DNA of 64,000 nucleotides from Zoogloeaceae bacterium G21618-S1 (GTDB lineage: Bacteria; Pseudomonadota; Gammaproteobacteria; Burkholderiales; Rhodocyclaceae), in assembly GCA_027214125.1 (NCBI GenBank), contig JAPWHF010000007.1:62001-126000 (forward strand). Direction: 5' to 3'. The notes below the pieces were generated by a model. It was not told the DNA's origin. It was given only the letters and a program-made list of their open reading frames with translations, and did no database searches. Positions 1 to 64,000 of the stretch are shown in pieces (within the stretch, counting starts at the first letter, position 1; each line of letters starts with the position of its first letter). Position numbers and translations under genes: made by a program.

Positions 1-985
1 TGAAGTCGTGCGCCAGCCCGCCGGTGAGCTGGCCGATGGCTTCCATTTTTTGCGCTTGGGCAAGCGCGTTGTGGGTGCGTCGCTGCTCGGTGATGTCGAC
101 CGAGTGCACGAAGCAGCCGATGACCTTTCCGTCGGGGGTAATGTCTGGCAACAGCGTGCTGCGCGCGAACATGCGCGCTCCTTCGGCGCCGTCGAGCGCG
201 TATTCGTAGGTTGCCTCCTCGCCCGCCAGCGCGGCGCGTACGTCGTCCTCGACGCGCGTGAACAAGGTCTCGCCGATGACCTCTCGGATAGGCTTGTCGG
301 TCATGCTTTCGCTGCTCCAGCCGAACCATTCGGCGTAGCGCTTGTTGCCGTAACGGTAGGTCCAGGTGTGGTCGAAGTAGGCGATGTGGGCCGGGATGGT
401 GTCGGTGATCAGGCGCAGCCGCGCCTCGCTGTTGCGTAGTTGGGCGGCGATCTTCTGGTTGCTTTCGAGTGCGCCGCGCAGTTCGGCGTTGGTGACCGTG
501 AGCTCTTCGGTGCGCGCTGCGATGTGCGCTTCGAGTTCGCTCTGGTGCTGGTCGATCTGGCGGCGCTGACGCTCTGCCTCGGTGATGTCCGAGTAGAGGG
601 TGATGAACCCGTTGTGCGGCAGCGGAAAACCGCGGATCAGCAGCAGCGTGCCGTTGGGGCGCCGGCGCTGGGTCTCGTGGCGCGAAAAGCTGGCCGCGTC
701 GGCCACGCGTTCGGCCACCAGGGCGTCGACGTCGCCGTCGCCGTACTCGCCACGCTCGGCGTTATAGCGGATGAAGGCGTCAAACGGCGTGCCCGGCGCG
801 CTGAGGCGGTCGGGGAAGTCGAGCAGGCGCAGAAAGCTGTGGTTGCAGGTGACGAGGTGCAGCGTGTGATCGAACACGGTGACCCCTTCGTTGATGTGGT
901 CGAGCGCGGCCGAGACCATTTCGCGATAGCGCTGGTCGCTGATCTGCTCGGCGTTGTTGCCAGTCGGAGGGAGGGGGTCGGTCAT
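1..985 (-). CDS. PAS-domain sensor histidine kinase, N-terminal part (truncated by window edge)
   Basis: Reading the minus strand from an ATG at 985 gives an open frame of about 328 codons that runs off the left edge. It begins MTDPLPPTGNN and contains two PAS-like segments (about residues 20-130 and 185-300), separated by a coiled-coil stretch near residues 135-180. It ends at the window edge in KMEAIGQLTGGLAHDF, the start of the phospho-acceptor H-box of a HisKA histidine kinase. The first PAS segment resembles the PAS-7 type found in kinases of the 'inspects ligand, then H-box' kind. No membrane segment is seen in the visible part, so it is probably a cytoplasmic sensor. The ATP-binding domain and any receiver domain lie outside the window. 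It is divergent from the acyl-CoA synthetase operon. The ligand cannot be told from the sequence. Confidence 0.85.
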   Translation of the reverse strand, partial: MTDPLPPTGNNAEQISDQRYREMVSAALDHINEGVTVFDHTLHLVTCNHSFLRLLDFPDRLSAPGTPFDAFIRYNAERGEYGDGDVDALVAERVADAASFSRHETQRRRPNGTLLLIRGFPLPHNGFITLYSDITEAERQRRQIDQHQSELEAHIAARTEELTVTNAELRGALESNQKIAAQLRNSEARLRLITDTIPAHIAYFDHTWTYRYGNKRYAEWFGWSSESMTDKPIREVIGETLFTRVEDDVRAALAGEEATYEYALDGAEGARMFARSTLLPDITPDGKVIGCFVHSVDITEQRRTHNALAQAQKMEAIGQLTGGLAHDF

Positions 986-1194
986 GGCGCGGGCTAGGGT
1001 CGTGAGAGCTGAAGAGAAGCTTGATCTTAGGGGCTGAGCCGGGGGGATTCGGTTGGCGACAAGATTCAGTACATTTTTAACGAAGTTACGACAACTTTTG
1101 TTGCCACTCTAATCGACCAAGCCGCCGCCGAGCGGAGCTGTGCCGGATGTTTCCGGCGCCCGGTTGAACCACATGGGTACGAGGAGTCAAAAAG

Positions 1195-2850
1195 GTGTCG
1201 AACAATCCCTATCTGCAGGGGCTGGATAAGAATCCCGCCAATTATGTTGCCCTGTCGCCGCTCAGTTTCATAGAGCGCACGGCCAGTGTGTATCCGGCGC
1301 GCACCAGCGTGGTTCACGGCGCGCGCGTTTTTAACTGGTCGCAAACCTATACCCGTTGCCGTCAACTGGCGGGCGCGCTGGCGGCGAAGGGGGTCGCCAA
1401 GGGCGACACCGTGGCCGTGATGCTGTCCAATGTGCCGGCGATGTTCGAGGCTCATTTCGGCGTGCCAATGGTCGGTGCGGTGCTCAATACACTTAACACC
1501 CGGCTTGATGCTGAAGCGATCGCTTTCATGCTGGGTCATGGCGAAGCCAAAGTGCTGATCACCGATCCGGAGTTCGCCGAGGTGGTCGCTGCGGCGCTTG
1601 AGTTGCTCGACGGGCCGAAGCCTTTGGTGATCGATGCGCTCGATCCTGAATATCCCGGCACCACATGCGTCGGTGAGATCGAGTACGAAGACTTCATCGC
1701 CGAAGGTGATCCCGACTTTGCCTGGCAACTGCCCGCTGACGAGTGGGATGCCATTGCGCTCAACTACACCTCGGGCACCACCGGCAACCCCAAGGGTGTG
1801 GTCTATCACCACCGCGGCGCCTATCTGAACGCCGCTTCCAACATCATCAGCTGGGGCATGCCGGCGCACGCGGTCTATTTGTGGACCCTGCCGATGTTCC
1901 ACTGCAATGGCTGGTGCTTCCCGTGGACGATGGCGGCCAACGCGGGCGTTAACGTTTGTTTGCGCAAGGTCGATCCGGCGTTGATCTTTGAGCTGATCCG
2001 CCGCTACAAGGTCAGCCACATGTGCGGGGCGCCGATCGTCTACGGAATGATGATCAATGCTCCCGAGAAGTTGCGTGAAGGCATTGATCACAAGGTCAGC
2101 GGCCTGATCGCCGGCGCGGCACCCCCGGCCGCGATCATCGAGGGAGCCGAGCGCATGGGCTTCGACATCACGCATGTGTATGGGCTGACAGAGACCTACG
2201 GCCCGGCCTCGGTGTGTGCCAAGCATCCGGAGTGGGATGCGCTGCCGATCGACCGTCGCGCCGAGCGCAATGGCCGTCAGGGGGTTCGCAACCACATGCA
2301 GGAAGCCATCACGGTGCTCGATCCGCTGACCATGGCGCCAGTGCCGGCCGATGGCGAGATGATGGGCGAGATCATGTTCCGCGGCAACATCGTGATGAAG
2401 GGTTACCTGAAGAACGAGAAGGCGACGACTGAATCTTTCGACGGCGGCTGGTTCCATACCGGGGATCTGGCGGTGTTGCATCCGGACGGTTACGTGAAGA
2501 TCAAGGACCGCTCGAAGGACGTGATTATTTCCGGCGGCGAGAACATCTCCTCGCTGGAAGTCGAGGAAGTGCTGTTCCGTCACCCGGCGGTGATGATGGC
2601 GGCCGTGGTGGCCAAGCCTGACGACAAGTGGGGCGAGGTGCCGGCGGCCTACATCGAGGTCAAGGAAGACGCGCAGGTGACGGCCGAGGACATCATCGAG
2701 CATTGCCGTGGTCATCTGGCCCGTTTCAAGGTGCCCAAGCATATCGAGTTCTGCGTTCTGCCCAAGACATCGACCGGCAAGATCCAGAAGTTCGTATTGC
2801 GCGATCAGGCACGCCACAACGCGGAAACCAGCGAAGGAGCGAAGGCATGA
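1195..2850 (+). CDS. AMP-forming acyl-CoA synthetase (fatty- or aryl-acid CoA ligase)
   Basis: This 551-residue protein belongs to the ANL superfamily and activates a carboxylic acid through an acyl-AMP to acyl-CoA. The AMP-binding loop [12 protein letters not shown] lies near residue 190, the hinge region GWFHTGDL near 417, the GGENISS motif near 447, and the C-terminal catalytic lysine in STGKIQK near 528. The GTG start at 1195 is preferred because GAGGAG stands about 9 bases upstream and the length fits the family; the ATG at 1173 is out of frame. The stop overlaps the etfB start by four bases, so translation is probably coupled. The operon that follows suggests it feeds an acyl-CoA dehydrogenase, but the chain length or aromatic nature of the substrate cannot be read from sequence. 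Confidence 0.9.
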
Positions 2851-3596
2851 AGATCCTCGTTCCGGTCAAGCGCGTGGTTGATTACAACGTCAAGGTGCGG
2901 GTCAAGGCTGACCAATCCGGGGTTGAACTGGCCAACGTCAAAATGGCGATGAACCCGTTCGACGAAATCGCCATAGAAGAGGCGGTGCGAATGAAGGAGG
3001 CCGGGGTGGCCTCCGAGGTGGTCGCCGTCTCGTGCGGCGTAGCGCAGTGCCAGGAAACCCTGCGCACGGCGATGGCCATCGGTGCCGACCGCGGGATTCT
3101 GGTCAGCACAGACGCAGAGCTGCAACCGCTGGCAGTCGCCAAGTTGCTCAAGGCACTGTGTGACAAGGAGTCGCCCGATCTCATCATTCTGGGCAAGCAG
3201 GCGATCGACGACGATGCCAATCAAACCGGCCAGATGCTGGCCGCACTGATGAATCTGCCGCAAGCCACCTTTGCCTCGAAAGTCACAGTGGCCGAAGGCA
3301 AGGTGAGCGTCATGCGCGAGATCGATGGCGGTCTGGAAACCATTTCGATGCACATGCCGGCGGTGATTACCACCGATCTGCGCCTCAACGAGCCGCGCTA
3401 CGCAACCCTGCCCAACATCATGAAAGCGAAAAAGAAGCCGCTTGAGACCGTCACCCCTGACGCGCTCGGCGTGGACGTCGCGGCGCGTCTCACTACCGTC
3501 AAGGTTTTGGAGCCCGCCGGGCGCAGCGCCGGGGTGATGGTGGCTGACGTGGCGCAGCTGGTCGACAAGCTCAAGAACGAAGCGAAGGTGATCTGA
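2847..3596 (+). CDS. etfB: Electron transfer flavoprotein beta subunit
   Basis: A 249-residue EtfB that, with EtfA, carries electrons from acyl-CoA dehydrogenases to ETF:quinone oxidoreductase. The N-terminus [20 protein letters not shown] and the internal segment [17 protein letters not shown] are typical of the family; the latter lies in the AMP-binding region. The C-terminal part has the loop around [20 protein letters not shown], the recognition loop with which EtfB docks on dehydrogenases. The ATG at 2847 overlaps the stop of the acyl-CoA synthetase by four bases. The frame is open further upstream, but that extension is the shadow of the preceding gene. Length is normal for the family. 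Confidence 0.97.
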
Positions 3597-3597
3597 C

Positions 3598-4533
3598 ATG
3601 CCCATTCTCGTGATTGCAGAACATGACAAGGCCGGTCTCAAGGCCGCCACTCGCAACACCGTCGCCGCCGCCCGCGCGCTCGACGGCGAGCTGCACGTAC
3701 TGGTTGCCGGTGCCGATTGCGCCGGTGCCTGCGCCGCGACGGCGGCGCTCGAAGGGGTCTCCAAAGTGTTGTGCGCTGATGCCGCGCATTACACCGATCA
3801 GGGCGCGGAGAACATTGCCGCACTGATCGTTTCGGTTGCCGGTGCCGGGGGTTACTCCCACCTCCTGGCGCCGGCCACCACTTTTGGAAAGAACGTGATG
3901 CCGCGTGTCGCCGCATTGCTCGACGTGGCTCAGGTGTCGGAGATTGTCGCGATCGATTCGGCCGACACCTTCGTGCGCCCGATCTACGCGGGCAACGCGC
4001 TGGCAACGGTCAAAAGCAGCGACGCGGTGAAGGTCATCACCGTGCGCACGACGGCCTTCGATCCGGTCGGCGATGGTGGTGCGGCAAGCATCGAGCCGAT
4101 CACTGCCGGGCCCGATCTGGCGCTGTCGACGCTGGTCAGTCGCGAACTGACCCAATCCGAGCGGCCGGAACTCGGCGCCGCCAGTGTGATCGTCTCGGGC
4201 GGTCGAGGGCTGGGTAGCGGCGAGAACTATCACGCCATTCTGGAGCCGCTGGCCGACAAGCTGGGCGCGGCGCTGGGCGCCAGTCGCGCGGCAGTCGATG
4301 CCGGTTTCGTGCCCAACGATTACCAGGTCGGTCAGACCGGCAAGATCGTCGCTCCGCAACTGTATCTGGCGATTGGCATCTCCGGTGCGATTCAGCACCT
4401 GGCCGGGATGAAGGATTCGAAGGTCATCGTGGCGATCAACAAAGATCCTGAAGCGCCCATTTTCCAGATTGCCGATTACGGCCTCGTGGCGGATTTGTTT
4501 GACGCCATACCGGCGCTCAACGCCGCGCTGTGA
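3598..4533 (+). CDS. etfA: Electron transfer flavoprotein alpha subunit
   Basis: A 311-residue EtfA, the FAD-binding partner of EtfB. The start MPILVIAEHD and the FAD-binding C-terminal half, with VIVSGGRGLGSGENY near residue 200 and GQTGKIVAPQLYLAIGISGA near 245-264, are the family hallmarks. One base separates it from etfB, and 31 bases separate it from the following acyl-CoA dehydrogenase gene, so the genes are surely co-transcribed. The protein ends in LFDAIPALNAAL, normal for the family. Acts in the cytoplasm as a heterodimer. Confidence 0.97.
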   Translation: MPILVIAEHDKAGLKAATRNTVAAARALDGELHVLVAGADCAGACAATAALEGVSKVLCADAAHYTDQGAENIAALIVSVAGAGGYSHLLAPATTFGKNVMPRVAALLDVAQVSEIVAIDSADTFVRPIYAGNALATVKSSDAVKVITVRTTAFDPVGDGGAASIEPITAGPDLALSTLVSRELTQSERPELGAASVIVSGGRGLGSGENYHAILEPLADKLGAALGASRAAVDAGFVPNDYQVGQTGKIVAPQLYLAIGISGAIQHLAGMKDSKVIVAINKDPEAPIFQIADYGLVADLFDAIPALNAAL

Positions 4534-4564
4534 CACCCGCTCAACTGACTTCAGGAATTGTGCC

Positions 4565-6355
4565 ATGACGACTTACATTGCCCCGGTACGCGAGATGCTG
4601 TTTGCCATGAACGCATTGGCCGGTCTGGAAGAAATCGCCGGCCTGCCCGGCAACGAAGAGATCAGCCCCGACCTGGTCGAAGCCATTCTCGACGAAGCCG
4701 GGAAGTTCGCCACCGAAGTGCTGGCCCCGATCAACGCCCCCGGCGACCGTCAGGGCAACACCTGGCGTGACGGCGAGGTGAGCACCGCCGATGGCTTCAA
4801 GGAAGCCTACGCGAGCTTCTGCGAAACCGGCTGGAACGGCATGCCGGCGTCCACCGAGTTCGGCGGCCAGGGCCTGCCGGTGACGGTGTCGACCGCAGTG
4901 CTGGAGATGTGGAAATCGGCCAACATGTCGTTTTCGTTGTGCCAGATGCTGACCCTTGGCGCGGTTGAGGCCATCGCCCACCACGGCTCGGACGAGCTCA
5001 AGAACACCTTCCTGCCCAACATGGTGGCCGGCACGTGGACCGGCACCATGAACCTCACCGAGCCGCAGGCCGGGTCGGACCTCGCCGCGGTGCGCTGCAA
5101 GGCCGAGCCGCGTGGCGACGGCAGCTACGCCATCTCCGGGACCAAGATTTTCATCACCTGGGGCGAGCACGACATGGCGGAGAACATCATCCACCTGGTG
5201 CTCGCGCGGCTGCCCGATGCGCCGCCGGGGGTGAAGGGGATTTCGTTGTTCGTGGCACCCAAGTTTCTGGTGAACGCCGACGGATCGCTCGGCGCGCGCA
5301 ACGATCTGGTGTGCGCCTCGATCGAGCACAAGATGGGCATCCACGCCAGCGCCACGGCGGTGATGGCTTTCGGCGAAAAGGACGGCGCGATCGGCTATCT
5401 GGTCGGAGAGCCCAATCGCGGGCTGGAGTACATGTTCACAATGATGAACCACGCCCGGCTCAACGTCGGCCTCGAAGGCGTGGGCATTGCCGAGCGCGCC
5501 TACCAGCAGGCCGTGGGCTACGCCCGCGATCGTATTCAGGGGCGCATCATTGGTGACAAATCGGGCGACAAGAAGCCGATCCTGCACCACCCCGACGTAC
5601 GTCGCATGTTGATGGACATGAAGTCGCGCACCGAAGCCACGCGCGCGATTGCCTACTACGTGGCCGGCTGTATGGATCGTGCCAAGAGCCATCCGGACGA
5701 GACCGTGCGTGGTGCCAACCAGCGTCGTCTCGAGTTGCTTACGCCGGTGGTCAAGGGCTGGTGTACCGAGGCCGCGCAGGGCGTGACATGGAACGGCATC
5801 CAGGTGCATGGCGGGATGGGTTTCATCGAGGAAACCGGTGCCTGCCAGCACATGCGCGACGCGCGTATCACCACGATTTACGAGGGCACGACGGCAATCC
5901 AGGCCAACGACCTGATCGGTCGCAAGGTGGCCCGCGAAGGCGGTCACGCCATGCGCGCGCTGCTCGAAGACATGGCCACCACGCGCCGCCAGCTCGACGG
6001 CCACGGCGACGCTCAGATGCGCCACATCGGCGCCGCGCTGGGCGGCGGCATGTACGCGCTGGCCGAGGCCACCGACTGGCTGCTGGCCAACTATGACGCG
6101 CATCCGCAGGCCGCGGCCGCGGGCGCGGTGCCCTTCCTCAAACTGGCCGGGACGGTCGCCGGGGGGTGGCTGATGGCGCGTTCGGCGCTGGTGGCGTTCG
6201 AGCGGTTGGCAGATTCGGACGACGGCTTCTATGCGGCGAAGCTGATTACCGCGCGCTACTTCTCCGAGCACGTGCTGCCCGAGGCCAACAGCTATCGCGA
6301 TGCGATCGTGAATGGTTCAGAGTCGGTGCTGGCGATGCATGAGGCGCTTTTCTGA
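4565..6355 (+). CDS. Acyl-CoA dehydrogenase (with C-terminal ACAD extension)
   Basis: A 596-residue flavoprotein of the long acyl-CoA dehydrogenase type (DmdC/FadE5-like), which oxidises acyl-CoA to trans-2-enoyl-CoA and passes electrons to ETF. The FAD and substrate loop [16 protein letters not shown] lies near residue 160 and [12 protein letters not shown] near 195. The segment [15 protein letters not shown] holds the likely catalytic glutamate near residue 439. The remaining C-terminal 150 residues are the extension typical of this subfamily. The ATG at 4565 is chosen because [13 protein letters not shown] is the usual family N-terminus; the upstream open frame overlaps etfA. The stop overlaps the next ATG by one base. 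The true acyl substrate is not determinable here. Confidence 0.93.
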
Positions 6356-7998
6356 TGGACGCGCCGATGGCCCGCGAGGTCATGGAATACGACGTGGTGG
6401 TGGTCGGTGCCGGGCCGGCCGGCCTGTCGAGCGCGATCCGCCTCAAACAACTGGCTGACGCCGCAGGGCGCGAGTTATCGGTGTGCGTGGTGGAGAAAGG
6501 CTCCGAGGTTGGGGCGCACATTCTTTCTGGCGCGGTGATTGAGCCGCGTGCGCTCAACGAGTTGTTGCCAGACTGGAAGGAACGCGGCGCGCCGCTCAAT
6601 ACGCCGGTGACCGAAGACCGCTTTCTGCTGCTCTCAAAACATGGCGCACGCAAGCTGCCGACGCCCCCGCAGATGCACAACGAAGGCAACTACATCGTCA
6701 GCCTTGGCAACTTCTGCCGCTGGCTGGGTGAGCAGGCCGAGGCGCTGGGGGTCGAAATCTACCCCGGTTTTGCGGCGGCCGAAGTGCTGTTCGACGACCT
6801 CGGTGCGGTGCGCGGCATCGCCACCGGAGACATGGGCCTGAACCGCGACGGTACGCCCGGCCCCAATCACGAACGCGGCATCGAGCTGCATGCGCGCCAG
6901 ACGGTGTTTTCGGAGGGCTGTCGCGGCTCGCTCAGCAAGGCGGTGATGGCGCGCTTTGACCTGCGCCACAATGCCGATCCGCAAACCTATGGCCTCGGCA
7001 TCAAGGAGCTGTGGGAGATTGATCCGGCGGTGCACGAGCGCGGCCTCACGGTGCACACCGTCGGTTGGCCGCTGGCCAGCGACACCTACGGTGGATCATT
7101 TTTGTATCACCTCGAAGACAATCTGGTGTCGATCGGTTTTGTGGTCGGGCTCGACTACAGCAACCCGCATCTGTCGCCCTACGAGGAGTTTCAGCGCTTC
7201 AAGACCCACTCCGAGATCCGTCGCTACCTTGAAGGCGGGCGGCGCATTTCGTATGGCGCACGGGCGCTGTCGGAGGGCGGCTTCCAGTCGCTGCCAAAAT
7301 TGAGTTTCCCCGGTGGCGTGCTGGTGGGCGACACCGCAGGCTTCCTCAATGTGCCCAAGATCAAGGGCACGCACATGGCGATGAAGTCGGGTATGGAAGC
7401 GGCCGATGCGATCTTTGACCATCTGGCCGATGTGCCGGACGGGAGCGGCGAGGTGACCGGCTATGCTGAGCGCCTGCGCGCGAGCTGGCTGTGGGACGAG
7501 CTGTATCAGGTGCGCAACATCCGCCCGTCTTTTCGGTGGGGGCTGTGGGGCGGGATCGCCTACAGCGCGATCGACACGTATGTGCTGCGTGGCCGGGCGC
7601 CGTGGACACTGAAAAACCATGCCGACCACACCCAGCTGAAGCCAGCGTCGGCGTGTGCGCCGATCGACTACCCGAAGCCGGATGGCAAGCTGAGCTTCGA
7701 CCGGCTGTCGTCGGTGTTCATCTCGGCCACCAACCACGCCGAGGAGCAGCCCTGCCACCTGCAGCTCAAGGACAGCGCCGCGCCGATCCAGATCAATCTC
7801 GCGACCTACAACGCGCCCGAGACGCGGTACTGCCCGGCGGGCGTGTACGAGCTGGTCGAGGCCGACGACGGGCCGCGTATGCAGATCAACGCACAGAACT
7901 GCCTGCACTGCAAAACCTGCGACATCAAGGACCCGACCCAGAACATCAACTGGGTAACGCCCGAGGGCGGCGGTGGGCCCAACTATCCAAACATGTGA
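6355..7998 (+). CDS. Electron transfer flavoprotein-ubiquinone oxidoreductase (ETF-QO)
   Basis: A 547-residue membrane-associated iron-sulfur flavoprotein that moves electrons from reduced ETF to ubiquinone. The N-terminal FAD fingerprint [14 protein letters not shown] lies near residues 13-26. A second FAD element, [20 protein letters not shown], is near 320-340. The C-terminal 4Fe-4S site is complete: a cysteine in YCPAGVYE near residue 492 plus CLHCKTC near 515-521. The length matches bacterial and mitochondrial homologues. The ATG at 6355 overlaps the preceding stop, which puts the quinone-reducing enzyme in the same transcript as its dehydrogenase and ETF. This makes the operon a self-contained path from an organic acid to the respiratory chain. 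Confidence 0.97.
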
Positions 7999-8010
7999 GC
8001 GGGGCGGGTG

Positions 8011-8148
8011 ATGCGTCTCGGCGTATGCGGCGTTCGTGACGAGACGCTTGAATCGGGGTGGTCGGGGCTGTTCGCGACCATGGCGCGGGTGCTGGTGTAT
8101 TGCGCGCTGGTGCTCGCCGTGCAGGCACCGGAGGTGTTCGGGTTGTAG
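8011..8148 (+). CDS. Possible small protein, 45 residues
   Basis: A short frame, MRLGVCGVRDETLESG at its start, lies 12 bases after the ETF-QO gene and ends in a hydrophobic stretch (ARVLVYCALVLAVQAPEVFGL). A purine-rich run, GGGGCGGG, precedes it but is a poor ribosome binding site. The GTG immediately upstream (8008) is an alternative start. Six-base inverted arms (TAGCGA and TCGCTA, 8146-8162) overlap its stop. I recognise no family, and in GC-rich DNA short frames occur by chance, so this is offered only as a possibility. Confidence 0.2.
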   Translation: MRLGVCGVRDETLESGWSGLFATMARVLVYCALVLAVQAPEVFGL

Positions 8149-8226
8149 CGACAAGCTCGCTAAGGTGGTGGCATCAAATGTAATTTTTGCGTCGCTTTCG
8201 CGGCGCTGACCAAAGGAGATGAGAAC

Positions 8227-9651
8227 GTGCTGATGAAAAGAGAACACGGGGCCGAGCAGCCTCACTGGCCGCTAGGACCATTCAAGATCCGGCTTCCCTT
8301 CGTGCACTACCGTTGGGAATACCCGGAAATGATTCAGGGCCTGATCATGTTTGTGGTCGGCCTGGCGATGATTCCGCTGCTGCAAAAATACCTCGGCATG
8401 CCCTACGAGGCTGCGCTGGCCTTCTGCGTGATCGCCGGCGTCGGCTACATGCTGCCGGCGCTGCTGGGGGTGCCGCTGGTGCCAGGCTGGATTACGCCAG
8501 CCATCCCGGTGGTGATCCTGTTCCTGCAAGGTTTCGAGCCGGGGCCGGAGGCGATCAAGGCGATGTTTGCGTTGCAGATCGAAGTGTTCATTATTTTCCT
8601 CGTGCTCGGCATCACCGGCATGGGTAATCGACTGGTGACGGTGATTCCCAACTCGCTCAAATCGGGCATCATCATCGGCGCCGGTATCGCCGCCATGATG
8701 GGTGAGCTGAAAGTCGGCGGGCGCATCGACAACACGCCGATCTCGCTGATCATCGGCTCCATCGTGTCGGCTTATGTGCTGTTCTCGCTGTCCTTCAAGA
8801 GCATTGTCGAGAAGAACGTGTGGGCCAAGCGCATCTCCAACTTCGGCATGGTGCCGGGCATGATCCTGGCGATGCTGGTCGGTTGGGCCGTGGGCGAATA
8901 CCCCATGCCAGATGTCAAGTGGGGCATTACCAACCCGGACTTCGCGCTGATGTGGGACTACCTGGTGTTCAGCACCGGCATGCCCGATGCGAGCACCTTC
9001 ATGCTGGCGCTGCCGACGGCTGTCATCGCCTACGTGATCGCCTTTGGCGACATCGTGGTCGGCTTTACGCTGGTCAAGCGGGTGGACCACTTGCGTGAAG
9101 ACGAGAAGATCGAAGAAGGCATTACCCGCGTTCACCTGGTCACCGCCATCCGCAACGGCATTCATGCCTTCTTTGCCCCGTGGCCCGGTCTGGCCGGTCC
9201 CTTGTGGACGGCGGCACACGCCACGGTCGCAGAGCGCTATGCGCTGGGCCGCAAGGCGATGGATTCCATCTACTCCGGTGGCGGCACCTTCTGGATCACC
9301 GGGTTCTTCGCGCTGTTCATGCTGCCGCTGGTGAGCATCTTCAAGCCGGTGCTACCGATCGCGCTGTCACTCACGCTGGTGCTGACGGCCTACATCTGCA
9401 TCATGGTGGGTATGGAAGAGTTGAAGAACTCGACTGAGCGAGGCGTGGCCGGCATCGTGGCCGTGACGCTCGCCATGCCTGATCCGAAGTCCACGGTGTA
9501 TGCCGTGGTGATTGGTGTGGTGTTGTACTTCCTGATCGAGCGCTCGCACCATATCGGCACGCGTGACAAGGAGGATCTGAGCATCCTGGGTGACAGCACC
9601 GCCGATGTCGAAGCGGGCGATACCCATGGACGCAAAGTGCCAGCGAACTGA
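8227..9651 (+). CDS. Polytopic membrane permease, probably NCS2/SLC23-like
   Basis: A 474-residue integral membrane protein with roughly ten to twelve hydrophobic segments, beginning after a cytoplasmic leader of about 35 residues. Segments such as GVGYMLPALLGVPLVPGW, VIPNSLKSGIIIGAGIAAMM and PTAVIAYVIAFGDIVVGF look like the half-helix and core repeats of nucleobase/cation symporters, but I cannot assign a substrate. The GTG at 8227 is preferred to the ATG at 8233 because AAAGGAG at 8212-8218 is 8 bases from the GTG and 14 from the ATG. It stands alone: 228 bases after ETF-QO, and followed by a strong terminator. Transport of a purine, pyrimidine or related anion is a guess from fold only. 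Confidence 0.6.
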   Translation: MLMKREHGAEQPHWPLGPFKIRLPFVHYRWEYPEMIQGLIMFVVGLAMIPLLQKYLGMPYEAALAFCVIAGVGYMLPALLGVPLVPGWITPAIPVVILFLQGFEPGPEAIKAMFALQIEVFIIFLVLGITGMGNRLVTVIPNSLKSGIIIGAGIAAMMGELKVGGRIDNTPISLIIGSIVSAYVLFSLSFKSIVEKNVWAKRISNFGMVPGMILAMLVGWAVGEYPMPDVKWGITNPDFALMWDYLVFSTGMPDASTFMLALPTAVIAYVIAFGDIVVGFTLVKRVDHLREDEKIEEGITRVHLVTAIRNGIHAFFAPWPGLAGPLWTAAHATVAERYALGRKAMDSIYSGGGTFWITGFFALFMLPLVSIFKPVLPIALSLTLVLTAYICIMVGMEELKNSTERGVAGIVAVTLAMPDPKSTVYAVVIGVVLYFLIERSHHIGTRDKEDLSILGDSTADVEAGDTHGRKVPAN

Positions 9652-9680
9652 TCGTCTCAGTACATGAATCGCGCATCTGA

Positions 9681-9708
9681 ACGCCCTCATTCGTGAGGGC
9701 GTTTTTTT
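9681..9708 (+). terminator. Rho-independent terminator after the permease gene
   Basis: Perfect 8-bp stem CGCCCTCA/TGAGGGCG (9682-9689 and 9694-9701) with a TTCG loop, followed by seven T. It lies 30 bases after the permease stop and separates that gene from the molybdenum cofactor operon. Confidence 0.93.
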
Positions 9709-9734
9709 GTCCACGCCCAGTGCGAATACGCTCC

Positions 9735-9752
9735 CGATCTTGATCGAGATCG
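9735..9752. promoter_or_regulatory. Palindrome with three evenly spaced GATC, possible operator of mobB operon
   Basis: CGATCT at 9735-9740 and AGATCG at 9747-9752 are inverted repeats around a TGATCG centre. The 18-bp element thus holds GATC three times at a 6-bp spacing. It sits about 70 bases before the mobB start and after the preceding terminator, where an operator or promoter element would be expected. No known binding protein is assigned. Confidence 0.35.
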
Positions 9753-9822
9753 AAGGCGCCGCGCGGGTCTTCGGGGTATCCTTGGCGCTTCCAGTCGTGA
9801 AACCATTAGGGCGGAAACTACC

Positions 9823-10326
9823 TTGAAGGTCTTTGGCGTCGCCGGCTACTCCGGTTCGGGCAAGACAACGCTCATCGAAAAACTCATCCCAGAAATCCGC
9901 TCGCGCGGTTTGCGTGTGTCAGTGATCAAGCATGCGCATCACGGTTTTGATCTTGATCGACCAGGCAAGGATTCGTGGCGACACCGCGAGGCCGGCGCGC
10001 AGGAAGTGCTGATGCTCTCGAGTGGTCGCTGGGTCTTGATGCATGAGTTGCGCGAGACACCGGAGCCGACGCTGGACCAACAACTGGCGATTCTGTCGCC
10101 TTGTGATCTTGTGCTCATCGAAGGCTTCAAGGCCGCGCCAGTGCCCAAGGTCGAGGTCTATCGCCCGGCCAATGGCAAGCCGCCACTGTGGACCGACAAC
10201 CCGCATGTGGTGGCCGTGGCTACTGATGTGGCGACCGACACGTCTTTGCCGATACTGGATGTGAACGACCCGGTGTCGGTGACCGACTTTATCCTTGACT
10301 ACAAGATGGAAGACTTTCAGGCATGA
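9823..10326 (+). CDS. mobB: Molybdopterin-guanine dinucleotide biosynthesis adaptor protein MobB
   Basis: A 167-residue GTP-binding protein of the MobB family, which assists MobA in attaching GMP to molybdopterin for enzymes of the DMSO-reductase family. The P-loop GYSGSGKTTL is at residues 8-17, and LIEGFKAAPVPKVEV near residue 103 is the usual Walker B/effector region. The TTG at 9823 is taken as start because MKVFGVAGYSGSGKTT matches family N-termini and no ATG or GTG precedes it in frame. The Shine-Dalgarno is weak (AGGGCGG). The stop overlaps moeA by four bases. No mobA is visible in this window. Confidence 0.92.
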   Translation: MKVFGVAGYSGSGKTTLIEKLIPEIRSRGLRVSVIKHAHHGFDLDRPGKDSWRHREAGAQEVLMLSSGRWVLMHELRETPEPTLDQQLAILSPCDLVLIEGFKAAPVPKVEVYRPANGKPPLWTDNPHVVAVATDVATDTSLPILDVNDPVSVTDFILDYKMEDFQA

Positions 10327-11522
10327 GCCTTCTTTCCTTTGAAGACGCGCGCACGCAACTGCTGGCGCAGGCCCGGTCGGTGGCCGGCACCGAACTGGTG
10401 AGCACACTCAAGGCCCGTGGCCGCGTGCTGGCCGACGATCTGGTATCCGAGTTCGACGTGCCGCCGCTCGACAATTCCGCGATGGATGGCTATGCGGTGC
10501 GCTGCGCCGACATCGCTTCTGCAGAGGCGTGCCTGCCGGTATCGCAACGCATACCGGCAGGCACGGTGGGGCATCCGCTCGCCGCGGGTTCGGTTGCGCG
10601 CATCTTTACCGGCGCACCGATTCCGCCGGGCGCCGATGCGGTGGTGATGCAGGAGTTGTGTGAGCGCGACGGCGAAAAGGTCACGATCAACCATGTGCCG
10701 CAGAGCGGCGATTCGATTCGTCGTCGCGGCGAAGATATCGCCGTCGGGCAGGCGGTGCTGACGGCCGGCACCCGCCTGCGCGCGCAGGAGCTTGGGCTGG
10801 CGTCGTCGATCGGAATCCCCGCCGTGTCGGTGTATCGCCGGCTCAAGGTTGCCATTTTCTTTACCGGCGACGAACTCGTCATGCCGGGCGAGCCGCTGCG
10901 TGAAGGCGCCATTTACAACTCCAATCGTTTCGTACTCAATGCGCTCCTCGAAGGCATGGGGTGTGAGGTGACTGATCTGGGCATCGTGGCGGACACGCTC
11001 GACGCCACACGCCAGGCACTGCGCACCGCGGCCCACGGTCACGATGTGATCATTACTTCGGGCGGCGTGTCGGTGGGTGAAGAAGACCACGTCAAACCCG
11101 CGGTTGAAGCCGAGGGCTCGCTCGATCTGTGGAATATCGCCATCAAGCCGGGCAAGCCGCTGGCCTATGGTCGGGTCGGTGAGGCCGCGTTTGTTGGCTT
11201 GCCAGGCAACCCGGTGTCGACTTTTGTGACCTTTCTGCTGCTGGTTCGGCCGTTCTTGCTCAGATGTCAGGGCGTGCGCGAGGTGTTGCCGAAGCCAGTG
11301 CAATTGCGGGCCGACTTCGATTGGCTCAAGCCGATCAAGCGGCGGGAGTTCCTGCGCGTGCAGGTCAATGCCGAAGGGGGACTGAGTCTGTTTGATAACC
11401 AGGGCTCGGGCGTGCTGACTTCTACCGTGTGGGCGGATGGCCTGGCGGAAGTTCCGCCGGGCGAGCCCATTCGGAGCGGCCAGATGGTGTCCTACACGCC
11501 TTTTTCCGATCTTCTGGATTGA
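10323..11522 (+). CDS. moeA: Molybdopterin molybdenumtransferase MoeA
   Basis: A 399-residue MoeA, which inserts molybdate into adenylylated molybdopterin in the cytoplasm. Family landmarks are LDNSAMDGYAV near residue 50, GAPIPPGADAVVMQE near 100, FTGDELV near 180, ITSGGVSVGEEDHV near 241 and GLPGNPVSTFVTF near 298. Length is normal. The ATG at 10323 overlaps the mobB stop, indicating coupled translation within a mobB-moeA-moaD-moaE operon. Confidence 0.97.
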   Translation: MSLLSFEDARTQLLAQARSVAGTELVSTLKARGRVLADDLVSEFDVPPLDNSAMDGYAVRCADIASAEACLPVSQRIPAGTVGHPLAAGSVARIFTGAPIPPGADAVVMQELCERDGEKVTINHVPQSGDSIRRRGEDIAVGQAVLTAGTRLRAQELGLASSIGIPAVSVYRRLKVAIFFTGDELVMPGEPLREGAIYNSNRFVLNALLEGMGCEVTDLGIVADTLDATRQALRTAAHGHDVIITSGGVSVGEEDHVKPAVEAEGSLDLWNIAIKPGKPLAYGRVGEAAFVGLPGNPVSTFVTFLLLVRPFLLRCQGVREVLPKPVQLRADFDWLKPIKRREFLRVQVNAEGGLSLFDNQGSGVLTSTVWADGLAEVPPGEPIRSGQMVSYTPFSDLLD

Positions 11523-11529
11523 TTTGCTC

Positions 11530-11784
11530 ATGAATCTGACTATTCTTTATTTCGCCAGTCTTCGAGAGTCGCTCGGCATGGCAAAAGAGGTCGTCGCGCT
11601 GCCTGGCAACGTCGGTAGTGTTGGCGCGCTGCGCCAGTTCTTGAGTGCGCGCGGAGAAGCCTGGCAGCGCCTCGCGCCCGGTCACAACGTACGAGCGGCG
11701 GTTAATCAACAGATGGCGGCGGACGAACATGTGCTGGCCGTTGGCGATGAAGTGGCATTTTTTCCACCGGTGACGGGAGGCTGA
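11530..11784 (+). CDS. moaD: Molybdopterin synthase sulfur carrier subunit MoaD
   Basis: An 84-residue ubiquitin-like protein starting MNLTILYFASLRESLG. It ends in the GG pair (PPVTGG) that is adenylated and thiocarboxylated to donate sulfur to precursor Z. The ATG at 11530 is chosen because the protein then has the standard MoaD length; the frame is open further upstream inside moeA. It lies 7 bases after moeA and 4 bases before moaE, its partner in molybdopterin synthase. Confidence 0.96.
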   Translation: MNLTILYFASLRESLGMAKEVVALPGNVGSVGALRQFLSARGEAWQRLAPGHNVRAAVNQQMAADEHVLAVGDEVAFFPPVTGG

Positions 11785-11788
11785 GGCG

Positions 11789-12250
11789 ATGGAAGTGCGC
11801 GTTCAGGAAGCCGATTTCGATGTCGGTGTTGAAACACGAGCCTTGTCCTCCGGGCGTACCGATATCGGCGCGATCAGTACGTTTTTGGGCTTGGTGCGTG
11901 GCGCGTCCGACGGTGTACAGTGCATGACGCTTGAACACTATCCGGGCATGACCGAGCAGTCGCTGGCCGAGATCGTGGCCGAGGCAAAGCAGCGCTGGAG
12001 CTTGCTCGCCGTGAGGGTGATTCACCGCGTCGGGCCGCTTCAGCCAGGTGAGCAGATCGTATTCGTCGGCGTGGCCGGTGCGCATCGCGGCGAAGCGTTT
12101 GCAGCCTGCGAGTTCATCATGGATTTTCTCAAGACCCGTGCGCCGTTCTGGAAAAAAGAGCAAACACCCGAGGGCAGTCGATGGGTCGACGCGCGCGACG
12201 CAGACGATGCGTCTGCTGCACGCTGGCTGGACGTCGAGTCCCGACGCTGA
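11789..12250 (+). CDS. moaE: Molybdopterin synthase catalytic subunit MoaE
   Basis: A 153-residue large subunit of molybdopterin synthase, which converts precursor Z to molybdopterin using the MoaD thiocarboxylate. Typical segments are GAISTFLGLVRG near residue 29, LEHYPGMTEQSLAEI near 48, HRVGPLQPGEQIVFVGVAG near 78 and the active-site region KTRAPFWKKE near 114. It closes the operon; a bidirectional terminator lies about 50 bases downstream. moaA and moaC are not in this window. Confidence 0.97.
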   Translation: MEVRVQEADFDVGVETRALSSGRTDIGAISTFLGLVRGASDGVQCMTLEHYPGMTEQSLAEIVAEAKQRWSLLAVRVIHRVGPLQPGEQIVFVGVAGAHRGEAFAACEFIMDFLKTRAPFWKKEQTPEGSRWVDARDADDASAARWLDVESRR

Positions 12251-12299
12251 CTTTTGGGCCGCCGCCTTTGAGGCGGCACTGCGTCGTGACAGCGCATAA

Positions 12300-12329
12300 A
12301 AAACGGCGCCCTCGAAAGGACGCCGTTTT
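12300..12329. terminator. Bidirectional terminator between moaE and phasin genes
   Basis: AAAACGGCG (12300-12308) and CGCCGTTTT (12321-12329) form a 9-bp stem with A-run and T-run on either side, so it can end transcription from the moaE side and from the convergent phasin gene. A second inverted repeat, GCCGCC/GGCGGC around 12260-12278, lies just before it without a T-run. Confidence 0.85.
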
Positions 12330-12360
12330 CATACCCGACGGTCAGTCGGGTCGGTGTTGC

Positions 12361-12894
12361 TTAGCGGCGGCGGGCCGGAGCGCGCTTGGCCGGCTGGCTG
12401 GCAGTGCCGGCCTGCGTGAAGGCCTGGAAGGCTTCGGTCGAGGCACGCGTCATCTGCTCGAAAGCGGCGCGGGCGTTATCCATCGCACCTTGCACAGCGC
12501 CCATGGCGTTCTGGTCGGTGATGGGCATGCCGGTGAACATCTTGTTGATGGCTTCGAACATGTCGTTGCCGCCGGTGGCCAGCTGCTCGCTGACCATCTT
12601 GCCGACTTCTGACTGTGCCTGAGCGGCGACTTCTGCGATTTCACGGGCGCAAGCGAGCATGCGCTCGGTGGAAGCCTGAGCGTATTCGGTGCGCAGGCGG
12701 AGCATGTCTTGCGGGTCCTTCGTGGTGGTCAGCGCCTTGGCATTGCTGACACCGTCTTCAAACAGGGTCTTTGCCGTGCGAACCTGCAGTTCCATGATGC
12801 GCTGCGAGTTTTCGATCGACATCTGCGCCAGGCGCATCGCCGCTTCGAGGTTCTTTTTCTGCAGCGCGTTAAGTTGTTCGGGTTTGATCGCCAT
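12361..12894 (-). CDS. phaP: Phasin family protein
   Basis: A 177-residue, strongly helical protein without membrane segments, matching phasins that coat polyhydroxyalkanoate granules. It starts MAIKPEQLNALQKKNLEAAM and is rich in Ala, Gln and Met heptad-like stretches. It ends in a short basic tail (KRAPARRR) after a Pro/Ala-rich region, the kind of tail that may contact DNA or granule surface. An AGGAGGAA ribosome site precedes the ATG. The divergent clpB is 278 bases away. It supports PHA storage in this organism, though no phaC or phaB is in the window. Confidence 0.93.
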   Translation of the reverse strand: MAIKPEQLNALQKKNLEAAMRLAQMSIENSQRIMELQVRTAKTLFEDGVSNAKALTTTKDPQDMLRLRTEYAQASTERMLACAREIAEVAAQAQSEVGKMVSEQLATGGNDMFEAINKMFTGMPITDQNAMGAVQGAMDNARAAFEQMTRASTEAFQAFTQAGTASQPAKRAPARRR

Positions 12895-13064
12895 GGTGAT
12901 TCCTCCTCGCTCAATGAATTGGGTTTGAGTCGGCTGACAGGTGTTGCGCCGTAGCAGAAAAAAATTTCAGGCGGCCACAGACGTCTCAATTCACTCAAAG
13001 TAACACATTGAGGAATACAGGAATACTGCGTTGGATCAGTTATTTCCAAGTTCAAACAGATGTT

Positions 13065-13082
13065 TGTTGCATTGCAGCAACA
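13065..13082. promoter_or_regulatory. TGC-rich inverted repeat, candidate PhaR operator
   Basis: TGTTGC (13065-13070) and GCAACA (13077-13082) flank ATTGCA. PHA regulators of the PhaR family are known to bind TGC-rich repeats upstream of phasin genes. The site is about 170 bases upstream of the phasin start and about 28 bases upstream of the clpB -35 box, so it could belong to either. The assignment is inference from motif type and context. Confidence 0.4.
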
Positions 13083-13109
13083 CATTCCGGATGAGTGGCG
13101 TGTCAGCAT

Positions 13110-13138
13110 CTTGAAATGTTCGTGGTGACGCCCCATCT
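13110..13138 (+). promoter_or_regulatory. Sigma-32 heat-shock promoter of clpB
   Basis: CTTGAAA at 13110-13116 and CCCCATCT at 13131-13138 are separated by 14 bases. This is essentially the consensus of the proteobacterial RpoH promoter (CTTGAAA, 11-16 bases, CCCCATnT). The transcript would start near 13145, giving clpB a leader of about 28 bases. Confidence 0.9.
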
Positions 13139-13172
13139 ACGGTGAAACAGGTCAACGGAAAAGGATGTCTTC

Positions 13173-15764
<2,592 letters not shown>

Positions 15765-15793
15765 CCTGTTACGGGTTCGATTTGTGTGTCTGG

Positions 15794-15819
15794 CGGCGCC
15801 CTGCGGGGCGCCGTTTTCT
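15794..15819 (+). terminator. Rho-independent terminator of clpB
   Basis: CGGCGCCC (15794-15801) pairs with GGGCGCCG (15806-15813) around a TGCG loop, followed by TTTTCTT. It lies about 30 bases after the clpB stop and just before the 3' end of the convergent sensor gene. Confidence 0.9.
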
Positions 15820-15835
15820 TGGGTGTCGTCTGCGC

Positions 15836-18800
15836 TTATCGGCGTGAACGGTTATTGGCAATGTCCTGAAGACTGGTGAGAAGTGCCATGCTGCATTTTT
15901 GCAAGGATGCCAGCGCTTCATCTCTCATTTTTTTGTCGCCTGCGATGTGGCGAGATACCGCGTTTTCGCCATGCCCGTGCAGCACTTGGTGGAGTGCGTC
16001 GATCGAGCTGAGTGGGCCGGCGTCCCCGGATTCAGCTTTTTTACGGTCGAGCCATTGGCCGAAACGGCAACGATGCGCGTTGGTCTCCGGAGGGACAGGA
16101 GACTCTCCGCGCAAAAAAACTGCCAGCTCATCAAGCCAGGCGCGGTGCTCGGCGGCGGCGTAAAGAAGTTCGATGTCATGAGGCTGGAGGCGATCTGTTT
16201 GCTTCCAGGCGTCAGGTGCCGTCCACTGCGTTGCCCATGCGGCGAGGGCTTCGGCGGGCATCGGGCGGGCGATTCCGTAGCCTTGGGCCTGCTCGCAGCC
16301 CAGTTGCAGCAGAAGCCTGCCGTGCGCTTCTGTTTCGACGCCTTCGGCAATGACCTCGCGATGGAAGGCGCGTGCCAGACCCAGAACGCCTTCCAGAATG
16401 GAGAGGTCGCCCGGGTCGTGAAGCATGTCGCGCACAAAGCTTTGATCGATCTTGAGTACGTCTACCGGCAGACGTTTGAGATAAATCAGCGACGAATAGC
16501 CGGTGCCAAAATCGTCGAGTGCAAAGCGAACCCCTAGGGCGGCACAGGCCGAGATGACTGTCGATACATGATCAATGTCTTCGAGTGCGCTGCTCTCGAG
16601 TACTTCGAGTTCGAGCGAATCGGGCGGCACCTCGGGGTGTTGGTCAAGCAGCGTTTTCAGTCGATCGCTGAAATTGGTTTGCTGAAGGTGGTGCGCCGAG
16701 ATATTGACGCTGACGGTGAGCACGATACCCGCCTGGCGCCATGCGTCGATCTGGGCAAGTGCTGTGAATATGACCCATTCACCGAGCGAAATACCCGCGC
16801 GATCAGTCTCGATGTGGGGGAGAAACACGGCCGGCGCGAGCATGCCGCGTTCGGGGTGCATCCAGCGAATCAGAGCCTCCGCGCCGATCATCACCCCGTT
16901 GCGCATATTGACCTTCGGTTGGTAGTGCAGGACGAACTCACCGTTGGCGAGCGCCTGGTGAATTCGGGCGATGCTTTCGTGGCGGCCCTGGATGGCGCGC
17001 TCCTGGTCGGCGTCGAAGACATGAAAGCGGTTTCGCCCGGTCTGCTTGGCTTGATACATCGCCTGGTCGGCCTGGCGAATGAGTTGATCCGAGTCCAGAT
17101 CGATGTCGCCACGATAGTGCGCAAGTCCGATGCTGCCCGACACTTGCAGCCGGTGCTGGTCTAGATGAATCGGTTCCGAGATGCTGATCAGTAGTCTGCG
17201 GACGATGGCATCGAGCGCTTCTCCGTTGTGGTGATCGGGCAGCACGATGACAAACTCGTCACCACCGAAGCGCGCTACGGTATCTTCTTCACGAAGCGCC
17301 GTGGTGAGCCGCTCGCCAATGGTCACCAGCACACGGTCACCGACTGCGTGGCCATAGGCGTCGTTGATTTCCTTGAAACCATCGAGATCGAGGTAGGCGA
17401 GGGCGAGCGCAGTCTTGCCGCGACGCGCGCGTGCCATGGTTTGACTCAGTCGATCGACCAGCAGCACACGATTGGGCAATCCGGTGAGGTCGTCAAAGAA
17501 GGCAAGGCGTTCGAGTTGATGCTCGTTTTCCTTTTGACGGCTGATGTCGGAAAAGACAGCGACATAGTGGGACACGATGCCTTTGGTGTCGCGAACGGCG
17601 GAGATCGTCAGGATTTCTGGGAAAATCTCACCGGACTTTCTCTTGTTCCAGATCTCGCCTTCCCAGAATCCGTTGTCGATGAGGCTCTGCCACATGGACG
17701 CGTAGAATGCCGCGTCGTGTTGGCCGGAGCGCAGCATGCCCGGATTTTTTCCAATCCCTTCGTCCCGGGAGTAGCCGGTGATTCGGGTGAACGCGTCATT
17801 TACGTTCAGGATTGTGCCTTCAGCGTCGGTAATGACGATGCCTTCGCGGGCACTCCCAAAGACACTGGCGGTGAGTTGCAGTTCGACTTCAGCGATCTTG
17901 CTGGGTGATATGTCGATTTGCGTGCCCGAAACGGTTGCCGGATCACCGGACGCTGTTCGTTCGGTAATTTGACCGCGCTCAAGCAGCCAGATCCAGCTTC
18001 CCGACTTGTGTTGCATGCGAATTTCGCAGGCGTAGTGGGGGATGTCATTGGCAAGGTGCCTGGCGAGTAGCGTCGCCGAGCGATCACGGTCGTCTGGGTG
18101 AAGTAATTCGATACGGCGTTTTGTGGATAACGGGTGAAGTTCTTTGCGCGTGTATCCGAGCATTTCTGCCCACAAGTCATTGATGACGATATCGCCGCTC
18201 GGGATATGCCACTCCCAGGTGCCGGCCCGCGTACCCTCGATAATGCCTTCAAGTCGCATCTGGTTCTGAACCAGTTGTGCTGTTTTGTTACGGACGACAT
18301 ATCGCAGGCGTAGATTCCAGAAAAATATCCAGGCCAGGAGTGCAGCGGCCGCCAACGCATAGGGCCAGTAGGCGACCAAATCAACGCCTCGATCGGTCAA
18401 GTGCGTGCCGGCCCATTTCCAGTTCAGGCGCTCGAGCGCACCGGTGCTTCGAGCGCGCGCGATCCCTTTGTTGAGGATTGAGCGTAGCTGGCTGTTGCCG
18501 TCTTTGACGGCCATGGCATTGCGGCCGACATACAGGGGCTCGCCGACCTTTTTCATGCGGGTATTGAGGCCGTTGCTGTAGAGGTAGTGCAAGACGATCT
18601 GTTCGTCGCCGATCAGCGCATCGGCGCGTCCCTCGATCACCGCTGCGCTGGCTTGATCAAAAGTGTCGGTGGCGACTAGCGTGAAATCGATGTCCTTCGA
18701 TGCGAGAAAGTCCAGCGCATAATCGCCGCGCTGAATAGCGATCCGTTTTCCGCGAAGACTTGCGAGGTTGGTGATGTCTGGTCGGTCTGCCACGACAAAA

Positions 18801-19219
18801 ATGGTCGCGGGAATCTCGAAAACGGTCTCGGTAAAGTCAAAGTGATGATCCCGTTCTTCGCTATAGAAGAAGCTGGTCAGTACATGCGCTCGACCTTCTT
18901 CGACAGCGCGCTGGGCGTCCAGAAAAGCGGCATCGGTGAATTCGGCATGAAACCCGAATTCGGTGCTGATCCAGGTCGCGAGCTCGATCATCATGCCCTT
19001 GCGTGCGCCGGTGTTCGGGTCGACGAACTCGAAGGGCGGATAGTGGCTTTGGCTGATGAAAACGATTGGGCCGGCTGTATCCAGAAACGCGCGTTCCTGC
19101 GCGGTCAAAGTTTCTTGGGGAAGTGTCTGCGCCTGCGCCCGGGTCACTGCCATGGCGCAGAGAAAGGTGAACATCAGACCTAGCAGGAAGTGCTTGATTG
19201 ATGGGCGTGGAGGGCTCAT
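15836..19219 (-). CDS. Membrane sensor with SBP, PAS-PAS, GGDEF, EAL and CZB-like domains
   Basis: This 1127-residue protein should make or break c-di-GMP in response to a periplasmic solute. In order: signal peptide (residues 1-31), a family-3 solute-binding domain (about 32-265), a membrane helix (about 283-303), two PAS domains (about 325-445 and 447-570), a diguanylate cyclase domain with intact GGDEF near 652, and a phosphodiesterase domain with EALIRW near 780, DDFGTGYSSL and EGVETEAHG. Past the EAL domain, at about 1025-1105, HRAW, CRFGQWL and ALHQVLHGH have the spacing of a CZB zinc-binding four-helix module. Both catalytic motifs look intact, so the net activity is unknown. It is convergent with clpB and apparently monocistronic. 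The start gives a good signal peptide. Confidence 0.88.
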   Translation of the reverse strand: MSPPRPSIKHFLLGLMFTFLCAMAVTRAQAQTLPQETLTAQERAFLDTAGPIVFISQSHYPPFEFVDPNTGARKGMMIELATWISTEFGFHAEFTDAAFLDAQRAVEEGRAHVLTSFFYSEERDHHFDFTETVFEIPATIFVVADRPDITNLASLRGKRIAIQRGDYALDFLASKDIDFTLVATDTFDQASAAVIEGRADALIGDEQIVLHYLYSNGLNTRMKKVGEPLYVGRNAMAVKDGNSQLRSILNKGIARARSTGALERLNWKWAGTHLTDRGVDLVAYWPYALAAAALLAWIFFWNLRLRYVVRNKTAQLVQNQMRLEGIIEGTRAGTWEWHIPSGDIVINDLWAEMLGYTRKELHPLSTKRRIELLHPDDRDRSATLLARHLANDIPHYACEIRMQHKSGSWIWLLERGQITERTASGDPATVSGTQIDISPSKIAEVELQLTASVFGSAREGIVITDAEGTILNVNDAFTRITGYSRDEGIGKNPGMLRSGQHDAAFYASMWQSLIDNGFWEGEIWNKRKSGEIFPEILTISAVRDTKGIVSHYVAVFSDISRQKENEHQLERLAFFDDLTGLPNRVLLVDRLSQTMARARRGKTALALAYLDLDGFKEINDAYGHAVGDRVLVTIGERLTTALREEDTVARFGGDEFVIVLPDHHNGEALDAIVRRLLISISEPIHLDQHRLQVSGSIGLAHYRGDIDLDSDQLIRQADQAMYQAKQTGRNRFHVFDADQERAIQGRHESIARIHQALANGEFVLHYQPKVNMRNGVMIGAEALIRWMHPERGMLAPAVFLPHIETDRAGISLGEWVIFTALAQIDAWRQAGIVLTVSVNISAHHLQQTNFSDRLKTLLDQHPEVPPDSLELEVLESSALEDIDHVSTVISACAALGVRFALDDFGTGYSSLIYLKRLPVDVLKIDQSFVRDMLHDPGDLSILEGVLGLARAFHREVIAEGVETEAHGRLLLQLGCEQAQGYGIARPMPAEALAAWATQWTAPDAWKQTDRLQPHDIELLYAAAEHRAWLDELAVFLRGESPVPPETNAHRCRFGQWLDRKKAESGDAGPLSSIDALHQVLHGHGENAVSRHIAGDKKMRDEALASLQKCSMALLTSLQDIANNRSRR

Positions 19220-19444
19220 GTGCAGAGGGCGCGCGCGACGCGCAAGAAATGCGCGCTATCGCGTGTCAGGTTGGCATTTTGGCGGCATCTGGATGATAGC
19301 CGGAAACGGATAAGCCCGATATGAGCGTCAGGCTTCGAGGAGGATTGTGGGATCGAACGGCGCGCACCAGGCGTCGCACCTGATTGTCGCGACATCAAGC
19401 TTTACTGCTTGTTTGAGCGCACAACAGCGAGTTCATTTTCTACT

Positions 19445-20719
19445 TCAGCGATACGCGGGCGCCAGGACTCGGAAGCTTTCGGGCAGGTGTAAAGTTTGCA
19501 GGCTGCGTTGGGTAAACAAAAATCGGCCGTCGACTCGAAAACCGAGGGCCTCCCAGGGTACTGCAGTATTCAGCAAGTTGACGGCTTCGTTCAGTGCCAT
19601 GGTGGTGTCGTGGGGAAACAGCGCGAGAATTGCCCCGTCGTAGGCGCGGGCCGGGTGCAGAAAAAATGGAGCGTCGCGTCGGGTGCGGCCATTCACGTAG
19701 ATGCGCGGCGAATCGCTGAGCGGATAGGTGCGCCCCCAGTGCCACCAGTTGCTTTCGTCAAATCGACGCACGCGACGAGAGAGGAGGCGTGGCTTGTGGG
19801 GGAGCAGATCGGGGTGTTGCTGGTTGTAGAGCATGCGTCGGGTGGCGCCGCTGTCGACTGTCTGGGAGCATACGAAGTCGACGTTGCCGTTCGGATGAGC
19901 AAATACATCGTCGGCTCCTGATACAGCACCCACCTTGACCGAAAAGAGGTCGGCCAGTGCGACGGTCATGGGGGCCGGCGAGAAGGCGAGTTGGCCATCC
20001 ATCTCAATGAACTGGCGTTCTTCCCAATGCGGGGATTGCAGCGTGCGGAATTGCGTGCGGCGGCTGAAGTTGCCTTTTTCGAATCGAAAAATTGCACAGT
20101 TCGGGAGTGCGCCCGCGAAGATTCGCGTATCGCCGGTTTCGACCCAGTGGGTAATGGTGCCGGTGTCGTACAGCCAGCGATTGAGCTTGCGAGCGGCGGT
20201 CAGCTTGATGAACTCGCGCGGCACGATAAAGATCAACTCGCCGTCGTCGGCCAGGTGGCGTACGCACTTGTCGATGAAGAACAGGAACAGATTGCTGCGG
20301 CCGTCGAAATGCTGGGTGTCGAGCCGAGCCCGGGTGACTTCCGGGATGTCCTGAAAGCGCACGTAGGGCGGATTTCCGATGATCGTGTCGAAGCGCTCAC
20401 TAAGTGGGTAGGTGAAAAAATCCGTTAGGAGCATCGACGCTTTCGCCACGGTCGGGTCGAGCTCGATGGCGATGCACGATTCGATCTGGTCGCTGAATGC
20501 CCCCGCGCCTGCCGAGGGTTCGAGGACTCGCCCTTTGCGCTGACGCAAATCGAGCATCAAGTCGACGATCGCGGTCGGCGTAAAGACCTGGCCAAGAGAG
20601 GTGACGTTTCGAACGGTCAAAAGGGCGACGGGCTGAAATTTCGGAGGAGGCGCCACGGTAGCCGAAGCGATCCGATCGGGCAAATGCCCCGGGCGCAGGG
20701 CGGGGCCGGCGGTCGACAA
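19445..20719 (-). CDS. Solitary N6-adenine DNA methyltransferase
   Basis: A protein of up to 424 residues with the motif order of gamma-type adenine methylases such as M.TaqI. QVFTP (motif X) is at 44-48, the SAM-binding LEPSAGAGAFS (motif I) at 66-76, and the catalytic NPPYV (motif IV) at 116-120. The C-terminal half (about 240-424) would hold the target recognition region and lacks anything I recognise. The only start codons available are non-ATG: TTG at 20719, or GTG at 20656, which would leave MAPPPKFQPVALL. The TTG overlaps the edge of the csp terminator, so the later start is credible. No restriction endonuclease is adjacent, so it is an orphan methylase or a relic of a restriction system. 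Confidence 0.82.
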   Translation of the reverse strand: MSTAGPALRPGHLPDRIASATVAPPPKFQPVALLTVRNVTSLGQVFTPTAIVDLMLDLRQRKGRVLEPSAGAGAFSDQIESCIAIELDPTVAKASMLLTDFFTYPLSERFDTIIGNPPYVRFQDIPEVTRARLDTQHFDGRSNLFLFFIDKCVRHLADDGELIFIVPREFIKLTAARKLNRWLYDTGTITHWVETGDTRIFAGALPNCAIFRFEKGNFSRRTQFRTLQSPHWEERQFIEMDGQLAFSPAPMTVALADLFSVKVGAVSGADDVFAHPNGNVDFVCSQTVDSGATRRMLYNQQHPDLLPHKPRLLSRRVRRFDESNWWHWGRTYPLSDSPRIYVNGRTRRDAPFFLHPARAYDGAILALFPHDTTMALNEAVNLLNTAVPWEALGFRVDGRFLFTQRSLQTLHLPESFRVLAPAYR

Positions 20720-20724
20720 AAAAA

Positions 20725-20746
20725 CGCGGCCAGAGCCGCGTTTTTT
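20725..20746. terminator. Terminator downstream of the cold-shock gene
   Basis: CGCGGC (20725-20730), CAGA loop, GCCGCG (20735-20740), with a run of seven A to the left and six T to the right. It can act in both directions; its main role is likely ending the cold-shock transcript, 21 bases after that stop. Confidence 0.88.
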
Positions 20747-20766
20747 GCGTCAGACGCTAAATCCGA

Positions 20767-20976
20767 TCAGACAGCGCGGATAGCAGCAGCCTGCAGACCC
20801 TTGGGGCCCGTGCGGATTTCGAACTCGACGCGCTGGTTTTCAGCCAGGGTGCGGAAGCCGTTGCCCTGAATTTCGCTGAAGTGCGCGAACAGGTCATCAC
20901 CACCGCCATCAGGCGTAATGAAGCCGAAGCCCTTGGAGTCGTTGAACCATTTCACGGTGCCGGTTTGAGTGCTCAT
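20767..20976 (-). CDS. Cold-shock protein, CspA family
   Basis: A 69-residue single-stranded nucleic acid binding protein with the two RNP motifs [11 protein letters not shown] (residues 15-25) and DDLFAHFS (27-34), starting [13 protein letters not shown]. Length is standard. It probably acts as an RNA chaperone or antiterminator. A leader rich in A and T (about 20977-21015 on the minus strand) precedes it, as is common for cold-shock genes, but I cannot define the promoter. It is divergent from rbgA with 295 bases between them. Confidence 0.97.
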
Positions 20977-21271
20977 TTATACGTGTTCCATAATAAAAAC
21001 AAAATCTGGGCGTATAGCCCACCTGCAGGAACTATCAAGAAACGTACTGAGGGGATTCAAACGTGGGCGGTTTAACCAAACACCGCGAAGAAACACCTGC
21101 AAGGACAACTGCTTGAAGCGACTGCTCCGACACGATACACCTTTTTACCCGGGTGTCCAGTGCTTTGTGGCAGAGCCAAACCCCGGCGGGCAGCGCGATT
21201 TGACGATGGGCCGCCGGGCGTGGCTGCGAAATGGGATAATCGGGTCTAAATCAAGTGGATCGAAGACAAGC

Positions 21272-22186
21272 ATGACTATTCAGTGGTTCCCGGGGCATAT
21301 GAATTCGGCGCGCAAGAAGGCGGCCGAAGTCATGGCGAAGATCGATGTGGTGATCGAGGTTGTGGATGCGCGCCTGCCGGCGGCGAGCACGAATCCGATG
21401 ATCGAATCCTTGCGCGCACACCGGCAGCGCCCCTGCCTCAAGTTGCTCAACAAGTCGGACCTGGCCGACCCGGTTGCAACGGCACAGTGGCTGGCGTATT
21501 TCAATCAGCAGCCGGGCGTCAGGGCAGTGGCCATTTCGTGCAAGAAACCGGCGGAAGTGGCCCGCGTGCCCAAGCTGTGTCAGCAGCTGGCGCCGCATCG
21601 CAGCGATGGCACCAAGCCCTTGCGCATGATGATTATGGGAATTCCGAACGTCGGCAAATCAACATTGATGAACGCCATGCTTAAACGCCGTGTGGCCGCC
21701 GTGGGCGATGAGCCGGCGGTGACCAAGTCTCAGCAGCGGCTCGATATCAGCCCCACCATGTCTTTGGTGGATACGCCGGGGATGCTGTGGCCGAAAATTG
21801 CGTACGACGCCGATGGTTTCATGCTGGCGGCCAGTCATGCGATTGGGGTCAATGCCGTTGCTGAATTCGATGTGGCCGTTGCGTTGGGCCAGTTATTGTT
21901 GTCACGCTATCCCGATCGTTTGGCGGCTCGCTACAAGACCGACGTGACCGGCTTTGACGGCGTGCGACTGGTGGAGGAGGTGGCACGCCGGCGCGGATGC
22001 CTGATCAAGGGCGGCGGTGTAGACGTCGACAAGGCGGCGCTCGTTTTGCTGGGCGATTACCGCAGCGGCGCCTTGGGCCCGATCAGTCTCGAGACGCCGA
22101 GCAGTCGAGCCGACATGATTGCGGCCGCGTCGGTGGCTGTGGACGCCGCGGAAGCAGTGTCTGCCGAGGGCGGAGACGCGGCGTGA
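21272..22186 (+). CDS. rbgA: Ribosome biogenesis GTPase RbgA/YlqF
   Basis: A 304-residue circularly permuted GTPase that assists late assembly of the 50S subunit. The permutation is visible: the G4 motif NKSD (residues 60-63) comes before the P-loop GIPNVGKS (123-130) and the DTPG motif (about 165). The N-terminus MTIQWFPGHMNSARKK is the family signature, which fixes the ATG at 21272; the upstream open frame is not part of the protein. The stop overlaps the folP start by one base. Confidence 0.95.
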   Translation: MTIQWFPGHMNSARKKAAEVMAKIDVVIEVVDARLPAASTNPMIESLRAHRQRPCLKLLNKSDLADPVATAQWLAYFNQQPGVRAVAISCKKPAEVARVPKLCQQLAPHRSDGTKPLRMMIMGIPNVGKSTLMNAMLKRRVAAVGDEPAVTKSQQRLDISPTMSLVDTPGMLWPKIAYDADGFMLAASHAIGVNAVAEFDVAVALGQLLLSRYPDRLAARYKTDVTGFDGVRLVEEVARRRGCLIKGGGVDVDKAALVLLGDYRSGALGPISLETPSSRADMIAAASVAVDAAEAVSAEGGDAA

Positions 22187-23010
22187 TGGCAGGGATATTG
22201 TCCTGCGGGCGCTTTCGGCTGGATCTGACGACGCCGAAAATCATGGCGATTCTGAATGTCACGCCGGACTCATTTTCGGGTGACGGTCTGCTCAAGCGGC
22301 GTGATGACATCTTGCGTCGCGCGGAGCGGGCTGTTGAAGAGGGCGCGCACCTGCTCGATTTGGGTGGGGAGTCGTCCCGCCCGGGCGCCGAGTCGGTGAG
22401 CGAGTCCGAAGAACTCGATCGCGTCATCCCGATCGTTGAAGCCTTGGCGGGCTGGGATATTCCGCTGTCGGTGGATACCGTCAAGCCGGCGGTGATGACG
22501 GCTGCTATCGGGGCCGGCGCGGCCATGATCAACGATATCAACGCATTGCGGATGCCAGGCGCATTGGCAGCCGTGGCTGCCAGTGAGGTTGCGGTGTGTT
22601 TGATGCATATGCAAGGTGCGCCAAGAACAATGCAGGCTGCGCCGCACTACGACGATGTGGTAACTGAGGTCAAGGTCGCGTTGACTGAGCGGGTCGATGC
22701 CGCGTGTGCGTCGGGCGTGGCGCGGGAGCGGATCTTGATCGACCCGGGCTTCGGCTTCGGCAAAACACTGGCGCACAACCTGGCACTGTTTCGGGCGTTG
22801 CCGCAGCTGTCATCTCTGGCGCCGGTGTTGGCCGGTGTGTCGCGCAAATCAATGCTTGGCGCGATCACGGGGCAGCCAGTGGAGGGGCGTGTGGTGGCCA
22901 GTGCTGTCGCCGCGGCGCTGGCTGTGCAATTGGGCGCTGTCTGTGTGCGTGTGCACGATGTTGCGGCGACCCGGGATGCGCTGGCGGTGCTGGACGCGGT
23001 GAGGTCGTGA
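22186..23010 (+). CDS. folP: Dihydropteroate synthase
   Basis: A 274-residue enzyme joining 6-hydroxymethyl-dihydropterin pyrophosphate to p-aminobenzoate in folate synthesis; it is the sulfonamide target. The two family signatures are present: IMAILNVTPDSFSGDG near residues 18-33 and LDLGGESSRPGAESV near 58-72. SVDTVKP, the DPGFGFGKT loop and SRKSMLG follow in the usual order. The ATG at 22186 overlaps the rbgA stop. It is followed about 100 bases later by glmM, a pairing (folP-glmM) conserved in many proteobacteria. Confidence 0.97.
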   Translation: MAGILSCGRFRLDLTTPKIMAILNVTPDSFSGDGLLKRRDDILRRAERAVEEGAHLLDLGGESSRPGAESVSESEELDRVIPIVEALAGWDIPLSVDTVKPAVMTAAIGAGAAMINDINALRMPGALAAVAASEVAVCLMHMQGAPRTMQAAPHYDDVVTEVKVALTERVDAACASGVARERILIDPGFGFGKTLAHNLALFRALPQLSSLAPVLAGVSRKSMLGAITGQPVEGRVVASAVAAALAVQLGAVCVRVHDVAATRDALAVLDAVRS

Positions 23011-23110
23011 GCGTTTGCACGCAGGAAATCGACAACGGCTGTCATAATCCGGCCAACATTTTCGGGGCGGCAGTGTCCGCAACTGACAGCCTATTGAGGT
23101 GGGAAGAGTC

Positions 23111-24472
23111 ATGAGCAGAAAGTATTTTGGTACGGATGGTGTGCGCGGGCGGGTGGGTGATGCACCGATTACACCGGATTTCGTCATGCGCCTTGGTTAC
23201 GCGGCTGGCGTGACGCTGGTGATGCGGGAACAGTTGCCCAAGGGCGAGCGTCCGACAGTGCTGATTGGAAAAGACACGCGGATTTCGGGTTACATGCTCG
23301 AAGCCGCCCTGGAGGCGGGTTTTTCGGCGGCTGGGGTGGATGTCATCCTGGCCGGACCGATGCCGACGCCGGCAGTGGCCTATCTGACGCGCGCCTTGCG
23401 TTTGCAGGCCGGCGTTGTCATCTCCGCATCGCATAACCCTTTTTATGACAACGGAATCAAGTTTTTTTCGGCCGGCGGGGCAAAGCTGCCTGATGCCGTT
23501 GAGCGCGAGATCGAAGATCACCTCGACGAAGGGATGGGGTGCGTATCGTCCGACCGGCTCGGTCGGGCCCGGCGTATCGAAGATGCCGCCGGGCGCTATA
23601 TCGAATTCTGCAAAAATACCTTCCCCAACGAACTCGACCTGCGTGGCCTGAAGATTGCGCTCGATTGCGCGCATGGTGCGGCGTATCACATTGCGCCGAA
23701 AGTGTTGCACGAACTGGGCGCTGAAGTGGTGTCGGTTGGCGTGCGCCCCGACGGTCTCAATATCAATGACGGCGTGGGTGCGACATCGCCAGAGTATTTG
23801 CGCGACGCGGTGCTAACCCATGGTGCGGATATCGGCATTGCGCTCGATGGCGATGCGGACCGTGTGGTGATGGTGGATGCGGCGGGTGAGATTTACGACG
23901 GCGACAAGCTGATTTATGTCATCGCGGTGGCGATGAAGCTGTCGGGCAAGCTCAATGGTGTGGTCGGTACGCTGATGAGCAATCTCGGCTTTGAGCATGC
24001 CATCGGACGCCTCGAGGTGCCCTTCGCGCGTGCGAAAGTCGGTGATCGCTACGTGCTCGAAATGATGCAGGAGAAAGGCTGGCGCCTGGGTGGCGAGAAC
24101 TCCGGGCATATTCTTAGCTTGGATCACCATACGACGGGTGACGGTATCGTTTCCGCGCTGCAGGTGCTGGCGTCGTTGCGGCAACGGGGTGTGACGCTCA
24201 AGCAAGCGTGTGAAGACCTGGTGTTCTATCCGCAGCGTTTGATCAATGTGCGTATGCCGCAAGGATTCGATTGGCGGTCGGATGGTCGTATTTCCGCCGC
24301 CGAACGCGCGACCGCCGAGGCCTTGGGCGAGCGTGGCCGGGTGTTGTTGCGCCCCTCGGGAACAGAGCCGCTGTTGCGCGTGATGGTCGAGGGGAGCGAC
24401 GCGGAAGAAGTCGAACGCCATGCGACGCATTTGGCGGATACCGTTCGCGGCGCCTTCGGCGAGACCGTCTGA
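23111..24472 (+). CDS. glmM: Phosphoglucosamine mutase
   Basis: A 453-residue alpha-D-phosphohexomutase that converts glucosamine-6-phosphate to glucosamine-1-phosphate for peptidoglycan and lipopolysaccharide synthesis. It begins [13 protein letters not shown]; the phosphoserine loop [16 protein letters not shown] lies near residue 105. The metal-binding DGDADR is near 245, the sugar-binding GGENSGH near 330, and the phosphate-binding loop [12 protein letters not shown] near 415. The ATG at 23111 is chosen over a GTG four codons upstream because [10 protein letters not shown] is the conserved N-terminus. Confidence 0.98.
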
Positions 24473-24497
24473 GTGCACCGTACCCTGAGCGCTTTGT

Positions 24498-24526
24498 TTG
24501 CTGAGCAGCGGGCGGGCGGTTACAAT
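24498..24526 (+). promoter_or_regulatory. Sigma-70 promoter of tpiA-secG
   Basis: TTGCTG at 24498-24503 and TACAAT at 24521-24526 are separated by exactly 17 bases, in the 86-base gap between glmM and tpiA. Transcription would start near 24533, giving a leader of about 25 bases. Confidence 0.75.
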
Positions 24527-24558
24527 TGCCGGATTTTTCCGCCTTCGCAGTAAAGCGT

Positions 24559-25308
24559 ATGAGATCGAAACTGGTAGCTGGTAACTGGAAGATGCATGGT
24601 CGGCGCGATATGGCGGCAGATTTGCTGTCCGCGCTCACTTCGCGTTTGCCCGGCGGCGTGGATATTGCCGTTTGCGTTCCGTTTCCCTACCTGGATCAGG
24701 CGCGTACGGCATTGGCGGGTACGGCATTGCATCTCGGCGCGCAGGATGTGAGCGAGTCTGACGATGGCGCATTCACTGGCGAAGTCAGTGCCGGCATGCT
24801 TCAGGATGTGGGCTGTCGCTACGTGATCGTAGGGCATTCCGAGCGCCGTGCGCGTCATGGCGAATCGAGTCAAGGTGTTGCGGATAAGGCTGCGGCGGCA
24901 TTGCGAGCTGGTCTGACCCCGATTGTCTGCGTTGGCGAGACGAAAGAGGAGCGGTTGGCTAGCAAGACCGAGGCGGTCGTGGCAGGGCAGTTGGCGCCGG
25001 TGTTGGCGCTGGGCGCAGCGCGGCTTGAGCGCGTGGTCATTGCCTATGAGCCTGTCTGGGCGATTGGCACCGGGCTTTCCGCCACGGTGGAAGAGGCGGT
25101 TGAGGTGCATGTCGCTATTCGCAGGGCGCTTGGTCGTGTTTCTTGCGCTGCGGCGGATCGGGTTCAAATTTTGTACGGCGGGAGCGTGAAACCGGAAACG
25201 GCTCCCGCACTGTTTGCAGCGGACGATATCGATGGGGGACTCATCGGTGGCGCCGCGCTGGATCCGGATGCTTTTTTGGCGATTTGCAAAGCTGCAGTCG
25301 CTGTTTGA
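24559..25308 (+). CDS. tpiA: Triosephosphate isomerase
   Basis: A 249-residue TIM-barrel enzyme interconverting dihydroxyacetone phosphate and glyceraldehyde-3-phosphate. The catalytic lysine sits in GNWKMHG at the N-terminus, the electrophilic histidine in GHSERR near residue 94, and the catalytic glutamate in AYEPVWAIGTG near 165. The phosphate-binding ILYGGSVKPETAP is near 208. The ATG at 24559 yields the usual MRSKLVAGNWK start; in-frame codons upstream are not family-like. secG follows 32 bases later. Confidence 0.98.
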   Translation: MRSKLVAGNWKMHGRRDMAADLLSALTSRLPGGVDIAVCVPFPYLDQARTALAGTALHLGAQDVSESDDGAFTGEVSAGMLQDVGCRYVIVGHSERRARHGESSQGVADKAAAALRAGLTPIVCVGETKEERLASKTEAVVAGQLAPVLALGAARLERVVIAYEPVWAIGTGLSATVEEAVEVHVAIRRALGRVSCAAADRVQILYGGSVKPETAPALFAADDIDGGLIGGAALDPDAFLAICKAAVAV

Positions 25309-25340
25309 TTAGAACTTACACGTTCAGGAACGAATGAATC

Positions 25341-25691
25341 ATGGGTAGCTATCTCTTTTCGATTGTGTTGACGGTGCACGTGCTGGTCGGTATCGGGGTG
25401 ATCGGTCTGGTTTTGCTGCAGCACGGCAAAGGGGCGGATGCTGGTGCTGCATTTGGCAGTGGTTCATCGGGGAGCCTTTTTGGTGCATCCGGGTCAGCCA
25501 ACTTCATGAGTCGCACCACGGGTGTGCTGGCGACAGTATTCTTTATCACCAGCCTTGGCCTGAGCTACCTTGCAAGTTCGGCCAGAACCGTCCCCGCAAG
25601 CGTGATGGAGCAAGCAGTTCCGGCCGCCGGCGAGGTCGCGCCGGCGCCTGCGGCTGGTTCGGATTCGAAGCTCAATACGGTTCCCAAATAA
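25341..25691 (+). CDS. secG: Preprotein translocase subunit SecG
   Basis: A 116-residue inner-membrane protein with two hydrophobic helices (about residues 3-25 and 54-76). Between them lies the family loop QHGKGADAGAAFGSGSSGSL (residues 30-49), and a Pro/Ala-rich C-terminal tail follows. It is the non-essential SecYEG subunit that aids SecA-driven export. The arrangement tpiA-secG-tRNA-Leu-nuoA is common in proteobacteria and supports the call. Confidence 0.96.
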   Translation: MGSYLFSIVLTVHVLVGIGVIGLVLLQHGKGADAGAAFGSGSSGSLFGASGSANFMSRTTGVLATVFFITSLGLSYLASSARTVPASVMEQAVPAAGEVAPAPAAGSDSKLNTVPK

Positions 25692-25703
25692 GGTGCAAAA
25701 AGC

Positions 25704-25732
25704 TTTGCGCAGCGCGGTAGAAGTCGTATAAT
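25704..25732 (+). promoter_or_regulatory. Sigma-70 promoter of tRNA-Leu, GC-rich discriminator
   Basis: TTTGCG (25704-25709), 17 bases, then the consensus TATAAT (25727-25732), followed by the GC-rich TCGTCCCG before the likely start near 25739. GC-rich discriminators are typical of stable-RNA promoters under stringent control. It may also drive read-through into the nuo operon. Confidence 0.8.
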
Positions 25733-25754
25733 TCGTCCCGCTGTAACACTGAGT

Positions 25755-25840
25755 GCCGACGTGGTGAAATTGGTAGACACGCCATCTTGAGGGGGTGGTG
25801 ACGTAAAGTCGTGTGAGTTCGAGTCTCACCGTCGGCACCA
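25755..25840 (+). tRNA. tRNA-Leu (anticodon GAG)
   Basis: An 86-nucleotide class II tRNA with a long variable arm and encoded CCA. The acceptor stem GCCGACG (25755-25761) pairs with CGTCGGC (25830-25836). The anticodon stem CCATC/GGTGG surrounds the loop TTGAGGG with anticodon GAG at 25789-25791. The T-arm GTGAGTTCGAGTCTCAC is complete. It reads CUC and CUU leucine codons. Confidence 0.97.
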
Positions 25841-25852
25841 AAAAATTATTGG

Positions 25853-25876
25853 ACGCCCGCAGTAAGCGGGCGTTTC
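25853..25876 (+). terminator. Hairpin between tRNA-Leu and nuoA, weak terminator or attenuator
   Basis: ACGCCCGC (25853-25860) and GCGGGCGT (25866-25873) form an 8-bp stem with an AGTAA loop. Only TTT follows before CC, so termination should be partial. It may end the tRNA transcript while letting a fraction read into nuoA, whose start is 42 bases downstream. Confidence 0.55.
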
Positions 25877-25914
25877 CATGCGGATTTTCCGCAAACAAAG
25901 ACCGGGATCGATAA

Positions 25915-26289
25915 ATGCTAGAAAACTACTTCCCCGTGCTTGTTTTCATCCTGGTCGGGCTCGCCTTTGGCGTGGCGCCGATTGTCATGGGGCGGCTTAT
26001 TGCGCCGCACCGTCCAGACAGCGAAAAGCTTTCTCCTTTTGAGTGTGGCTTCGAGCCCTTCGAAGATGCGCGCATGAAATTTGATGTGCGTTATTACCTG
26101 CTCGCTATCCTTTTTATTATCTTTGACCTCGAGATTGCGTTCCTGCTTCCGTGGGCGACCATTCTCCAGGAAATTGCCGGCACAGAATCTCTGCGCCTGT
26201 TTGGTTTCTTCGAGATGTTTGTGTTTTTGGGCATTCTCGTCATTGGTTACATCTGGGTGTGGAAAAAAGGCGCACTGGACTGGGAGTGA
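25915..26289 (+). CDS. nuoA: NADH-quinone oxidoreductase subunit A
   Basis: A 124-residue membrane subunit of complex I with three hydrophobic segments. The loop between the first two carries [20 protein letters not shown] (residues 33-52), whose cysteine and acidic residues lie near the quinone site and are conserved throughout the family. It is the first gene of a 14-gene nuo operon running to 40500. Confidence 0.97.
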
Positions 26290-26336
26290 TTTCCGCTCCG
26301 CTTCACCCTTGAATCTGCCTTGCGGCAAGAGGTGAC

Positions 26337-26813
26337 ATGAGTATCGAAGGCGTTTTAAAAGAAGGATTCGTCACAACGTCACTGGATACGGTGATCAACT
26401 GGACGCGTACCGGTTCCTTGTGGCCGATGACGTTTGGTTTGGCGTGCTGTGCCGTTGAGATGATTCATGCAGGCTGTTCGCGTTATGACCTCGACCGCTT
26501 TGGGGTGGTTTTCCGTCCCAGTCCGCGTCAGTCCGATGTCATGATTGTGGCGGGGACGCTGTGCAACAAGATGGCGCCGGCCTTACGCAAGGTCTACGAC
26601 CAGATGGCCGAGCCGCGCTGGGTAATTTCAATGGGTTCTTGTGCGAACGGTGGTGGCTATTACCACTACTCGTATTCGGTCGTTCGCGGTTGTGATCGTG
26701 TGGTGCCGGTGGATGTCTATGTCCCCGGCTGCCCGCCGACTGCTGAGGCGCTGATCTACGGCATCATCCAGTTGCAGCGGAAGATCCGGTCCACCAACAC
26801 CATTGCGCGCTGA
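26337..26813 (+). CDS. nuoB: NADH-quinone oxidoreductase subunit B
   Basis: A 158-residue peripheral-arm subunit that binds the terminal 4Fe-4S cluster N2, which reduces quinone. The ligands are visible as the tandem cysteines in [18 protein letters not shown] (near residues 34-51), [10 protein letters not shown] near 101 and [11 protein letters not shown] near 130. Length is typical of the short betaproteobacterial NuoB. Confidence 0.98.
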
Positions 26814-26829
26814 CGGGGTAGGTGACGGG

Positions 26830-27435
26830 ATGACTACAAAAATTGAACGTCTTTCGGTCTTGCTCGGCGAGTATTTCGGTGAGCGAGCCAAGTCAATCGT
26901 CGTTGATCGCGGTGAAGTCACGATGGAAGTTGCAGCCGAGGATTATCATTCGGTCGCAATCGAGCTGCGTGACCGTGCCGAATTCGGTTTTGAGCAGTTG
27001 ATCGATGTGTCCGGCCTCGATTATTCAACTTGGGGCAATGGCGAATGGGCGCGAGAGCGCTACGCCGCCGCGACGCATCTGTTGTCGGTCGCTAACAACT
27101 GGCGTTTGCGCTTGCGTGCATTTGCGCCGGAGAACGGTTTTCCCGTGCTCGATTCCTTGTGCGACGTCTGGCCGAGCGCAAACTGGTTCGAGCGAGAAGT
27201 CTTTGATTTGTTCGGCATCATGTTCTCAGGGCATCCGGATTTGCGTCGAATCCTGACCGATTACGGTTTCGTTGGTCATCCATTCCGCAAAGATTTCCCG
27301 GTCTCGGGGTATGTGGAAATGCGCTATGACCCAGAGCAGCGACGCGTTGTTTACCAGCCAGTGACTATCGAACCGCGCGAGAATACGCCGCGGGTTGTGC
27401 GTGAGGCCAATTACGGAGATGTCGGCCATGGCTGA
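26830..27435 (+). CDS. nuoC: NADH-quinone oxidoreductase subunit C
   Basis: A 201-residue 30-kDa subunit with no cofactor, which holds NuoB and NuoD together. The family signature [20 protein letters not shown] lies near residues 119-138, followed by [19 protein letters not shown]. NuoC and NuoD are separate here rather than fused as in enterobacteria. The ATG at 26830 is used; the few codons upstream in frame overlap the end of nuoB. It overlaps nuoD by 8 bases. Confidence 0.97.
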
Positions 27436-28681
27436 AATCCGCAACTATACGATCAACTTCGGTCCGCAGCACCCGGCCGCGCACGGGGTGTTGCGCCTGG
27501 TGCTTGAGCTTTCCGGCGAAGTCGTCGAGCGCGCAGATCCGCACATCGGTTTGTTGCACCGCGGTACCGAAAAACTTGCTGAAACCCGCACCTGGGTGCA
27601 GTCCGTGCCGTACATGGATCGTCTCGACTATGTGTCGATGATGTGTAACGAGCATGCGTATTGTCTTGCGATTGAGCGCCTGATTGGCGTCGAGGTGCCG
27701 GAGCGCGCTCAATATATTCGCGTGATGTTCGACGAAATCACCCGAATTCTGAACCACTTGCTGGCAATTGGCACCCACGCGCTGGACATCGGTGCGATGA
27801 CCATGGTGCTGTACACGTTCCGGGAACGTGAAGATCTGATGGATGCCTACGAGGCGGTTTCTGGTGCCCGTATGCACGCTGCGTATTATCGGCCGGGTGG
27901 CGTTTATCGTGATCTGCCCGATCAGATGCCGCAGTACGAAACATCGAAGTGGAAAAATGCCGAAACGGTTCGTCAGTTAAATGAGAATCGTCAAGGCTCG
28001 CTGCTCGATTTTCTGGAAGACTTCACCAATCGCTTTCCGAAGTATTGCGACGATTACGAAACACTGCTGACTGATAACCGGATCTGGAAGCAACGGACCG
28101 TTGGTATTGGCGTGGTCACTCCGGAACAGGCCAAGGCCTGGGGCTTTACTGGCGCGATGCTGCGCGGATCCGGCGTGGCGTGGGATTTGCGCAAGAAGCA
28201 GCCCTACGAAGTCTACGATCGACTGAATTTCGATATTCCGGTGGGCAAGGAAGGCGATTGCTACGATCGCTACCTGGTTCGCATGGAAGAGATGCGTCAG
28301 TCGAATCACATCATCAAGCAGTGCATTGCCTGGCTGCGGAAGAATCCGGGGCCGGTCATTACGGGCAACCACAAGGTGGCCCCGCCGTCGCGCGAAGCGA
28401 TGAAGTCGAACATGGAAGAGTTGATTCACCACTTCAAACTCTTCTCGGAAGGTATGCATGTGCCGGAAGGCGAAGTGTATGCGGCCATCGAGCACCCCAA
28501 GGGCGAGTTCGGTGTGTATGCCGTATCGGATGGCGCCAACAAGCCGTATCGACTGAAGCTGCGCTCCCCTGGCTTCGCCCATTTGGCGGCCATGGATGCG
28601 ATGGCCAAGGGACATTTGCTTGCAGACGTCGTCGCCATTATCGGCACGATGGACATCGTGTTTGGTGACGTTGACCGCTGA
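27428..28681 (+). CDS. nuoD: NADH-quinone oxidoreductase subunit D
   Basis: A 417-residue 49-kDa subunit that forms the quinone-binding cavity with NuoB; it is related to the large subunit of [NiFe] hydrogenases but lacks the metal-binding cysteines. It starts [20 protein letters not shown], with the conserved histidines of the quinone site in GPQHPAAHG. The ATG at 27428 is chosen because GGAG at 27415-27418 is nine bases upstream; another in-frame ATG at 27419 would be too close to that site. Confidence 0.98.
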
Positions 28682-28721
28682 GGCGGACCGAAGAACGCAA
28701 ACTATCGGGTATGGGCAGAAA

Positions 28722-29198
28722 ATGCTGAGCCAGGAATCGCTGAAGTTAATCGACGTAGAGGTCGCCAAGTATCCACCGGACCAGAAACAGTCCGCGGTGA
28801 TGGCCGCGTTGCGCATCGCGCAGCAGGAAAAAGGCTGGCTGGCCAGGGAAACCATTGATGCCGTCGCCAGTTATCTCGACATGCCGGCGATTGCCGCGTT
28901 TGAGGTGGCAAGCTTCTACAACATGTACGACCTCGAACCCGTCGGCAAACACAAGATCACGGTCTGTACGAATCTGCCGTGCGCGTTGTCCGGCGGCGTG
29001 CACGCTGCTGACTACCTGAAGCAGAAGCTTGGTATCGAATTCAACGAAACCACGCCCGACGGCAAATTCACGCTTAAAGAGGGTGAGTGCATGGGCGCCT
29101 GTGGGGATGCGCCGGTCTTGCTGCACAACAACCACACAATGTGTAGCTGGATGACGACTGAAAAAATCGATCAACTGCTGGCGGAACTGGCGAAATGA
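28722..29198 (+). CDS. nuoE: NADH-quinone oxidoreductase subunit E
   Basis: A 158-residue thioredoxin-like subunit binding 2Fe-2S cluster N1a. All four cysteine ligands are present, in [12 protein letters not shown] and [11 protein letters not shown] near residues 85-130. The ATG at 28722 gives [18 protein letters not shown], consistent with the family; the upstream open frame is the shadow of nuoD. It overlaps nuoF by four bases. Confidence 0.97.
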
Positions 29199-30514
29199 GC
29201 GCACGAGATCTCATCCTCGCCGGTGTTGACGGCGACCGCACCTGGCGGCTTCAGGACTACCTCGCGCGCGGCGGCTACGCGGCGCTGAAAAAGATCATCG
29301 CTGAAAGCACGCCGCCAGCGGACATCATTGCCGAGGTCAAAGCCTCGGTGCTGCGTGGACGTGGCGGTGCGGGTTTTCCGACCGGGTTGAAGTGGAGCTT
29401 CATGCCGCGCTCGTTTCCGGGTGCCAAGTATCTGGCCTGCAACTCTGACGAGGGCGAGCCGGGTACCTTCAAGGACCGCGACATCCTTCGCTACAACCCG
29501 CACTCGGTGATTGAAGGCATGATCATCGCGGCTTATGCGATGGGTTGCGAGCGCGGCTACAACTATATTCACGGTGAAATCTTCGAGGTCTATGACCGCT
29601 TCGAAGAGGCGCTGGCTGAAGCGCGCGCGGCGGGCCTGCTCGGCGACAAGATTCTCGGCTCCGACTTCAGCTTTGATCTGTTTGCGCATCATGGCTACGG
29701 CGCCTACATCTGCGGTGAAGAAACCGCGCTGCTCGAATCCATTGAGGGCAAGAAAGGGCAGCCGCGATTCAAGCCGCCGTTCCCGGCCAGCTATGGTCTG
29801 TATGGCAAGCCGACGACCATCAACAACACCGAAACCTTTGCCTCCGTGCCTTTCATTCTGCGCGATGGTGGCGAAACCTTCCTGAATTACGGCAAGCCGA
29901 ACAACGGCGGTACCAAGTTGTTCTCGATTTCCGGGCATGTGAATCGCCCGGGCAACTACGAGATCGATCTCGGTACGCCATTTTCAGAGTTGCTCGAGAT
30001 GGCGGGGGGCATGCGCGGCGGTCGCAAGCTCAAGGGCGTGATCCCCGGGGGGTCGTCGTCGCCGGTGGTGCCTGCCGACATCATGATGGACTGCACCATG
30101 GACTACGACTCGATCTCCAAGGCGGGGTCGATGCTCGGTTCGGGCGCAGTGATTGTGATGGACGAGACCACCTGCATGGTGCGAGCGCTTGAGCGTTTGT
30201 CCTACTTCTACTTCGAAGAGTCCTGTGGGCAATGCACGCCGTGCCGTGAAGGTACGGGCTGGCTGTATCGCGTGGTGCATCGTATCGAGCATGGCCTCGG
30301 CCGTCCGGACGACCTGGACCTGCTCAACAGCGTCACCACCAACATCATGGGCCGCACCATTTGTGCGCTCGGCGATGCGGCGTCCATGCCGGTGCAGAGT
30401 TTTATCAAGCATTTTGGCGATGAGTTCGCCTACCACATCGAACACAAGACCTGTCTCGTGCCGGACGACGTCCAGCGCGAAGGCAGCAAAATCTATGTAG
30501 GTCCGTCATGCTAG
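29195..30514 (+). CDS. nuoF: NADH-quinone oxidoreductase subunit F
   Basis: A 439-residue NADH- and FMN-binding subunit where NADH is oxidised. The NADH/FMN loops [19 protein letters not shown] (near residue 53) and [15 protein letters not shown] (near 85) are present, and [17 protein letters not shown] is near 170. The 4Fe-4S cluster N3 ligands lie in [11 protein letters not shown] near 345, with a further cysteine in [10 protein letters not shown]. Overlaps nuoE and nuoG by a few bases each. Confidence 0.98.
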
Positions 30515-32850
30515 AAATCGAGATCGACGGCAAGCAGCTTCAGGTGGCTGATGGCAGCACCGTGATGGATGCGGCCAATCTAGTGGGGGCATACATCCCG
30601 CACTTCTGTTACCACAAGAAACTGTCCATCGCCGCCAACTGCCGCATGTGCCTCGTTCAGGTCGAAAAGGCGCCGAAGCCGCTGCCCGCCTGTGCGACGC
30701 CGGTGACCAACGGCATGAAGGTCTGGACCAAGTCCGAAGCCGCCGTCAAGGCCCAGAAGGGCGTGATGGAGTTTCTCCTGATCAACCACCCGCTCGATTG
30801 CCCGATCTGCGATCAGGGCGGTGAGTGCCAGTTGCAGGATCTGGCGGTCGGTTACGGCGAGAGCAAGTCGCGCTATCAGGAAGAGAAGCGCGTCGTGTTC
30901 AACAAGAACCTCGGCCCGCTGGTGGCGACCGACATGACGCGGTGCATTCACTGCACCCGCTGTGTTCGCTTTACGCAGGAAATTGCCGGCTTGATGGAAC
31001 TTGGCCAGGCCTTCCGCGGTGAGCACTCCGAGATCATGCCCTTTGTTGAAAAGACCGTTGATTCCGAACTGTCGGGCAACATCATCGACCTGTGCCCGGT
31101 TGGCGCGCTGACCTCCAAACCGTTCCGTTTCGCCGCCCGCACCTGGGAGCTGGCCCGCCGCAAGTCGGTCAGCCCGCACGACTCGCTCGGTAGCAACCTG
31201 ATCGTTCAGGTGAAGCACGATGTGGTCAAGCGCGTGCTGCCGCTGGAGAACGAAGCCATCAACGAATGCTGGCTGTCGGACCGGGACCGTTTCTCTTACG
31301 AAGGCCTCAATTGCGCTTCTCGCCTGACCAAGCCGATGATTCGTCAGGGCGATAGCTGGCAGGAAACTGATTGGCAAACCGCACTGGAATTCGCGGCAAC
31401 TCGTCTCAAGGCCGTTGTGGCCGCCGCGGGGGCTGAAGAATTTGGCGCGCTGCTGGCATCCAACGCCACCGTTGAAGAGCTCTACCTCGCGCAGAAGCTG
31501 GTGCGCGGCCTGGGTAGCGACAACGTCGATTTCCGCCTGCGTCAGACCGACTTCTCGGCCGATGCCGTCAGCCAGGGCGCGCCGTGGCTTGGCATGCCGG
31601 TCGCTGAAGTCGCCGATCTGAATCGTTTGCTGGTGGTCGGAAGCTTTTTCCGCAAAGACCATCCGCTGCTCGCGCAGCGTGTGCGTCAGGCCGCCAAACG
31701 GGGCCTCAAGGTCGCGAGTATTCACCCGACGGCCGATGACTGGCTGTTGCCGGTGTCGGCGCGGATGCAACCCAAGCCCTCCGAAATGGTTGCTGCCTTG
31801 GCGGCGGTGCTCAAAGCCGTCGCTGATGCAGAAAGCAAAACCGTCGATGCCGCGTTGGCATCGCTTGTCCCAGCCGATATTCCGGCGGAGGCCAAGGCCA
31901 TTGCCGACATGCTGCTCAGTGGTCAAAAATCGGCAATCTGGCTGGGCAACTTCGCGATGCAGCACGCCCAGGCGGCGACGCTGCGTCGTATCGCTCAAGA
32001 AATCGCAACGCTGACCGGTGCCAGTTTTGGCGTGATCGGTGATGCCGCCAACAGTGTCGGTGGCTATCTCGCCGGTGCCGTTCCGGCCAAGGATGGCAAG
32101 AACGCTGCGGCAATGCTGAGTGAGTCGCTCAAGTCGTACGTGTTGCTCAACGTTGAGCCGTCACTGGATTCTGCCACCGGCGAGCGCGCACGCGCTGCCG
32201 TGGCAGGGGCCGATTTCGTCGTCAGCCTGACGGCCTTCAACAGCCCCGAGCTGCGCGCCATCAGTCATGTGATGCTGCCCGTGTCTCCCTTTACCGAAAC
32301 CTCCGGCACCTTTGTCAATTGCGAAGGGCGGGCCCAGAGTTTTGTGGCCGTTGCCAAGCCGCAAGGCGATGCGCGCCCGGCGTGGAAGGTCCTCCGGGTG
32401 ATGGGCAATCTGTTGTCACTGGATGGCTTTGACTACAACGATTCCGAAGCCGTACGTGCTGCGGTCCTCGATATCAACGCCTTCCCGGTCGCCAATCTGA
32501 ACAACGCGCTGGATGGTCTGACGGTGTCCGTGCCGGCACCGTCTTCCGGTATCGAGCGTGTGGCGGATGTGCCAATTTATGCAACCGATTCGATCGTCCG
32601 TCGTGCGCCCGCGCTTCAGCGCGCCCGCGACGCGGTAGCACCGGCGGCCTATTTGTCGGCGGCAACGATGGCGTCCCTTGGCTTGAATGCCGGCGATGCA
32701 GTTGAAGCGAAATCGGATCAGGGCAGCGCTCGATTGATCGCAACTGCTGACGATACGCTGGCCGACGGCTGCGTACGGATTGCATCGGCACATGAATCAA
32801 CGGCAGCGCTGGGCGGCTTGTCCGCTGTCGTGACCTTGGAGCGCGTTTGA
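30508..32850 (+). CDS. nuoG: NADH-quinone oxidoreductase subunit G
   Basis: A 780-residue subunit with several iron-sulfur clusters. The N-terminal 2Fe-2S domain has cysteines in HFCYHKK and [11 protein letters not shown]. Next come the His-Cys3 4Fe-4S site in [14 protein letters not shown] (near 95-108) and the [10 protein letters not shown] cluster near 150. The rest (about 220-780) is a molybdopterin-oxidoreductase-like domain that binds no cofactor in complex I. The downstream nuoH start overlaps its stop by one base. Confidence 0.97.
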
Positions 32851-33899
32851 TGGAAGCCCTTCTCGAACCGATTGCCTCGTTGTTCGGCGCCGCCTGGCCG
32901 GCCGTGTGGACTCTCGCCAAGATCGTGGCGATCATCGCGCCGCTGATGATCGCGGTCGCGTATCTGACCTACTTCGAGCGCAAGATCATTGGCTACATGC
33001 AGGTGCGTATCGGCCCGAACCGGGTTGGACCACTGGGGCTGCTCCAACCGATCGCCGACGGCGTTAAGCTGCTGCTCAAGGAAGTGCTGGTTCCGAGCGC
33101 GACCAGCAAAGGACTGTTCATCATCGGTCCGATCCTTGCCATTGCGCCGTCGCTCGCGGCCTGGGCGGTGGTGCCGTTCTGGGACGGTGGTGTGCTGGCC
33201 GACGTCGATGCCGGTTTGCTGTTCATTCTGGCCATCACCTCGCTGGAAGTGTATGGCGTGATCATCGCTGGCTGGGCGTCGAACTCGAAGTACCCCTTCC
33301 TGGGCACGATGCGCGCCGCGGCGCAGATGGTGTCGTATGAGTTGGCGATGGGCTTTGCGCTGATTTGCGTGCTGATGATTTCGGCCTCGCTGAACCTGAC
33401 TGAAATCGTTCGGGTGCAGGGGCAGGGGCAGTTTGCCGAGATGGGCTTTGGCTTCCTGAGCTGGAACTGGTTGCCGCTGTTTCCGATGTTCGTGGTGTAT
33501 CTGATTTCCGGCATTGCCGAGACCAACCGCGCACCGTTTGACGTCGTCGAAGGCGAATCCGAGATCGTGGCGGGTCACATGGTCGAATACTCGGGCATGA
33601 CCTTCGCGCTGTTCTTCCTCGCCGAATACGCCAACATGTGGCTGGTCAGCATCCTGACCTCCATCCTGTTCCTTGGCGGCTGGCTGTCACCGGTCAGTTT
33701 CCTGCCCGATGGCTTCCATTGGCTGGCGATCAAGACGTCGATGGTGGTGTTTATGTTCCTCTGGGCGCGGGCGACATTCCCCCGTTTCCGTTATGACCAC
33801 ATCATGCGTCTTGGCTGGAAGGTATTCCTGCCAGTGACGATGTTCTGGGTCCTGGTTGTCGCAGTGTGGATCATGTCCCCGCTGTCGATCTGGAACTGA
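32850..33899 (+). CDS. nuoH: NADH-quinone oxidoreductase subunit H
   Basis: A 349-residue membrane subunit with eight to nine helices at the junction of the membrane and peripheral arms. The signature loops [20 protein letters not shown] (near 33-52) and [19 protein letters not shown] (near 225-243) are rich in charged residues that couple quinone reduction to proton transfer. The ATG at 32850 is used rather than a TTG one codon earlier. Confidence 0.98.
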
Positions 33900-33909
33900 G
33901 AGGCGAACG

Positions 33910-34395
33910 ATGGGTGCAAGAGATTATTTCGGTAGCCTTCTTCTGAAGGAATTGCTCAAGGGACTGGCCCTGACCGGGCGTCATTTCTTTGCGCGCAAGA
34001 TCACGGTGCAGTTCCCGGAAGAGAAGACGCCGCAAAGCCCGCGTTTCCGCGGTCTGCACGCGCTGCGTCGCTATCCGAACGGGGAAGAGCGCTGCATTGC
34101 CTGCAAGCTGTGCGAAGCGGTCTGCCCGGCGATGGCGATCACGATCGAGTCGGATCAGCGCGACGATGGTTCGCGCCGCACGACCCGTTACGACATTGAT
34201 CTGACCAAATGCATTTTCTGTGGTTTCTGCGAAGAAGCCTGTCCGGTGGACGCGGTCGTCGAAACGCGGGTGTTTGAGTATCACGGCGAGCAGCGCGGTG
34301 ATTTGTACTACACCAAGCAAATGTTGCTGGCCGTCGGTGATCGCAACGAAGCACAAATTGCCAAGGATCGCGAGACCGAGGCGAAGTACCGGTAA
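33910..34395 (+). CDS. nuoI: NADH-quinone oxidoreductase subunit I
   Basis: A 161-residue 2[4Fe-4S] ferredoxin-like subunit carrying clusters N6a and N6b. Both binding motifs are intact: [12 protein letters not shown] near residue 60 and [12 protein letters not shown] near 100. The N-terminal amphipathic helix ([20 protein letters not shown]) lies on the membrane. ATG at 33910; the frame is open upstream into nuoH. Confidence 0.98.
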
Positions 34396-34441
34396 AAGCG
34401 CGTAAGGCGAGGCCACGATTGGCCTCCGGAGATACTCGAGC

Positions 34442-35044
34442 ATGGAATTCAAGACTTTCGTTTTTTACCTGCTGGCCACCGTGATGGTGTTCGCGGCCTT
34501 GCGCGTCGTTACCGTGCGCAACCCGGTTCAGGCGGCACTGTTTCTGGTGCTGACCTTTTTCAACGCCGCGGGTATCTGGTTGCTGCTGCAGGCCGAATTT
34601 CTCGCCATCACCCTGGTGATGGTGTACGTCGGCGCGGTCATGGTGCTGTTCCTGTTCGTGGTGATGATGCTCGATATCAATATCGATCGTCTGCGCGAGG
34701 GGTTCTGGAGTTACCTGCCGGTGGGCGCTGTTGTTGGCGTCATCATGCTGGCCGAAATGGTGCTGGTGCTGAGCGGTCCGTACTTCGGACTGGATGCCAT
34801 GCCGGCACCGCCTGCGGCGCAAGCCGGTTACAGCAACACGCGGGAACTGGGTCGGGTGCTTTATACCGATTACGTCTATCCGTTCGAGCTCGCATCGCTG
34901 GTGCTGCTGGTCGCCATGGTCGCGGCGGTGGCACTGACGCTGCGCAAGCGGACCGGTTCGCGCCACCTGGATCCGGCGCAACAGGTTGCCGTCAAGCGTG
35001 CCGATCGCATCGAACTGGTGTCGATGCCGTCGGAAAAAGAATAA
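34442..35044 (+). CDS. nuoJ: NADH-quinone oxidoreductase subunit J
   Basis: A 200-residue membrane subunit with five hydrophobic helices. The third helix, [20 protein letters not shown] (residues about 59-78), carries the pi-bulge region that couples movements to the proton channels. A hydrophilic C-terminal tail of about 35 residues follows the last helix. Confidence 0.95.
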
Positions 35045-35078
35045 ACGAAGCGCGCGGGTCGCTTTCAGGGAGTCATTG

Positions 35079-35384
35079 ATGCTTTCGCTTTCGCACTACC
35101 TCATTCTGGGCGCAATCCTTTTTGCGATCAGTGTGGTCGGCATCTTCCTCAACCGGAAGAACCTCATCGTCCTGCTGATGGCGATCGAGTTGATGCTGCT
35201 TTCGGTGAATCTGAATTTTGTCGCGTTCTCCCACTACCTGGGAGATCTCGCGGGCCAGATCTTCGTGTTCTTCATCCTCACCGTGGCCGCTGCGGAAGCC
35301 GCAATCGGCCTGGCGATTCTCGTGGTGCTGTTCCGTAATTTGCGCACCATCCATGTGGATGATCTGGATAGCCTCAAGGGTTAA
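35079..35384 (+). CDS. nuoK: NADH-quinone oxidoreductase subunit K
   Basis: A 101-residue three-helix subunit of exactly the usual length. The two intramembrane glutamates needed for proton transfer lie in [16 protein letters not shown] (near 30-45) and [14 protein letters not shown] (near 68-81). The ATG at 35079 is 34 bases after nuoJ; codons upstream in frame overlap nuoJ and are not family-like. Confidence 0.98.
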
Positions 35385-35396
35385 GGAAGCGTCTCG

Positions 35397-37421
35397 ATGT
35401 CCGAAATGCAAAATCTCTATTTGGTCGTTCCGCTGGCACCGCTGGCGGGCGCGATTCTCGCCGGTCTGTTTGGCAAGGCGATTGGCCGCACCGGCGCGCA
35501 TGTCGCCACGATTCTCGGTGTGGCCGTCGCATTGTTCGCCTCGATCCTGATCTATCAGGACGTGCTGGCGGGCAATACCTTCAACGGCACGGTCTATACC
35601 TGGGCGACCAGTGGCAACCTGAGTCTGGAGGTCGGCTTCCTGATCGACGAGCTCACCGTGATGATGATGCTCGTGGTGACCTTTGTGTCGCTGATGGTGC
35701 ACCTCTATACGATCGGCTATATGCAGGAAGACCCGGGTTATCAGCGTTTCTTCAGCTACATCTCCTTGTTCACCTTCTCCATGCTGATGCTGGTGATGTC
35801 GAACAACTTCCTTCAACTGTTCTTCGGCTGGGAAGCTGTGGGTCTGGTGTCGTACCTGTTGATCGGCTTCTGGTACACCCGACCGACCGCGATTTTTGCC
35901 AACATGAAGGCCTTCCTGGTCAACCGCGTGGGTGACTTTGGTTTTCTGCTCGGCATTGGCTTGATTGCCGCCCACACGGGCAGCCTGGACTACGCCGAAG
36001 TGTTCTCACAGGCCGACGCGCTGGCCGGCAAAACGATCGAGCTCTTTCCGGGTGCGCCGTGGCTGTTGATCAGCGTGATCTGTATCTGCCTGTTCATTGG
36101 CGCGATGGGTAAATCGGCGCAAGTGCCGCTGCACGTGTGGCTGCCGGACTCGATGGAAGGTCCGACCCCGATCTCCGCACTGATTCACGCGGCAACCATG
36201 GTGACGGCAGGCATCTTCATGGTGGCGCGTATGTCGCCGCTGTTCGAGCTGTCCGAAACCGCGCTGTCCTTTGTCATCGTGATTGGCGCGACAACGGCCT
36301 TGTTCATGGGCTTCCTCGGCATCATCCAGAACGACATCAAGCGGGTCGTGGCTTACTCGACACTGTCCCAGTTGGGCTACATGACCGTCGCGCTAGGCGT
36401 GTCGGCATACTCTGCCGCGGTCTTTCACCTGATGACGCACGCTTTCTTCAAGGCGCTGCTGTTCCTCGGCGCGGGCTCGGTGATCATCGGCATGCATCAC
36501 GACCAGGACATGCGCAACATGGGTGGTCTGTGGAAGTACATGAAGATCACCTGGATCACCTCCTTGGTGGGTTCGCTGGCGCTGATCGGCTTCCCGTTCC
36601 TGTCGGGTTTCTACTCGAAGGATTCGATCATCGAGGCCGTGCATTTCTCGACCATTCCTGGTGCGGGCTATGCCTACTTCTGCGTGATCGCCGGCGTCTT
36701 CGTGACCGCGTTCTACTCCTTCCGCATGTACTTCCTGGTCTTCCATGGCAAGGAGCGCTTCGGTCAGGCACACCACGATCACCACGGCGATCATGACGAC
36801 GAAGAGCCTGCGGACGATCATCATCACGGTCTTGCACCGGGTCAAAAACCGCACGAGTCGCCGTGGGTTGTCACCGTACCGTTGATTTTGCTGGCCATCC
36901 CGTCGGTGTTTGTCGGCTTCTTCACGATCAAACCGATGCTGTTCGGGGAATGGTTCTCGCGGGCCATCCATGTTGGCGAATCACATGGCGCGCTGGAACA
37001 AGTCGCCGAGGAGTTCCACGGCGCGGTCGCCATGGCGATGCACGGCTTCACGACCTTGCCATTCTTCCTGGCGATGGCCGGCGTGGTGCTCGCCTGGTTC
37101 TTTTACCTCGTGAAGCCCGAGATTCCGGCGGCGATCATGCGGACCTTCAAGCCGCTGCATACGCTGCTCGAAAACAAGTATTACTTCGACAAATTCAACG
37201 AAGTCGTTTTCGCGGGTGGTTCGCGTCTGCTTGGGCAAGGCCTCTGGAAGGGGGGTGACCAGGGGGTGATTGATGGCCTGATCGTCAATGGCACCGCGCG
37301 GACGGTTAGTCTGGTCGCACAAGCGAGCCGCTTGCTGCAGTCGGGTCACATCTATATGTACGCCTTCTCGATGATCATCGGTTTGTGCGTCTTGCTGTCG
37401 CTGTGGTTCAGCGTTGTTTGA
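35397..37421 (+). CDS. nuoL: NADH-quinone oxidoreductase subunit L, with a His-rich loop
   Basis: A 674-residue antiporter-like subunit with some 14-16 helices and a C-terminal lateral helix. The channel core is seen in FFGWEAVGLVSYLLIGFWY (the key glutamate near residue 144) and HVWLPDSMEGPTPISALIHA (near 243-262). Between helices near residues 456-485 is an unusual hydrophilic loop with about ten His and many Asp (HHDHHGDHDDEEPADDHHHG). The loop faces an aqueous side and could bind metal, but no role is known. nuoM follows 69 bases later. Confidence 0.97.
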   Translation: MSEMQNLYLVVPLAPLAGAILAGLFGKAIGRTGAHVATILGVAVALFASILIYQDVLAGNTFNGTVYTWATSGNLSLEVGFLIDELTVMMMLVVTFVSLMVHLYTIGYMQEDPGYQRFFSYISLFTFSMLMLVMSNNFLQLFFGWEAVGLVSYLLIGFWYTRPTAIFANMKAFLVNRVGDFGFLLGIGLIAAHTGSLDYAEVFSQADALAGKTIELFPGAPWLLISVICICLFIGAMGKSAQVPLHVWLPDSMEGPTPISALIHAATMVTAGIFMVARMSPLFELSETALSFVIVIGATTALFMGFLGIIQNDIKRVVAYSTLSQLGYMTVALGVSAYSAAVFHLMTHAFFKALLFLGAGSVIIGMHHDQDMRNMGGLWKYMKITWITSLVGSLALIGFPFLSGFYSKDSIIEAVHFSTIPGAGYAYFCVIAGVFVTAFYSFRMYFLVFHGKERFGQAHHDHHGDHDDEEPADDHHHGLAPGQKPHESPWVVTVPLILLAIPSVFVGFFTIKPMLFGEWFSRAIHVGESHGALEQVAEEFHGAVAMAMHGFTTLPFFLAMAGVVLAWFFYLVKPEIPAAIMRTFKPLHTLLENKYYFDKFNEVVFAGGSRLLGQGLWKGGDQGVIDGLIVNGTARTVSLVAQASRLLQSGHIYMYAFSMIIGLCVLLSLWFSVV

Positions 37422-37490
37422 TTGCGCCATGCCATACACGGTTACAACGAATGAAATGCGTCAAGCTGACGCCTTGAACGGATAGTTACG

Positions 37491-38969
37491 ATGACGGGTA
37501 TGCCTCTTCTCAGTCTCGCGATCTGGGTGCCGATCGTCGGCGGCCTGCTGGTACTTGCCACAGGTTCCGACCGAAACGCCCCCATGGCGCGATCAATGGC
37601 CTTGCTCACTTCGGTGATCGGCTTCCTCGTCACGATTCCGCTCTTTACCGGCTTCGACAACAGCACCAGTGCCATGCAGTTCGTGGAACTGGCGCGCTGG
37701 ATTCCGGCCTTCAATGTCCATTACTACCTCGGAGTAGACGGGCTGTCGGTGCTCTTCGTGCTGCTCAACAGCTTCGTCACCATTTTGGTGGTCGTTGCCG
37801 GCTGGGAAGTGATCAAGACCAAGGTCGCTCAGTACATGGCGGCCTTCCTGATCATGTCGGGCTTGCTCAACGGCATCTTCTCGTCGCTTGATGGTTTGCT
37901 GTTCTACGTGTTCTTCGAGGCTTCGCTGATCCCGTTGTACCTGATCATCGGCGTGTGGGGCGGTGCAAACCGGGTGTATGCCGCGTTCAAGTTCTTCCTC
38001 TACACGCTGGCCGGCTCCTTGTTGATGCTGGTGGCGCTGATTTACCTGTTCATGCAAAGCGGCAGCTTCAGCATTCTCGACTGGCATGAGCTGCCGATCG
38101 CCATGGGCGCGCAGAACCTGTTGTTCTGGGCCTTCCTGATTGCCTTTGCCGTCAAGGTGCCGATGTGGCCGGTGCATACCTGGTTGCCCGATGCCCACGT
38201 TGAGGCGCCCACGGGCGGCTCGGTGGTGCTGGCCGCCATTGCACTGAAACTCGGCGCTTACGGTTTCCTGCGTTTCACGTTGCCGATCGTGCCCGATGCC
38301 GCGCAAGCCATGGCGCCGATGATGATCGTGCTGTCGCTGATCGCGGTGGTGTATATCGGTTTTGTCGCGCTGGTTCAGGCGGACATGAAGAAACTGGTGG
38401 CGTATTCCTCCATCGCACACATGGGCTTCGTAACCCTCGGCTTCTTCATCTTCAACCCGCTGGGTGTCGAGGGCGCGCTGGTACAGATGATTTCGCACGG
38501 CTTTGTGTCCGGCGCGATGTTCCTGTGCATCGGGGTGCTCTACGACCGCATGCATTCGCGTCAGATTGCCGATTACGGCGGTGTGGTCAACACCATGCCC
38601 AAGTTCGCCGCCTTCTTCATGTTGTTCGCCATGGCCAATGCAGGCCTGCCGGGCACCAGCGGTTTTGTCGGCGAATTCATGGTGGTGCTCGGCGCAGTGC
38701 AATACAGCTTCTGGGTGGCTTTTGCTGCTGCGACAACCTTGATTCTGGGTGCCGCTTACACCTTGTGGATGTATAAGCGCGTGGTTTTTGGTGCCATTGG
38801 CAACGACAAGGTGGCCAAGCTTGAGGACATCAACGGACGTGAGTTTGCGTTCCTTGCCGTTCTCGCCATTTGTACCCTGATCATGGGTATCTATCCGCTG
38901 CCGGTGACCGAGGTGATGCACGCTTCGGTGAACGAACTCTTGCAACACGTTGCAACGAGCAAGCTTTGA
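37491..38969 (+). CDS. nuoM: NADH-quinone oxidoreductase subunit M
   Basis: A 492-residue antiporter-like subunit with 13-14 helices. The proton-channel glutamate lies in [20 protein letters not shown] (near residues 138-157), and the second signature is [20 protein letters not shown] (near 222-241). The helices that follow contain the lysines typical of the family. Length is standard. Confidence 0.98.
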
Positions 38970-39006
38970 GCATCCAGCTGAACAAATTTACGGGATTGGT
39001 CCGACG

Positions 39007-40500
39007 ATGAACTTTGTAGTCCCTGACTTCGCCCCTGCCGCCACAGAGCTGTTTGTGGCCGGCATGTCGCTGGTGATCTTGCTGCTGACCGTGTTCATGC
39101 GCGAATCTGCGCGCAACATCGGTTATGTGTTGACGCAACTGACCCTGATCGTAGCCGCGCTACTGACCATTTTTACCATGGACGGGCAGGTGCGGATCAC
39201 TCTCAGCGACATGTATGTCGATGACCTGATGGGTGATGTGCTCAAGATCCTGATCTGCTTCTCGGTGATTACCGCGCTGATCTACGGTCGGGGCTATGCA
39301 GCCGACCGCGGTTTCGACAAACCGGAATATCACCTGCTGGCCTTGTTCTCGACGTTGGGCATGATGGTGATGGTCACGGCCAACCATTTCCTGTCCTTGT
39401 ACATCGGCCTCGAAATGCTCTCGCTGTCGCTCTACGGCCTGGTGGCTTTCGACCGCGATTCGGCGCGCTCGACCGAAGCGGCCATGAAGTATTTCATTCT
39501 CGGCGCGCTCGCCTCCGGCCTGCTGCTCTACGGCATGTCGATGGTGTATGGCGCAACGGGCAATCTGTCGCTGTCCGGCGTGGCCCAGGCCATCTACAAC
39601 CAGGCGGCCGTGTATGACGGCGTGTCCAGCAAGACCGTGCTGATGTTCGGTCTGGTGTTCATTGTCGCCGGTCTGGCCTTCAAGCTCGGCGTGGTGCCGT
39701 TCCACATGTGGGTGCCCGATGTCTATCACGGCGCGCCGACCTCGGTCACGCTCATGATTGGTACCGCGCCCAAACTGGCGGCCTTCGCCATGGCCATGCG
39801 CCTGCTGGTGGGGGGCTTGTTCGATCTGGCAGAGCATTGGCAGACCATGCTCATGCTGATGGCCATCGGCTCTCTCGTCCTCGGCAACATCGCGGCCATT
39901 GCGCAGACCAACCTCAAACGCATGCTGGCCTACTCGGGCATTTCCCACATGGGCTTCCTGCTGCTGGGCCTGCTCTCCGGCGTGGTCGAGGGCGACCGTT
40001 TCAATGCGCTCAACGCCTACACCTCGAGCATGTTCTACGCGATCGCCTATGTGGTGATGAGCCTGGCCTCCTTCGGCATCATCATCCTGCTGTCGCGTTC
40101 GGGCTTCGAAGCCGAGAACATCGACGACCTCAAAGGCCTCAACAAGCGCAGCTCGTGGTTTGCCGCGATGATGATGATCATCATGTTCTCCATGGCCGGC
40201 ATCCCGTTCTTTATCGGCTTCTTCGCCAAGTTGTCGGTGCTCCAGTCGCTGGTCGCGGCCGATATGGTGTGGTTGGCCGTGTTGGCGGTGATGATGTCGC
40301 TGGTCGGCGCTTTCTACTACCTGCGTGTGGTCAAGGTGATGTACTTCGACGAACCCGTCGATACCAGCCCGATCCACGCCGCACCCGATATTCGCGTGCT
40401 GCTGTCGGCCAACTGCCTGGCAATCGCCTTCCTGGGCTTGCTGCCGCAGCAGTTGATCGATCTGTGCCAGCTGGCACTGGTGGCGAGCTTCCAGGGCTGA
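39007..40500 (+). CDS. nuoN: NADH-quinone oxidoreductase subunit N
   Basis: A 497-residue antiporter-like subunit and the last gene of the operon. The signature [20 protein letters not shown] lies near residue 230-250, and [15 protein letters not shown] near 310. The ATG at 39007 gives [16 protein letters not shown]; the in-frame codons before it are the tail of nuoM read in another frame. A strong terminator follows within 60 bases. Confidence 0.97.
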
Positions 40501-40521
40501 CCGCCAACGTAATGAGACATC

Positions 40522-40557
40522 AACCGCACGGTCCGCAAGGGCCGTGCGGTTTTTATT
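40522..40557 (+). terminator. Rho-independent terminator of the nuo operon
   Basis: CCGCACGG (40524-40531) pairs with CCGTGCGG (40542-40549), the stem extends inward by another two or three pairs around GCAA, and TTTTTATTT follows. It lies just after nuoN and before the NUDIX gene. Confidence 0.93.
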
Positions 40558-40584
40558 TGGACGCCTGTCTTCCGGGAGGTTTGG

Positions 40585-41136
40585 ATGCTCATCCAGAATC
40601 AGGACAGCCTGACTGAAACCCAGCTCGACACCGAGCGCGTGTTCGACGGCATGCTGCTCAAGGTCGAACGTGACCATGTGCGCCTGCCCGACGGCAAGAC
40701 CGCGGTGCGCGAATACATCCGCCACCCCGGTGCGGTCGTCGTCATCGCCACGCTGCCCGATGGCCGGCTGATCCTCGAACGCCAGTTCCGCTACCCCCTG
40801 CGCCGCAGCTTCATCGAGCTACCCGCCGGCAAGATCGACCCGGGTGAAGACATCGAAGCCTGCGCCCGCCGCGAGCTGCGCGAGGAGGTCGGCTACGAGG
40901 CCACGCGCTGGACGCATCTGGGCACGCTACACCCCTGCATCGGCTACTCCGACGAGCGGATCGAGGTTTTCCTGGCGGAGGATCTCACCCATGTCGGCCA
41001 CCAGTGGGATGAAGGCGAGTTCCTCGAAGTGCTCTCACTGAGCCCGGCCGAGCTGGACGCCGCCGTGGCCAGCGGCGACGTCACCGACGGCAAGACGCTC
41101 TCAGCGCTATACATCGCCCGCGCGCACGGCATCTAG
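40585..41136 (+). CDS. NUDIX hydrolase, ADP-ribose pyrophosphatase type
   Basis: A 183-residue enzyme with a complete NUDIX box, G-x5-E-x7-REL-x-EE-x-G, seen in GKIDPGEDIEACARRELREE (residues about 82-101) followed by VGY. The preceding strand QFRYPLRRSFIELPAG is typical of the NudF/ADP-ribose pyrophosphatase group, which hydrolyses ADP-ribose to AMP and ribose-5-phosphate. A GGGAGG site precedes the ATG. It has its own promoter, presumably, since a terminator separates it from nuoN. Confidence 0.9.
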   Translation: MLIQNQDSLTETQLDTERVFDGMLLKVERDHVRLPDGKTAVREYIRHPGAVVVIATLPDGRLILERQFRYPLRRSFIELPAGKIDPGEDIEACARRELREEVGYEATRWTHLGTLHPCIGYSDERIEVFLAEDLTHVGHQWDEGEFLEVLSLSPAELDAAVASGDVTDGKTLSALYIARAHGI

Positions 41137-41156
41137 TGTTGTCGCGACTGCTGTAG

Positions 41157-41194
41157 GGCGGGTTTCAACCCGCCACGGTCGGCTGAAGCCGACC
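41157..41194. repeat. Twin hairpins, REP-like extragenic palindromes
   Basis: GGCGGGTT/AACCCGCC (41157-41164 and 41167-41174) and GGTCGGCT/AGCCGACC (41177-41184 and 41187-41194) are two perfect 8-bp stems with two-base loops, three bases apart, 20 bases after the NUDIX stop. There is no T-run, so they are not a classic terminator. They resemble the short extragenic palindromes repeated in many proteobacterial genomes. Confidence 0.6.
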
Positions 41195-41306
41195 CCATTC
41201 GGCAGGGAGACTTCGCTAGTACGGCAGCAGGCCGGGCAGGGCGCGCAGCCACGACGGTATGCAGCGGAGGACTGGCGCGGCTAAGCCGCATCGTCAGCCG
41301 AACTGA

Positions 41307-42309
41307 TCAGTCCGCTTCCATGACCAGGCGGATGCCCACCAAGGTGTAGCGCGTGACCGGCGTATTCCAGTTTCGATAGGCACAGCGCGCATACAGCGGC
41401 CAGGTGTGCCACGACCCGCCCCGGCGCACCTTCACCCGGCCCGCGTCCGGCCCCTGCGGATCATCCTGCGGCGAGTGGGCATAGTAGGTGGCGCCATGCC
41501 AGTCAGCCGTCCATTCCCACACGTTGCCGTGCATGTCGTGCAGGCCAAAGGCGTTGGGGGCAAATTGGCCAACCGGCGCGGTAAACGCAAACCCGTCGGC
41601 GGTCGGCAGCGCGAAGGCTTGCCAGTCGGGCCAGTTCACTGCCGCGTCGGTGTCAAACACATTGGCCACCGTGCTCAGTGCTCAGCGAAGCCGGCGCATC
41701 ACCACTGTGATACTGCGTGCTCGTGCCGGCGCGGCAGGCGTATTCCCATTCCGCCTCCGTCGGCAGGCGGTAGCGGCGCCCCTCGGTGGCACTCAGCCAG
41801 CGGGCCAGTGCCACGGCGTCGTGCCAAGTCACATTCACCACCGGGTGAGCATCGCTCTGCGCAAAGCCCGGGTTTTGCCACGAATAGCGCGGGTGCCGGC
41901 CCTCGAAAGCGTCCCCCCGTTTGGTGGTGGCGGGATTATAGGCGGCGTTGTAGCCATAGCCGCCGGTGCCGTCGGTGATCGATTCGGGCACATGGCCCGA
42001 GGCATCGATGAACTGGCGGAACTGGCCGACCGTCACCTCGTGTTTCGCCATGTAGAACGGCCGCGTGATGCGCACCCGGTGCGCCGGGGTTTCGTCGGCA
42101 AGGTCTGCCAGTCGGCGCGGTTCATAAGCCGGGTAGAGCGCGCTCATGGTCTCGATGGAGGCCGCATTGCCCATCGTAAATTCGCCGGCCGGCACCAAAG
42201 CCATCTGCATGCCTAAGCTGTTGGTGGTCGTCGTGGGTATGCTCGCGCAGCCGGCCAGAGCGATGCAGGCCATCGCGGTGATCCATTGTGTGACGCTGCT
42301 GCCGTTCAT
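41307..42309 (-). pseudogene. Formylglycine-generating-enzyme-like (SUMF1) lipoprotein gene, frameshifted
   Basis: Two adjacent minus-strand frames encode consecutive parts of one SUMF1/FGE-sulfatase-domain protein. The first, from an ATG at 42309, has a lipoprotein signal (CIALAGCAS near residue 17-25) and runs through [20 protein letters not shown] to [10 protein letters not shown]. There it leaves frame. The second resumes at [10 protein letters not shown] (near 41670) and contains HGNVWEWTADWHG and the closing VGIRLVMEAD. A 7-bp tandem duplication (41671-41684) lies exactly at the junction; removing one copy restores one frame of about 331 residues. The protein would be an outer-membrane-anchored or periplasmic member of a family that includes formylglycine-generating and peptide-modifying enzymes. 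A GGGAG site precedes the ATG. The gene is inactive as read unless slippage restores it. Confidence 0.85.
41671..41684. repeat. 7-bp tandem duplication that breaks the SUMF1-like gene
   Basis: GTGCTCA occurs twice in a row (41671-41677 and 41678-41684). On the coding strand this reads TGAGCAC twice and shifts the frame by +1. Deleting one unit makes the frame continuous (LSTVANVF). Confidence 0.9.
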
Positions 42310-42675
42310 GATGCTCCCCGTCGCGGCGCTTATAGCCGCGCGTGCGCGTGTCTGGTGGGGCGTTCGCCTCAATTTTGAGGCGCGCCATGCGAGAGCGCAG
42401 CATGCCACAGCGGCGCATGCGCGCGGGATGAAAATCTCAAAATCTCCCGAAATGCTCCGACGAGAATACCGAACGGGTGTCAGCGCATAGCCGCAACCGT
42501 GGTCCTCTCACCCGGAGCAGCCATCTAACCATCTTTGGTTCAGGGCCTAAAATGTTTCGCCAAGCAGACGCTCAATGTATGCGTGGCGGCTCCGAGTTTG
42601 ACATCAACGTACTTTCTCGCAAGCCTCAATGGTAAGCTAGCGGAGACGACAAAATTGCCATCAACATAATGATGA
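42310..42675. other. 366-base gap between the SUMF1-like gene and the accessory island
   Basis: No convincing gene is seen. The left part carries the SUMF1-like promoter on the minus strand. From about 42530 the composition becomes more AT-rich. A TTGACA is at 42598-42603, but no good -10 box lies at the right distance, so the island promoter is undefined. A 5-bp hairpin AACCA/TGGTT is at 42527-42540. I found no direct repeats shared with the other end of the island. Confidence 0.5.
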
Positions 42676-43587
42676 ATGGGAGCGCTAGTGAAGTTACCGG
42701 ATACGGCTGAGTCCTTCGTTGACTCGGTTCGCACTAACAGTAAGCTACTTATCGAACGAGGTTTCTGGGAAATTCCAACTCCTCGCATTGAGAGTTGGTT
42801 CCGGCAATTTTGTGGCCCGGAAGAACGCTTCTTTGCTGCTTGTTTACTCGACCAAGTAATATTTCGGACAAGGCAGCAGTTTGAGGCTGCGCTCCGATCT
42901 CTTTTTCGAAGTAATCTCAATGGAAACCTCTATTCAGGGGCCGAAGACCTCCAATTGTTAGAGATGCTCAAAGGCAGAACGGATCCGAAGGTAAGATTGG
43001 TTCCCGTTATTTGCGAAACAGACGCTCCGACGAAGTCCGGTCCCCTGGTTTTGCGGCGATTGCAAAGAATTCTTCTTCTAAATGCGAAGTGGATGTGTTG
43101 GCCATGGCAGGCAGTCAAGGCAGTTGAAGATGGTTCGGTCGAAACAATTCTGTTTGTCGATGACTTTCTCGGATCCGGTGGGCAGTTCGAGGGGTTCTTT
43201 CGCCAGTGGCACTTCGACAAGTACCTAGATAGTCGAATAAGCCACTTCTACGCTCCGGTAGTAGCACATCAGAATGGCATCGATCATCTCGCTAACACGC
43301 TCCCACAGGTGTGTGTGGTGTCTGCGGAGACGCTTGGCCAATCACACGATTTCTTTTCCGCAGCGGTCTGGGAGCGTCTCGGGCACAACGGCTGCGTGAC
43401 AGTCGATGATGCAACGTCCTGGTATCTAGATTTTAGTAGAAAAAAAAATTGTGCCCCGAAAAGCGTTCCGCCGCTCGGATATGGTGATCTTGCACTAACG
43501 TTTGGTTTTAGCCACTCGACCCCAAACAACTCGCTTCCAATTCTTTGGTACTGGTCTGCCGAATGGCAGCCGCTCCTTGAGCGCTGA
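42676..43587 (+). CDS. Phosphoribosyltransferase-like protein of a conflict/defence operon (PRTase-CE-like)
   Basis: A 303-residue soluble protein. Its core hydrophobic strand plus loop ILFVDDFLGSGGQF (residues 158-171) has the form of the PRPP-binding loop of type I phosphoribosyltransferases (strand, two acids, small residues, Gly-Gly). The C-terminus FSHSTPNNSLPILWY fits a family I recall from comparative genomics as a PRTase associated with biological-conflict systems; I could not verify this by search. The N-terminal 100 residues form a helical part without known motifs. The ATG at 42676 has no good Shine-Dalgarno; the GTG at 42688, with GGGAG six bases before it, may be the true start. 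It is the first of three overlapping or nearly overlapping genes. Substrate and product are unknown. Confidence 0.65.
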   Translation: MGALVKLPDTAESFVDSVRTNSKLLIERGFWEIPTPRIESWFRQFCGPEERFFAACLLDQVIFRTRQQFEAALRSLFRSNLNGNLYSGAEDLQLLEMLKGRTDPKVRLVPVICETDAPTKSGPLVLRRLQRILLLNAKWMCWPWQAVKAVEDGSVETILFVDDFLGSGGQFEGFFRQWHFDKYLDSRISHFYAPVVAHQNGIDHLANTLPQVCVVSAETLGQSHDFFSAAVWERLGHNGCVTVDDATSWYLDFSRKKNCAPKSVPPLGYGDLALTFGFSHSTPNNSLPILWYWSAEWQPLLER

Positions 43588-43589
43588 TC

Positions 43590-45563
43590 ATGACTCACAA
43601 ACTACCTGACGTATTCTCAAAAAATCGCAGCGAGGAAACGAATGAAGACATCTGGTCCGACTTCGTGGTGCCACCATTTCTTAATGATCTAGGAATCAAG
43701 ACGCAGAGCAAGGCCATCGTGATCATTGGTGGGCGTGGATGCGGGAAGACGACACTGTTGCGTTATTTCTGTCATGCCACCCAGTTCTCCCCAAGGCGAG
43801 CCAATGTGCCGCAAGCGGAACTCGCGCATATTGGTCTCTATTGGAGGGCTGATACAAACTTTCTCAATTCCTTTGCCGGAGGAGGCCAGGGACCCGAAAC
43901 GTGGCGAGCTGCGTTTGAGCATGTTTTGGCCTGCGAGCTGGGAAAGGAGATTATTCAGGCTGTTCGCAACCTAAACTGTAATCCGGATCGCCAGCATGCG
44001 TACGGGAAAATTGAGGAGCTCGACCTCGAAGCGCTTCAGGATTTCGATGAGACGCTAGGAAGAACGCTACACGAACTGGAGCGAGCGCTTCAAAAAAATC
44101 GGCGAAAACTTTCGATATGGCTCAATAATATTGACGTCGTACCACGACCGATTTTCCTGCCCGCGCAAACCTTCCTGAAGGCATTGGTCGAGACGCTTCA
44201 GGTGCAGCTGCCGTATCTTAGCGATTCAACTTTTGCCGTGTTTATTGACGAGTACGAAAATCTTCGTATCGAGCAGCAAAAGTTTATTAATGGCATGTTG
44301 AAGCACGGTGAGCCACCACTCCTCTACAACATTGCCATGAAGCGTAATGGTTGGCACACAACCCAAACCCTAGGCTCAGAATCGATTCAGGTTATTTCCG
44401 ACTATCGAGAGATCGACCTCGAAGGAGAGGTTGCCAAGGATTTCGATTTGTTTGCGGCTGAGCTTCTATTTTTTCGCTTGGCCGAGCATGCACCTTATCT
44501 TTTGGATAAGCTCCCTATAATCCCTGAGCAATTGCGTTCAATTGATCAGATTGAGCTTCGCTACAAAAATAGAGATTATCGGGATCGGGTTATCGGAGCG
44601 GCGGAAGCGCTGCTTCCTCGCACAACTGATCGCGGGGCAGCGAAGGCAATTCTTGCGGATCGTCGATTGCGTGATAGCCTTATTGATAAAATCCATGGTG
44701 CGTTGTTGAAGCGTCGATCAGTGATTGTTCCGTCGAATTTTATTGACGACAACTACCCAGAAGCTTCAGTTCTGATGTCGGCTTTGTTGTGCCGCCCACG
44801 CGAAGACCCAGATCGGCTGCTTACAGAGTTTGAGGCATTAAAAACTGGGAGGGGTGGCCGCTTATCGCCAACGGGAGATTTGGTAGGAAACAACCTTTTC
44901 GGATGCGTTAACGCTATATACATAGATGCTAGAAGGGAGTCTATCCTGTTTTCAGGATTTACATCTTTAACGCTTATTTCGAGAGCCAATATACGGTACC
45001 TTCTCGAACTGATCCATCGCATCTTCAAAATTTTCGAATCTGCTGAAAATTTTGAGTTGCCGGTCGTGCCCCCCGATGTGCAAGCGAAGGCCGTAAAGGA
45101 TGCGAGCGAGTTAATTCTAGGGACCGTCAGCGGGCAAGGTGTTAACGGGCCTCAGCTCCTCAATCTTGCCCAATGCTTAGGTTCTATTTTCCTAGAGCGG
45201 CACAGAAGTGATCGGCAGAGCGAGCCGGAAATCAATCACTTCACGCTGTCTAGCGGTGACATAAACGACCGTTTAAGAATGTACATTCGCGAAGCTGAGA
45301 AGTGGTCCGTGCTATACGTCAGTCGTGAAACAAAAATGAAGTCACCTGGCGCCATTGATGACGATTACATATTGAACCCGATATTTTCTCCGTACTTTCA
45401 AATATCGTTTCGAAAGAAGCGGAGTTTGTCAATATCCGCAGCCCAATTGCTTGAAATGCTAGAAGGAGACCAGCGGGCGAGAGACTCTTTGGTGCGCGAA
45501 TTTAGTCGCCAAGGAAATGGCGGAGATGATCACCCAGATCTTTTTGATGAGGCGGGATCATGA
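43590..45563 (+). CDS. ORC/CDC6-like AAA ATPase of the accessory operon
   Basis: A 657-residue protein with an N-terminal P-loop ATPase. Walker A is IIGGRGCGKTTLL (residues 45-57) and Walker B with a catalytic acid is FAVFIDEYENL (215-225). The intervening region, with a long helical stretch at about 105-205, is typical of ATPases that sense or remodel DNA or protein partners rather than of transporters. The rest (about 300-657) holds no motif I recognise; its last third is hydrophilic and ends in a charged tail. It starts two bases after the PRTase-like gene and overlaps the next by four, so all three are one translational unit. Many codons are AT-ended (tta, ata, aaa), unlike flanking genes. 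I infer a regulatory or triggering role. Confidence 0.7.
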   Translation: MTHKLPDVFSKNRSEETNEDIWSDFVVPPFLNDLGIKTQSKAIVIIGGRGCGKTTLLRYFCHATQFSPRRANVPQAELAHIGLYWRADTNFLNSFAGGGQGPETWRAAFEHVLACELGKEIIQAVRNLNCNPDRQHAYGKIEELDLEALQDFDETLGRTLHELERALQKNRRKLSIWLNNIDVVPRPIFLPAQTFLKALVETLQVQLPYLSDSTFAVFIDEYENLRIEQQKFINGMLKHGEPPLLYNIAMKRNGWHTTQTLGSESIQVISDYREIDLEGEVAKDFDLFAAELLFFRLAEHAPYLLDKLPIIPEQLRSIDQIELRYKNRDYRDRVIGAAEALLPRTTDRGAAKAILADRRLRDSLIDKIHGALLKRRSVIVPSNFIDDNYPEASVLMSALLCRPREDPDRLLTEFEALKTGRGGRLSPTGDLVGNNLFGCVNAIYIDARRESILFSGFTSLTLISRANIRYLLELIHRIFKIFESAENFELPVVPPDVQAKAVKDASELILGTVSGQGVNGPQLLNLAQCLGSIFLERHRSDRQSEPEINHFTLSSGDINDRLRMYIREAEKWSVLYVSRETKMKSPGAIDDDYILNPIFSPYFQISFRKKRSLSISAAQLLEMLEGDQRARDSLVREFSRQGNGGDDHPDLFDEAGS

Positions 45564-46501
45564 CCCAGCCTAGTTACACGTTCACCTCAAGCCGATTGCC
45601 GTCGGTACCACCAGCACTGGCGGGGGTAGATATAGCATTTGTTGGCGTATCGGTTGACGATCGTGGATACGCGACGGTCAATGCTCTCAAGGACGTAACA
45701 AAGACACTATCCGGCTTTCGCTTCGATCAGGATTACCAAGAGATTTACCTCAACGACCAGCAGACCAATCGGCAACGCCTCATTGAGCACATGGACGGTT
45801 GCAGCCGTATTCTGATTGACGCAACGACGCTGGGGCTCGGCGAGATTTTGCATATCCTCATGGCGGCCCGCCAAGGAGGTCATAAGGCCGTGGAATTTCT
45901 TTATGCAGAGCCAATAAAATATACAGAGAGTAAGACTGCGACAAAAGAGGAGCCTCAGCGTCGCGACTTTGCGCTGACAACGAATTGCCGATTTCAAGCC
46001 GTTCTCGGGTTCGCGCACGAATATCAGTCAAACATGAAGGCCGCTCATGTTTTTATGCTTGGGTATGAATCCGCTAGAATCCGAAACGCATTTGAGCAAC
46101 TCGGAGAACGAGACCGATCTCGATATGGTGTCTACGCGATTATTGGTGTTCCTGCATTTCAGAGTGGATGGGAATCAAATTCTATCCGCCCACACTTGCA
46201 CGTGTTGGAGGAGTTGGATATTGACGAACACTCAGTCGTGTACTGCCAAGCAAATTCAATACGTGAGACGTATCTGACGCTTTGGGAGCTTTACCGTCAG
46301 TTGGGAGACGAAAGCGGATGTTTCTATGTGTCGCCCATTGGTACAAAACCGCATGCTGTTGGCGCAGCTCTATTTCTGCTAGAAACGAAGGGATGCGAGC
46401 CGACGACGTCGCTCTATTATGACCATCCCGTACGTGTGAATAAAAGATCAGAAGGAAATGCGACGTGGCATCACGTGACGGTCAGGTTGGTGGAACGGTA
46501 A
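45560..46501 (+). CDS. Rossmann/CARF-like protein of the accessory operon, unknown function
   Basis: A 313-residue protein that I do not recognise by name. It shows two alpha/beta halves. The first has VDIAFVGVSVDDRG (residues 23-36) and the pattern SRILIDATTLGLGEILHIL (82-100), then a strand VEFLYAEP (111-118). The second has AAHVFMLGYESARIRNAFEQ (161-180). Near the end is FYVSPIGTKPHAVGAALFLL (255-274), followed by a strand with VRVNKR. The loop SPIGTKPHAVGAALF recalls the Gly-Thr-Lys loop of CARF and SAVED nucleotide-sensing domains, so it may bind a nucleotide signal; this is inference from pattern only. It ends 17 bases before the 3' end of the convergent methylase gene. Confidence 0.45.
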   Translation: MTQPSYTFTSSRLPSVPPALAGVDIAFVGVSVDDRGYATVNALKDVTKTLSGFRFDQDYQEIYLNDQQTNRQRLIEHMDGCSRILIDATTLGLGEILHILMAARQGGHKAVEFLYAEPIKYTESKTATKEEPQRRDFALTTNCRFQAVLGFAHEYQSNMKAAHVFMLGYESARIRNAFEQLGERDRSRYGVYAIIGVPAFQSGWESNSIRPHLHVLEELDIDEHSVVYCQANSIRETYLTLWELYRQLGDESGCFYVSPIGTKPHAVGAALFLLETKGCEPTTSLYYDHPVRVNKRSEGNATWHHVTVRLVER

Positions 46502-46518
46502 CGCGGTCGATTATCTGC

Positions 46519-47727
46519 TCAGGACAGAAGGGGCATGTTCCAGAGCGTCTGAATCGGCAAGTGCTTAGCGCAACTGCCACTGGCATTCATAATCCGCCAT
46601 TCGGCACCGAACGAACTCGAAAGTGTTTTCCACACGCGAGCGTGGTTGCGTTGATCAACCGAGAGTCGATAGATGCAGTCTGTAAAGAGGCCGGCCCCCC
46701 CGCTTACTCGAGCTTGCCGAACGAGGCATCTGGTTCCTACGCGCGGAATGAGAATATCACCTTGTCGAGCTGAATGAAATGTGTTATGTGCAGACCCTTT
46801 CAGGAAAACCTCCTCTATTGCCCCTGGGAAGTCCGTCGTATGAAATGCGCGAAGGCCTAAGCGTTCAAATTCACGTTGCGACCGACTGCCACGGGTAATC
46901 GAAGCTCCGATAGACGCGAGCGTGTCCGATATTGTGTCTGCTCGAACATTGATGCGCTTGAGCGCTTGGTGATAATCGATGTCGAGACTGGTAGTTGCGG
47001 CGCTGTAGCTTATTTCGATTTCGTCGATGATGGTGCCGTCGGCTTTTGCTTTACGCAGCAATACATTCCTGCGCCGATGAGCCGTCCGCTGGCCGGCGAT
47101 CATGAACGCTCGTACTTGTGCGTTTTGGAATGTGCCCTCGTCCAGTTGCGTTACGCACAGACCGCGTAGTTCGCCAACCAATCGTCTCCGCAAGATGCGG
47201 TAGGCCGAATCCCTGATCATCGGTGCTGCGACTATTAGCCCAATGTGTGTACCGCGTTCGGCCAATTCCCAGGCGCGAGCGAGGAAGGCGACGTCTCCGC
47301 GTATCCATTCGCCGCCGCCGACTGGGAATGACAGGCCGGACACGGCAAGTATTTCTTCGAGTTCTGGCGTCGACGGTATGGTGCTGTACGGAGGGTTGCT
47401 GACGATTAAATCAGCATGGATAGGCGACTGCCATGTGCGCTTCAATACGTCGGACTGGATGACAGTCGTCCGGCTTGGGAACACCGCCTCAAGAGCTGGT
47501 ACGTTTGTTTTGTCAATTTCAACGAGCGTTGCGGTAGCTGAGGCGTTTCGCTCTAGTACGGCTTTGGCTAGAGCGCCTTTTCCTGCACCTAGGTCGAGAA
47601 CGCGAAGCGCCTCGCTGGCATCGACAAGAATCGATTCAGCGAGGAGTGCGGCAATTGGCTGTGGTGTGAACACTTGACCTAAACGGTCGGCCGTATCGCG
47701 GGCGCGTCGGTAACGTAGGTTTGCCAT
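46519..47727 (-). CDS. N6-adenine DNA methyltransferase of the accessory island
   Basis: A 402-residue protein with QVFTP (18-22), the SAM-binding LDLGAGKGAL (44-53) and the adenine-methylase NPPYS (111-115) in the gamma/M.TaqI-like order. The C-terminal half has a target-recognition-like segment (GDILIPRVGTRCLVRQ) resembling type II and type I/IIG specificity modules. The ATG at 47727 gives MANLRYRRARD; a TTG ten codons upstream (47757) is a less likely start. No endonuclease is found beside it; the convergent operon is the only neighbour that could supply an effector. It resembles, but is not a copy of, the methylase at 19445-20719. Confidence 0.85.
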   Translation of the reverse strand: MANLRYRRARDTADRLGQVFTPQPIAALLAESILVDASEALRVLDLGAGKGALAKAVLERNASATATLVEIDKTNVPALEAVFPSRTTVIQSDVLKRTWQSPIHADLIVSNPPYSTIPSTPELEEILAVSGLSFPVGGGEWIRGDVAFLARAWELAERGTHIGLIVAAPMIRDSAYRILRRRLVGELRGLCVTQLDEGTFQNAQVRAFMIAGQRTAHRRRNVLLRKAKADGTIIDEIEISYSAATTSLDIDYHQALKRINVRADTISDTLASIGASITRGSRSQREFERLGLRAFHTTDFPGAIEEVFLKGSAHNTFHSARQGDILIPRVGTRCLVRQARVSGGAGLFTDCIYRLSVDQRNHARVWKTLSSSFGAEWRIMNASGSCAKHLPIQTLWNMPLLS

Positions 47728-48156
47728 GGGCTGGATTGTTGTCGTCAGAAACTGCAACTCTACACAACGTCCATATGGAAAGGGAGTTGCCGACGCGTGT
47801 TGTTTAGCCGGAGCGAGTTTTCACCGTAAGTTGATGGGCTGTTTTTGGCTCTGGAAGGATTAAACAAGTATTAATTTTGTTTGAGCTAAAATTCCAACCT
47901 CGCGGATTTGCATGCAGCGGTGAGGGTTCCGTATGAAGGGCAAGGAAAGTCACGTTCTAGGCGGAATGCGGACCGAGCGAAGCCATCAAAGCTAAAACCG
48001 ATTCAACCGATGAGTTGCCGTTCTGTGCCCATCAAATCAGCTCACTGCATGCCGCCACCAACAAGGGAAAGGCCCAACTCCATCAAGGAGTTGGGCCTTT
48101 CTCTATAAGTCCAATGCGGCAGCAGCCTTCACCACCCACCGCATCAATCCCTCACC
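47728..48156. other. 429-base gap right of the accessory island
   Basis: No supported gene. It should carry the methylase promoter on the minus strand, but no clear boxes are seen. An AT-rich part at 47850-47895 holds the inverted repeat AAACAA/TTGTTT (47862-47867 and 47877-47882) and a TAAAAT. Short frames over 47908-48108 look like chance. A strong terminator occupies 48068-48100. Confidence 0.5.
48068..48100. terminator. Strong terminator downstream of nrdJ, usable in both directions
   Basis: A 14-bp perfect stem, AAAGGCCCAACTCC (48068-48081) with GGAGTTGGGCCTTT (48087-48100), loop ATCAA. It lies 57 bases beyond the nrdJ stop on the minus strand. It could also end a rightward transcript from the gap, but no rightward gene is seen there. 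Confidence 0.88.
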
Positions 48157-51024
48157 TCAACCGCAAGTCCCCACAGCCCCGCAGGCGGTGCAGAAGTCGC
48201 AGCCGTCTTTGCGGATCATGGAGTGGTTGCCGCACTCGGGGCAGAGCGAGCCTTGCATGAGCTTGGGTTCGCTGTCGTCGCGTGGGGCTTCGAGCAGGCC
48301 CATTTCCTGGACCGGGTAGCCGCGCTCGTCGAGGACGCCGAGCATGGCGTAGCGGTGGATGATGAGCTGGCCGAGGTAGGCCACCGTCGAGGGGTAGTTC
48401 TGCTGCTTGCGTGAGCCGGGCACGAAGGCCATGAAGTCGCCGAGCGGCTCGGGGTAGTTGAGCAGCTTACGCAGTTTCATGCCGATCCAGGCCGGGTCCA
48501 TGACGCGCATGTCGAGCGACAGGATGCGGCCCAGACCGTCGAGGGCGCGCGGGTAGTTGCCGGACAGCCACATGGAGTAGGGGCGGGTGACGCCGTCGGG
48601 CAGGGTGATTTCCTTGATGCCGAGCACGAAGTCTTCGCCAGTGGCGGGGTTCTGGATGTCGACCGTCCAGGACAGCGTGCCGTCGGTGCCGGTTTTGGGC
48701 TCTTGCAGGCTGAACAGGGAGTCGAGCACCGGGGTGGGGCCTTCGACTTCAAGCGCACCGAGCTTTTCGCAGCGATAGCTCACTACCTGAGCGAAGGCGG
48801 CAACGGCACCCGGCACCAGCTTTTTCTCGCCATGCGGGGGGAAGGCCATTTCGAAGGACTTCTCGCCGATGGTGCGCGAGAGGGTTTCGAGCTTGAGCTT
48901 GAGCCAGCCGCGGTCGTTGGTGCGCATGTCCATCGACAGCGTTTTGGCGACAGCGCCGAGGCCGCGCGGTTGGTCGGCACCATTGACCCACACTTCGAAC
49001 GGGAAGCTGCCCTTGCCGTTGTTTTCCATGTGGCCGACGAACAGACCGAACTCACCTTGCGGGGTGGACAGCATGTAGGTCCAGGCGGCGTTGCCGTCGG
49101 GCAGCTCGGGGCGGCCCGGCCAGCGCAGGGAGGACAGCACCGGGGCGGGCAGGCTCTTGATGGAGAGGCGCCGGTTGGCGTCGGTGATTTCGACGTCGTG
49201 GGGCGCTTTCTTTTCACTGCTCGGGGTGACCGACAGGACGGAGCCCAGCACCGAGTTGGGGCGGTAGGTGGCCAGGCCCTTGAGGCCGGCTTTCCAGGCC
49301 TCGACATAGAGGTGCTCGAAGTCGGCGTAGGGGTAGTCGGCCGGCACGTTCACCGTCTTGGAGATGGACGTGTCGATGTAGGGCGCGACCGCGGCGACCA
49401 TGTCTTTGTGCGCTTTGGCGGAGATTTCCAGCGCGGTGACGAAGGCCTCGGGCAGCTTGTCGACATCACCGCCGATGTGCTTGTACAGACGCCATGCGTA
49501 GTCTTCGACGGCGTATTCCTTGAAGGTGCCGTCGGCCATCCGCTTGCGGCGGGTGTAGGTGTAGGAGAAGGGCGGCTCGATGCCGTTGGAGGCGTTGTCG
49601 GCAAAGGCCAGCGAGATGGTGCCGGTGGGGGCGATCGACAGCAGGTGCGAGTTGCGGATGCCGTGCTTGCGGATCTCGTCCTTGACCTTGGTGGGCAGGC
49701 GCGAGGCAAAGTTGCCGCCCGACAGGTAGAGGTCGGCATTGAACAGCTTGAAGGCGCCGCGTTCCTTGGCCAGTTCGACCGAGGCCAGGTAGGCCTGATC
49801 GCGCATGAACTCGGAGATGCGGGTGGCCATGGCGCAGGCTTCGCGGGTGTCGTAGCGCAGGCCGAGCATGGCCAGGGTGTTGCCCAGACCGGTAAAGCCG
49901 AGACCAACGCGGCGTTTCGACTGGGCTTCTTCATGCTGCTGCTGGAGCGGCCAGTGGGTGGCTTCGAGCACGTTGTCGAGCATGCGGGTGGAGATGGCCA
50001 CCACTTTGCCGAAGCCGTCGAAGTCGAACTCGGCCTTGTCAGTCAGGGCGTTGGTGACGAAGGGCGTGAGGTTGATCGAACCCAGGCAGCAGCAGCCGTA
50101 GGGCGGCAGCGGCTGTTCGGCGCAGGGGTTGGTGGCCTCGATGGTCTCGCAGTAGTACAGGTTGTTGTCGCGATTGATGCGGTCGAGAAACAGAATGCCC
50201 GGCTCGGCGTGGTCGTAGGTCGAGCGCATGACCTGTTCCCACAGGCTGCGGGCGCGCACCTTGCGGTATACCCACTGACCATCTTCACGTTGGTAGGCAC
50301 CGGCTTCCTTGATCTCTTCGGTCGGCTCGGCCTTGTGCGCCAGCTCAACGTCGCCGTCGGCTTCGACGGCTTTCATGAAGTCGTCGGTCACGCCGAGCGA
50401 GATGTTGAAGTTGGTCAGATCGCCTTCATCCTTGGCGTGGATGAATTCTTCGATGTCCGGGTGGTCGCAGCGCAGCACGCCCATCTGGGCGCCGCGGCGG
50501 GCACCAGCGGACTCGACCGTCTCGCAGGAGCGGTCGAACACGCGCATGTAGGACACGGGGCCCGACGCGTTGGACTGCGTGCCCTTCACCAGTGCGCCCT
50601 TGGGGCGGATGCTGGAGAAGTCATAACCCACACCGCCACCGCGACGCATGGTTTCGGCGGCCTGGGCCAGCGCGGTGTAGATGCCGGGGCGGCCATCGAC
50701 GGACTCGGTCACCGAGTCGCCCACTGGTTGCACGAAGCAGTTGATGAGTGTGGCTTGCAGGTTGGTGCCGGCGGCGGAGTTGATGCGGCCAGCCGGGATG
50801 AAGCCTTTCTCTTGCGCTTCGTAGAACTTGGCTTCCCAGTGGCTGCGTTTTTCTTCGGTTTCGATGCTGGCGAGCGCGCGCGCCACGCGGCGGCGAACCG
50901 CTTCGACGCTCTGCTCGTCGCCCTTGGCGTATTTTTCGATCAGCACTTCACCGGAAATCTCTTGCGCAACAAGCGTGGATGCGTCGGCGATGGCTTTTTT
51001 TGGTGTGGAGGTAGCCTTGCTCAT
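48157..51024 (-). CDS. nrdJ: Adenosylcobalamin-dependent ribonucleoside-diphosphate reductase (class II)
   Basis: A 955-residue class II ribonucleotide reductase that makes deoxynucleotides in an oxygen-independent way using coenzyme B12. The core contains [20 protein letters not shown] (near residue 295-315), the active-site neighbourhood typical of class II enzymes, and the barrel-loop region [13 protein letters not shown] near 130. A C-terminal extension (about 620-955) ends with a zinc-ribbon-like module: CPEC, CDFC and CGAVGTCG supply the cysteines, likely those that re-reduce the active site. The first Met region [16 protein letters not shown] gives no ATP-cone, so allosteric activity control may be absent. 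It is a monocistronic unit on the minus strand, divergent from the HD-GYP gene. Confidence 0.95.
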
Positions 51025-51451
51025 GGTGTTGTCTCGTCCCTCAAAGCGTGTTCATGTCACGGTAAAAACGGCGTTCAGAATAACCGGAAGTTCAGGTAAA
51101 CGCAAAGAATTAAAAATTCAATAAAAACAATAGGTTGGTGTTTTTGATTGTGCGTCTAATCTTTTGCCTCATACTACATGTAGTAGTTCATGCGGCGCGC
51201 TGGTGCAAGGCAAAATCAATAAAAATCAGACGTTTGGCGGGATGCCTTGATGTCTCGATGCAGCATTTTTAGCGCACCTCAACCGATATGTCGGTACCGT
51301 CGGCGCGGGCGCGAGAAAGATGCCGAATGTGTGTTTGTGCGGTTAAAGAATTCGTGGCGCCAGTCGTTAAGAAGCGCAGAGGGCGATCCGTGCGTGTGTC
51401 TTGCATTGGGTTTTGCTCATGTTTTTGTGTGCAACAGACCGACCAAAGAGC
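51025..51451. other. 427-base divergent control region of nrdJ and the HD-GYP gene
   Basis: No gene is supported. It holds the nrdJ leader, AT-rich near 51100-51170, and the palindrome at 51172-51185. I looked for a cobalamin riboswitch before the B12-dependent nrdJ and saw neither its conserved B12 box nor a plausible structure. Confidence 0.55.
51172..51185. promoter_or_regulatory. Perfect 14-bp palindrome, candidate NrdR box
   Basis: TACTACATGTAGTA is perfectly self-complementary. It lies about 150 bases upstream of the nrdJ start. NrdR boxes that control ribonucleotide reductase genes are AT-rich palindromes of similar size, but they normally occur in pairs and I see only this one. Assignment is inference. 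Confidence 0.4.
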
Positions 51452-52777
51452 ATGCCTCCTGACGAAGTGACAAGGGAAGAAGCGGTTTCGTATGTCAATG
51501 CCGACGCGCTCAGCATTGGCTTGTTTGTATTCGTCGATTTGCCGTGGTTCCGGCATCCCTTTGCGTTTGATCGATTCAAGATCAAGACCGAAGGCCAGAT
51601 CGCCCAGTTGCGTGATCTGGGTGTCGCCCGGTTCCGGTTTGATCCGGCGCGCAGTGATGCACCCGTTTCGGTGTCGCGTGACTCGTCCGAATCCGTGCAG
51701 CCCACCACCGAGGATGCCGAGGAGGCCTCGGCGCCGGACCCGGACGAAGACGCCCGTCAGCAACGTCGGGCGCGGCATGCCGCGCGGCGCATGCGTATGG
51801 CGCGCGTTGAACGTGCATTCTTGCAGTCGGGCCGGGCGGTGCGAGAGGCAAATCGCAACCTGATTGCCCGACCGGCAGAGAGTCTGGCGGCGCTGAACGA
51901 AGTGCTTGGCGAGATGGCTTCTGCGCTGGCGTCTGCGCCCGAAGTCACCATTCATGCCATGGCGGATCGCATCGGTGGCGAAGAAACCTATAGCCACGAG
52001 CTGAATACGGCGGTCATGAGTCTGTTGCTGGCACGTCAGCTTGACGTGCCAGGCGCGCAAATGTCACTGCTTGGTCTGGGCGCCATGGTGCACGATATCG
52101 GCCTGGCCGAGATTCCGGATCGCGTGGTAAAGAAGCGTGAGGCGCTGACCCATGCGGAAGCCGAGCTGCGAAAATTGCATTGCGAATATGGCGTCAAGCG
52201 TGGTCACCAGATCGGCCTGCCGCCGGCTGTGCTGGCGGTGATCGGACAACACCATGAGGCCTGGGATGGCAGTGGCTTTCCCAAAGGCGTGAGTGCGGAT
52301 CGAATTCACCCGTTGGCGCGAGTGCTGGCACTGGTCAATGAGTATGACAACCTGTGCAATCCGGTTGACGTCATGCGGGCATTGACGCCGTACGAGGCGC
52401 TGTCCATGTTGTTTACCCAGCGTCGGAACCGATTCGAGGGGCGGGTGCTGCAAGCGCTCGTACGCCAGCTGGGGGTGTATCCGCCGGGCACCGTTGTGGC
52501 CTTGTCTGATGACCGCCTCGGCATGGTGGTATCCGTCAATTCAAAAGCACCCCTGCGTCCCGGGGTGATGGTCTATCAGCCTGAAATGCCTAAAGACGAG
52601 GCGGGTTTGCTCAACTTGTCGCAGGTGCCTGAGATCAATATCGCCAAGGCGATGCGCCCTGGCGATCTGCCCAGAGAGGTGTATGACTATCTCAGCCCGC
52701 GCACCCGAATTGCCTACTTTTTCGATACCGAAGTCGATATAGAAACAGATTGCTCGAACTCTCAGGAGGCCGCATGA
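51452..52777 (+). CDS. HD-GYP domain protein with DUF3391-like N-terminus
   Basis: A 441-residue protein of the c-di-GMP phosphodiesterase type. The N-terminal 60 residues ([19 protein letters not shown]) match the DUF3391-like module that precedes HD-GYP domains. A low-complexity acidic/Arg-rich linker (about 85-125) follows. The HD-GYP core shows HDIG near 213, a further His in [20 protein letters not shown] near 265, and an aspartate in VNEYDNL. The lysine usually found in HDxGK is replaced by Leu (HDIGL), so activity may be altered. The ATG at 51452 is chosen; a frame upstream opens at TTG/ATG (51401, 51419) without a better ribosome site. The stop overlaps the next gene by four bases. 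Confidence 0.88.
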
Positions 52778-54264
52778 GCCGCGCCGACGTCGATCTGATG
52801 CTCGATGCCAGCTCCGATATGCTGCTGGTGGTCGACGCTCAAACCCTGGCGGTGCGAAGCGCAAATCGCGCGGCGGCGGCGCGGCTTGGTTACTCGGTCA
52901 GGGCACTGATGGGCACGCCGATTGTCGCGTTGGCCAGAGGGCTGGCCGATGTGTGTTTTTGGGATGAGGTGCAGGCCGGCGGCGCCGGCAAGCTGACCGA
53001 TGCCGAGGGCTTGTATCAATGTGCCGACGGCAGCGTGGTCAGGGTGGTGCAGAGTGTCGCGCGCACCGACGATGCGCTGGTTGTCCGGGCCCGGGAGGCG
53101 GAGGCTGCACCGGATCGTGATGAGGCCTTCGGCAGTTCAAGCGCTCAACTTCGGGCGATTCTGGAAGCGACTGCTGATGGCATTCTGATGCTTGATCGCA
53201 CCGGGGCTGTGGTCGGTATGAATCAGCGTCTGGCGCGACTGTGGCCAATCTCCGAACAGTTGTTGCGCGAACACGATGCCGTCGCGTTGCTCAAGGCCAT
53301 GTGTGCCGCGATGAAGGATGACGGGCTGCGCCTCGGCGGCCGCTTCGGCCAGTGCGACACGCTGGATGAGACGTTTGATGTCTTTGCGCTCAAGGACGGG
53401 CGCAGCTTTGAATGCACATCCCATCCGGCGCGGCATCGTCACCAGGTGATCGGCCGCGTGTTCTGCTTTGCCGACGCCACGTCTCGCCAGCGTTCGGCGA
53501 GTGAATTGGCGTTTGCACGAGATGCGGCTGAAGCAGCCAATCGTGCAAAAAGTGAATTTCTGGCAATGATGTCGCATGAAATCCGAACACCCATGAACGG
53601 CATCATCGGTATGGCCAGCCTGCTCGAAGCCACCGAGCTTGATGCTGAGCAGCGCAATTGTGTCAATACCGTGCGAAGCAGCGGTGAGGCCTTGCTGGCG
53701 ATCATCGACGACATCCTGGACTACGCCAAAATCGACGCCCGCAAGCTCACGCTGACCGCACGCCCGTTCTCTGTGCGCGACCAGTTCGAGGCGCTCGCCC
53801 GCCTGTTTGCCAGTCAGGTGCGCGATACCGGTGTGGTCTTCGAGTATTCGGTGAGCGACGAGGTGCCTGATATTCTTGTTGGCGACCTGGGCCGTTTGCG
53901 TCAGATATTGATCAATCTGATCGGTAACGCCTTCAAGTTCACTCCGGCCGGGAAGATCTCGGTGGCTGTGGGCCGGGCGCCGTCAATGCTTGGCGATCGT
54001 GCCGGCAGTTTTCGCCTGAAGGTGGCCGTTCGTGACACCGGCGTCGGTATCTCGCCCGGCGATCAGGGTTTTGTCTTCACCCCGTTTTCACAGGTCGACA
54101 TGTCATCGACCCGCCCACATGGTGGCACCGGACTCGGGCTGCCCATTTGCCGCATGTTGTGCGAGTTGATGGATGGCCAGATCGACGTGGAGAGCGCGGC
54201 CGGAAAGGGCGCCTGCTTTACGTTCTGTGTTCGCCTTGAACTGGAGGCGACCGAATCGGATTGA
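52774..54264 (+). CDS. PAS-domain sensor histidine kinase (no receiver domain)
   Basis: A 496-residue cytoplasmic kinase. Two PAS-like segments (about 5-110 and 125-245, the second starting [16 protein letters not shown]) precede the HisKA domain with the phospho-acceptor in [16 protein letters not shown] (His near 267). The ATP-binding domain follows with [17 protein letters not shown] and GGTGLGLPI. The BarA-like H-box is typical of hybrid kinases, yet no receiver or Hpt domain follows; the partner regulator is elsewhere. AGGAGG precedes the ATG at 52774, which overlaps the HD-GYP stop, so the two signalling proteins are translated together. The hydrogenase operon starts 89 bases later. Confidence 0.92.
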
Positions 54265-54353
54265 CGTGCAGGGGAGCGGGGGTTGCGCCGGGTCAACGAA
54301 TGCATTCGCTACGGGGCGCACCATGAACTCTGCGATGTCACGAGGATTTTGTC

Positions 54354-56156
54354 ATGGCCTTGGGAGCGAGCCAGCGCGTCGATGATGTACTGAAGCGATT
54401 CGGCGAGCGGCCAGAGTATCTCTTGCAGATGCTCATTGCCTTGCAGGAAACCGAGAACTGGTTGCCGCCAGCGGCGCTGACTGCGCTGGCGAGTGCGTTG
54501 AGGCTTCCGCGTGCTCGTGTCGAGGGCGTGGTGGGCTTCTATAGTTTTCTTCACGCACAACCGGTCGGTCGGTATCGACTGCTGTTCTCCGACAACATCA
54601 TTGATCGCATGCTCGGCAGCGAGGTTTTGATGGCACGCCTGTGCCATAACCTGTGGCTCGCGCCGGGGCAGGTGTCCGAAGACGGATTGGCCAGTGTCGA
54701 TGTCACCTCATGCACCGGCCTGGGGGATCAGGGGCCGGCGATGCTGGTCAATGGGCGGGCGGTCGCCGCACTGAACGAAGACCGCATCGACATCATTTGC
54801 GAACTCATTCGTCAAAAGCTTGCCCTCGACGCCTGGCCCGCCGAGCTCTTCGAGTTCGAGAATAATATTCATCAGCGTGATGCGCTGCTGTCCTGCGCTG
54901 CGCCGCCGGGCGATGCCTTGCAGGCGGCTATCGCGATGGGGCGCGACGCTTGGTTAAATCAGGTGCAGGCATCGCGTTTGCGTGGGCGCGGCGGAGCGGG
55001 TTTTACCACCGCCGTCAAATGGCTCGCCTGCCGCGATGCCCCGGCGACGGAAAAGATTGTGGTGTGCAACGCTGACGAAGGCGAGCCCGGCACCTTCAAG
55101 GATCGCGTGCTGCTCAGCGCGCATGCCGACCTGGTATTCGAAGGCATGACGCTGGCCGCCTGGGCCGTGGGCGCGCGCCGCGGTTTTCTGTATTTGCGTG
55201 GCGAATATCTGAATCTGCGACCTGCGCTTGAAGCCACACTCGCCCGGCGACGTGCCGACGGCTGGCTGGGCGCGTCAATTGGGGGCGCGGTCGGATTCGA
55301 CTTCGATATCGAGATCCACCTCGGCGCCGGCGCCTATGTCTGCGGCGAGGAAACCGCCTTGCTCGAATCCCTGGAAGGCAAGCGGGGCACACCGCGCATC
55401 CGCCCGCCCTTCCCGGTCACACACGGCTATCTCGGCTTGCCGACGGTGGTGAACAACGTCGAGACGCTGGCCAAATGCTGCCTGATCGCGCTACACGGCG
55501 GCGCGGCTTTTGCCGCCACGGGCACCGCGCAATCGGCAGGCACCAAGCTGCTGTCGGTGTCGGGCGATTGCGCGCGGCCCGGTATTTATGAATTTCCCTT
55601 CGGCGTCACGGTGCGTCAGGTGCTCGACGCCTGCGGCGCCATCGACACGCTGGCCGTGCAGGTCGGCGGCGCCGCAGGCATCACGCTGGCGCCTTACGAG
55701 TTCGGTCGTCGTGTGGCTTTTGAAGACGTGCCAACCGCCGGCGCTTTCATGGTGTTCAACGACACCCGCGACATGTTCGACGTGGCACACAATTTCGTGC
55801 AATTTTTTGCGCATGAGTCCTGCGGTTTTTGCACGCCGTGTCGGGTGGGTACGTCATTGCTCGCGGGCACGCTGGACAAGCTCGCCGAGGGCAAGGGCAG
55901 CCCGGCCGACCTGCTCGAAATCGAAGACCTCGACCGCTTGCTCAAGCAGGCCAGCCATTGTGGACTGGGCAGCGCGGCGCCCAACCCGGTGATCGACGGC
56001 CTGCAGAAGTTTCGCCCGGCTTACGAACGACACCTGATGCATGCCGACTTTTCGCCTGCGTTTGACCTCGATGGCGCGCTGCGCCGCGCCCGGCAGATTA
56101 CCGGCCGCGACGACGCCGGCGCGCATTTGCCGCAACAACCGGAGGCGTCCCGATGA
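54354..56156 (+). CDS. hoxF: NAD-reducing hydrogenase diaphorase subunit HoxF
   Basis: A 600-residue fusion of NuoE-like (1-165) and NuoF-like (165-600) parts, the NAD(H)- and FMN-binding half of the cytosolic bidirectional [NiFe] hydrogenase. In the NuoF part, [17 protein letters not shown] (near 208), [13 protein letters not shown] (near 240), [17 protein letters not shown] (near 325) and the 4Fe-4S motif SCGFCTPCRVG (near 491) are intact. In the NuoE part three of four N1a cysteines are missing: the first pair is replaced in SDNIIDRMLG, and TSCTGLGDQGP keeps only one. The 2Fe-2S cluster is therefore probably absent there. GAGG precedes the ATG. Operon continues into hoxU by overlap. Confidence 0.95.
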   Translation: MALGASQRVDDVLKRFGERPEYLLQMLIALQETENWLPPAALTALASALRLPRARVEGVVGFYSFLHAQPVGRYRLLFSDNIIDRMLGSEVLMARLCHNLWLAPGQVSEDGLASVDVTSCTGLGDQGPAMLVNGRAVAALNEDRIDIICELIRQKLALDAWPAELFEFENNIHQRDALLSCAAPPGDALQAAIAMGRDAWLNQVQASRLRGRGGAGFTTAVKWLACRDAPATEKIVVCNADEGEPGTFKDRVLLSAHADLVFEGMTLAAWAVGARRGFLYLRGEYLNLRPALEATLARRRADGWLGASIGGAVGFDFDIEIHLGAGAYVCGEETALLESLEGKRGTPRIRPPFPVTHGYLGLPTVVNNVETLAKCCLIALHGGAAFAATGTAQSAGTKLLSVSGDCARPGIYEFPFGVTVRQVLDACGAIDTLAVQVGGAAGITLAPYEFGRRVAFEDVPTAGAFMVFNDTRDMFDVAHNFVQFFAHESCGFCTPCRVGTSLLAGTLDKLAEGKGSPADLLEIEDLDRLLKQASHCGLGSAAPNPVIDGLQKFRPAYERHLMHADFSPAFDLDGALRRARQITGRDDAGAHLPQQPEASR

Positions 56157-56869
56157 GCCAGCCGACCTTTCTGCTTGATGGTCAGAGTGTGCCTTTCGAC
56201 GATGGTCAGATGATTCTCGAAGCCGCGCGTGCGGCGGGGCGCTACATCCCGCATCTGTGCTGGCACCCGGACTTTCCGCCGCATGGCAGTTGCAAGCTGT
56301 GCGTGGTCAAGGTGGCCGGCCGGCATGTGTCGGCCTGTGCGACGCCGGCGCGCGCCGGGGCGGAAGTTGAAAGCGATACGCCGGAAATCAATACCGAACG
56401 GCGCACCTTGCTGCAGATGCTGTTTGTCGAAGGCAATCATTTTTGCCCGGCCTGCGAAAAGAGCGGAGATTGCCAATTGCAGGCCATGGCATACGACCTG
56501 GAAATGACCACGCCGCGCTTCCGGCATTTTTTCCCGGATCGGCCGGTGGATGCTTCGCACCCCGAGGTCCTGCTCGACTTCAATCGCTGCATCTACTGCG
56601 AGCTGTGCGTGCGCGCCTCGCGTGAGCAGGACGGCAAGGCGGTGTTTGCGCTGACCGGGCGGGGCATCAACAAAAAGCTCGCGGTCAATGCCGAGTCCGG
56701 GCGCCTGGCGGATACCGATTTTTCAGCCGACGACAAGGCGGCCCACATCTGCCCGGTGGGCGTCATTCTCAAGAAGCGGGTGGGCTTTGCCGTGCCGATC
56801 GGCGAGCGCACCTACGACCGTGCACCGCTGCACGAAGTCGCCTTGCCAAAATCGGAGGACAGCGCATGA
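56153..56869 (+). CDS. hoxU: NAD-reducing hydrogenase subunit HoxU
   Basis: A 238-residue iron-sulfur subunit, related to the N-terminal part of NuoG, carrying electrons between HoxHY and HoxF. The 2Fe-2S domain has cysteines in HLCWHP, SCKLCVV and ACATP. The His-Cys3 4Fe-4S site is HFCPACEKSGDCQLQ, and a further 4Fe-4S site is CIYCELCVRA with a distal cysteine in HICPVG. Overlaps hoxF and hoxY by four bases each. Confidence 0.95.
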   Translation: MSQPTFLLDGQSVPFDDGQMILEAARAAGRYIPHLCWHPDFPPHGSCKLCVVKVAGRHVSACATPARAGAEVESDTPEINTERRTLLQMLFVEGNHFCPACEKSGDCQLQAMAYDLEMTTPRFRHFFPDRPVDASHPEVLLDFNRCIYCELCVRASREQDGKAVFALTGRGINKKLAVNAESGRLADTDFSADDKAAHICPVGVILKKRVGFAVPIGERTYDRAPLHEVALPKSEDSA

Positions 56870-57411
56870 GTGCCCCGCGCAAGCTGCGAGTGGCCACCGT
56901 TTCACTGGCCGGTTGTTTCGGCTGCCACATGTCGCTGCTGGATATTGACGAGCATGTGTTTGCGCTGCTCGACAAGGTCGAACTCGATCGCTCGCCGCTC
57001 ACCGACCTCAAAACCTGCGGCCCCTGCGATATCGGTCTGGTCGAGGGCGGCGTGTGCAATTCGGAGAACGTGCATGTGCTGCGCGAGTTCCGCGCGCAGT
57101 GCAAAACCCTGGTCGCCATGGGCGCGTGCGCGATCAATGGCGGCTTGCCCGCGCAGCGAAATCATCTGGATGTCGGGCAGTGTTTGAGCGCGGTGTTTCA
57201 GTCCCGCCCCGGCATGGACACCGCCGAGGTGCCCGACGACCCGGAACTGCCGCTGCCGCTGGACAAGGTGCATCCGATTCACGAAGTGGTGCGGGTCGAT
57301 TATTTTCTGCCCGGCTGCCCGCCCTCGGGGGAGGCCATCTGGCAGTTCATCTCCGACCTGCTGGCCGGCCGCACCCCGCGGGTGAGCTACCCCTTGCTGC
57401 ATTTTGATTGA
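56866..57411 (+). CDS. hoxY: NAD-reducing hydrogenase small subunit HoxY
   Basis: A 181-residue small [NiFe] hydrogenase subunit that binds one 4Fe-4S cluster next to the active site. Ligands are seen in [14 protein letters not shown] (near residues 13-26), [11 protein letters not shown] (near 83-93) and [10 protein letters not shown] (near 148-157). It lacks a twin-arginine signal, as expected of a cytoplasmic hydrogenase. Overlaps hoxU by four bases; hoxH follows immediately. Confidence 0.95.
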
Positions 57412-57413
57412 GA

Positions 57414-58886
57414 ATGCTGATGCCACCTGATCTCGAAACTGCCACCAACCGCGACACCCTGCGCCGTGTCGCCATCGACCCCATCTCCCGGGTGGAGGGC
57501 CACGGCAAGGTCACGCTGCTGCTCGACGAGGCGGGGCAGGTGCACGAAGCGCGGCTGCATATTGTCGAATTCCGTGGCTTTGAAGCCTTCATCGAGGGGC
57601 GCCCGTATTGGGAGATTCCGGTCATCGTGCAGCGCCTGTGCGGCATCTGTCCGGTCAGCCACCATCTGGCCGCGGCCAAGGCGCTCGATTACGTGGTGGG
57701 TGCGGTGCCGGTGACGGCCACTGCCGACAAGATGCGCCGGCTGATGCATTACGGTCAGATCTTGCAAAGCCATGCGCTGCACTTTTTTCATCTCGCCTCG
57801 CCCGATCTGTTGTTCGGCTTCGATGCGCCGGTGGCGCAGCGCAATATCGCCGGGGTGATTGCGGCGCATCCGGACATCGCCCGCCAGGGGGTGGGGCTGC
57901 GGCGCTTCGGGCAGCAGGTGATTGCGGCCACGGCGGGCAAGCGGATTCACGGCACGGCGGCGGTGCCGGGCGGCATCAATCGGCATCTGTCCACGACTGA
58001 TCGCGACGCGCTACTGGCAGAGGCGGACACCATGGTGGCGTGGTCGCAGGCGGCCGTGGCGCTGGTCCGTCGGTTGCATGAGGCCGACCCGGCGCTGTAC
58101 GACCGCTTTGGTTGCGTGCCTTCATCCTTGATGAGCCTGGTGCGGGCCGACGGCGCGATGGAACTCTACGATGGCCAGTTGCGCCTGCGCAGCGCCGACG
58201 GCGAGGTGCTCCGCGATGGTGTGCCGAGCCACGACTACATGGACTTCATCACCGAGGCGGTCAAGCCGTGGAGCTACATGAAGTTTCCGTATGTGACCGA
58301 TCTCGGGCCGGAGGCGGGCTGGTACAAGGTCGGGCCGTTGGCGCGGGTACAGAACTGCGACTTCATCCCGACTCCGCTGGCTGAGGTTGAGCGGCGGGCC
58401 TTCCGTGCCTACAGCGGCGGCGCGATCCAGCACGCGTCGCTGGCCTATCACTGGGCGCGCATGATCGAAATGCTGCATGCGGCGGAGGTGATCCGCGACC
58501 TGCTGCCCGACCCGGATCTGACCGGTGGCGAGCGCATGGCCGAGGGGCCGCGGGCGGCCTCCGGCGTGGGCGTGATCGAGGCGCCGCGCGGCACCTTGAT
58601 TCATCACTACTGGGTCGGTGACGACGACCTGGTGCGCTGGTGCAATCTGATCGTCTCCACCACCCACAACAACGAAGCGATGAACCGCGCGGTGCGTGAA
58701 GTGGCGCGGCGCGAGCTCAGCGGCCAGACACTCACCGAAGGCCTGCTTAACCATATCGAAGTGGCCATTCGGGCCTACGACCCGTGCTTGTCCTGCGCAA
58801 CGCATGCGCTGGGCAAGATGCCGCTGGAGGTCCGCCTGGTCGATGCTGACGGGCAGTGCGTGGCTCAGCAGGTGCGCAACGGGTGA
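57414..58886 (+). CDS. hoxH: NAD-reducing hydrogenase large subunit HoxH, [NiFe] active site
   Basis: A 490-residue large subunit. The N-terminal nickel ligands are in [11 protein letters not shown] (C76 and C79) and the C-terminal ones in DPCLSCATH (C458 and C461). Beyond the histidine is a 26-residue tail ([11 protein letters not shown] to the end), the usual peptide removed by a maturation protease once nickel is inserted. The start could be the ATG at 57414 or 57420; a TTG at 57408 overlaps the hoxY stop. The stop overlaps the hoxW GTG by four bases, so enzyme and protease are translated together. Confidence 0.95.
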
Positions 58887-59323
58887 GCCGGATTGTGGTG
58901 CTCGCCGCCGGCAACGATGCCCGCGGTGACGACGGTATCGGCCCGTGCCTGACGGCACGCCTGAGTGCGCTCGATATGCCGGGCGTGACGGTGATCGATG
59001 CCTTTCAGTTTCAGGTCGAAAACGCGTTGGATCTGGATGGCGCCGACGCCGTGCTGTTCATCGACGCACACCTCAGTCAGATCGAAGATGTGATGCTCGC
59101 ACCCGTTGTGCCCACGGCGGCGGTGGCGGTGCAGTCACATGCCTTGTCGCCGGCCGAGGTGCTGCGGGTATGCGAACAGATTGGCAAGGCGGTGCCACCG
59201 AGTTGGTTGTTGAGTGTGCGCGGTGACGATTTCAGCCTGGGCGCCGGGCTCGGTGTGGCGGCAGCGCGCCGGCTTGAAGTGGCGTGGGATGAACTGCGCC
59301 GCTGGCTGGCCGAGCGGGCTTAG
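58883..59323 (+). CDS. hoxW: Hydrogenase maturation protease HoxW
   Basis: A 146-residue endopeptidase of the HybD/HyaD type that cleaves the HoxH tail. The metal-binding GNDARGDDGIGP is at residues 9-20, the second acid-rich strand VLFIDAHLS near 60, and the conserved histidine in VQSHALSPAEVL near 87. The GTG at 58883 is chosen because it gives the usual short N-terminus [17 protein letters not shown]. It is the last hox gene; no hypABCDEF genes are in the window, so cofactor assembly must be encoded elsewhere. Confidence 0.92.
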   Translation: MSRIVVLAAGNDARGDDGIGPCLTARLSALDMPGVTVIDAFQFQVENALDLDGADAVLFIDAHLSQIEDVMLAPVVPTAAVAVQSHALSPAEVLRVCEQIGKAVPPSWLLSVRGDDFSLGAGLGVAAARRLEVAWDELRRWLAERA

Positions 59324-59332
59324 TGGCGTAAA

Positions 59333-60181
59333 TCAGTGCCGTGAAAAGAACAGCGCCGTGACCGCAGCGAGATTGAGTTCGGCCTCTTCGCGGATCTCGC
59401 CCATCAGGCTGGGGGGCAGATCGAGATGTGTCCAGATGGCCGAATCCACGCGCGTGGCGGCGTCTTCGCTCGACAGGCCGCGCCGGTCGGCGTCGGCGAC
59501 CCGGTTGGCTAGCGAGAGAATGGCCGCTTCGAAATTGTGGGCGCCTGCCGTGCAAGGCGTGTGCTGGCCGCCCACCGCCGAGGCGAAGCCTTGCGGAAGC
59601 TGCCAGCCGTCAAGCAGCGCGCAGCCGACCTCGGCGTAGTCGGCGCCGATCAGCCGGCGCTCTATGGTGTGTAAGGCTTGTTCGGTTGTGTCGGCTTCGT
59701 TTTGCGCTTGTTCAGCCAACTCTGGCACGGTGAGATACATCACCAGATGGCCCATGTCGGCCAGCAGGCCGATGACGAACATGCGCTCGGCGTCGAGTAG
59801 GGCACAGTGACGGGCAATCACCCGTGCGGCCAGACCACGCAGTACGCTGAGTCGCCAGAACATACGCATGTTCATGCGTTCGGCGTGCACGCCGTCGAAG
59901 GCTTCGCTGACTGCGGTGGCGAGCACCAGATCATGAACCTGCTGCATGCCGAGCAACTGGACGGCGCGCATCACGCTGTCGATCTGACCCGAAAAGCCAT
60001 ACAGCGGGCTGTTGATGACGTGGAGGATGCGCCCGGTGATTACGCCGTCGTGGGTGACCAGGCGAGCGACTTCGTTGAGCGAGCCCTCGGGCGATTCGAG
60101 CTCGGCGCGAATGCGGTGATAGACCGCCGGCAAACTCTTGAGGCGATCCACCGAAGCGACGATTTCCAGGGCACTGTGCAT
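59333..60181 (-). CDS. HDOD domain signalling protein
   Basis: A 282-residue protein with an HDOD domain, a non-enzymatic relative of HD phosphohydrolases often tied to c-di-GMP or chemotaxis networks. The signature RILHVINSPLYGFSGQIDSV and MRAVQLLGMQQVHDLVLATA covers about residues 50-90. LLADMGHLVMY is in the position of a degenerate HD. The ATG at 60181 is chosen since MHSALEIVASVDRLKSLP is the usual start; 42 codons upstream remain open but are not conserved-looking. It is convergent with hoxW, nine bases apart. Confidence 0.9.
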   Translation of the reverse strand: MHSALEIVASVDRLKSLPAVYHRIRAELESPEGSLNEVARLVTHDGVITGRILHVINSPLYGFSGQIDSVMRAVQLLGMQQVHDLVLATAVSEAFDGVHAERMNMRMFWRLSVLRGLAARVIARHCALLDAERMFVIGLLADMGHLVMYLTVPELAEQAQNEADTTEQALHTIERRLIGADYAEVGCALLDGWQLPQGFASAVGGQHTPCTAGAHNFEAAILSLANRVADADRRGLSSEDAATRVDSAIWTHLDLPPSLMGEIREEAELNLAAVTALFFSRH

Positions 60182-60236
60182 GAGGCGTCTTGTGAGGCAG
60201 GTCTTGCCTATCCTATCGGTCCGCGGGGCGCTATCT

Positions 60237-61157
60237 TTAGCCGCCGCCGAGTTTTCGCTTGAAAACAATGGGCTCTGCGCGTGGTATCTCGGGTTGCAGC
60301 GTGGCATGTTCGATGCCGAATTGCGAGGCCAGGGCGGCTTGCAGTCGAGGCAGGACGGCCGGCCAGTCGGTGAGTGAGCCGATCACCACATGCGCCGACA
60401 GCGCCACCCGACCGGCACCGAGGCTCCAGATGTGCAGGTCGTGTACCGAGACGATACCGTCGACCGTTGCCATGCTTCGCCCAACCTCTGGCAGTGAGAT
60501 TGATTCGGGCACGCCTTCGAGCAAAGTGGTAAAGACCTGGCGTAACAAGCTCAGTGTCGAGGCGAGGATCAGCCCGCAGATCAGCACCGACAGGAGCGGG
60601 TCGATCGGCATCCAGCCGGTGAATTGAATGATGAGGCCGGCGGCCAGCGCGGCGACCGAGCCGAGCAGGTCACCCATGACATGCAAGAGCGCGGCACGGG
60701 TGTTCAGGTCATTGCCGCCGCGGCTGAGCAGCCAGGCGGCGGCGATGTTGATGATCAGACCGATGAGCGCGACAACGGTAACCGTGCCGCCGGCAACGGT
60801 TTGCGGACTCAGCAGGCGCTCGATCGCATGCCAGACGATGGCGGCCACCACTGCAAGCATCAGCAGACCGTTGATCAGCGCCGCCAGCGCTTCCATGCGC
60901 CCCAGGCCGTAGCTCAGGCGCTGGCTGGGTGGGCGTTGCGCCAGACGTGCGGCGACAGCCGCCAGGCCCAGCGCGAAGCTGTCGGTCAGCATATGGCCGG
61001 CGTCGCCCAGCAGCGCGAGTGAGCCCGCCCACCAGCCGGCAAGCGCTTCGACAAACGAGAAGCCGAGCGTCAGCCCGAGCGCGAGCAGCAGGGCAGCGCT
61101 GCTGGCGGCTTGGCCGTGATGGTGTCCGTGATGATGGCCGTGGCCGTGATCGTGCAT
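60237..61157 (-). CDS. Cation diffusion facilitator, zinc/cobalt exporter (CzcD-like)
   Basis: A 306-residue inner-membrane transporter starting with a His-rich tail (MHDHGHGHHHGHHHG). Six helices follow; the first paired transport sites are seen in LLGDAGHMLTDSFALGL (near 50-66), and the equivalent in helix V in LLHVMGDLLGSVAALAAG (near 157-174). The cytoplasmic C-terminal domain (about 215-306) has the metal-binding SVHDLHIWSLGAG. The His-Asp pairs are the CzcD/ZitB pattern for Zn2+, possibly Co2+. It lies 55 bases upstream-side of the HDOD gene on the same strand, but with no sign of shared function. Confidence 0.93.
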   Translation of the reverse strand: MHDHGHGHHHGHHHGQAASSAALLLALGLTLGFSFVEALAGWWAGSLALLGDAGHMLTDSFALGLAAVAARLAQRPPSQRLSYGLGRMEALAALINGLLMLAVVAAIVWHAIERLLSPQTVAGGTVTVVALIGLIINIAAAWLLSRGGNDLNTRAALLHVMGDLLGSVAALAAGLIIQFTGWMPIDPLLSVLICGLILASTLSLLRQVFTTLLEGVPESISLPEVGRSMATVDGIVSVHDLHIWSLGAGRVALSAHVVIGSLTDWPAVLPRLQAALASQFGIEHATLQPEIPRAEPIVFKRKLGGG

Positions 61158-61258
61158 GGGTCGGTGGCGATGGGCCGGAAAGGCGCGCGTGTGTGGAATC
61201 CTTGAATTGTCGGGGATTCGCCCTCTGCCGACAAGCCGACACCCGTGCGGTGGGTCGA

Positions 61259-62857
61259 TTACTTGTCGCCGCGGTAGAGCGGAATGATCTCGACGCCCGA
61301 GAACCGTTCGAGCGGAACGCCGGTTTTGAGGGTGAGTTGCTGCCCGTGTTGCTGCAGCGTGATGCGGGTTCCCGGGGGGACTTCGCCGATCGGCGCCAGC
61401 AGGCCGGGGCGAGCCCCCTGTGATGGCATTTTGGGCAGCAGCAGCACCGGCACCTGCGGGCGCAGCTGCAGCGGGCTGGCGGGCAGGATGACATGGGTGG
61501 GGATGCTGGAGGCGGCGAGGATTTCGAGCCCGATGTCGAACTCGTTTTCCTTGCGGCTGACCATACGGCGGGTGACACCGATCATGACCGACGCGCGTTC
61601 ATGGGGGCGTAGCGCAATGATTTCTCCGACCTGGACGTATTGCGCCTGACCACGCAGATAACGCAGCCCGAATCCTCCGGGGCTTTCGTCGAGAATGCCC
61701 CATTCGCTGGTTCGGTCGGCCAGGCCGTTGAGCGCGGCGCAAAGCGGGGCCTCACCGCTTCGGCGGTGCAGCGCGGTGCCTGCGACGAAGGGGCGAATGG
61801 CGGCAAAGCCTGCTACCAGGTCGGCCCGTGGCAGAAACCGCGTTCGGCCATGACTGCGTGAGCGCGGGTTGGCCCAGTGGTCATGCAGCGTTTCTAGCAT
61901 GGCCACATAGCGTGGCTGGCGCGCCGCAATTGGCAGACCGAGTCGTGCGGGTACGACACCGAGGCGCAGGCCGTCGATCTGGCCCTGGAGCTTGGCGAGC
62001 ATGTCGCGACAGTCGAGCAGGCATTGATTGCGCTGCAGCGGCGCCCGGTAGCGGGTCAAGGCAATCGGCGGGTGCGTGCCCTCTGTGAGCACATACAGCC
62101 CTTGCGCTTGTGCCTGCAGGGATTCGGCCTCGTCGCCGGCAAGCATGAAACGCGTATGGCGCACATGGCGCTGCAAGTAGAAACGCACCCGGTCGAGATC
62201 GCCCAGCGCGATGGCGGTCGGGTCTGCGGCCGATAGCAGGACGGCATGGGCGTAGTGATCGGCGGTCGATAGTGAGCGGCCGGCGGTGTTGGGGCGCTCG
62301 TTGGAAAAGTCGTGCTGTATGGCGAGTTTGTGGAAGGCGTAGAGATGTCGCCAGCTCGATGAATTGCCGATGGCGTAGGCGCGATGCGTGAGTGAGAGCC
62401 GGTGTGTGGCCAGGACCGTGCCGCGTTCGACCGCGATGCGCAGTGGGCGGATGACGGTAAATCGCACCCAGCGCTTCGATAGCTGTTCGGCGAGGTCGAG
62501 ATATGCTTGCGTTAATAGTTTGAGGACGCCCAGCGTGGCGATGAGCGGATGGTGGATACGGCGCGAGAGTGGCAGTGATGCCATGTTCAGTTGCGCTTCG
62601 ATCTCGCTGCTCAAACGCAAGGTGGCGTCGTCAATCAATTCAAGCATTTTGAGTCGAACGCGGATCTTGGCGTCGACTTCGAGCAGTGTTTTGAGTCGGG
62701 TGCCCAGCATGCGTGCGCGTGTCAGCGGCAAACGGGGTGGCAACTGTCCGATCCAGTGCTCAAGCTCAGCCAGCGGATCGGTATGCACCGGCCCGTTGCT
62801 GCGTGGGGGGACGACCCAGGCACGGCTGTTCCATCGCAGGAAAGGGGGTATTTGCAT
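61259..62857 (-). CDS. Uncharacterised protein with a PilZ-like C-terminal domain
   Basis: A 532-residue soluble protein without a signal peptide. Residues 1-330 are mainly helical, with paired arginines and no motif I recognise. The C-terminal part (about 355-530) resembles a PilZ-like beta barrel: a DxSxxG-type motif is in GILDESPGGFGLRYL (near 393-407), followed by VQVGEIIALRP. A basic LHRRSGEAP upstream could serve as the RxxxR switch, but its spacing is not canonical. If real, it would bind c-di-GMP, fitting the many c-di-GMP proteins in this window. The start Met at 62857 gives MQIPPFLRWNSRAWVVPP. Confidence 0.55.
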   Translation of the reverse strand: MQIPPFLRWNSRAWVVPPRSNGPVHTDPLAELEHWIGQLPPRLPLTRARMLGTRLKTLLEVDAKIRVRLKMLELIDDATLRLSSEIEAQLNMASLPLSRRIHHPLIATLGVLKLLTQAYLDLAEQLSKRWVRFTVIRPLRIAVERGTVLATHRLSLTHRAYAIGNSSSWRHLYAFHKLAIQHDFSNERPNTAGRSLSTADHYAHAVLLSAADPTAIALGDLDRVRFYLQRHVRHTRFMLAGDEAESLQAQAQGLYVLTEGTHPPIALTRYRAPLQRNQCLLDCRDMLAKLQGQIDGLRLGVVPARLGLPIAARQPRYVAMLETLHDHWANPRSRSHGRTRFLPRADLVAGFAAIRPFVAGTALHRRSGEAPLCAALNGLADRTSEWGILDESPGGFGLRYLRGQAQYVQVGEIIALRPHERASVMIGVTRRMVSRKENEFDIGLEILAASSIPTHVILPASPLQLRPQVPVLLLPKMPSQGARPGLLAPIGEVPPGTRITLQQHGQQLTLKTGVPLERFSGVEIIPLYRGDK

Positions 62858-62946
62858 CAGAAGCGTGTCAGCGGCAAGCTAGGCGGGTCCGGTGTATTGG
62901 CTTTTATGAGCCGTGATTCTGTCATGGCCGTTACGGGAAAAACGTG

Positions 62947-63810
62947 ATGCGCGTCATTAGTTGGAACATCCAGTGGGGGCGGGGGGCAGATGGGGTGGTG
63001 AATCTGTCACGAATCATCGACAGAATCCATGCACTCGGGCCGTTTGACGTCATTTGCCTGCAGGAGGTTGCGACCTGTTTCGACGGGCTGGCGGGGGGTA
63101 ACGCTGAGGACGGACTGGCGGTATTGTCGGCCGCGTTTGAGGGCTATGGGGTCATTCACGGTCCGGCGGTCGACATGCCAGGGGACAGCGGGCGGCGCAG
63201 TACCTTTGGCAATTTGATGCTGTCCCGGTTGCCGGTGGCGGCCGTGTTTCGCCATCTGCTCCCGTCGCCGCCCGAGCGCGACGTGCTGAGTATGACACGG
63301 GGTTGTGTCGAGGCGGTGGTGATGAGCGCGCAGGGTGTGCCTGTTCGGGTGTTGACCACCCATCTTGAGTACTACGCGCCGGGTCAGCGCCTGGCGCAGG
63401 CACGCTGGCTGCAGCAGCGTCAGGCGGCGGTTGCCATGGCAACTTCGTTTCCGATACTCGAACGGGAGAAGGCGGGGCCGTTTGCGCGCCCCGTGATGCC
63501 GGCCGCGGCAGTGCTGTGTGGGGATTTCAATTGCGAGCCCGACTCGTCTGCCTGGCAGGCGATTGTTGCTGAGCACGATAGCGAATCACCCTGGCGCGAT
63601 GCGTGGTTGCTGTGCCATGGTGATGCGCCTCATCCGCCCAGCGTCGGCTTGCACGGCGCCGATTGGCCGGATCGGCCGTATTGCTGCGACTACATGTTCG
63701 TGTCTCAGCCCTTGGCCGCGGCGGTGCGCAACGTGTGTTACGACGCGCTTACCGACGCTTCCGATCATCAGCCGGTGCTCGTTGATCTGGATCTGTCGCT
63801 AACTGTTTAG
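62947..63810 (+). CDS. Endonuclease/exonuclease/phosphatase family protein
   Basis: A 287-residue metal-dependent phosphoesterase of the EEP fold. The catalytic elements appear in order: ISWNIQWGRG (residues 4-13) with its Asn, the metal-binding Glu in CLQEVA near 38-43, LTTHLEYYAPGQR near 138-150, GDFNCEPDS near 195, and the final SDHQPVLVDL near 272-281. The ATG at 62947 is used; a GTG lies one codon before. Substrate could be DNA, a lipid headgroup or another phosphodiester; the sequence does not decide. Its 3' end overlaps the convergent last gene by 12 bases. Confidence 0.88.
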   Translation: MRVISWNIQWGRGADGVVNLSRIIDRIHALGPFDVICLQEVATCFDGLAGGNAEDGLAVLSAAFEGYGVIHGPAVDMPGDSGRRSTFGNLMLSRLPVAAVFRHLLPSPPERDVLSMTRGCVEAVVMSAQGVPVRVLTTHLEYYAPGQRLAQARWLQQRQAAVAMATSFPILEREKAGPFARPVMPAAAVLCGDFNCEPDSSAWQAIVAEHDSESPWRDAWLLCHGDAPHPPSVGLHGADWPDRPYCCDYMFVSQPLAAAVRNVCYDALTDASDHQPVLVDLDLSLTV

Positions 63811-64000
63811 AGGCTCAATCAGATCGCGATAGGCGTGCCATGTGGCGTGGCCCACCACCGGCATCAAGACGGCCAGACCGAGGTGGAAGGTCATGAAGCC
63901 GATCAGGGTGGCGCTGACAATGGCGAATGCCCACATGATCATGGCGGCCGGGTTTCTGGCGAGCGCGCCGACGCTGGCGAGCATGGCCGAGATGGCGTCC
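63799..64000 (-). CDS. DUF2189-like membrane protein, C-terminal part (truncated by window edge)
   Basis: The minus-strand frame enters at the right edge and ends in HAYRDLIEPLNS. It shows a hydrophobic helix pair (MIMWAFAIVSATLIGFMTFH and LGLAVLMPVVGHATWHAYRD, split here only for length), which matches the conserved end of DUF2189 inner-membrane proteins. The N-terminal part is outside the window, so topology and start cannot be given. Confidence 0.75.
   Translation of the reverse strand, partial: DAISAMLASVGALARNPAAMIMWAFAIVSATLIGFMTFHLGLAVLMPVVGHATWHAYRDLIEPLNS

What the first reader, a model, noticed from the sequence alone, without database searches (positions are those of the whole stretch)
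42676..43587. PRTase-like protein as a possible effector that uses PRPP or a nucleotide
The strand and loop ILFVDDFLGSGGQF looks like a PRPP loop and the end STPNNSLPILW looks family-specific, but the flanking regions do not match any housekeeping phosphoribosyltransferase. A PRTase in a conflict operon could deplete or modify nucleotides or nucleic acids.
Basis: inference. Interest (0 to 1): 0.62.

Follow-up and report, generated by a model that had tools for sequence, protein, structure and literature searches.

The report
PRTase enzyme in modular defence operon
The gene encodes a phosphoribosyltransferase-like enzyme that sits in an apparently acquired operon with a DNA methylase, an ATPase and a nucleotide-sensor-like protein, an arrangement repeated on other chromosomes, plasmids and viral contigs that looks like an unstudied anti-phage system whose enzyme can be swapped.

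Summary
It is gene 1 of a tight operon with an ORC/CDC6-like AAA+ ATPase and a protein that models as a CARF/SAVED-like nucleotide receptor, convergent with an N6-adenine DNA methyltransferase. The set recurs on chromosomes, plasmids and viral contigs: 18 of 21 distinct PRTase-ATPase-CARF loci examined have an adjacent DNA methyltransferase, of three classes. In other ATPase loci the PRTase slot holds a calcineurin-type phosphoesterase, an HD-domain protein or a thymidine-phosphorylase-like protein, so gene 1 is the interchangeable part. Best reading (0.55): a methylation-linked anti-phage system whose PRTase is a nucleotide-directed effector controlled by ATPase and sensor. Main rival (0.2): it makes or changes the sensor's ligand. 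Nothing is shown biochemically. The domain families are already named in Pfam and PADLOC; I saw no description of the whole set in the open library, but the most relevant papers were not held.

The parts
42676..43587 (+). PRTase-CE protein, 303 aa (the finding)
   Evidence: PF24390 1.2e-46; PADLOC PRTase_III-A 1.6e-18; structural matches to PRTases
43033..43041 (+). K120-S121-G122, proposed pyrophosphate loop
   Evidence: S121 and G122 15/18, K120 10/18; assignment by position relative to the PRPP loop is inference
43147..43188 (+). PRPP loop ILFVDDFLGSGGQF (residues 158-171)
   Evidence: D162 17/18, D163 18/18, G168 18/18
43516..43548 (+). C-terminal family motif STPNNSLPILW (residues 281-291), proposed base-recognition hood
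   Evidence: P283 18/18; hood role is inference; residues 259-303 of the model have pLDDT under 50
43590..45563 (+). ORC/CDC6-like AAA+ ATPase, 657 aa
   Evidence: PF24389 1.1e-101
43728..43751 (+). Walker A GGRGCGKT (residues 47-54)
   Evidence: G50, G52, K53 24/24
44247..44252 (+). Walker B D220-E221
   Evidence: D220 24/24, E221 17/24
45560..46501 (+). CARF6-like stand-alone sensor, 313 aa, CARF/SAVED-like fold, probably tandem
   Evidence: PADLOC CARF6 1.2e-85; model pLDDT 85.2; Csm6, Card1, Can2, Cam1 CARF Z about 10-12 on the second half, SAVED Z about 7-8 over both halves
46061..46063 (+). G168 of the CARF-like protein, motif I candidate
   Evidence: 26/28
46340..46351 (+). G261-T262-K263-P264 of the CARF-like protein, motif II candidate
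   Evidence: K263 28/28, G261 21/28, P264 19/28
46519..47757 (-). N6-adenine DNA methyltransferase, 412 aa, convergent
   Evidence: PF05175/PF02384, PADLOC MTase_II 1.2e-33
47386..47397 (-). Methyltransferase motif IV NPPY (residues 121-124)
   Evidence: NPP(Y/F) in 14/14 sequences of the family
42500..48000 (.). Low-GC stretch holding the four genes: G+C 0.47-0.58 between flanks mostly above 0.60
   Evidence: in relative locus L115 the NUDIX and RNR genes lie about 110 bp apart with nothing between

Best explanation
The gene is the effector module of a four-gene, mobile, DNA-methylation-linked conflict (most likely anti-phage) system: N6-adenine DNA methyltransferase, PRTase-CE, ORC/CDC6-like AAA+ ATPase, stand-alone CARF/SAVED-like sensor. 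Proposed working: the methyltransferase marks the host's own DNA; the ORC-like ATPase assembles on unmarked or replicating foreign DNA (inferred); the CARF-like protein gates the complex through a bound nucleotide ligand (inferred from fold and invariant residues); the PRTase is released or activated and uses PRPP, or a related phosphoribosyl donor, to deplete or alter nucleotide or nucleobase pools, stopping phage replication (inferred). Shown by computation: PRTase identity, conserved motif, operon, recurrence of the gene set, swapping of gene 1 and of the methyltransferase class, CARF-type fold. Not shown: any enzymatic activity, toxicity or defence. I put about 0.85 on 'it is part of a defence-type system with these four genes' and 0.55 on the effector role.
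For: PRTase-CE 1.2e-46 and ORC-CDC6-like 1.1e-101; CARF6 1.2e-85 and retron PRTase_III-A 1.6e-18. Gene gaps: 2 bp between PRTase and ATPase, 4 bp overlap between ATPase and CARF-like gene. Of 13 loci searched with the window proteins, 7 have the ATPase and all 7 have all four genes; so do 5 of 5 viral-contig loci (in one the PRTase is in two frames). In 28 loci scanned with iterated profiles the ATPase is in 24, the CARF-like gene beside it in 21 of those 24, the PRTase in 14 of 24. In the PRTase slot elsewhere: Metallophos in L081, L085, L091; HD-CE in L090, L092; a thymidine-phosphorylase-like protein in L095. Methyltransferase classes with the core: the window's family, D12, C5, N6_N4. PLSDB plasmids: 146 of 72,556 records with PRTase and 147 with the CARF-like protein at E 1e-5 or better. 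Motifs conserved in PRTase, ATPase and methyltransferase; R35 and K263 of the CARF-like protein in 28 of 28 whatever the gene-1 enzyme. Low-GC stretch and empty site. Other contexts of the family are also conflict-type loci: L041 with a reverse transcriptase, L037-L039 with NADAR.
Against: No activity data. The PRTase model is weak (pLDDT 63.1, pTM 0.59) and its best Foldseek E-value is only 5.5e-3. For the CARF-like model Foldseek alone ranks KaiC and a dehydrogenase first, Cap4 SAVED third and Card1 14th, with TM-scores by query length under 0.4, and a Z near 8, as for SAVED, can mean only a common arrangement. The thymidine-phosphorylase-like case (L095) has no CARF-like gene and no Pfam match at E 0.01. 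Three PRTase loci (L093, L094, L096) have no methyltransferase among the neighbours scanned but have HAD (3 of 3), PfkB (2 of 3) and NADAR (2 of 3) genes, which fits metabolite making as well as an effector. Ten of 24 ORC loci lack the PRTase, two of them because the contig ends, and 3 of 24 lack the CARF-like gene. That the ATPase reads methylation is inferred only from gene company.
Confidence: 0.55

Rival explanations
1. The PRTase is a signal enzyme: it makes or modifies a nucleotide that the neighbouring CARF/SAVED-like protein senses, as proposed for the PRTase and HAD enzymes of the Ter system.
For: No SMODS nucleotidyltransferase match in the host genome and no cyclase domain among the four genes, yet the CARF-like residue K263 is invariant (28/28). 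In L093, L094 and L096 the PRTase is neighboured by HAD, PfkB and/or NADAR genes. Published proposal that Ter PRTases and HADs make a nucleotide signal (PMC7824862, passages read).
Against: In loci where HD-CE or a phosphoesterase replaces the PRTase, the CARF-like gene remains with the same invariant residues; hydrolases are unlikely to make the same ligand (inference).
Confidence: 0.2
2. The PRTase acts on nucleic acid (phosphoribosylates bases in DNA or RNA), in analogy to ADP-ribosylating DarT-type toxins.
For: The same family lies directly beside NADAR-domain genes in L037-L039 (3 of 3) and near NADAR-type genes in L093 and L096 (in L096 on the other strand), and beside DNA methyltransferases.
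Against: No NADAR domain among the window proteins and the neighbours scanned in the other PRTase-ORC loci (not every gene was scanned); no known PRTase with this activity (recalled).
Confidence: 0.1
3. The PRTase-CE protein is a non-catalytic regulator that only binds PRPP or nucleic acid, as PyrR and ComFC-type relatives may do.
For: PyrR structures are among the matches (Z 7.5-7.9); PRTase domains of the competence system are discussed as taking part in DNA uptake (PMC5512222, passages read).
Against: D163 and G168 18/18, D162 17/18; replacement by other enzyme classes.
Confidence: 0.08
4. It is a salvage or housekeeping PRTase that merely hitch-hikes in the island.
For: PRTase fold.
Against: Gene-order linkage to the ORC-like ATPase and CARF-like genes across distant loci at 18-29% identity; no NCBIfam family matches at E up to 1.
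Confidence: 0.03

Closest known systems
Retron type III-A PRTase effector (PADLOC PRTase_III-A)
   Same: Window protein matches PRTase_III-A at 1.6e-18; L041, with a reverse transcriptase after the PRTase, is over the PF24390 cut-off; PRTase and winged-helix genes are described as typical of III-A1 (PMC12548924, passages read)
   Different: No reverse transcriptase among the window proteins scanned; partners here are an ATPase, a CARF-like sensor and a DNA methyltransferase
BREX
   Same: DNA methyltransferase plus ORC-Cdc6-type AAA+ ATPase (BrxD is so classified and BrxC compared with it in PMC12839542, passages read); no restriction nuclease found among the four genes
   Different: No PglZ or other BREX core domain in the four genes by Pfam; has PRTase and CARF/SAVED-like sensor
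Type III CRISPR CARF proteins and CBASS SAVED receptors
   Same: Third protein has a CARF-type fold, probably tandem as in SAVED, and a G-x-K motif like motif II of TtCsm6 (PMC10897365, passages read)
   Different: Stand-alone sensor with no fused effector and no CD-NTase or Cas10 in the operon
Ter system PRTase/HAD module
   Same: Conflict-linked PRTase; PRTase with HAD genes in L093, L094 and L096; a ligand-binding partner (PMC7824862, passages read)
   Different: No Ter domain in the four window genes by Pfam; here the receptor is CARF/SAVED-like and the ATPase ORC-like
DprA-PRTase anti-phage system of P2-like phages (PMC9122126, passages read)
   Same: PRTase proposed as effector with a DNA-binding partner; protection against T7 and lambda reported there
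   Different: Described as DprA with a PRTase; no methyltransferase, ATPase or CARF mentioned in the passages; whether its PRTase is of the PRTase-CE family was not tested here
MADS (PADLOC mad2, mad8)
   Same: The methyltransferase matches mad2 at 6.3e-23; the ATPase only marginally matches mad8 at 0.0089
   Different: No other MADS model appears among the matches listed for the four proteins

Membership tests
Pfam PRTase-CE (PF24390) | Profile score over curated cut-off across the domain | tested here: met
   160.1 bits, cut-off 27, residues 38-303
Type I PRTase superfamily | PRTase core fold | tested here: met
   45 of the 50 VIA rows are titled PRTase, PyrR or PRPP synthetase; the other five (1v9s, 7rh8, 3qw4, 2e55, 1wd5) bear other titles and are PRTases as far as I recall (2e55 is named UPRT); best Z 9.4 over 139-141 residues. 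Caveat: model pLDDT 63, best Foldseek E 5.5e-3
Type I PRTase superfamily | Acidic pair and glycine-containing PRPP loop | tested here: met
   D162 17/18, D163 18/18, G168 18/18
Type I PRTase superfamily | PRPP-dependent transferase activity | not testable with these tools
   needs purified protein
Retron type III-A | Reverse transcriptase with the PRTase | tested here: not met
   none of the five window proteins scanned is a reverse transcriptase
Retron type III-A | Retron ncRNA | not tested
   no RNA family search was run
Pfam ORC-CDC6-like (PF24389) | Profile score and Walker A/B | tested here: met
   341.8 bits, cut-off 27; G50, G52, K53, D220 24/24
CARF/SAVED superfamily | CARF-type Rossmann fold | tested here: met
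   residues 143-291 to Csm6 CARF Z 11.9; PADLOC CARF6 1.2e-85. Caveat: in Foldseek alone unrelated Rossmann-like proteins rank beside CARF and SAVED, TM-scores by query length under 0.4
CARF/SAVED superfamily | Tandem (SAVED-like) arrangement | tested here: inconclusive
   21-291 to SAVED of Cap5 Z 8.2 over 189 residues, rmsd 4.2, near the level the tool calls common
CARF/SAVED superfamily | Ligand-binding motif residues | tested here: inconclusive
   G168 26/28 and K263 28/28 fall at TtCsm6 G58 and K137 if the ends of the structural alignment are ungapped; the residue alignment was not printed
CBASS / type III CRISPR signalling | CD-NTase or Cas10 that supplies the ligand | tested here: inconclusive
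   no SMODS match in own genome; Cas10 palm profile hit exactly at cut-off (27 bits) in one 826-aa frame, with a profile that also rings in E. coli; other CD-NTase families not searched
Restriction-modification | DNA methyltransferase | tested here: met
   N6_Mtase/MTS domains, NPP(Y/F) 14/14
Restriction-modification | Restriction endonuclease in the same unit | tested here: not met
   no nuclease domain among the window proteins scanned with Pfam or PADLOC
BREX | PglZ and BREX core set | tested here: not met
   no such domain among the window proteins scanned

The most novel reading that the evidence does not exclude
A branch of nucleotide-signalling immunity without a cyclase: an ORC-like ATPase reads the lack of host DNA methylation, and a stand-alone CARF/SAVED-like protein couples it to an interchangeable enzyme (PRTase, HD, phosphoesterase) that makes, changes or removes a phosphoribosyl-type ligand, so that self/non-self DNA marking and second-messenger sensing meet in one four-gene unit.
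Probability: 0.2. Interest if true: 0.82.

Novelty: new variant of a known kind. Interest (0 to 1): 0.6.

Why it matters
PRTases recur as proposed effectors or signal enzymes in retron, DprA-PRTase and Ter systems; for the retron PRTases the mode of action was called unknown (PMC9122126, passage read). Here is a compact, mobile unit that puts such a PRTase beside a DNA methyltransferase, an AAA+ ATPase and a CARF/SAVED-type receptor, with natural replacements of the enzyme. That gives a direct test of what conflict PRTases do, and of whether CARF/SAVED sensing works in restriction-like systems without Cas10 or a CD-NTase. The plasmid-borne relatives are on mostly conjugative plasmids (132 of 146 records), mainly in Klebsiella (129 of 146), and the annotated enterobacterial records seen name the PRTase and CARF-like genes, and the ATPase where it is listed, only 'hypothetical protein'.

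Tried and rejected
Rejected: housekeeping PRTase (no NCBIfam match; constant conflict company). Rejected for the window: retron (no RT among the proteins scanned) and classical R-M (no nuclease domain found). Considered and left open: CRISPR-linked CARF; the own-genome Cas10 palm hit is at the cut-off (27 bits) and the same profile rings in 5 of 14 control genomes, E. coli among them, so it is not evidence of Cas10.

Led nowhere: sequence searches of solved structures with the PRTase, CARF and ORC profiles gave three weak PRTase or PyrR matches and one other (E 0.03-0.88), one chance hit (E 0.78), and nothing. A viral-contig scan with the single ORC protein found no relative. Paper searches: 'PRTase-CE' 0 papers; 'CARF6' with 'CARF domain superfamily', no occurrence of CARF6 in the 20 of 43 papers listed; combinations of CARF, PRTase, methyltransferase, ATPase, retron, HD and calcineurin terms (listed 20 of 20, 20 of 200, 20 of 31, 20 of 32, 2 of 2, 0, 12 of 34). 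None of the titles and abstract starts listed describes this gene set, nor do the passages I opened in PMC12839542, PMC13092281 (also outline and section 7), PMC9122126, PMC12548924, PMC5512222, PMC9503650 and PMC7824862. No paper was read whole. This covers only the open-licence library: three papers I asked for by DOI, which I recall as the CARF classification, the 2020 J Bacteriol conflict-system paper and the retron classification, were not held. I recall, unverified, that the Pfam names PRTase-CE, HD-CE and ORC-CDC6-like come from the Burroughs and Aravind work, so a prediction of this kind of system may already be in print there. One figure legend of the DefensePredictor paper lists PRTase; which system that is could not be seen.

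No mobile-element boundary repeats were recognised. The only tRNA found in the window is at 25755. One other 500-bp stretch outside the island (51000-51499) is also low in G+C (0.476). Synteny was informative in only 1 of 5 relatives taken: L115 has NUDIX and RNR adjacent; in L116-L119 RNR had no match in the 10.8-11.5 kb taken. The methyltransferase counts rest on the neighbours I scanned, not on every gene of each locus. Of 22 genomes other than the window's own over the PF24389 cut-off I took 17; left out were G770 (same coordinates as G906) and G708, G862, G956 and G984 (28-41 bits). Rows dropped before counts: L035 and L120 as near-duplicates of L034; L102 and L104 are the contig of L098; L101 left out of the PRTase conservation count because its PRTase is in two frames; L121 and L122 were not in that count either; L123 left out because its ATPase is in two genes and its CARF-like gene was not tested.

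Full report
What was checked. The ORF 42676-43587 is real and encodes a 303-aa protein matching Pfam PRTase-CE at 1.2e-46 over residues 38-303. NCBIfam has no match at E up to 1; PADLOC gives the retron family PRTase_III-A at 1.6e-18. In 18 ORC-linked sequences, the window's included, D163 and G168 are 18/18, D162 17/18, P283 18/18, R303 17/18; the last glycine of 'GSGG' is only 4/18. A model built from 7 sequences is modest (pLDDT 63.1, pTM 0.59, residues 259-303 under 50). In the structural second look 45 of 50 rows are titled PRTase, PyrR or PRPP synthetase, and the other five are PRTases as far as I recall (one is named UPRT); best Z 9.4 over about 140 residues. Foldseek alone also ranks PRTases first, but with E no better than 5.5e-3.

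The operon. After a 2-base gap from the PRTase stop begins a 657-aa ORC-CDC6-like ATPase (1.1e-101), whose end overlaps by 4 bases the start of a 313-aa protein without Pfam or NCBIfam match at E up to 1 but with PADLOC CARF6 at 1.2e-85. Convergent to these, after a 17-base gap, is a 412-aa N6-adenine DNA methyltransferase. The four genes lie in a stretch of G+C 0.47-0.58 between flanks mostly above 0.60. In a relative (L115) the NUDIX and ribonucleotide reductase genes that flank the region here are about 110 bases apart, with no match to the four genes or to the FGE gene in the locus (1 of 5 relatives informative).

The third protein. Its model is good (pLDDT 85.2, pTM 0.87). Residues 143-291 match CARF domains of Csm6 (Z 11.9), Card1, Can2 and Cam1; residues 21-291 match SAVED domains of Cap5, Cap4 and Cap14 at Z 7.4-8.2, close to what the tool calls a common arrangement. 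Foldseek alone is less clear: KaiC and a dehydrogenase come first, Cap4 SAVED third, Card1 14th (probability 1.00), TM-scores by query length under 0.4. With the PADLOC match I read it as a stand-alone, probably tandem, CARF/SAVED-like receptor. Over 28 sequences, whatever the gene-1 enzyme, R35 and K263 are 28/28, G168 and D87 26/28. If the ends of the structural alignment are ungapped, G168 and K263 fall on TtCsm6 G58 and K137, residues of motifs I and II; K137A abolished cA4 binding (PMC10897365, passages read). That residue match is inference.

Recurrence. Of 13 loci searched with the window proteins 7 have the ATPase, and all 7 have all four genes (L031-L036, L040). So do 5 of 5 viral-contig loci (L098-L101, L103; L101 has the PRTase in two frames). 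Iterated profiles found the ATPase in 24 of 28 loci scanned, the CARF-like gene beside it in 21 of 24, the PRTase in 14 of 24. In PLSDB 146 of 72,556 plasmid records have the PRTase, 147 the CARF-like protein and 151 the ATPase at E 1e-5 or better, mostly Klebsiella; neighbourhoods in Diaphorobacter, Enterobacter, Klebsiella and Cupriavidus show methylase, PRTase, ATPase and CARF-like genes together. In E. coli 4 of 5,426 complete genomes carry the Klebsiella form, all on plasmids, two of them from conjugation assays. Moraxella and Acinetobacter loci add a dUTPase. Counting L034/L035 once, there are 21 distinct PRTase-ATPase-CARF loci (window, L031-L034, L036, L040, L082, L083, L086, L089, L093, L094, L096, L098-L101, L103, L121, L122); 18 of 21 have an adjacent DNA methyltransferase (in L121 by the record's annotation). 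The exceptions L093, L094 and L096 have HAD-domain proteins of about 640 aa in all three, PfkB in two and NADAR in two.

Swapping. In the 10 of 24 ORC loci without PRTase the slot before the ATPase holds a calcineurin-type phosphoesterase (L081, L085, L091), HD-CE (L090, L092) or, before a kinase-ORC fusion without CARF-like gene, a thymidine-phosphorylase-like protein (L095; NCBIfam 7.9e-29, below that family's own cut-off and without Pfam match); L084 has an unknown 274-aa gene before a ParA-ORC fusion; L087 and L097 are cut by contig ends; L088 has no gene on the same strand there. The methyltransferase also changes class: the window's MTS/N6_Mtase family, D12 (L081, L085), C5 (L086, L090, L092), N6_N4 (L082, L083). 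In the 28 loci each strong match of the window-type methyltransferase profile (10 loci) is adjacent to the system.

Other contexts of the family. In a sample of 369 genomes of the class 6 pass the PRTase-CE cut-off: two are this system (window, L040); L041 has a small protein and a reverse transcriptase after the PRTase, as in type III-A retrons; L037-L039 have the PRTase next to NADAR, with HsdM in L037 and L039.

Interpretation. An interchangeable gene 1 with a constant ATPase and a nearly constant CARF-like gene is the usual signature of an effector slot, and the identified occupants are of classes that often act on nucleotides or nucleosides (recalled). The methyltransferase suggests self marking, as in R-M and BREX; ORC-Cdc6-type ATPases also occur in BREX (PMC12839542, passages read). 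I therefore favour an effector that acts on nucleotides, controlled by the ATPase and a CARF-type ligand sensor (0.55). A signal-making PRTase read by the CARF-like protein is the main rival (0.2), supported by the Ter proposal (PMC7824862) and by the HAD/PfkB/NADAR company in three loci. From recalled PRTase knowledge, the loop DDFLGSGG resembles the APRT/UPRT type more than the 6-oxopurine type, which has an acid at the third position after the pair; substrate choice cannot be told from that.

Novelty. The domain families are named in Pfam and PADLOC. I saw no account of the four-gene system in the searches listed under Tried and rejected, but key subscription papers were not held, so I file it as a new variant of a known kind (modular conflict system) and not as categorically new.

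Noticed in passing
window 41307-42408: An FGE-sulfatase-like gene on the minus strand is split between two overlapping frames (41653-42408 and 41307-41669), probably a broken gene; it lies beside the island and neither part has a match in L115.
   Followed up: partly
L093 10035-12581, L094 9890-12993, L096 8829-12443: PRTase-ORC-CARF loci without a methyltransferase among the scanned neighbours carry HAD-domain proteins of about 640 aa (3 of 3; the N-terminal part looks SIS-like to me, only a weak NagB match), PfkB kinases nearest ribose-1-phosphate kinase (L094, L096) and NADAR-type N-glycosidases (L093, L096): possibly a ribosyl-metabolite cassette.
   Followed up: partly
L095 4784-9713: A thymidine-phosphorylase-like protein precedes a protein kinase-ORC/CDC6-like fusion of 1239 aa.
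   Followed up: partly
L084 2672-7052: ORC/CDC6-like ATPase fused to an N-terminal ParA/AAA_31 domain, preceded by two genes without Pfam, PADLOC or NCBIfam match at the thresholds used.
   Followed up: partly
L037-L039: PRTase-CE genes lie beside NADAR (with a type I specificity domain in the same protein in L039) and, in L037 and L039, HsdM; L037 also has an HsdR-like protein: an R-M variant with PRTase and NADAR.
   Followed up: partly
L121 5282-5947, L122 4365-5003: A dUTPase_2 gene precedes the PRTase in Moraxella and Acinetobacter versions; the Acinetobacter one ends next to tRNA-Val.
   Followed up: partly
L092 5221-7966: Defence candidate PDC-M33AB lies between a C5 methyltransferase and the HD-CE/ORC/CARF genes, with a DUF6339 gene.
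   Followed up: no
L120 (pKPHS2) and plasmid record of hit H205: The system is found on enterobacterial plasmids that can carry resistance genes (blaTEM-1 within 7 kb in L120); in H205 the ATPase match is broken by an ISKpn26 transposase.
   Followed up: partly
L123 4684-9410 (Rhizobium plasmid): PRTase-CE followed by two genes, the second matching only the C-terminal half of ORC-CDC6-like, near a SIR2-family gene.
   Followed up: partly
own genome G000:C44:22612-22926 (L105): A Cas10-palm profile hit exactly at cut-off in an 826-aa frame, probably a GGDEF protein; not resolved.
   Followed up: no
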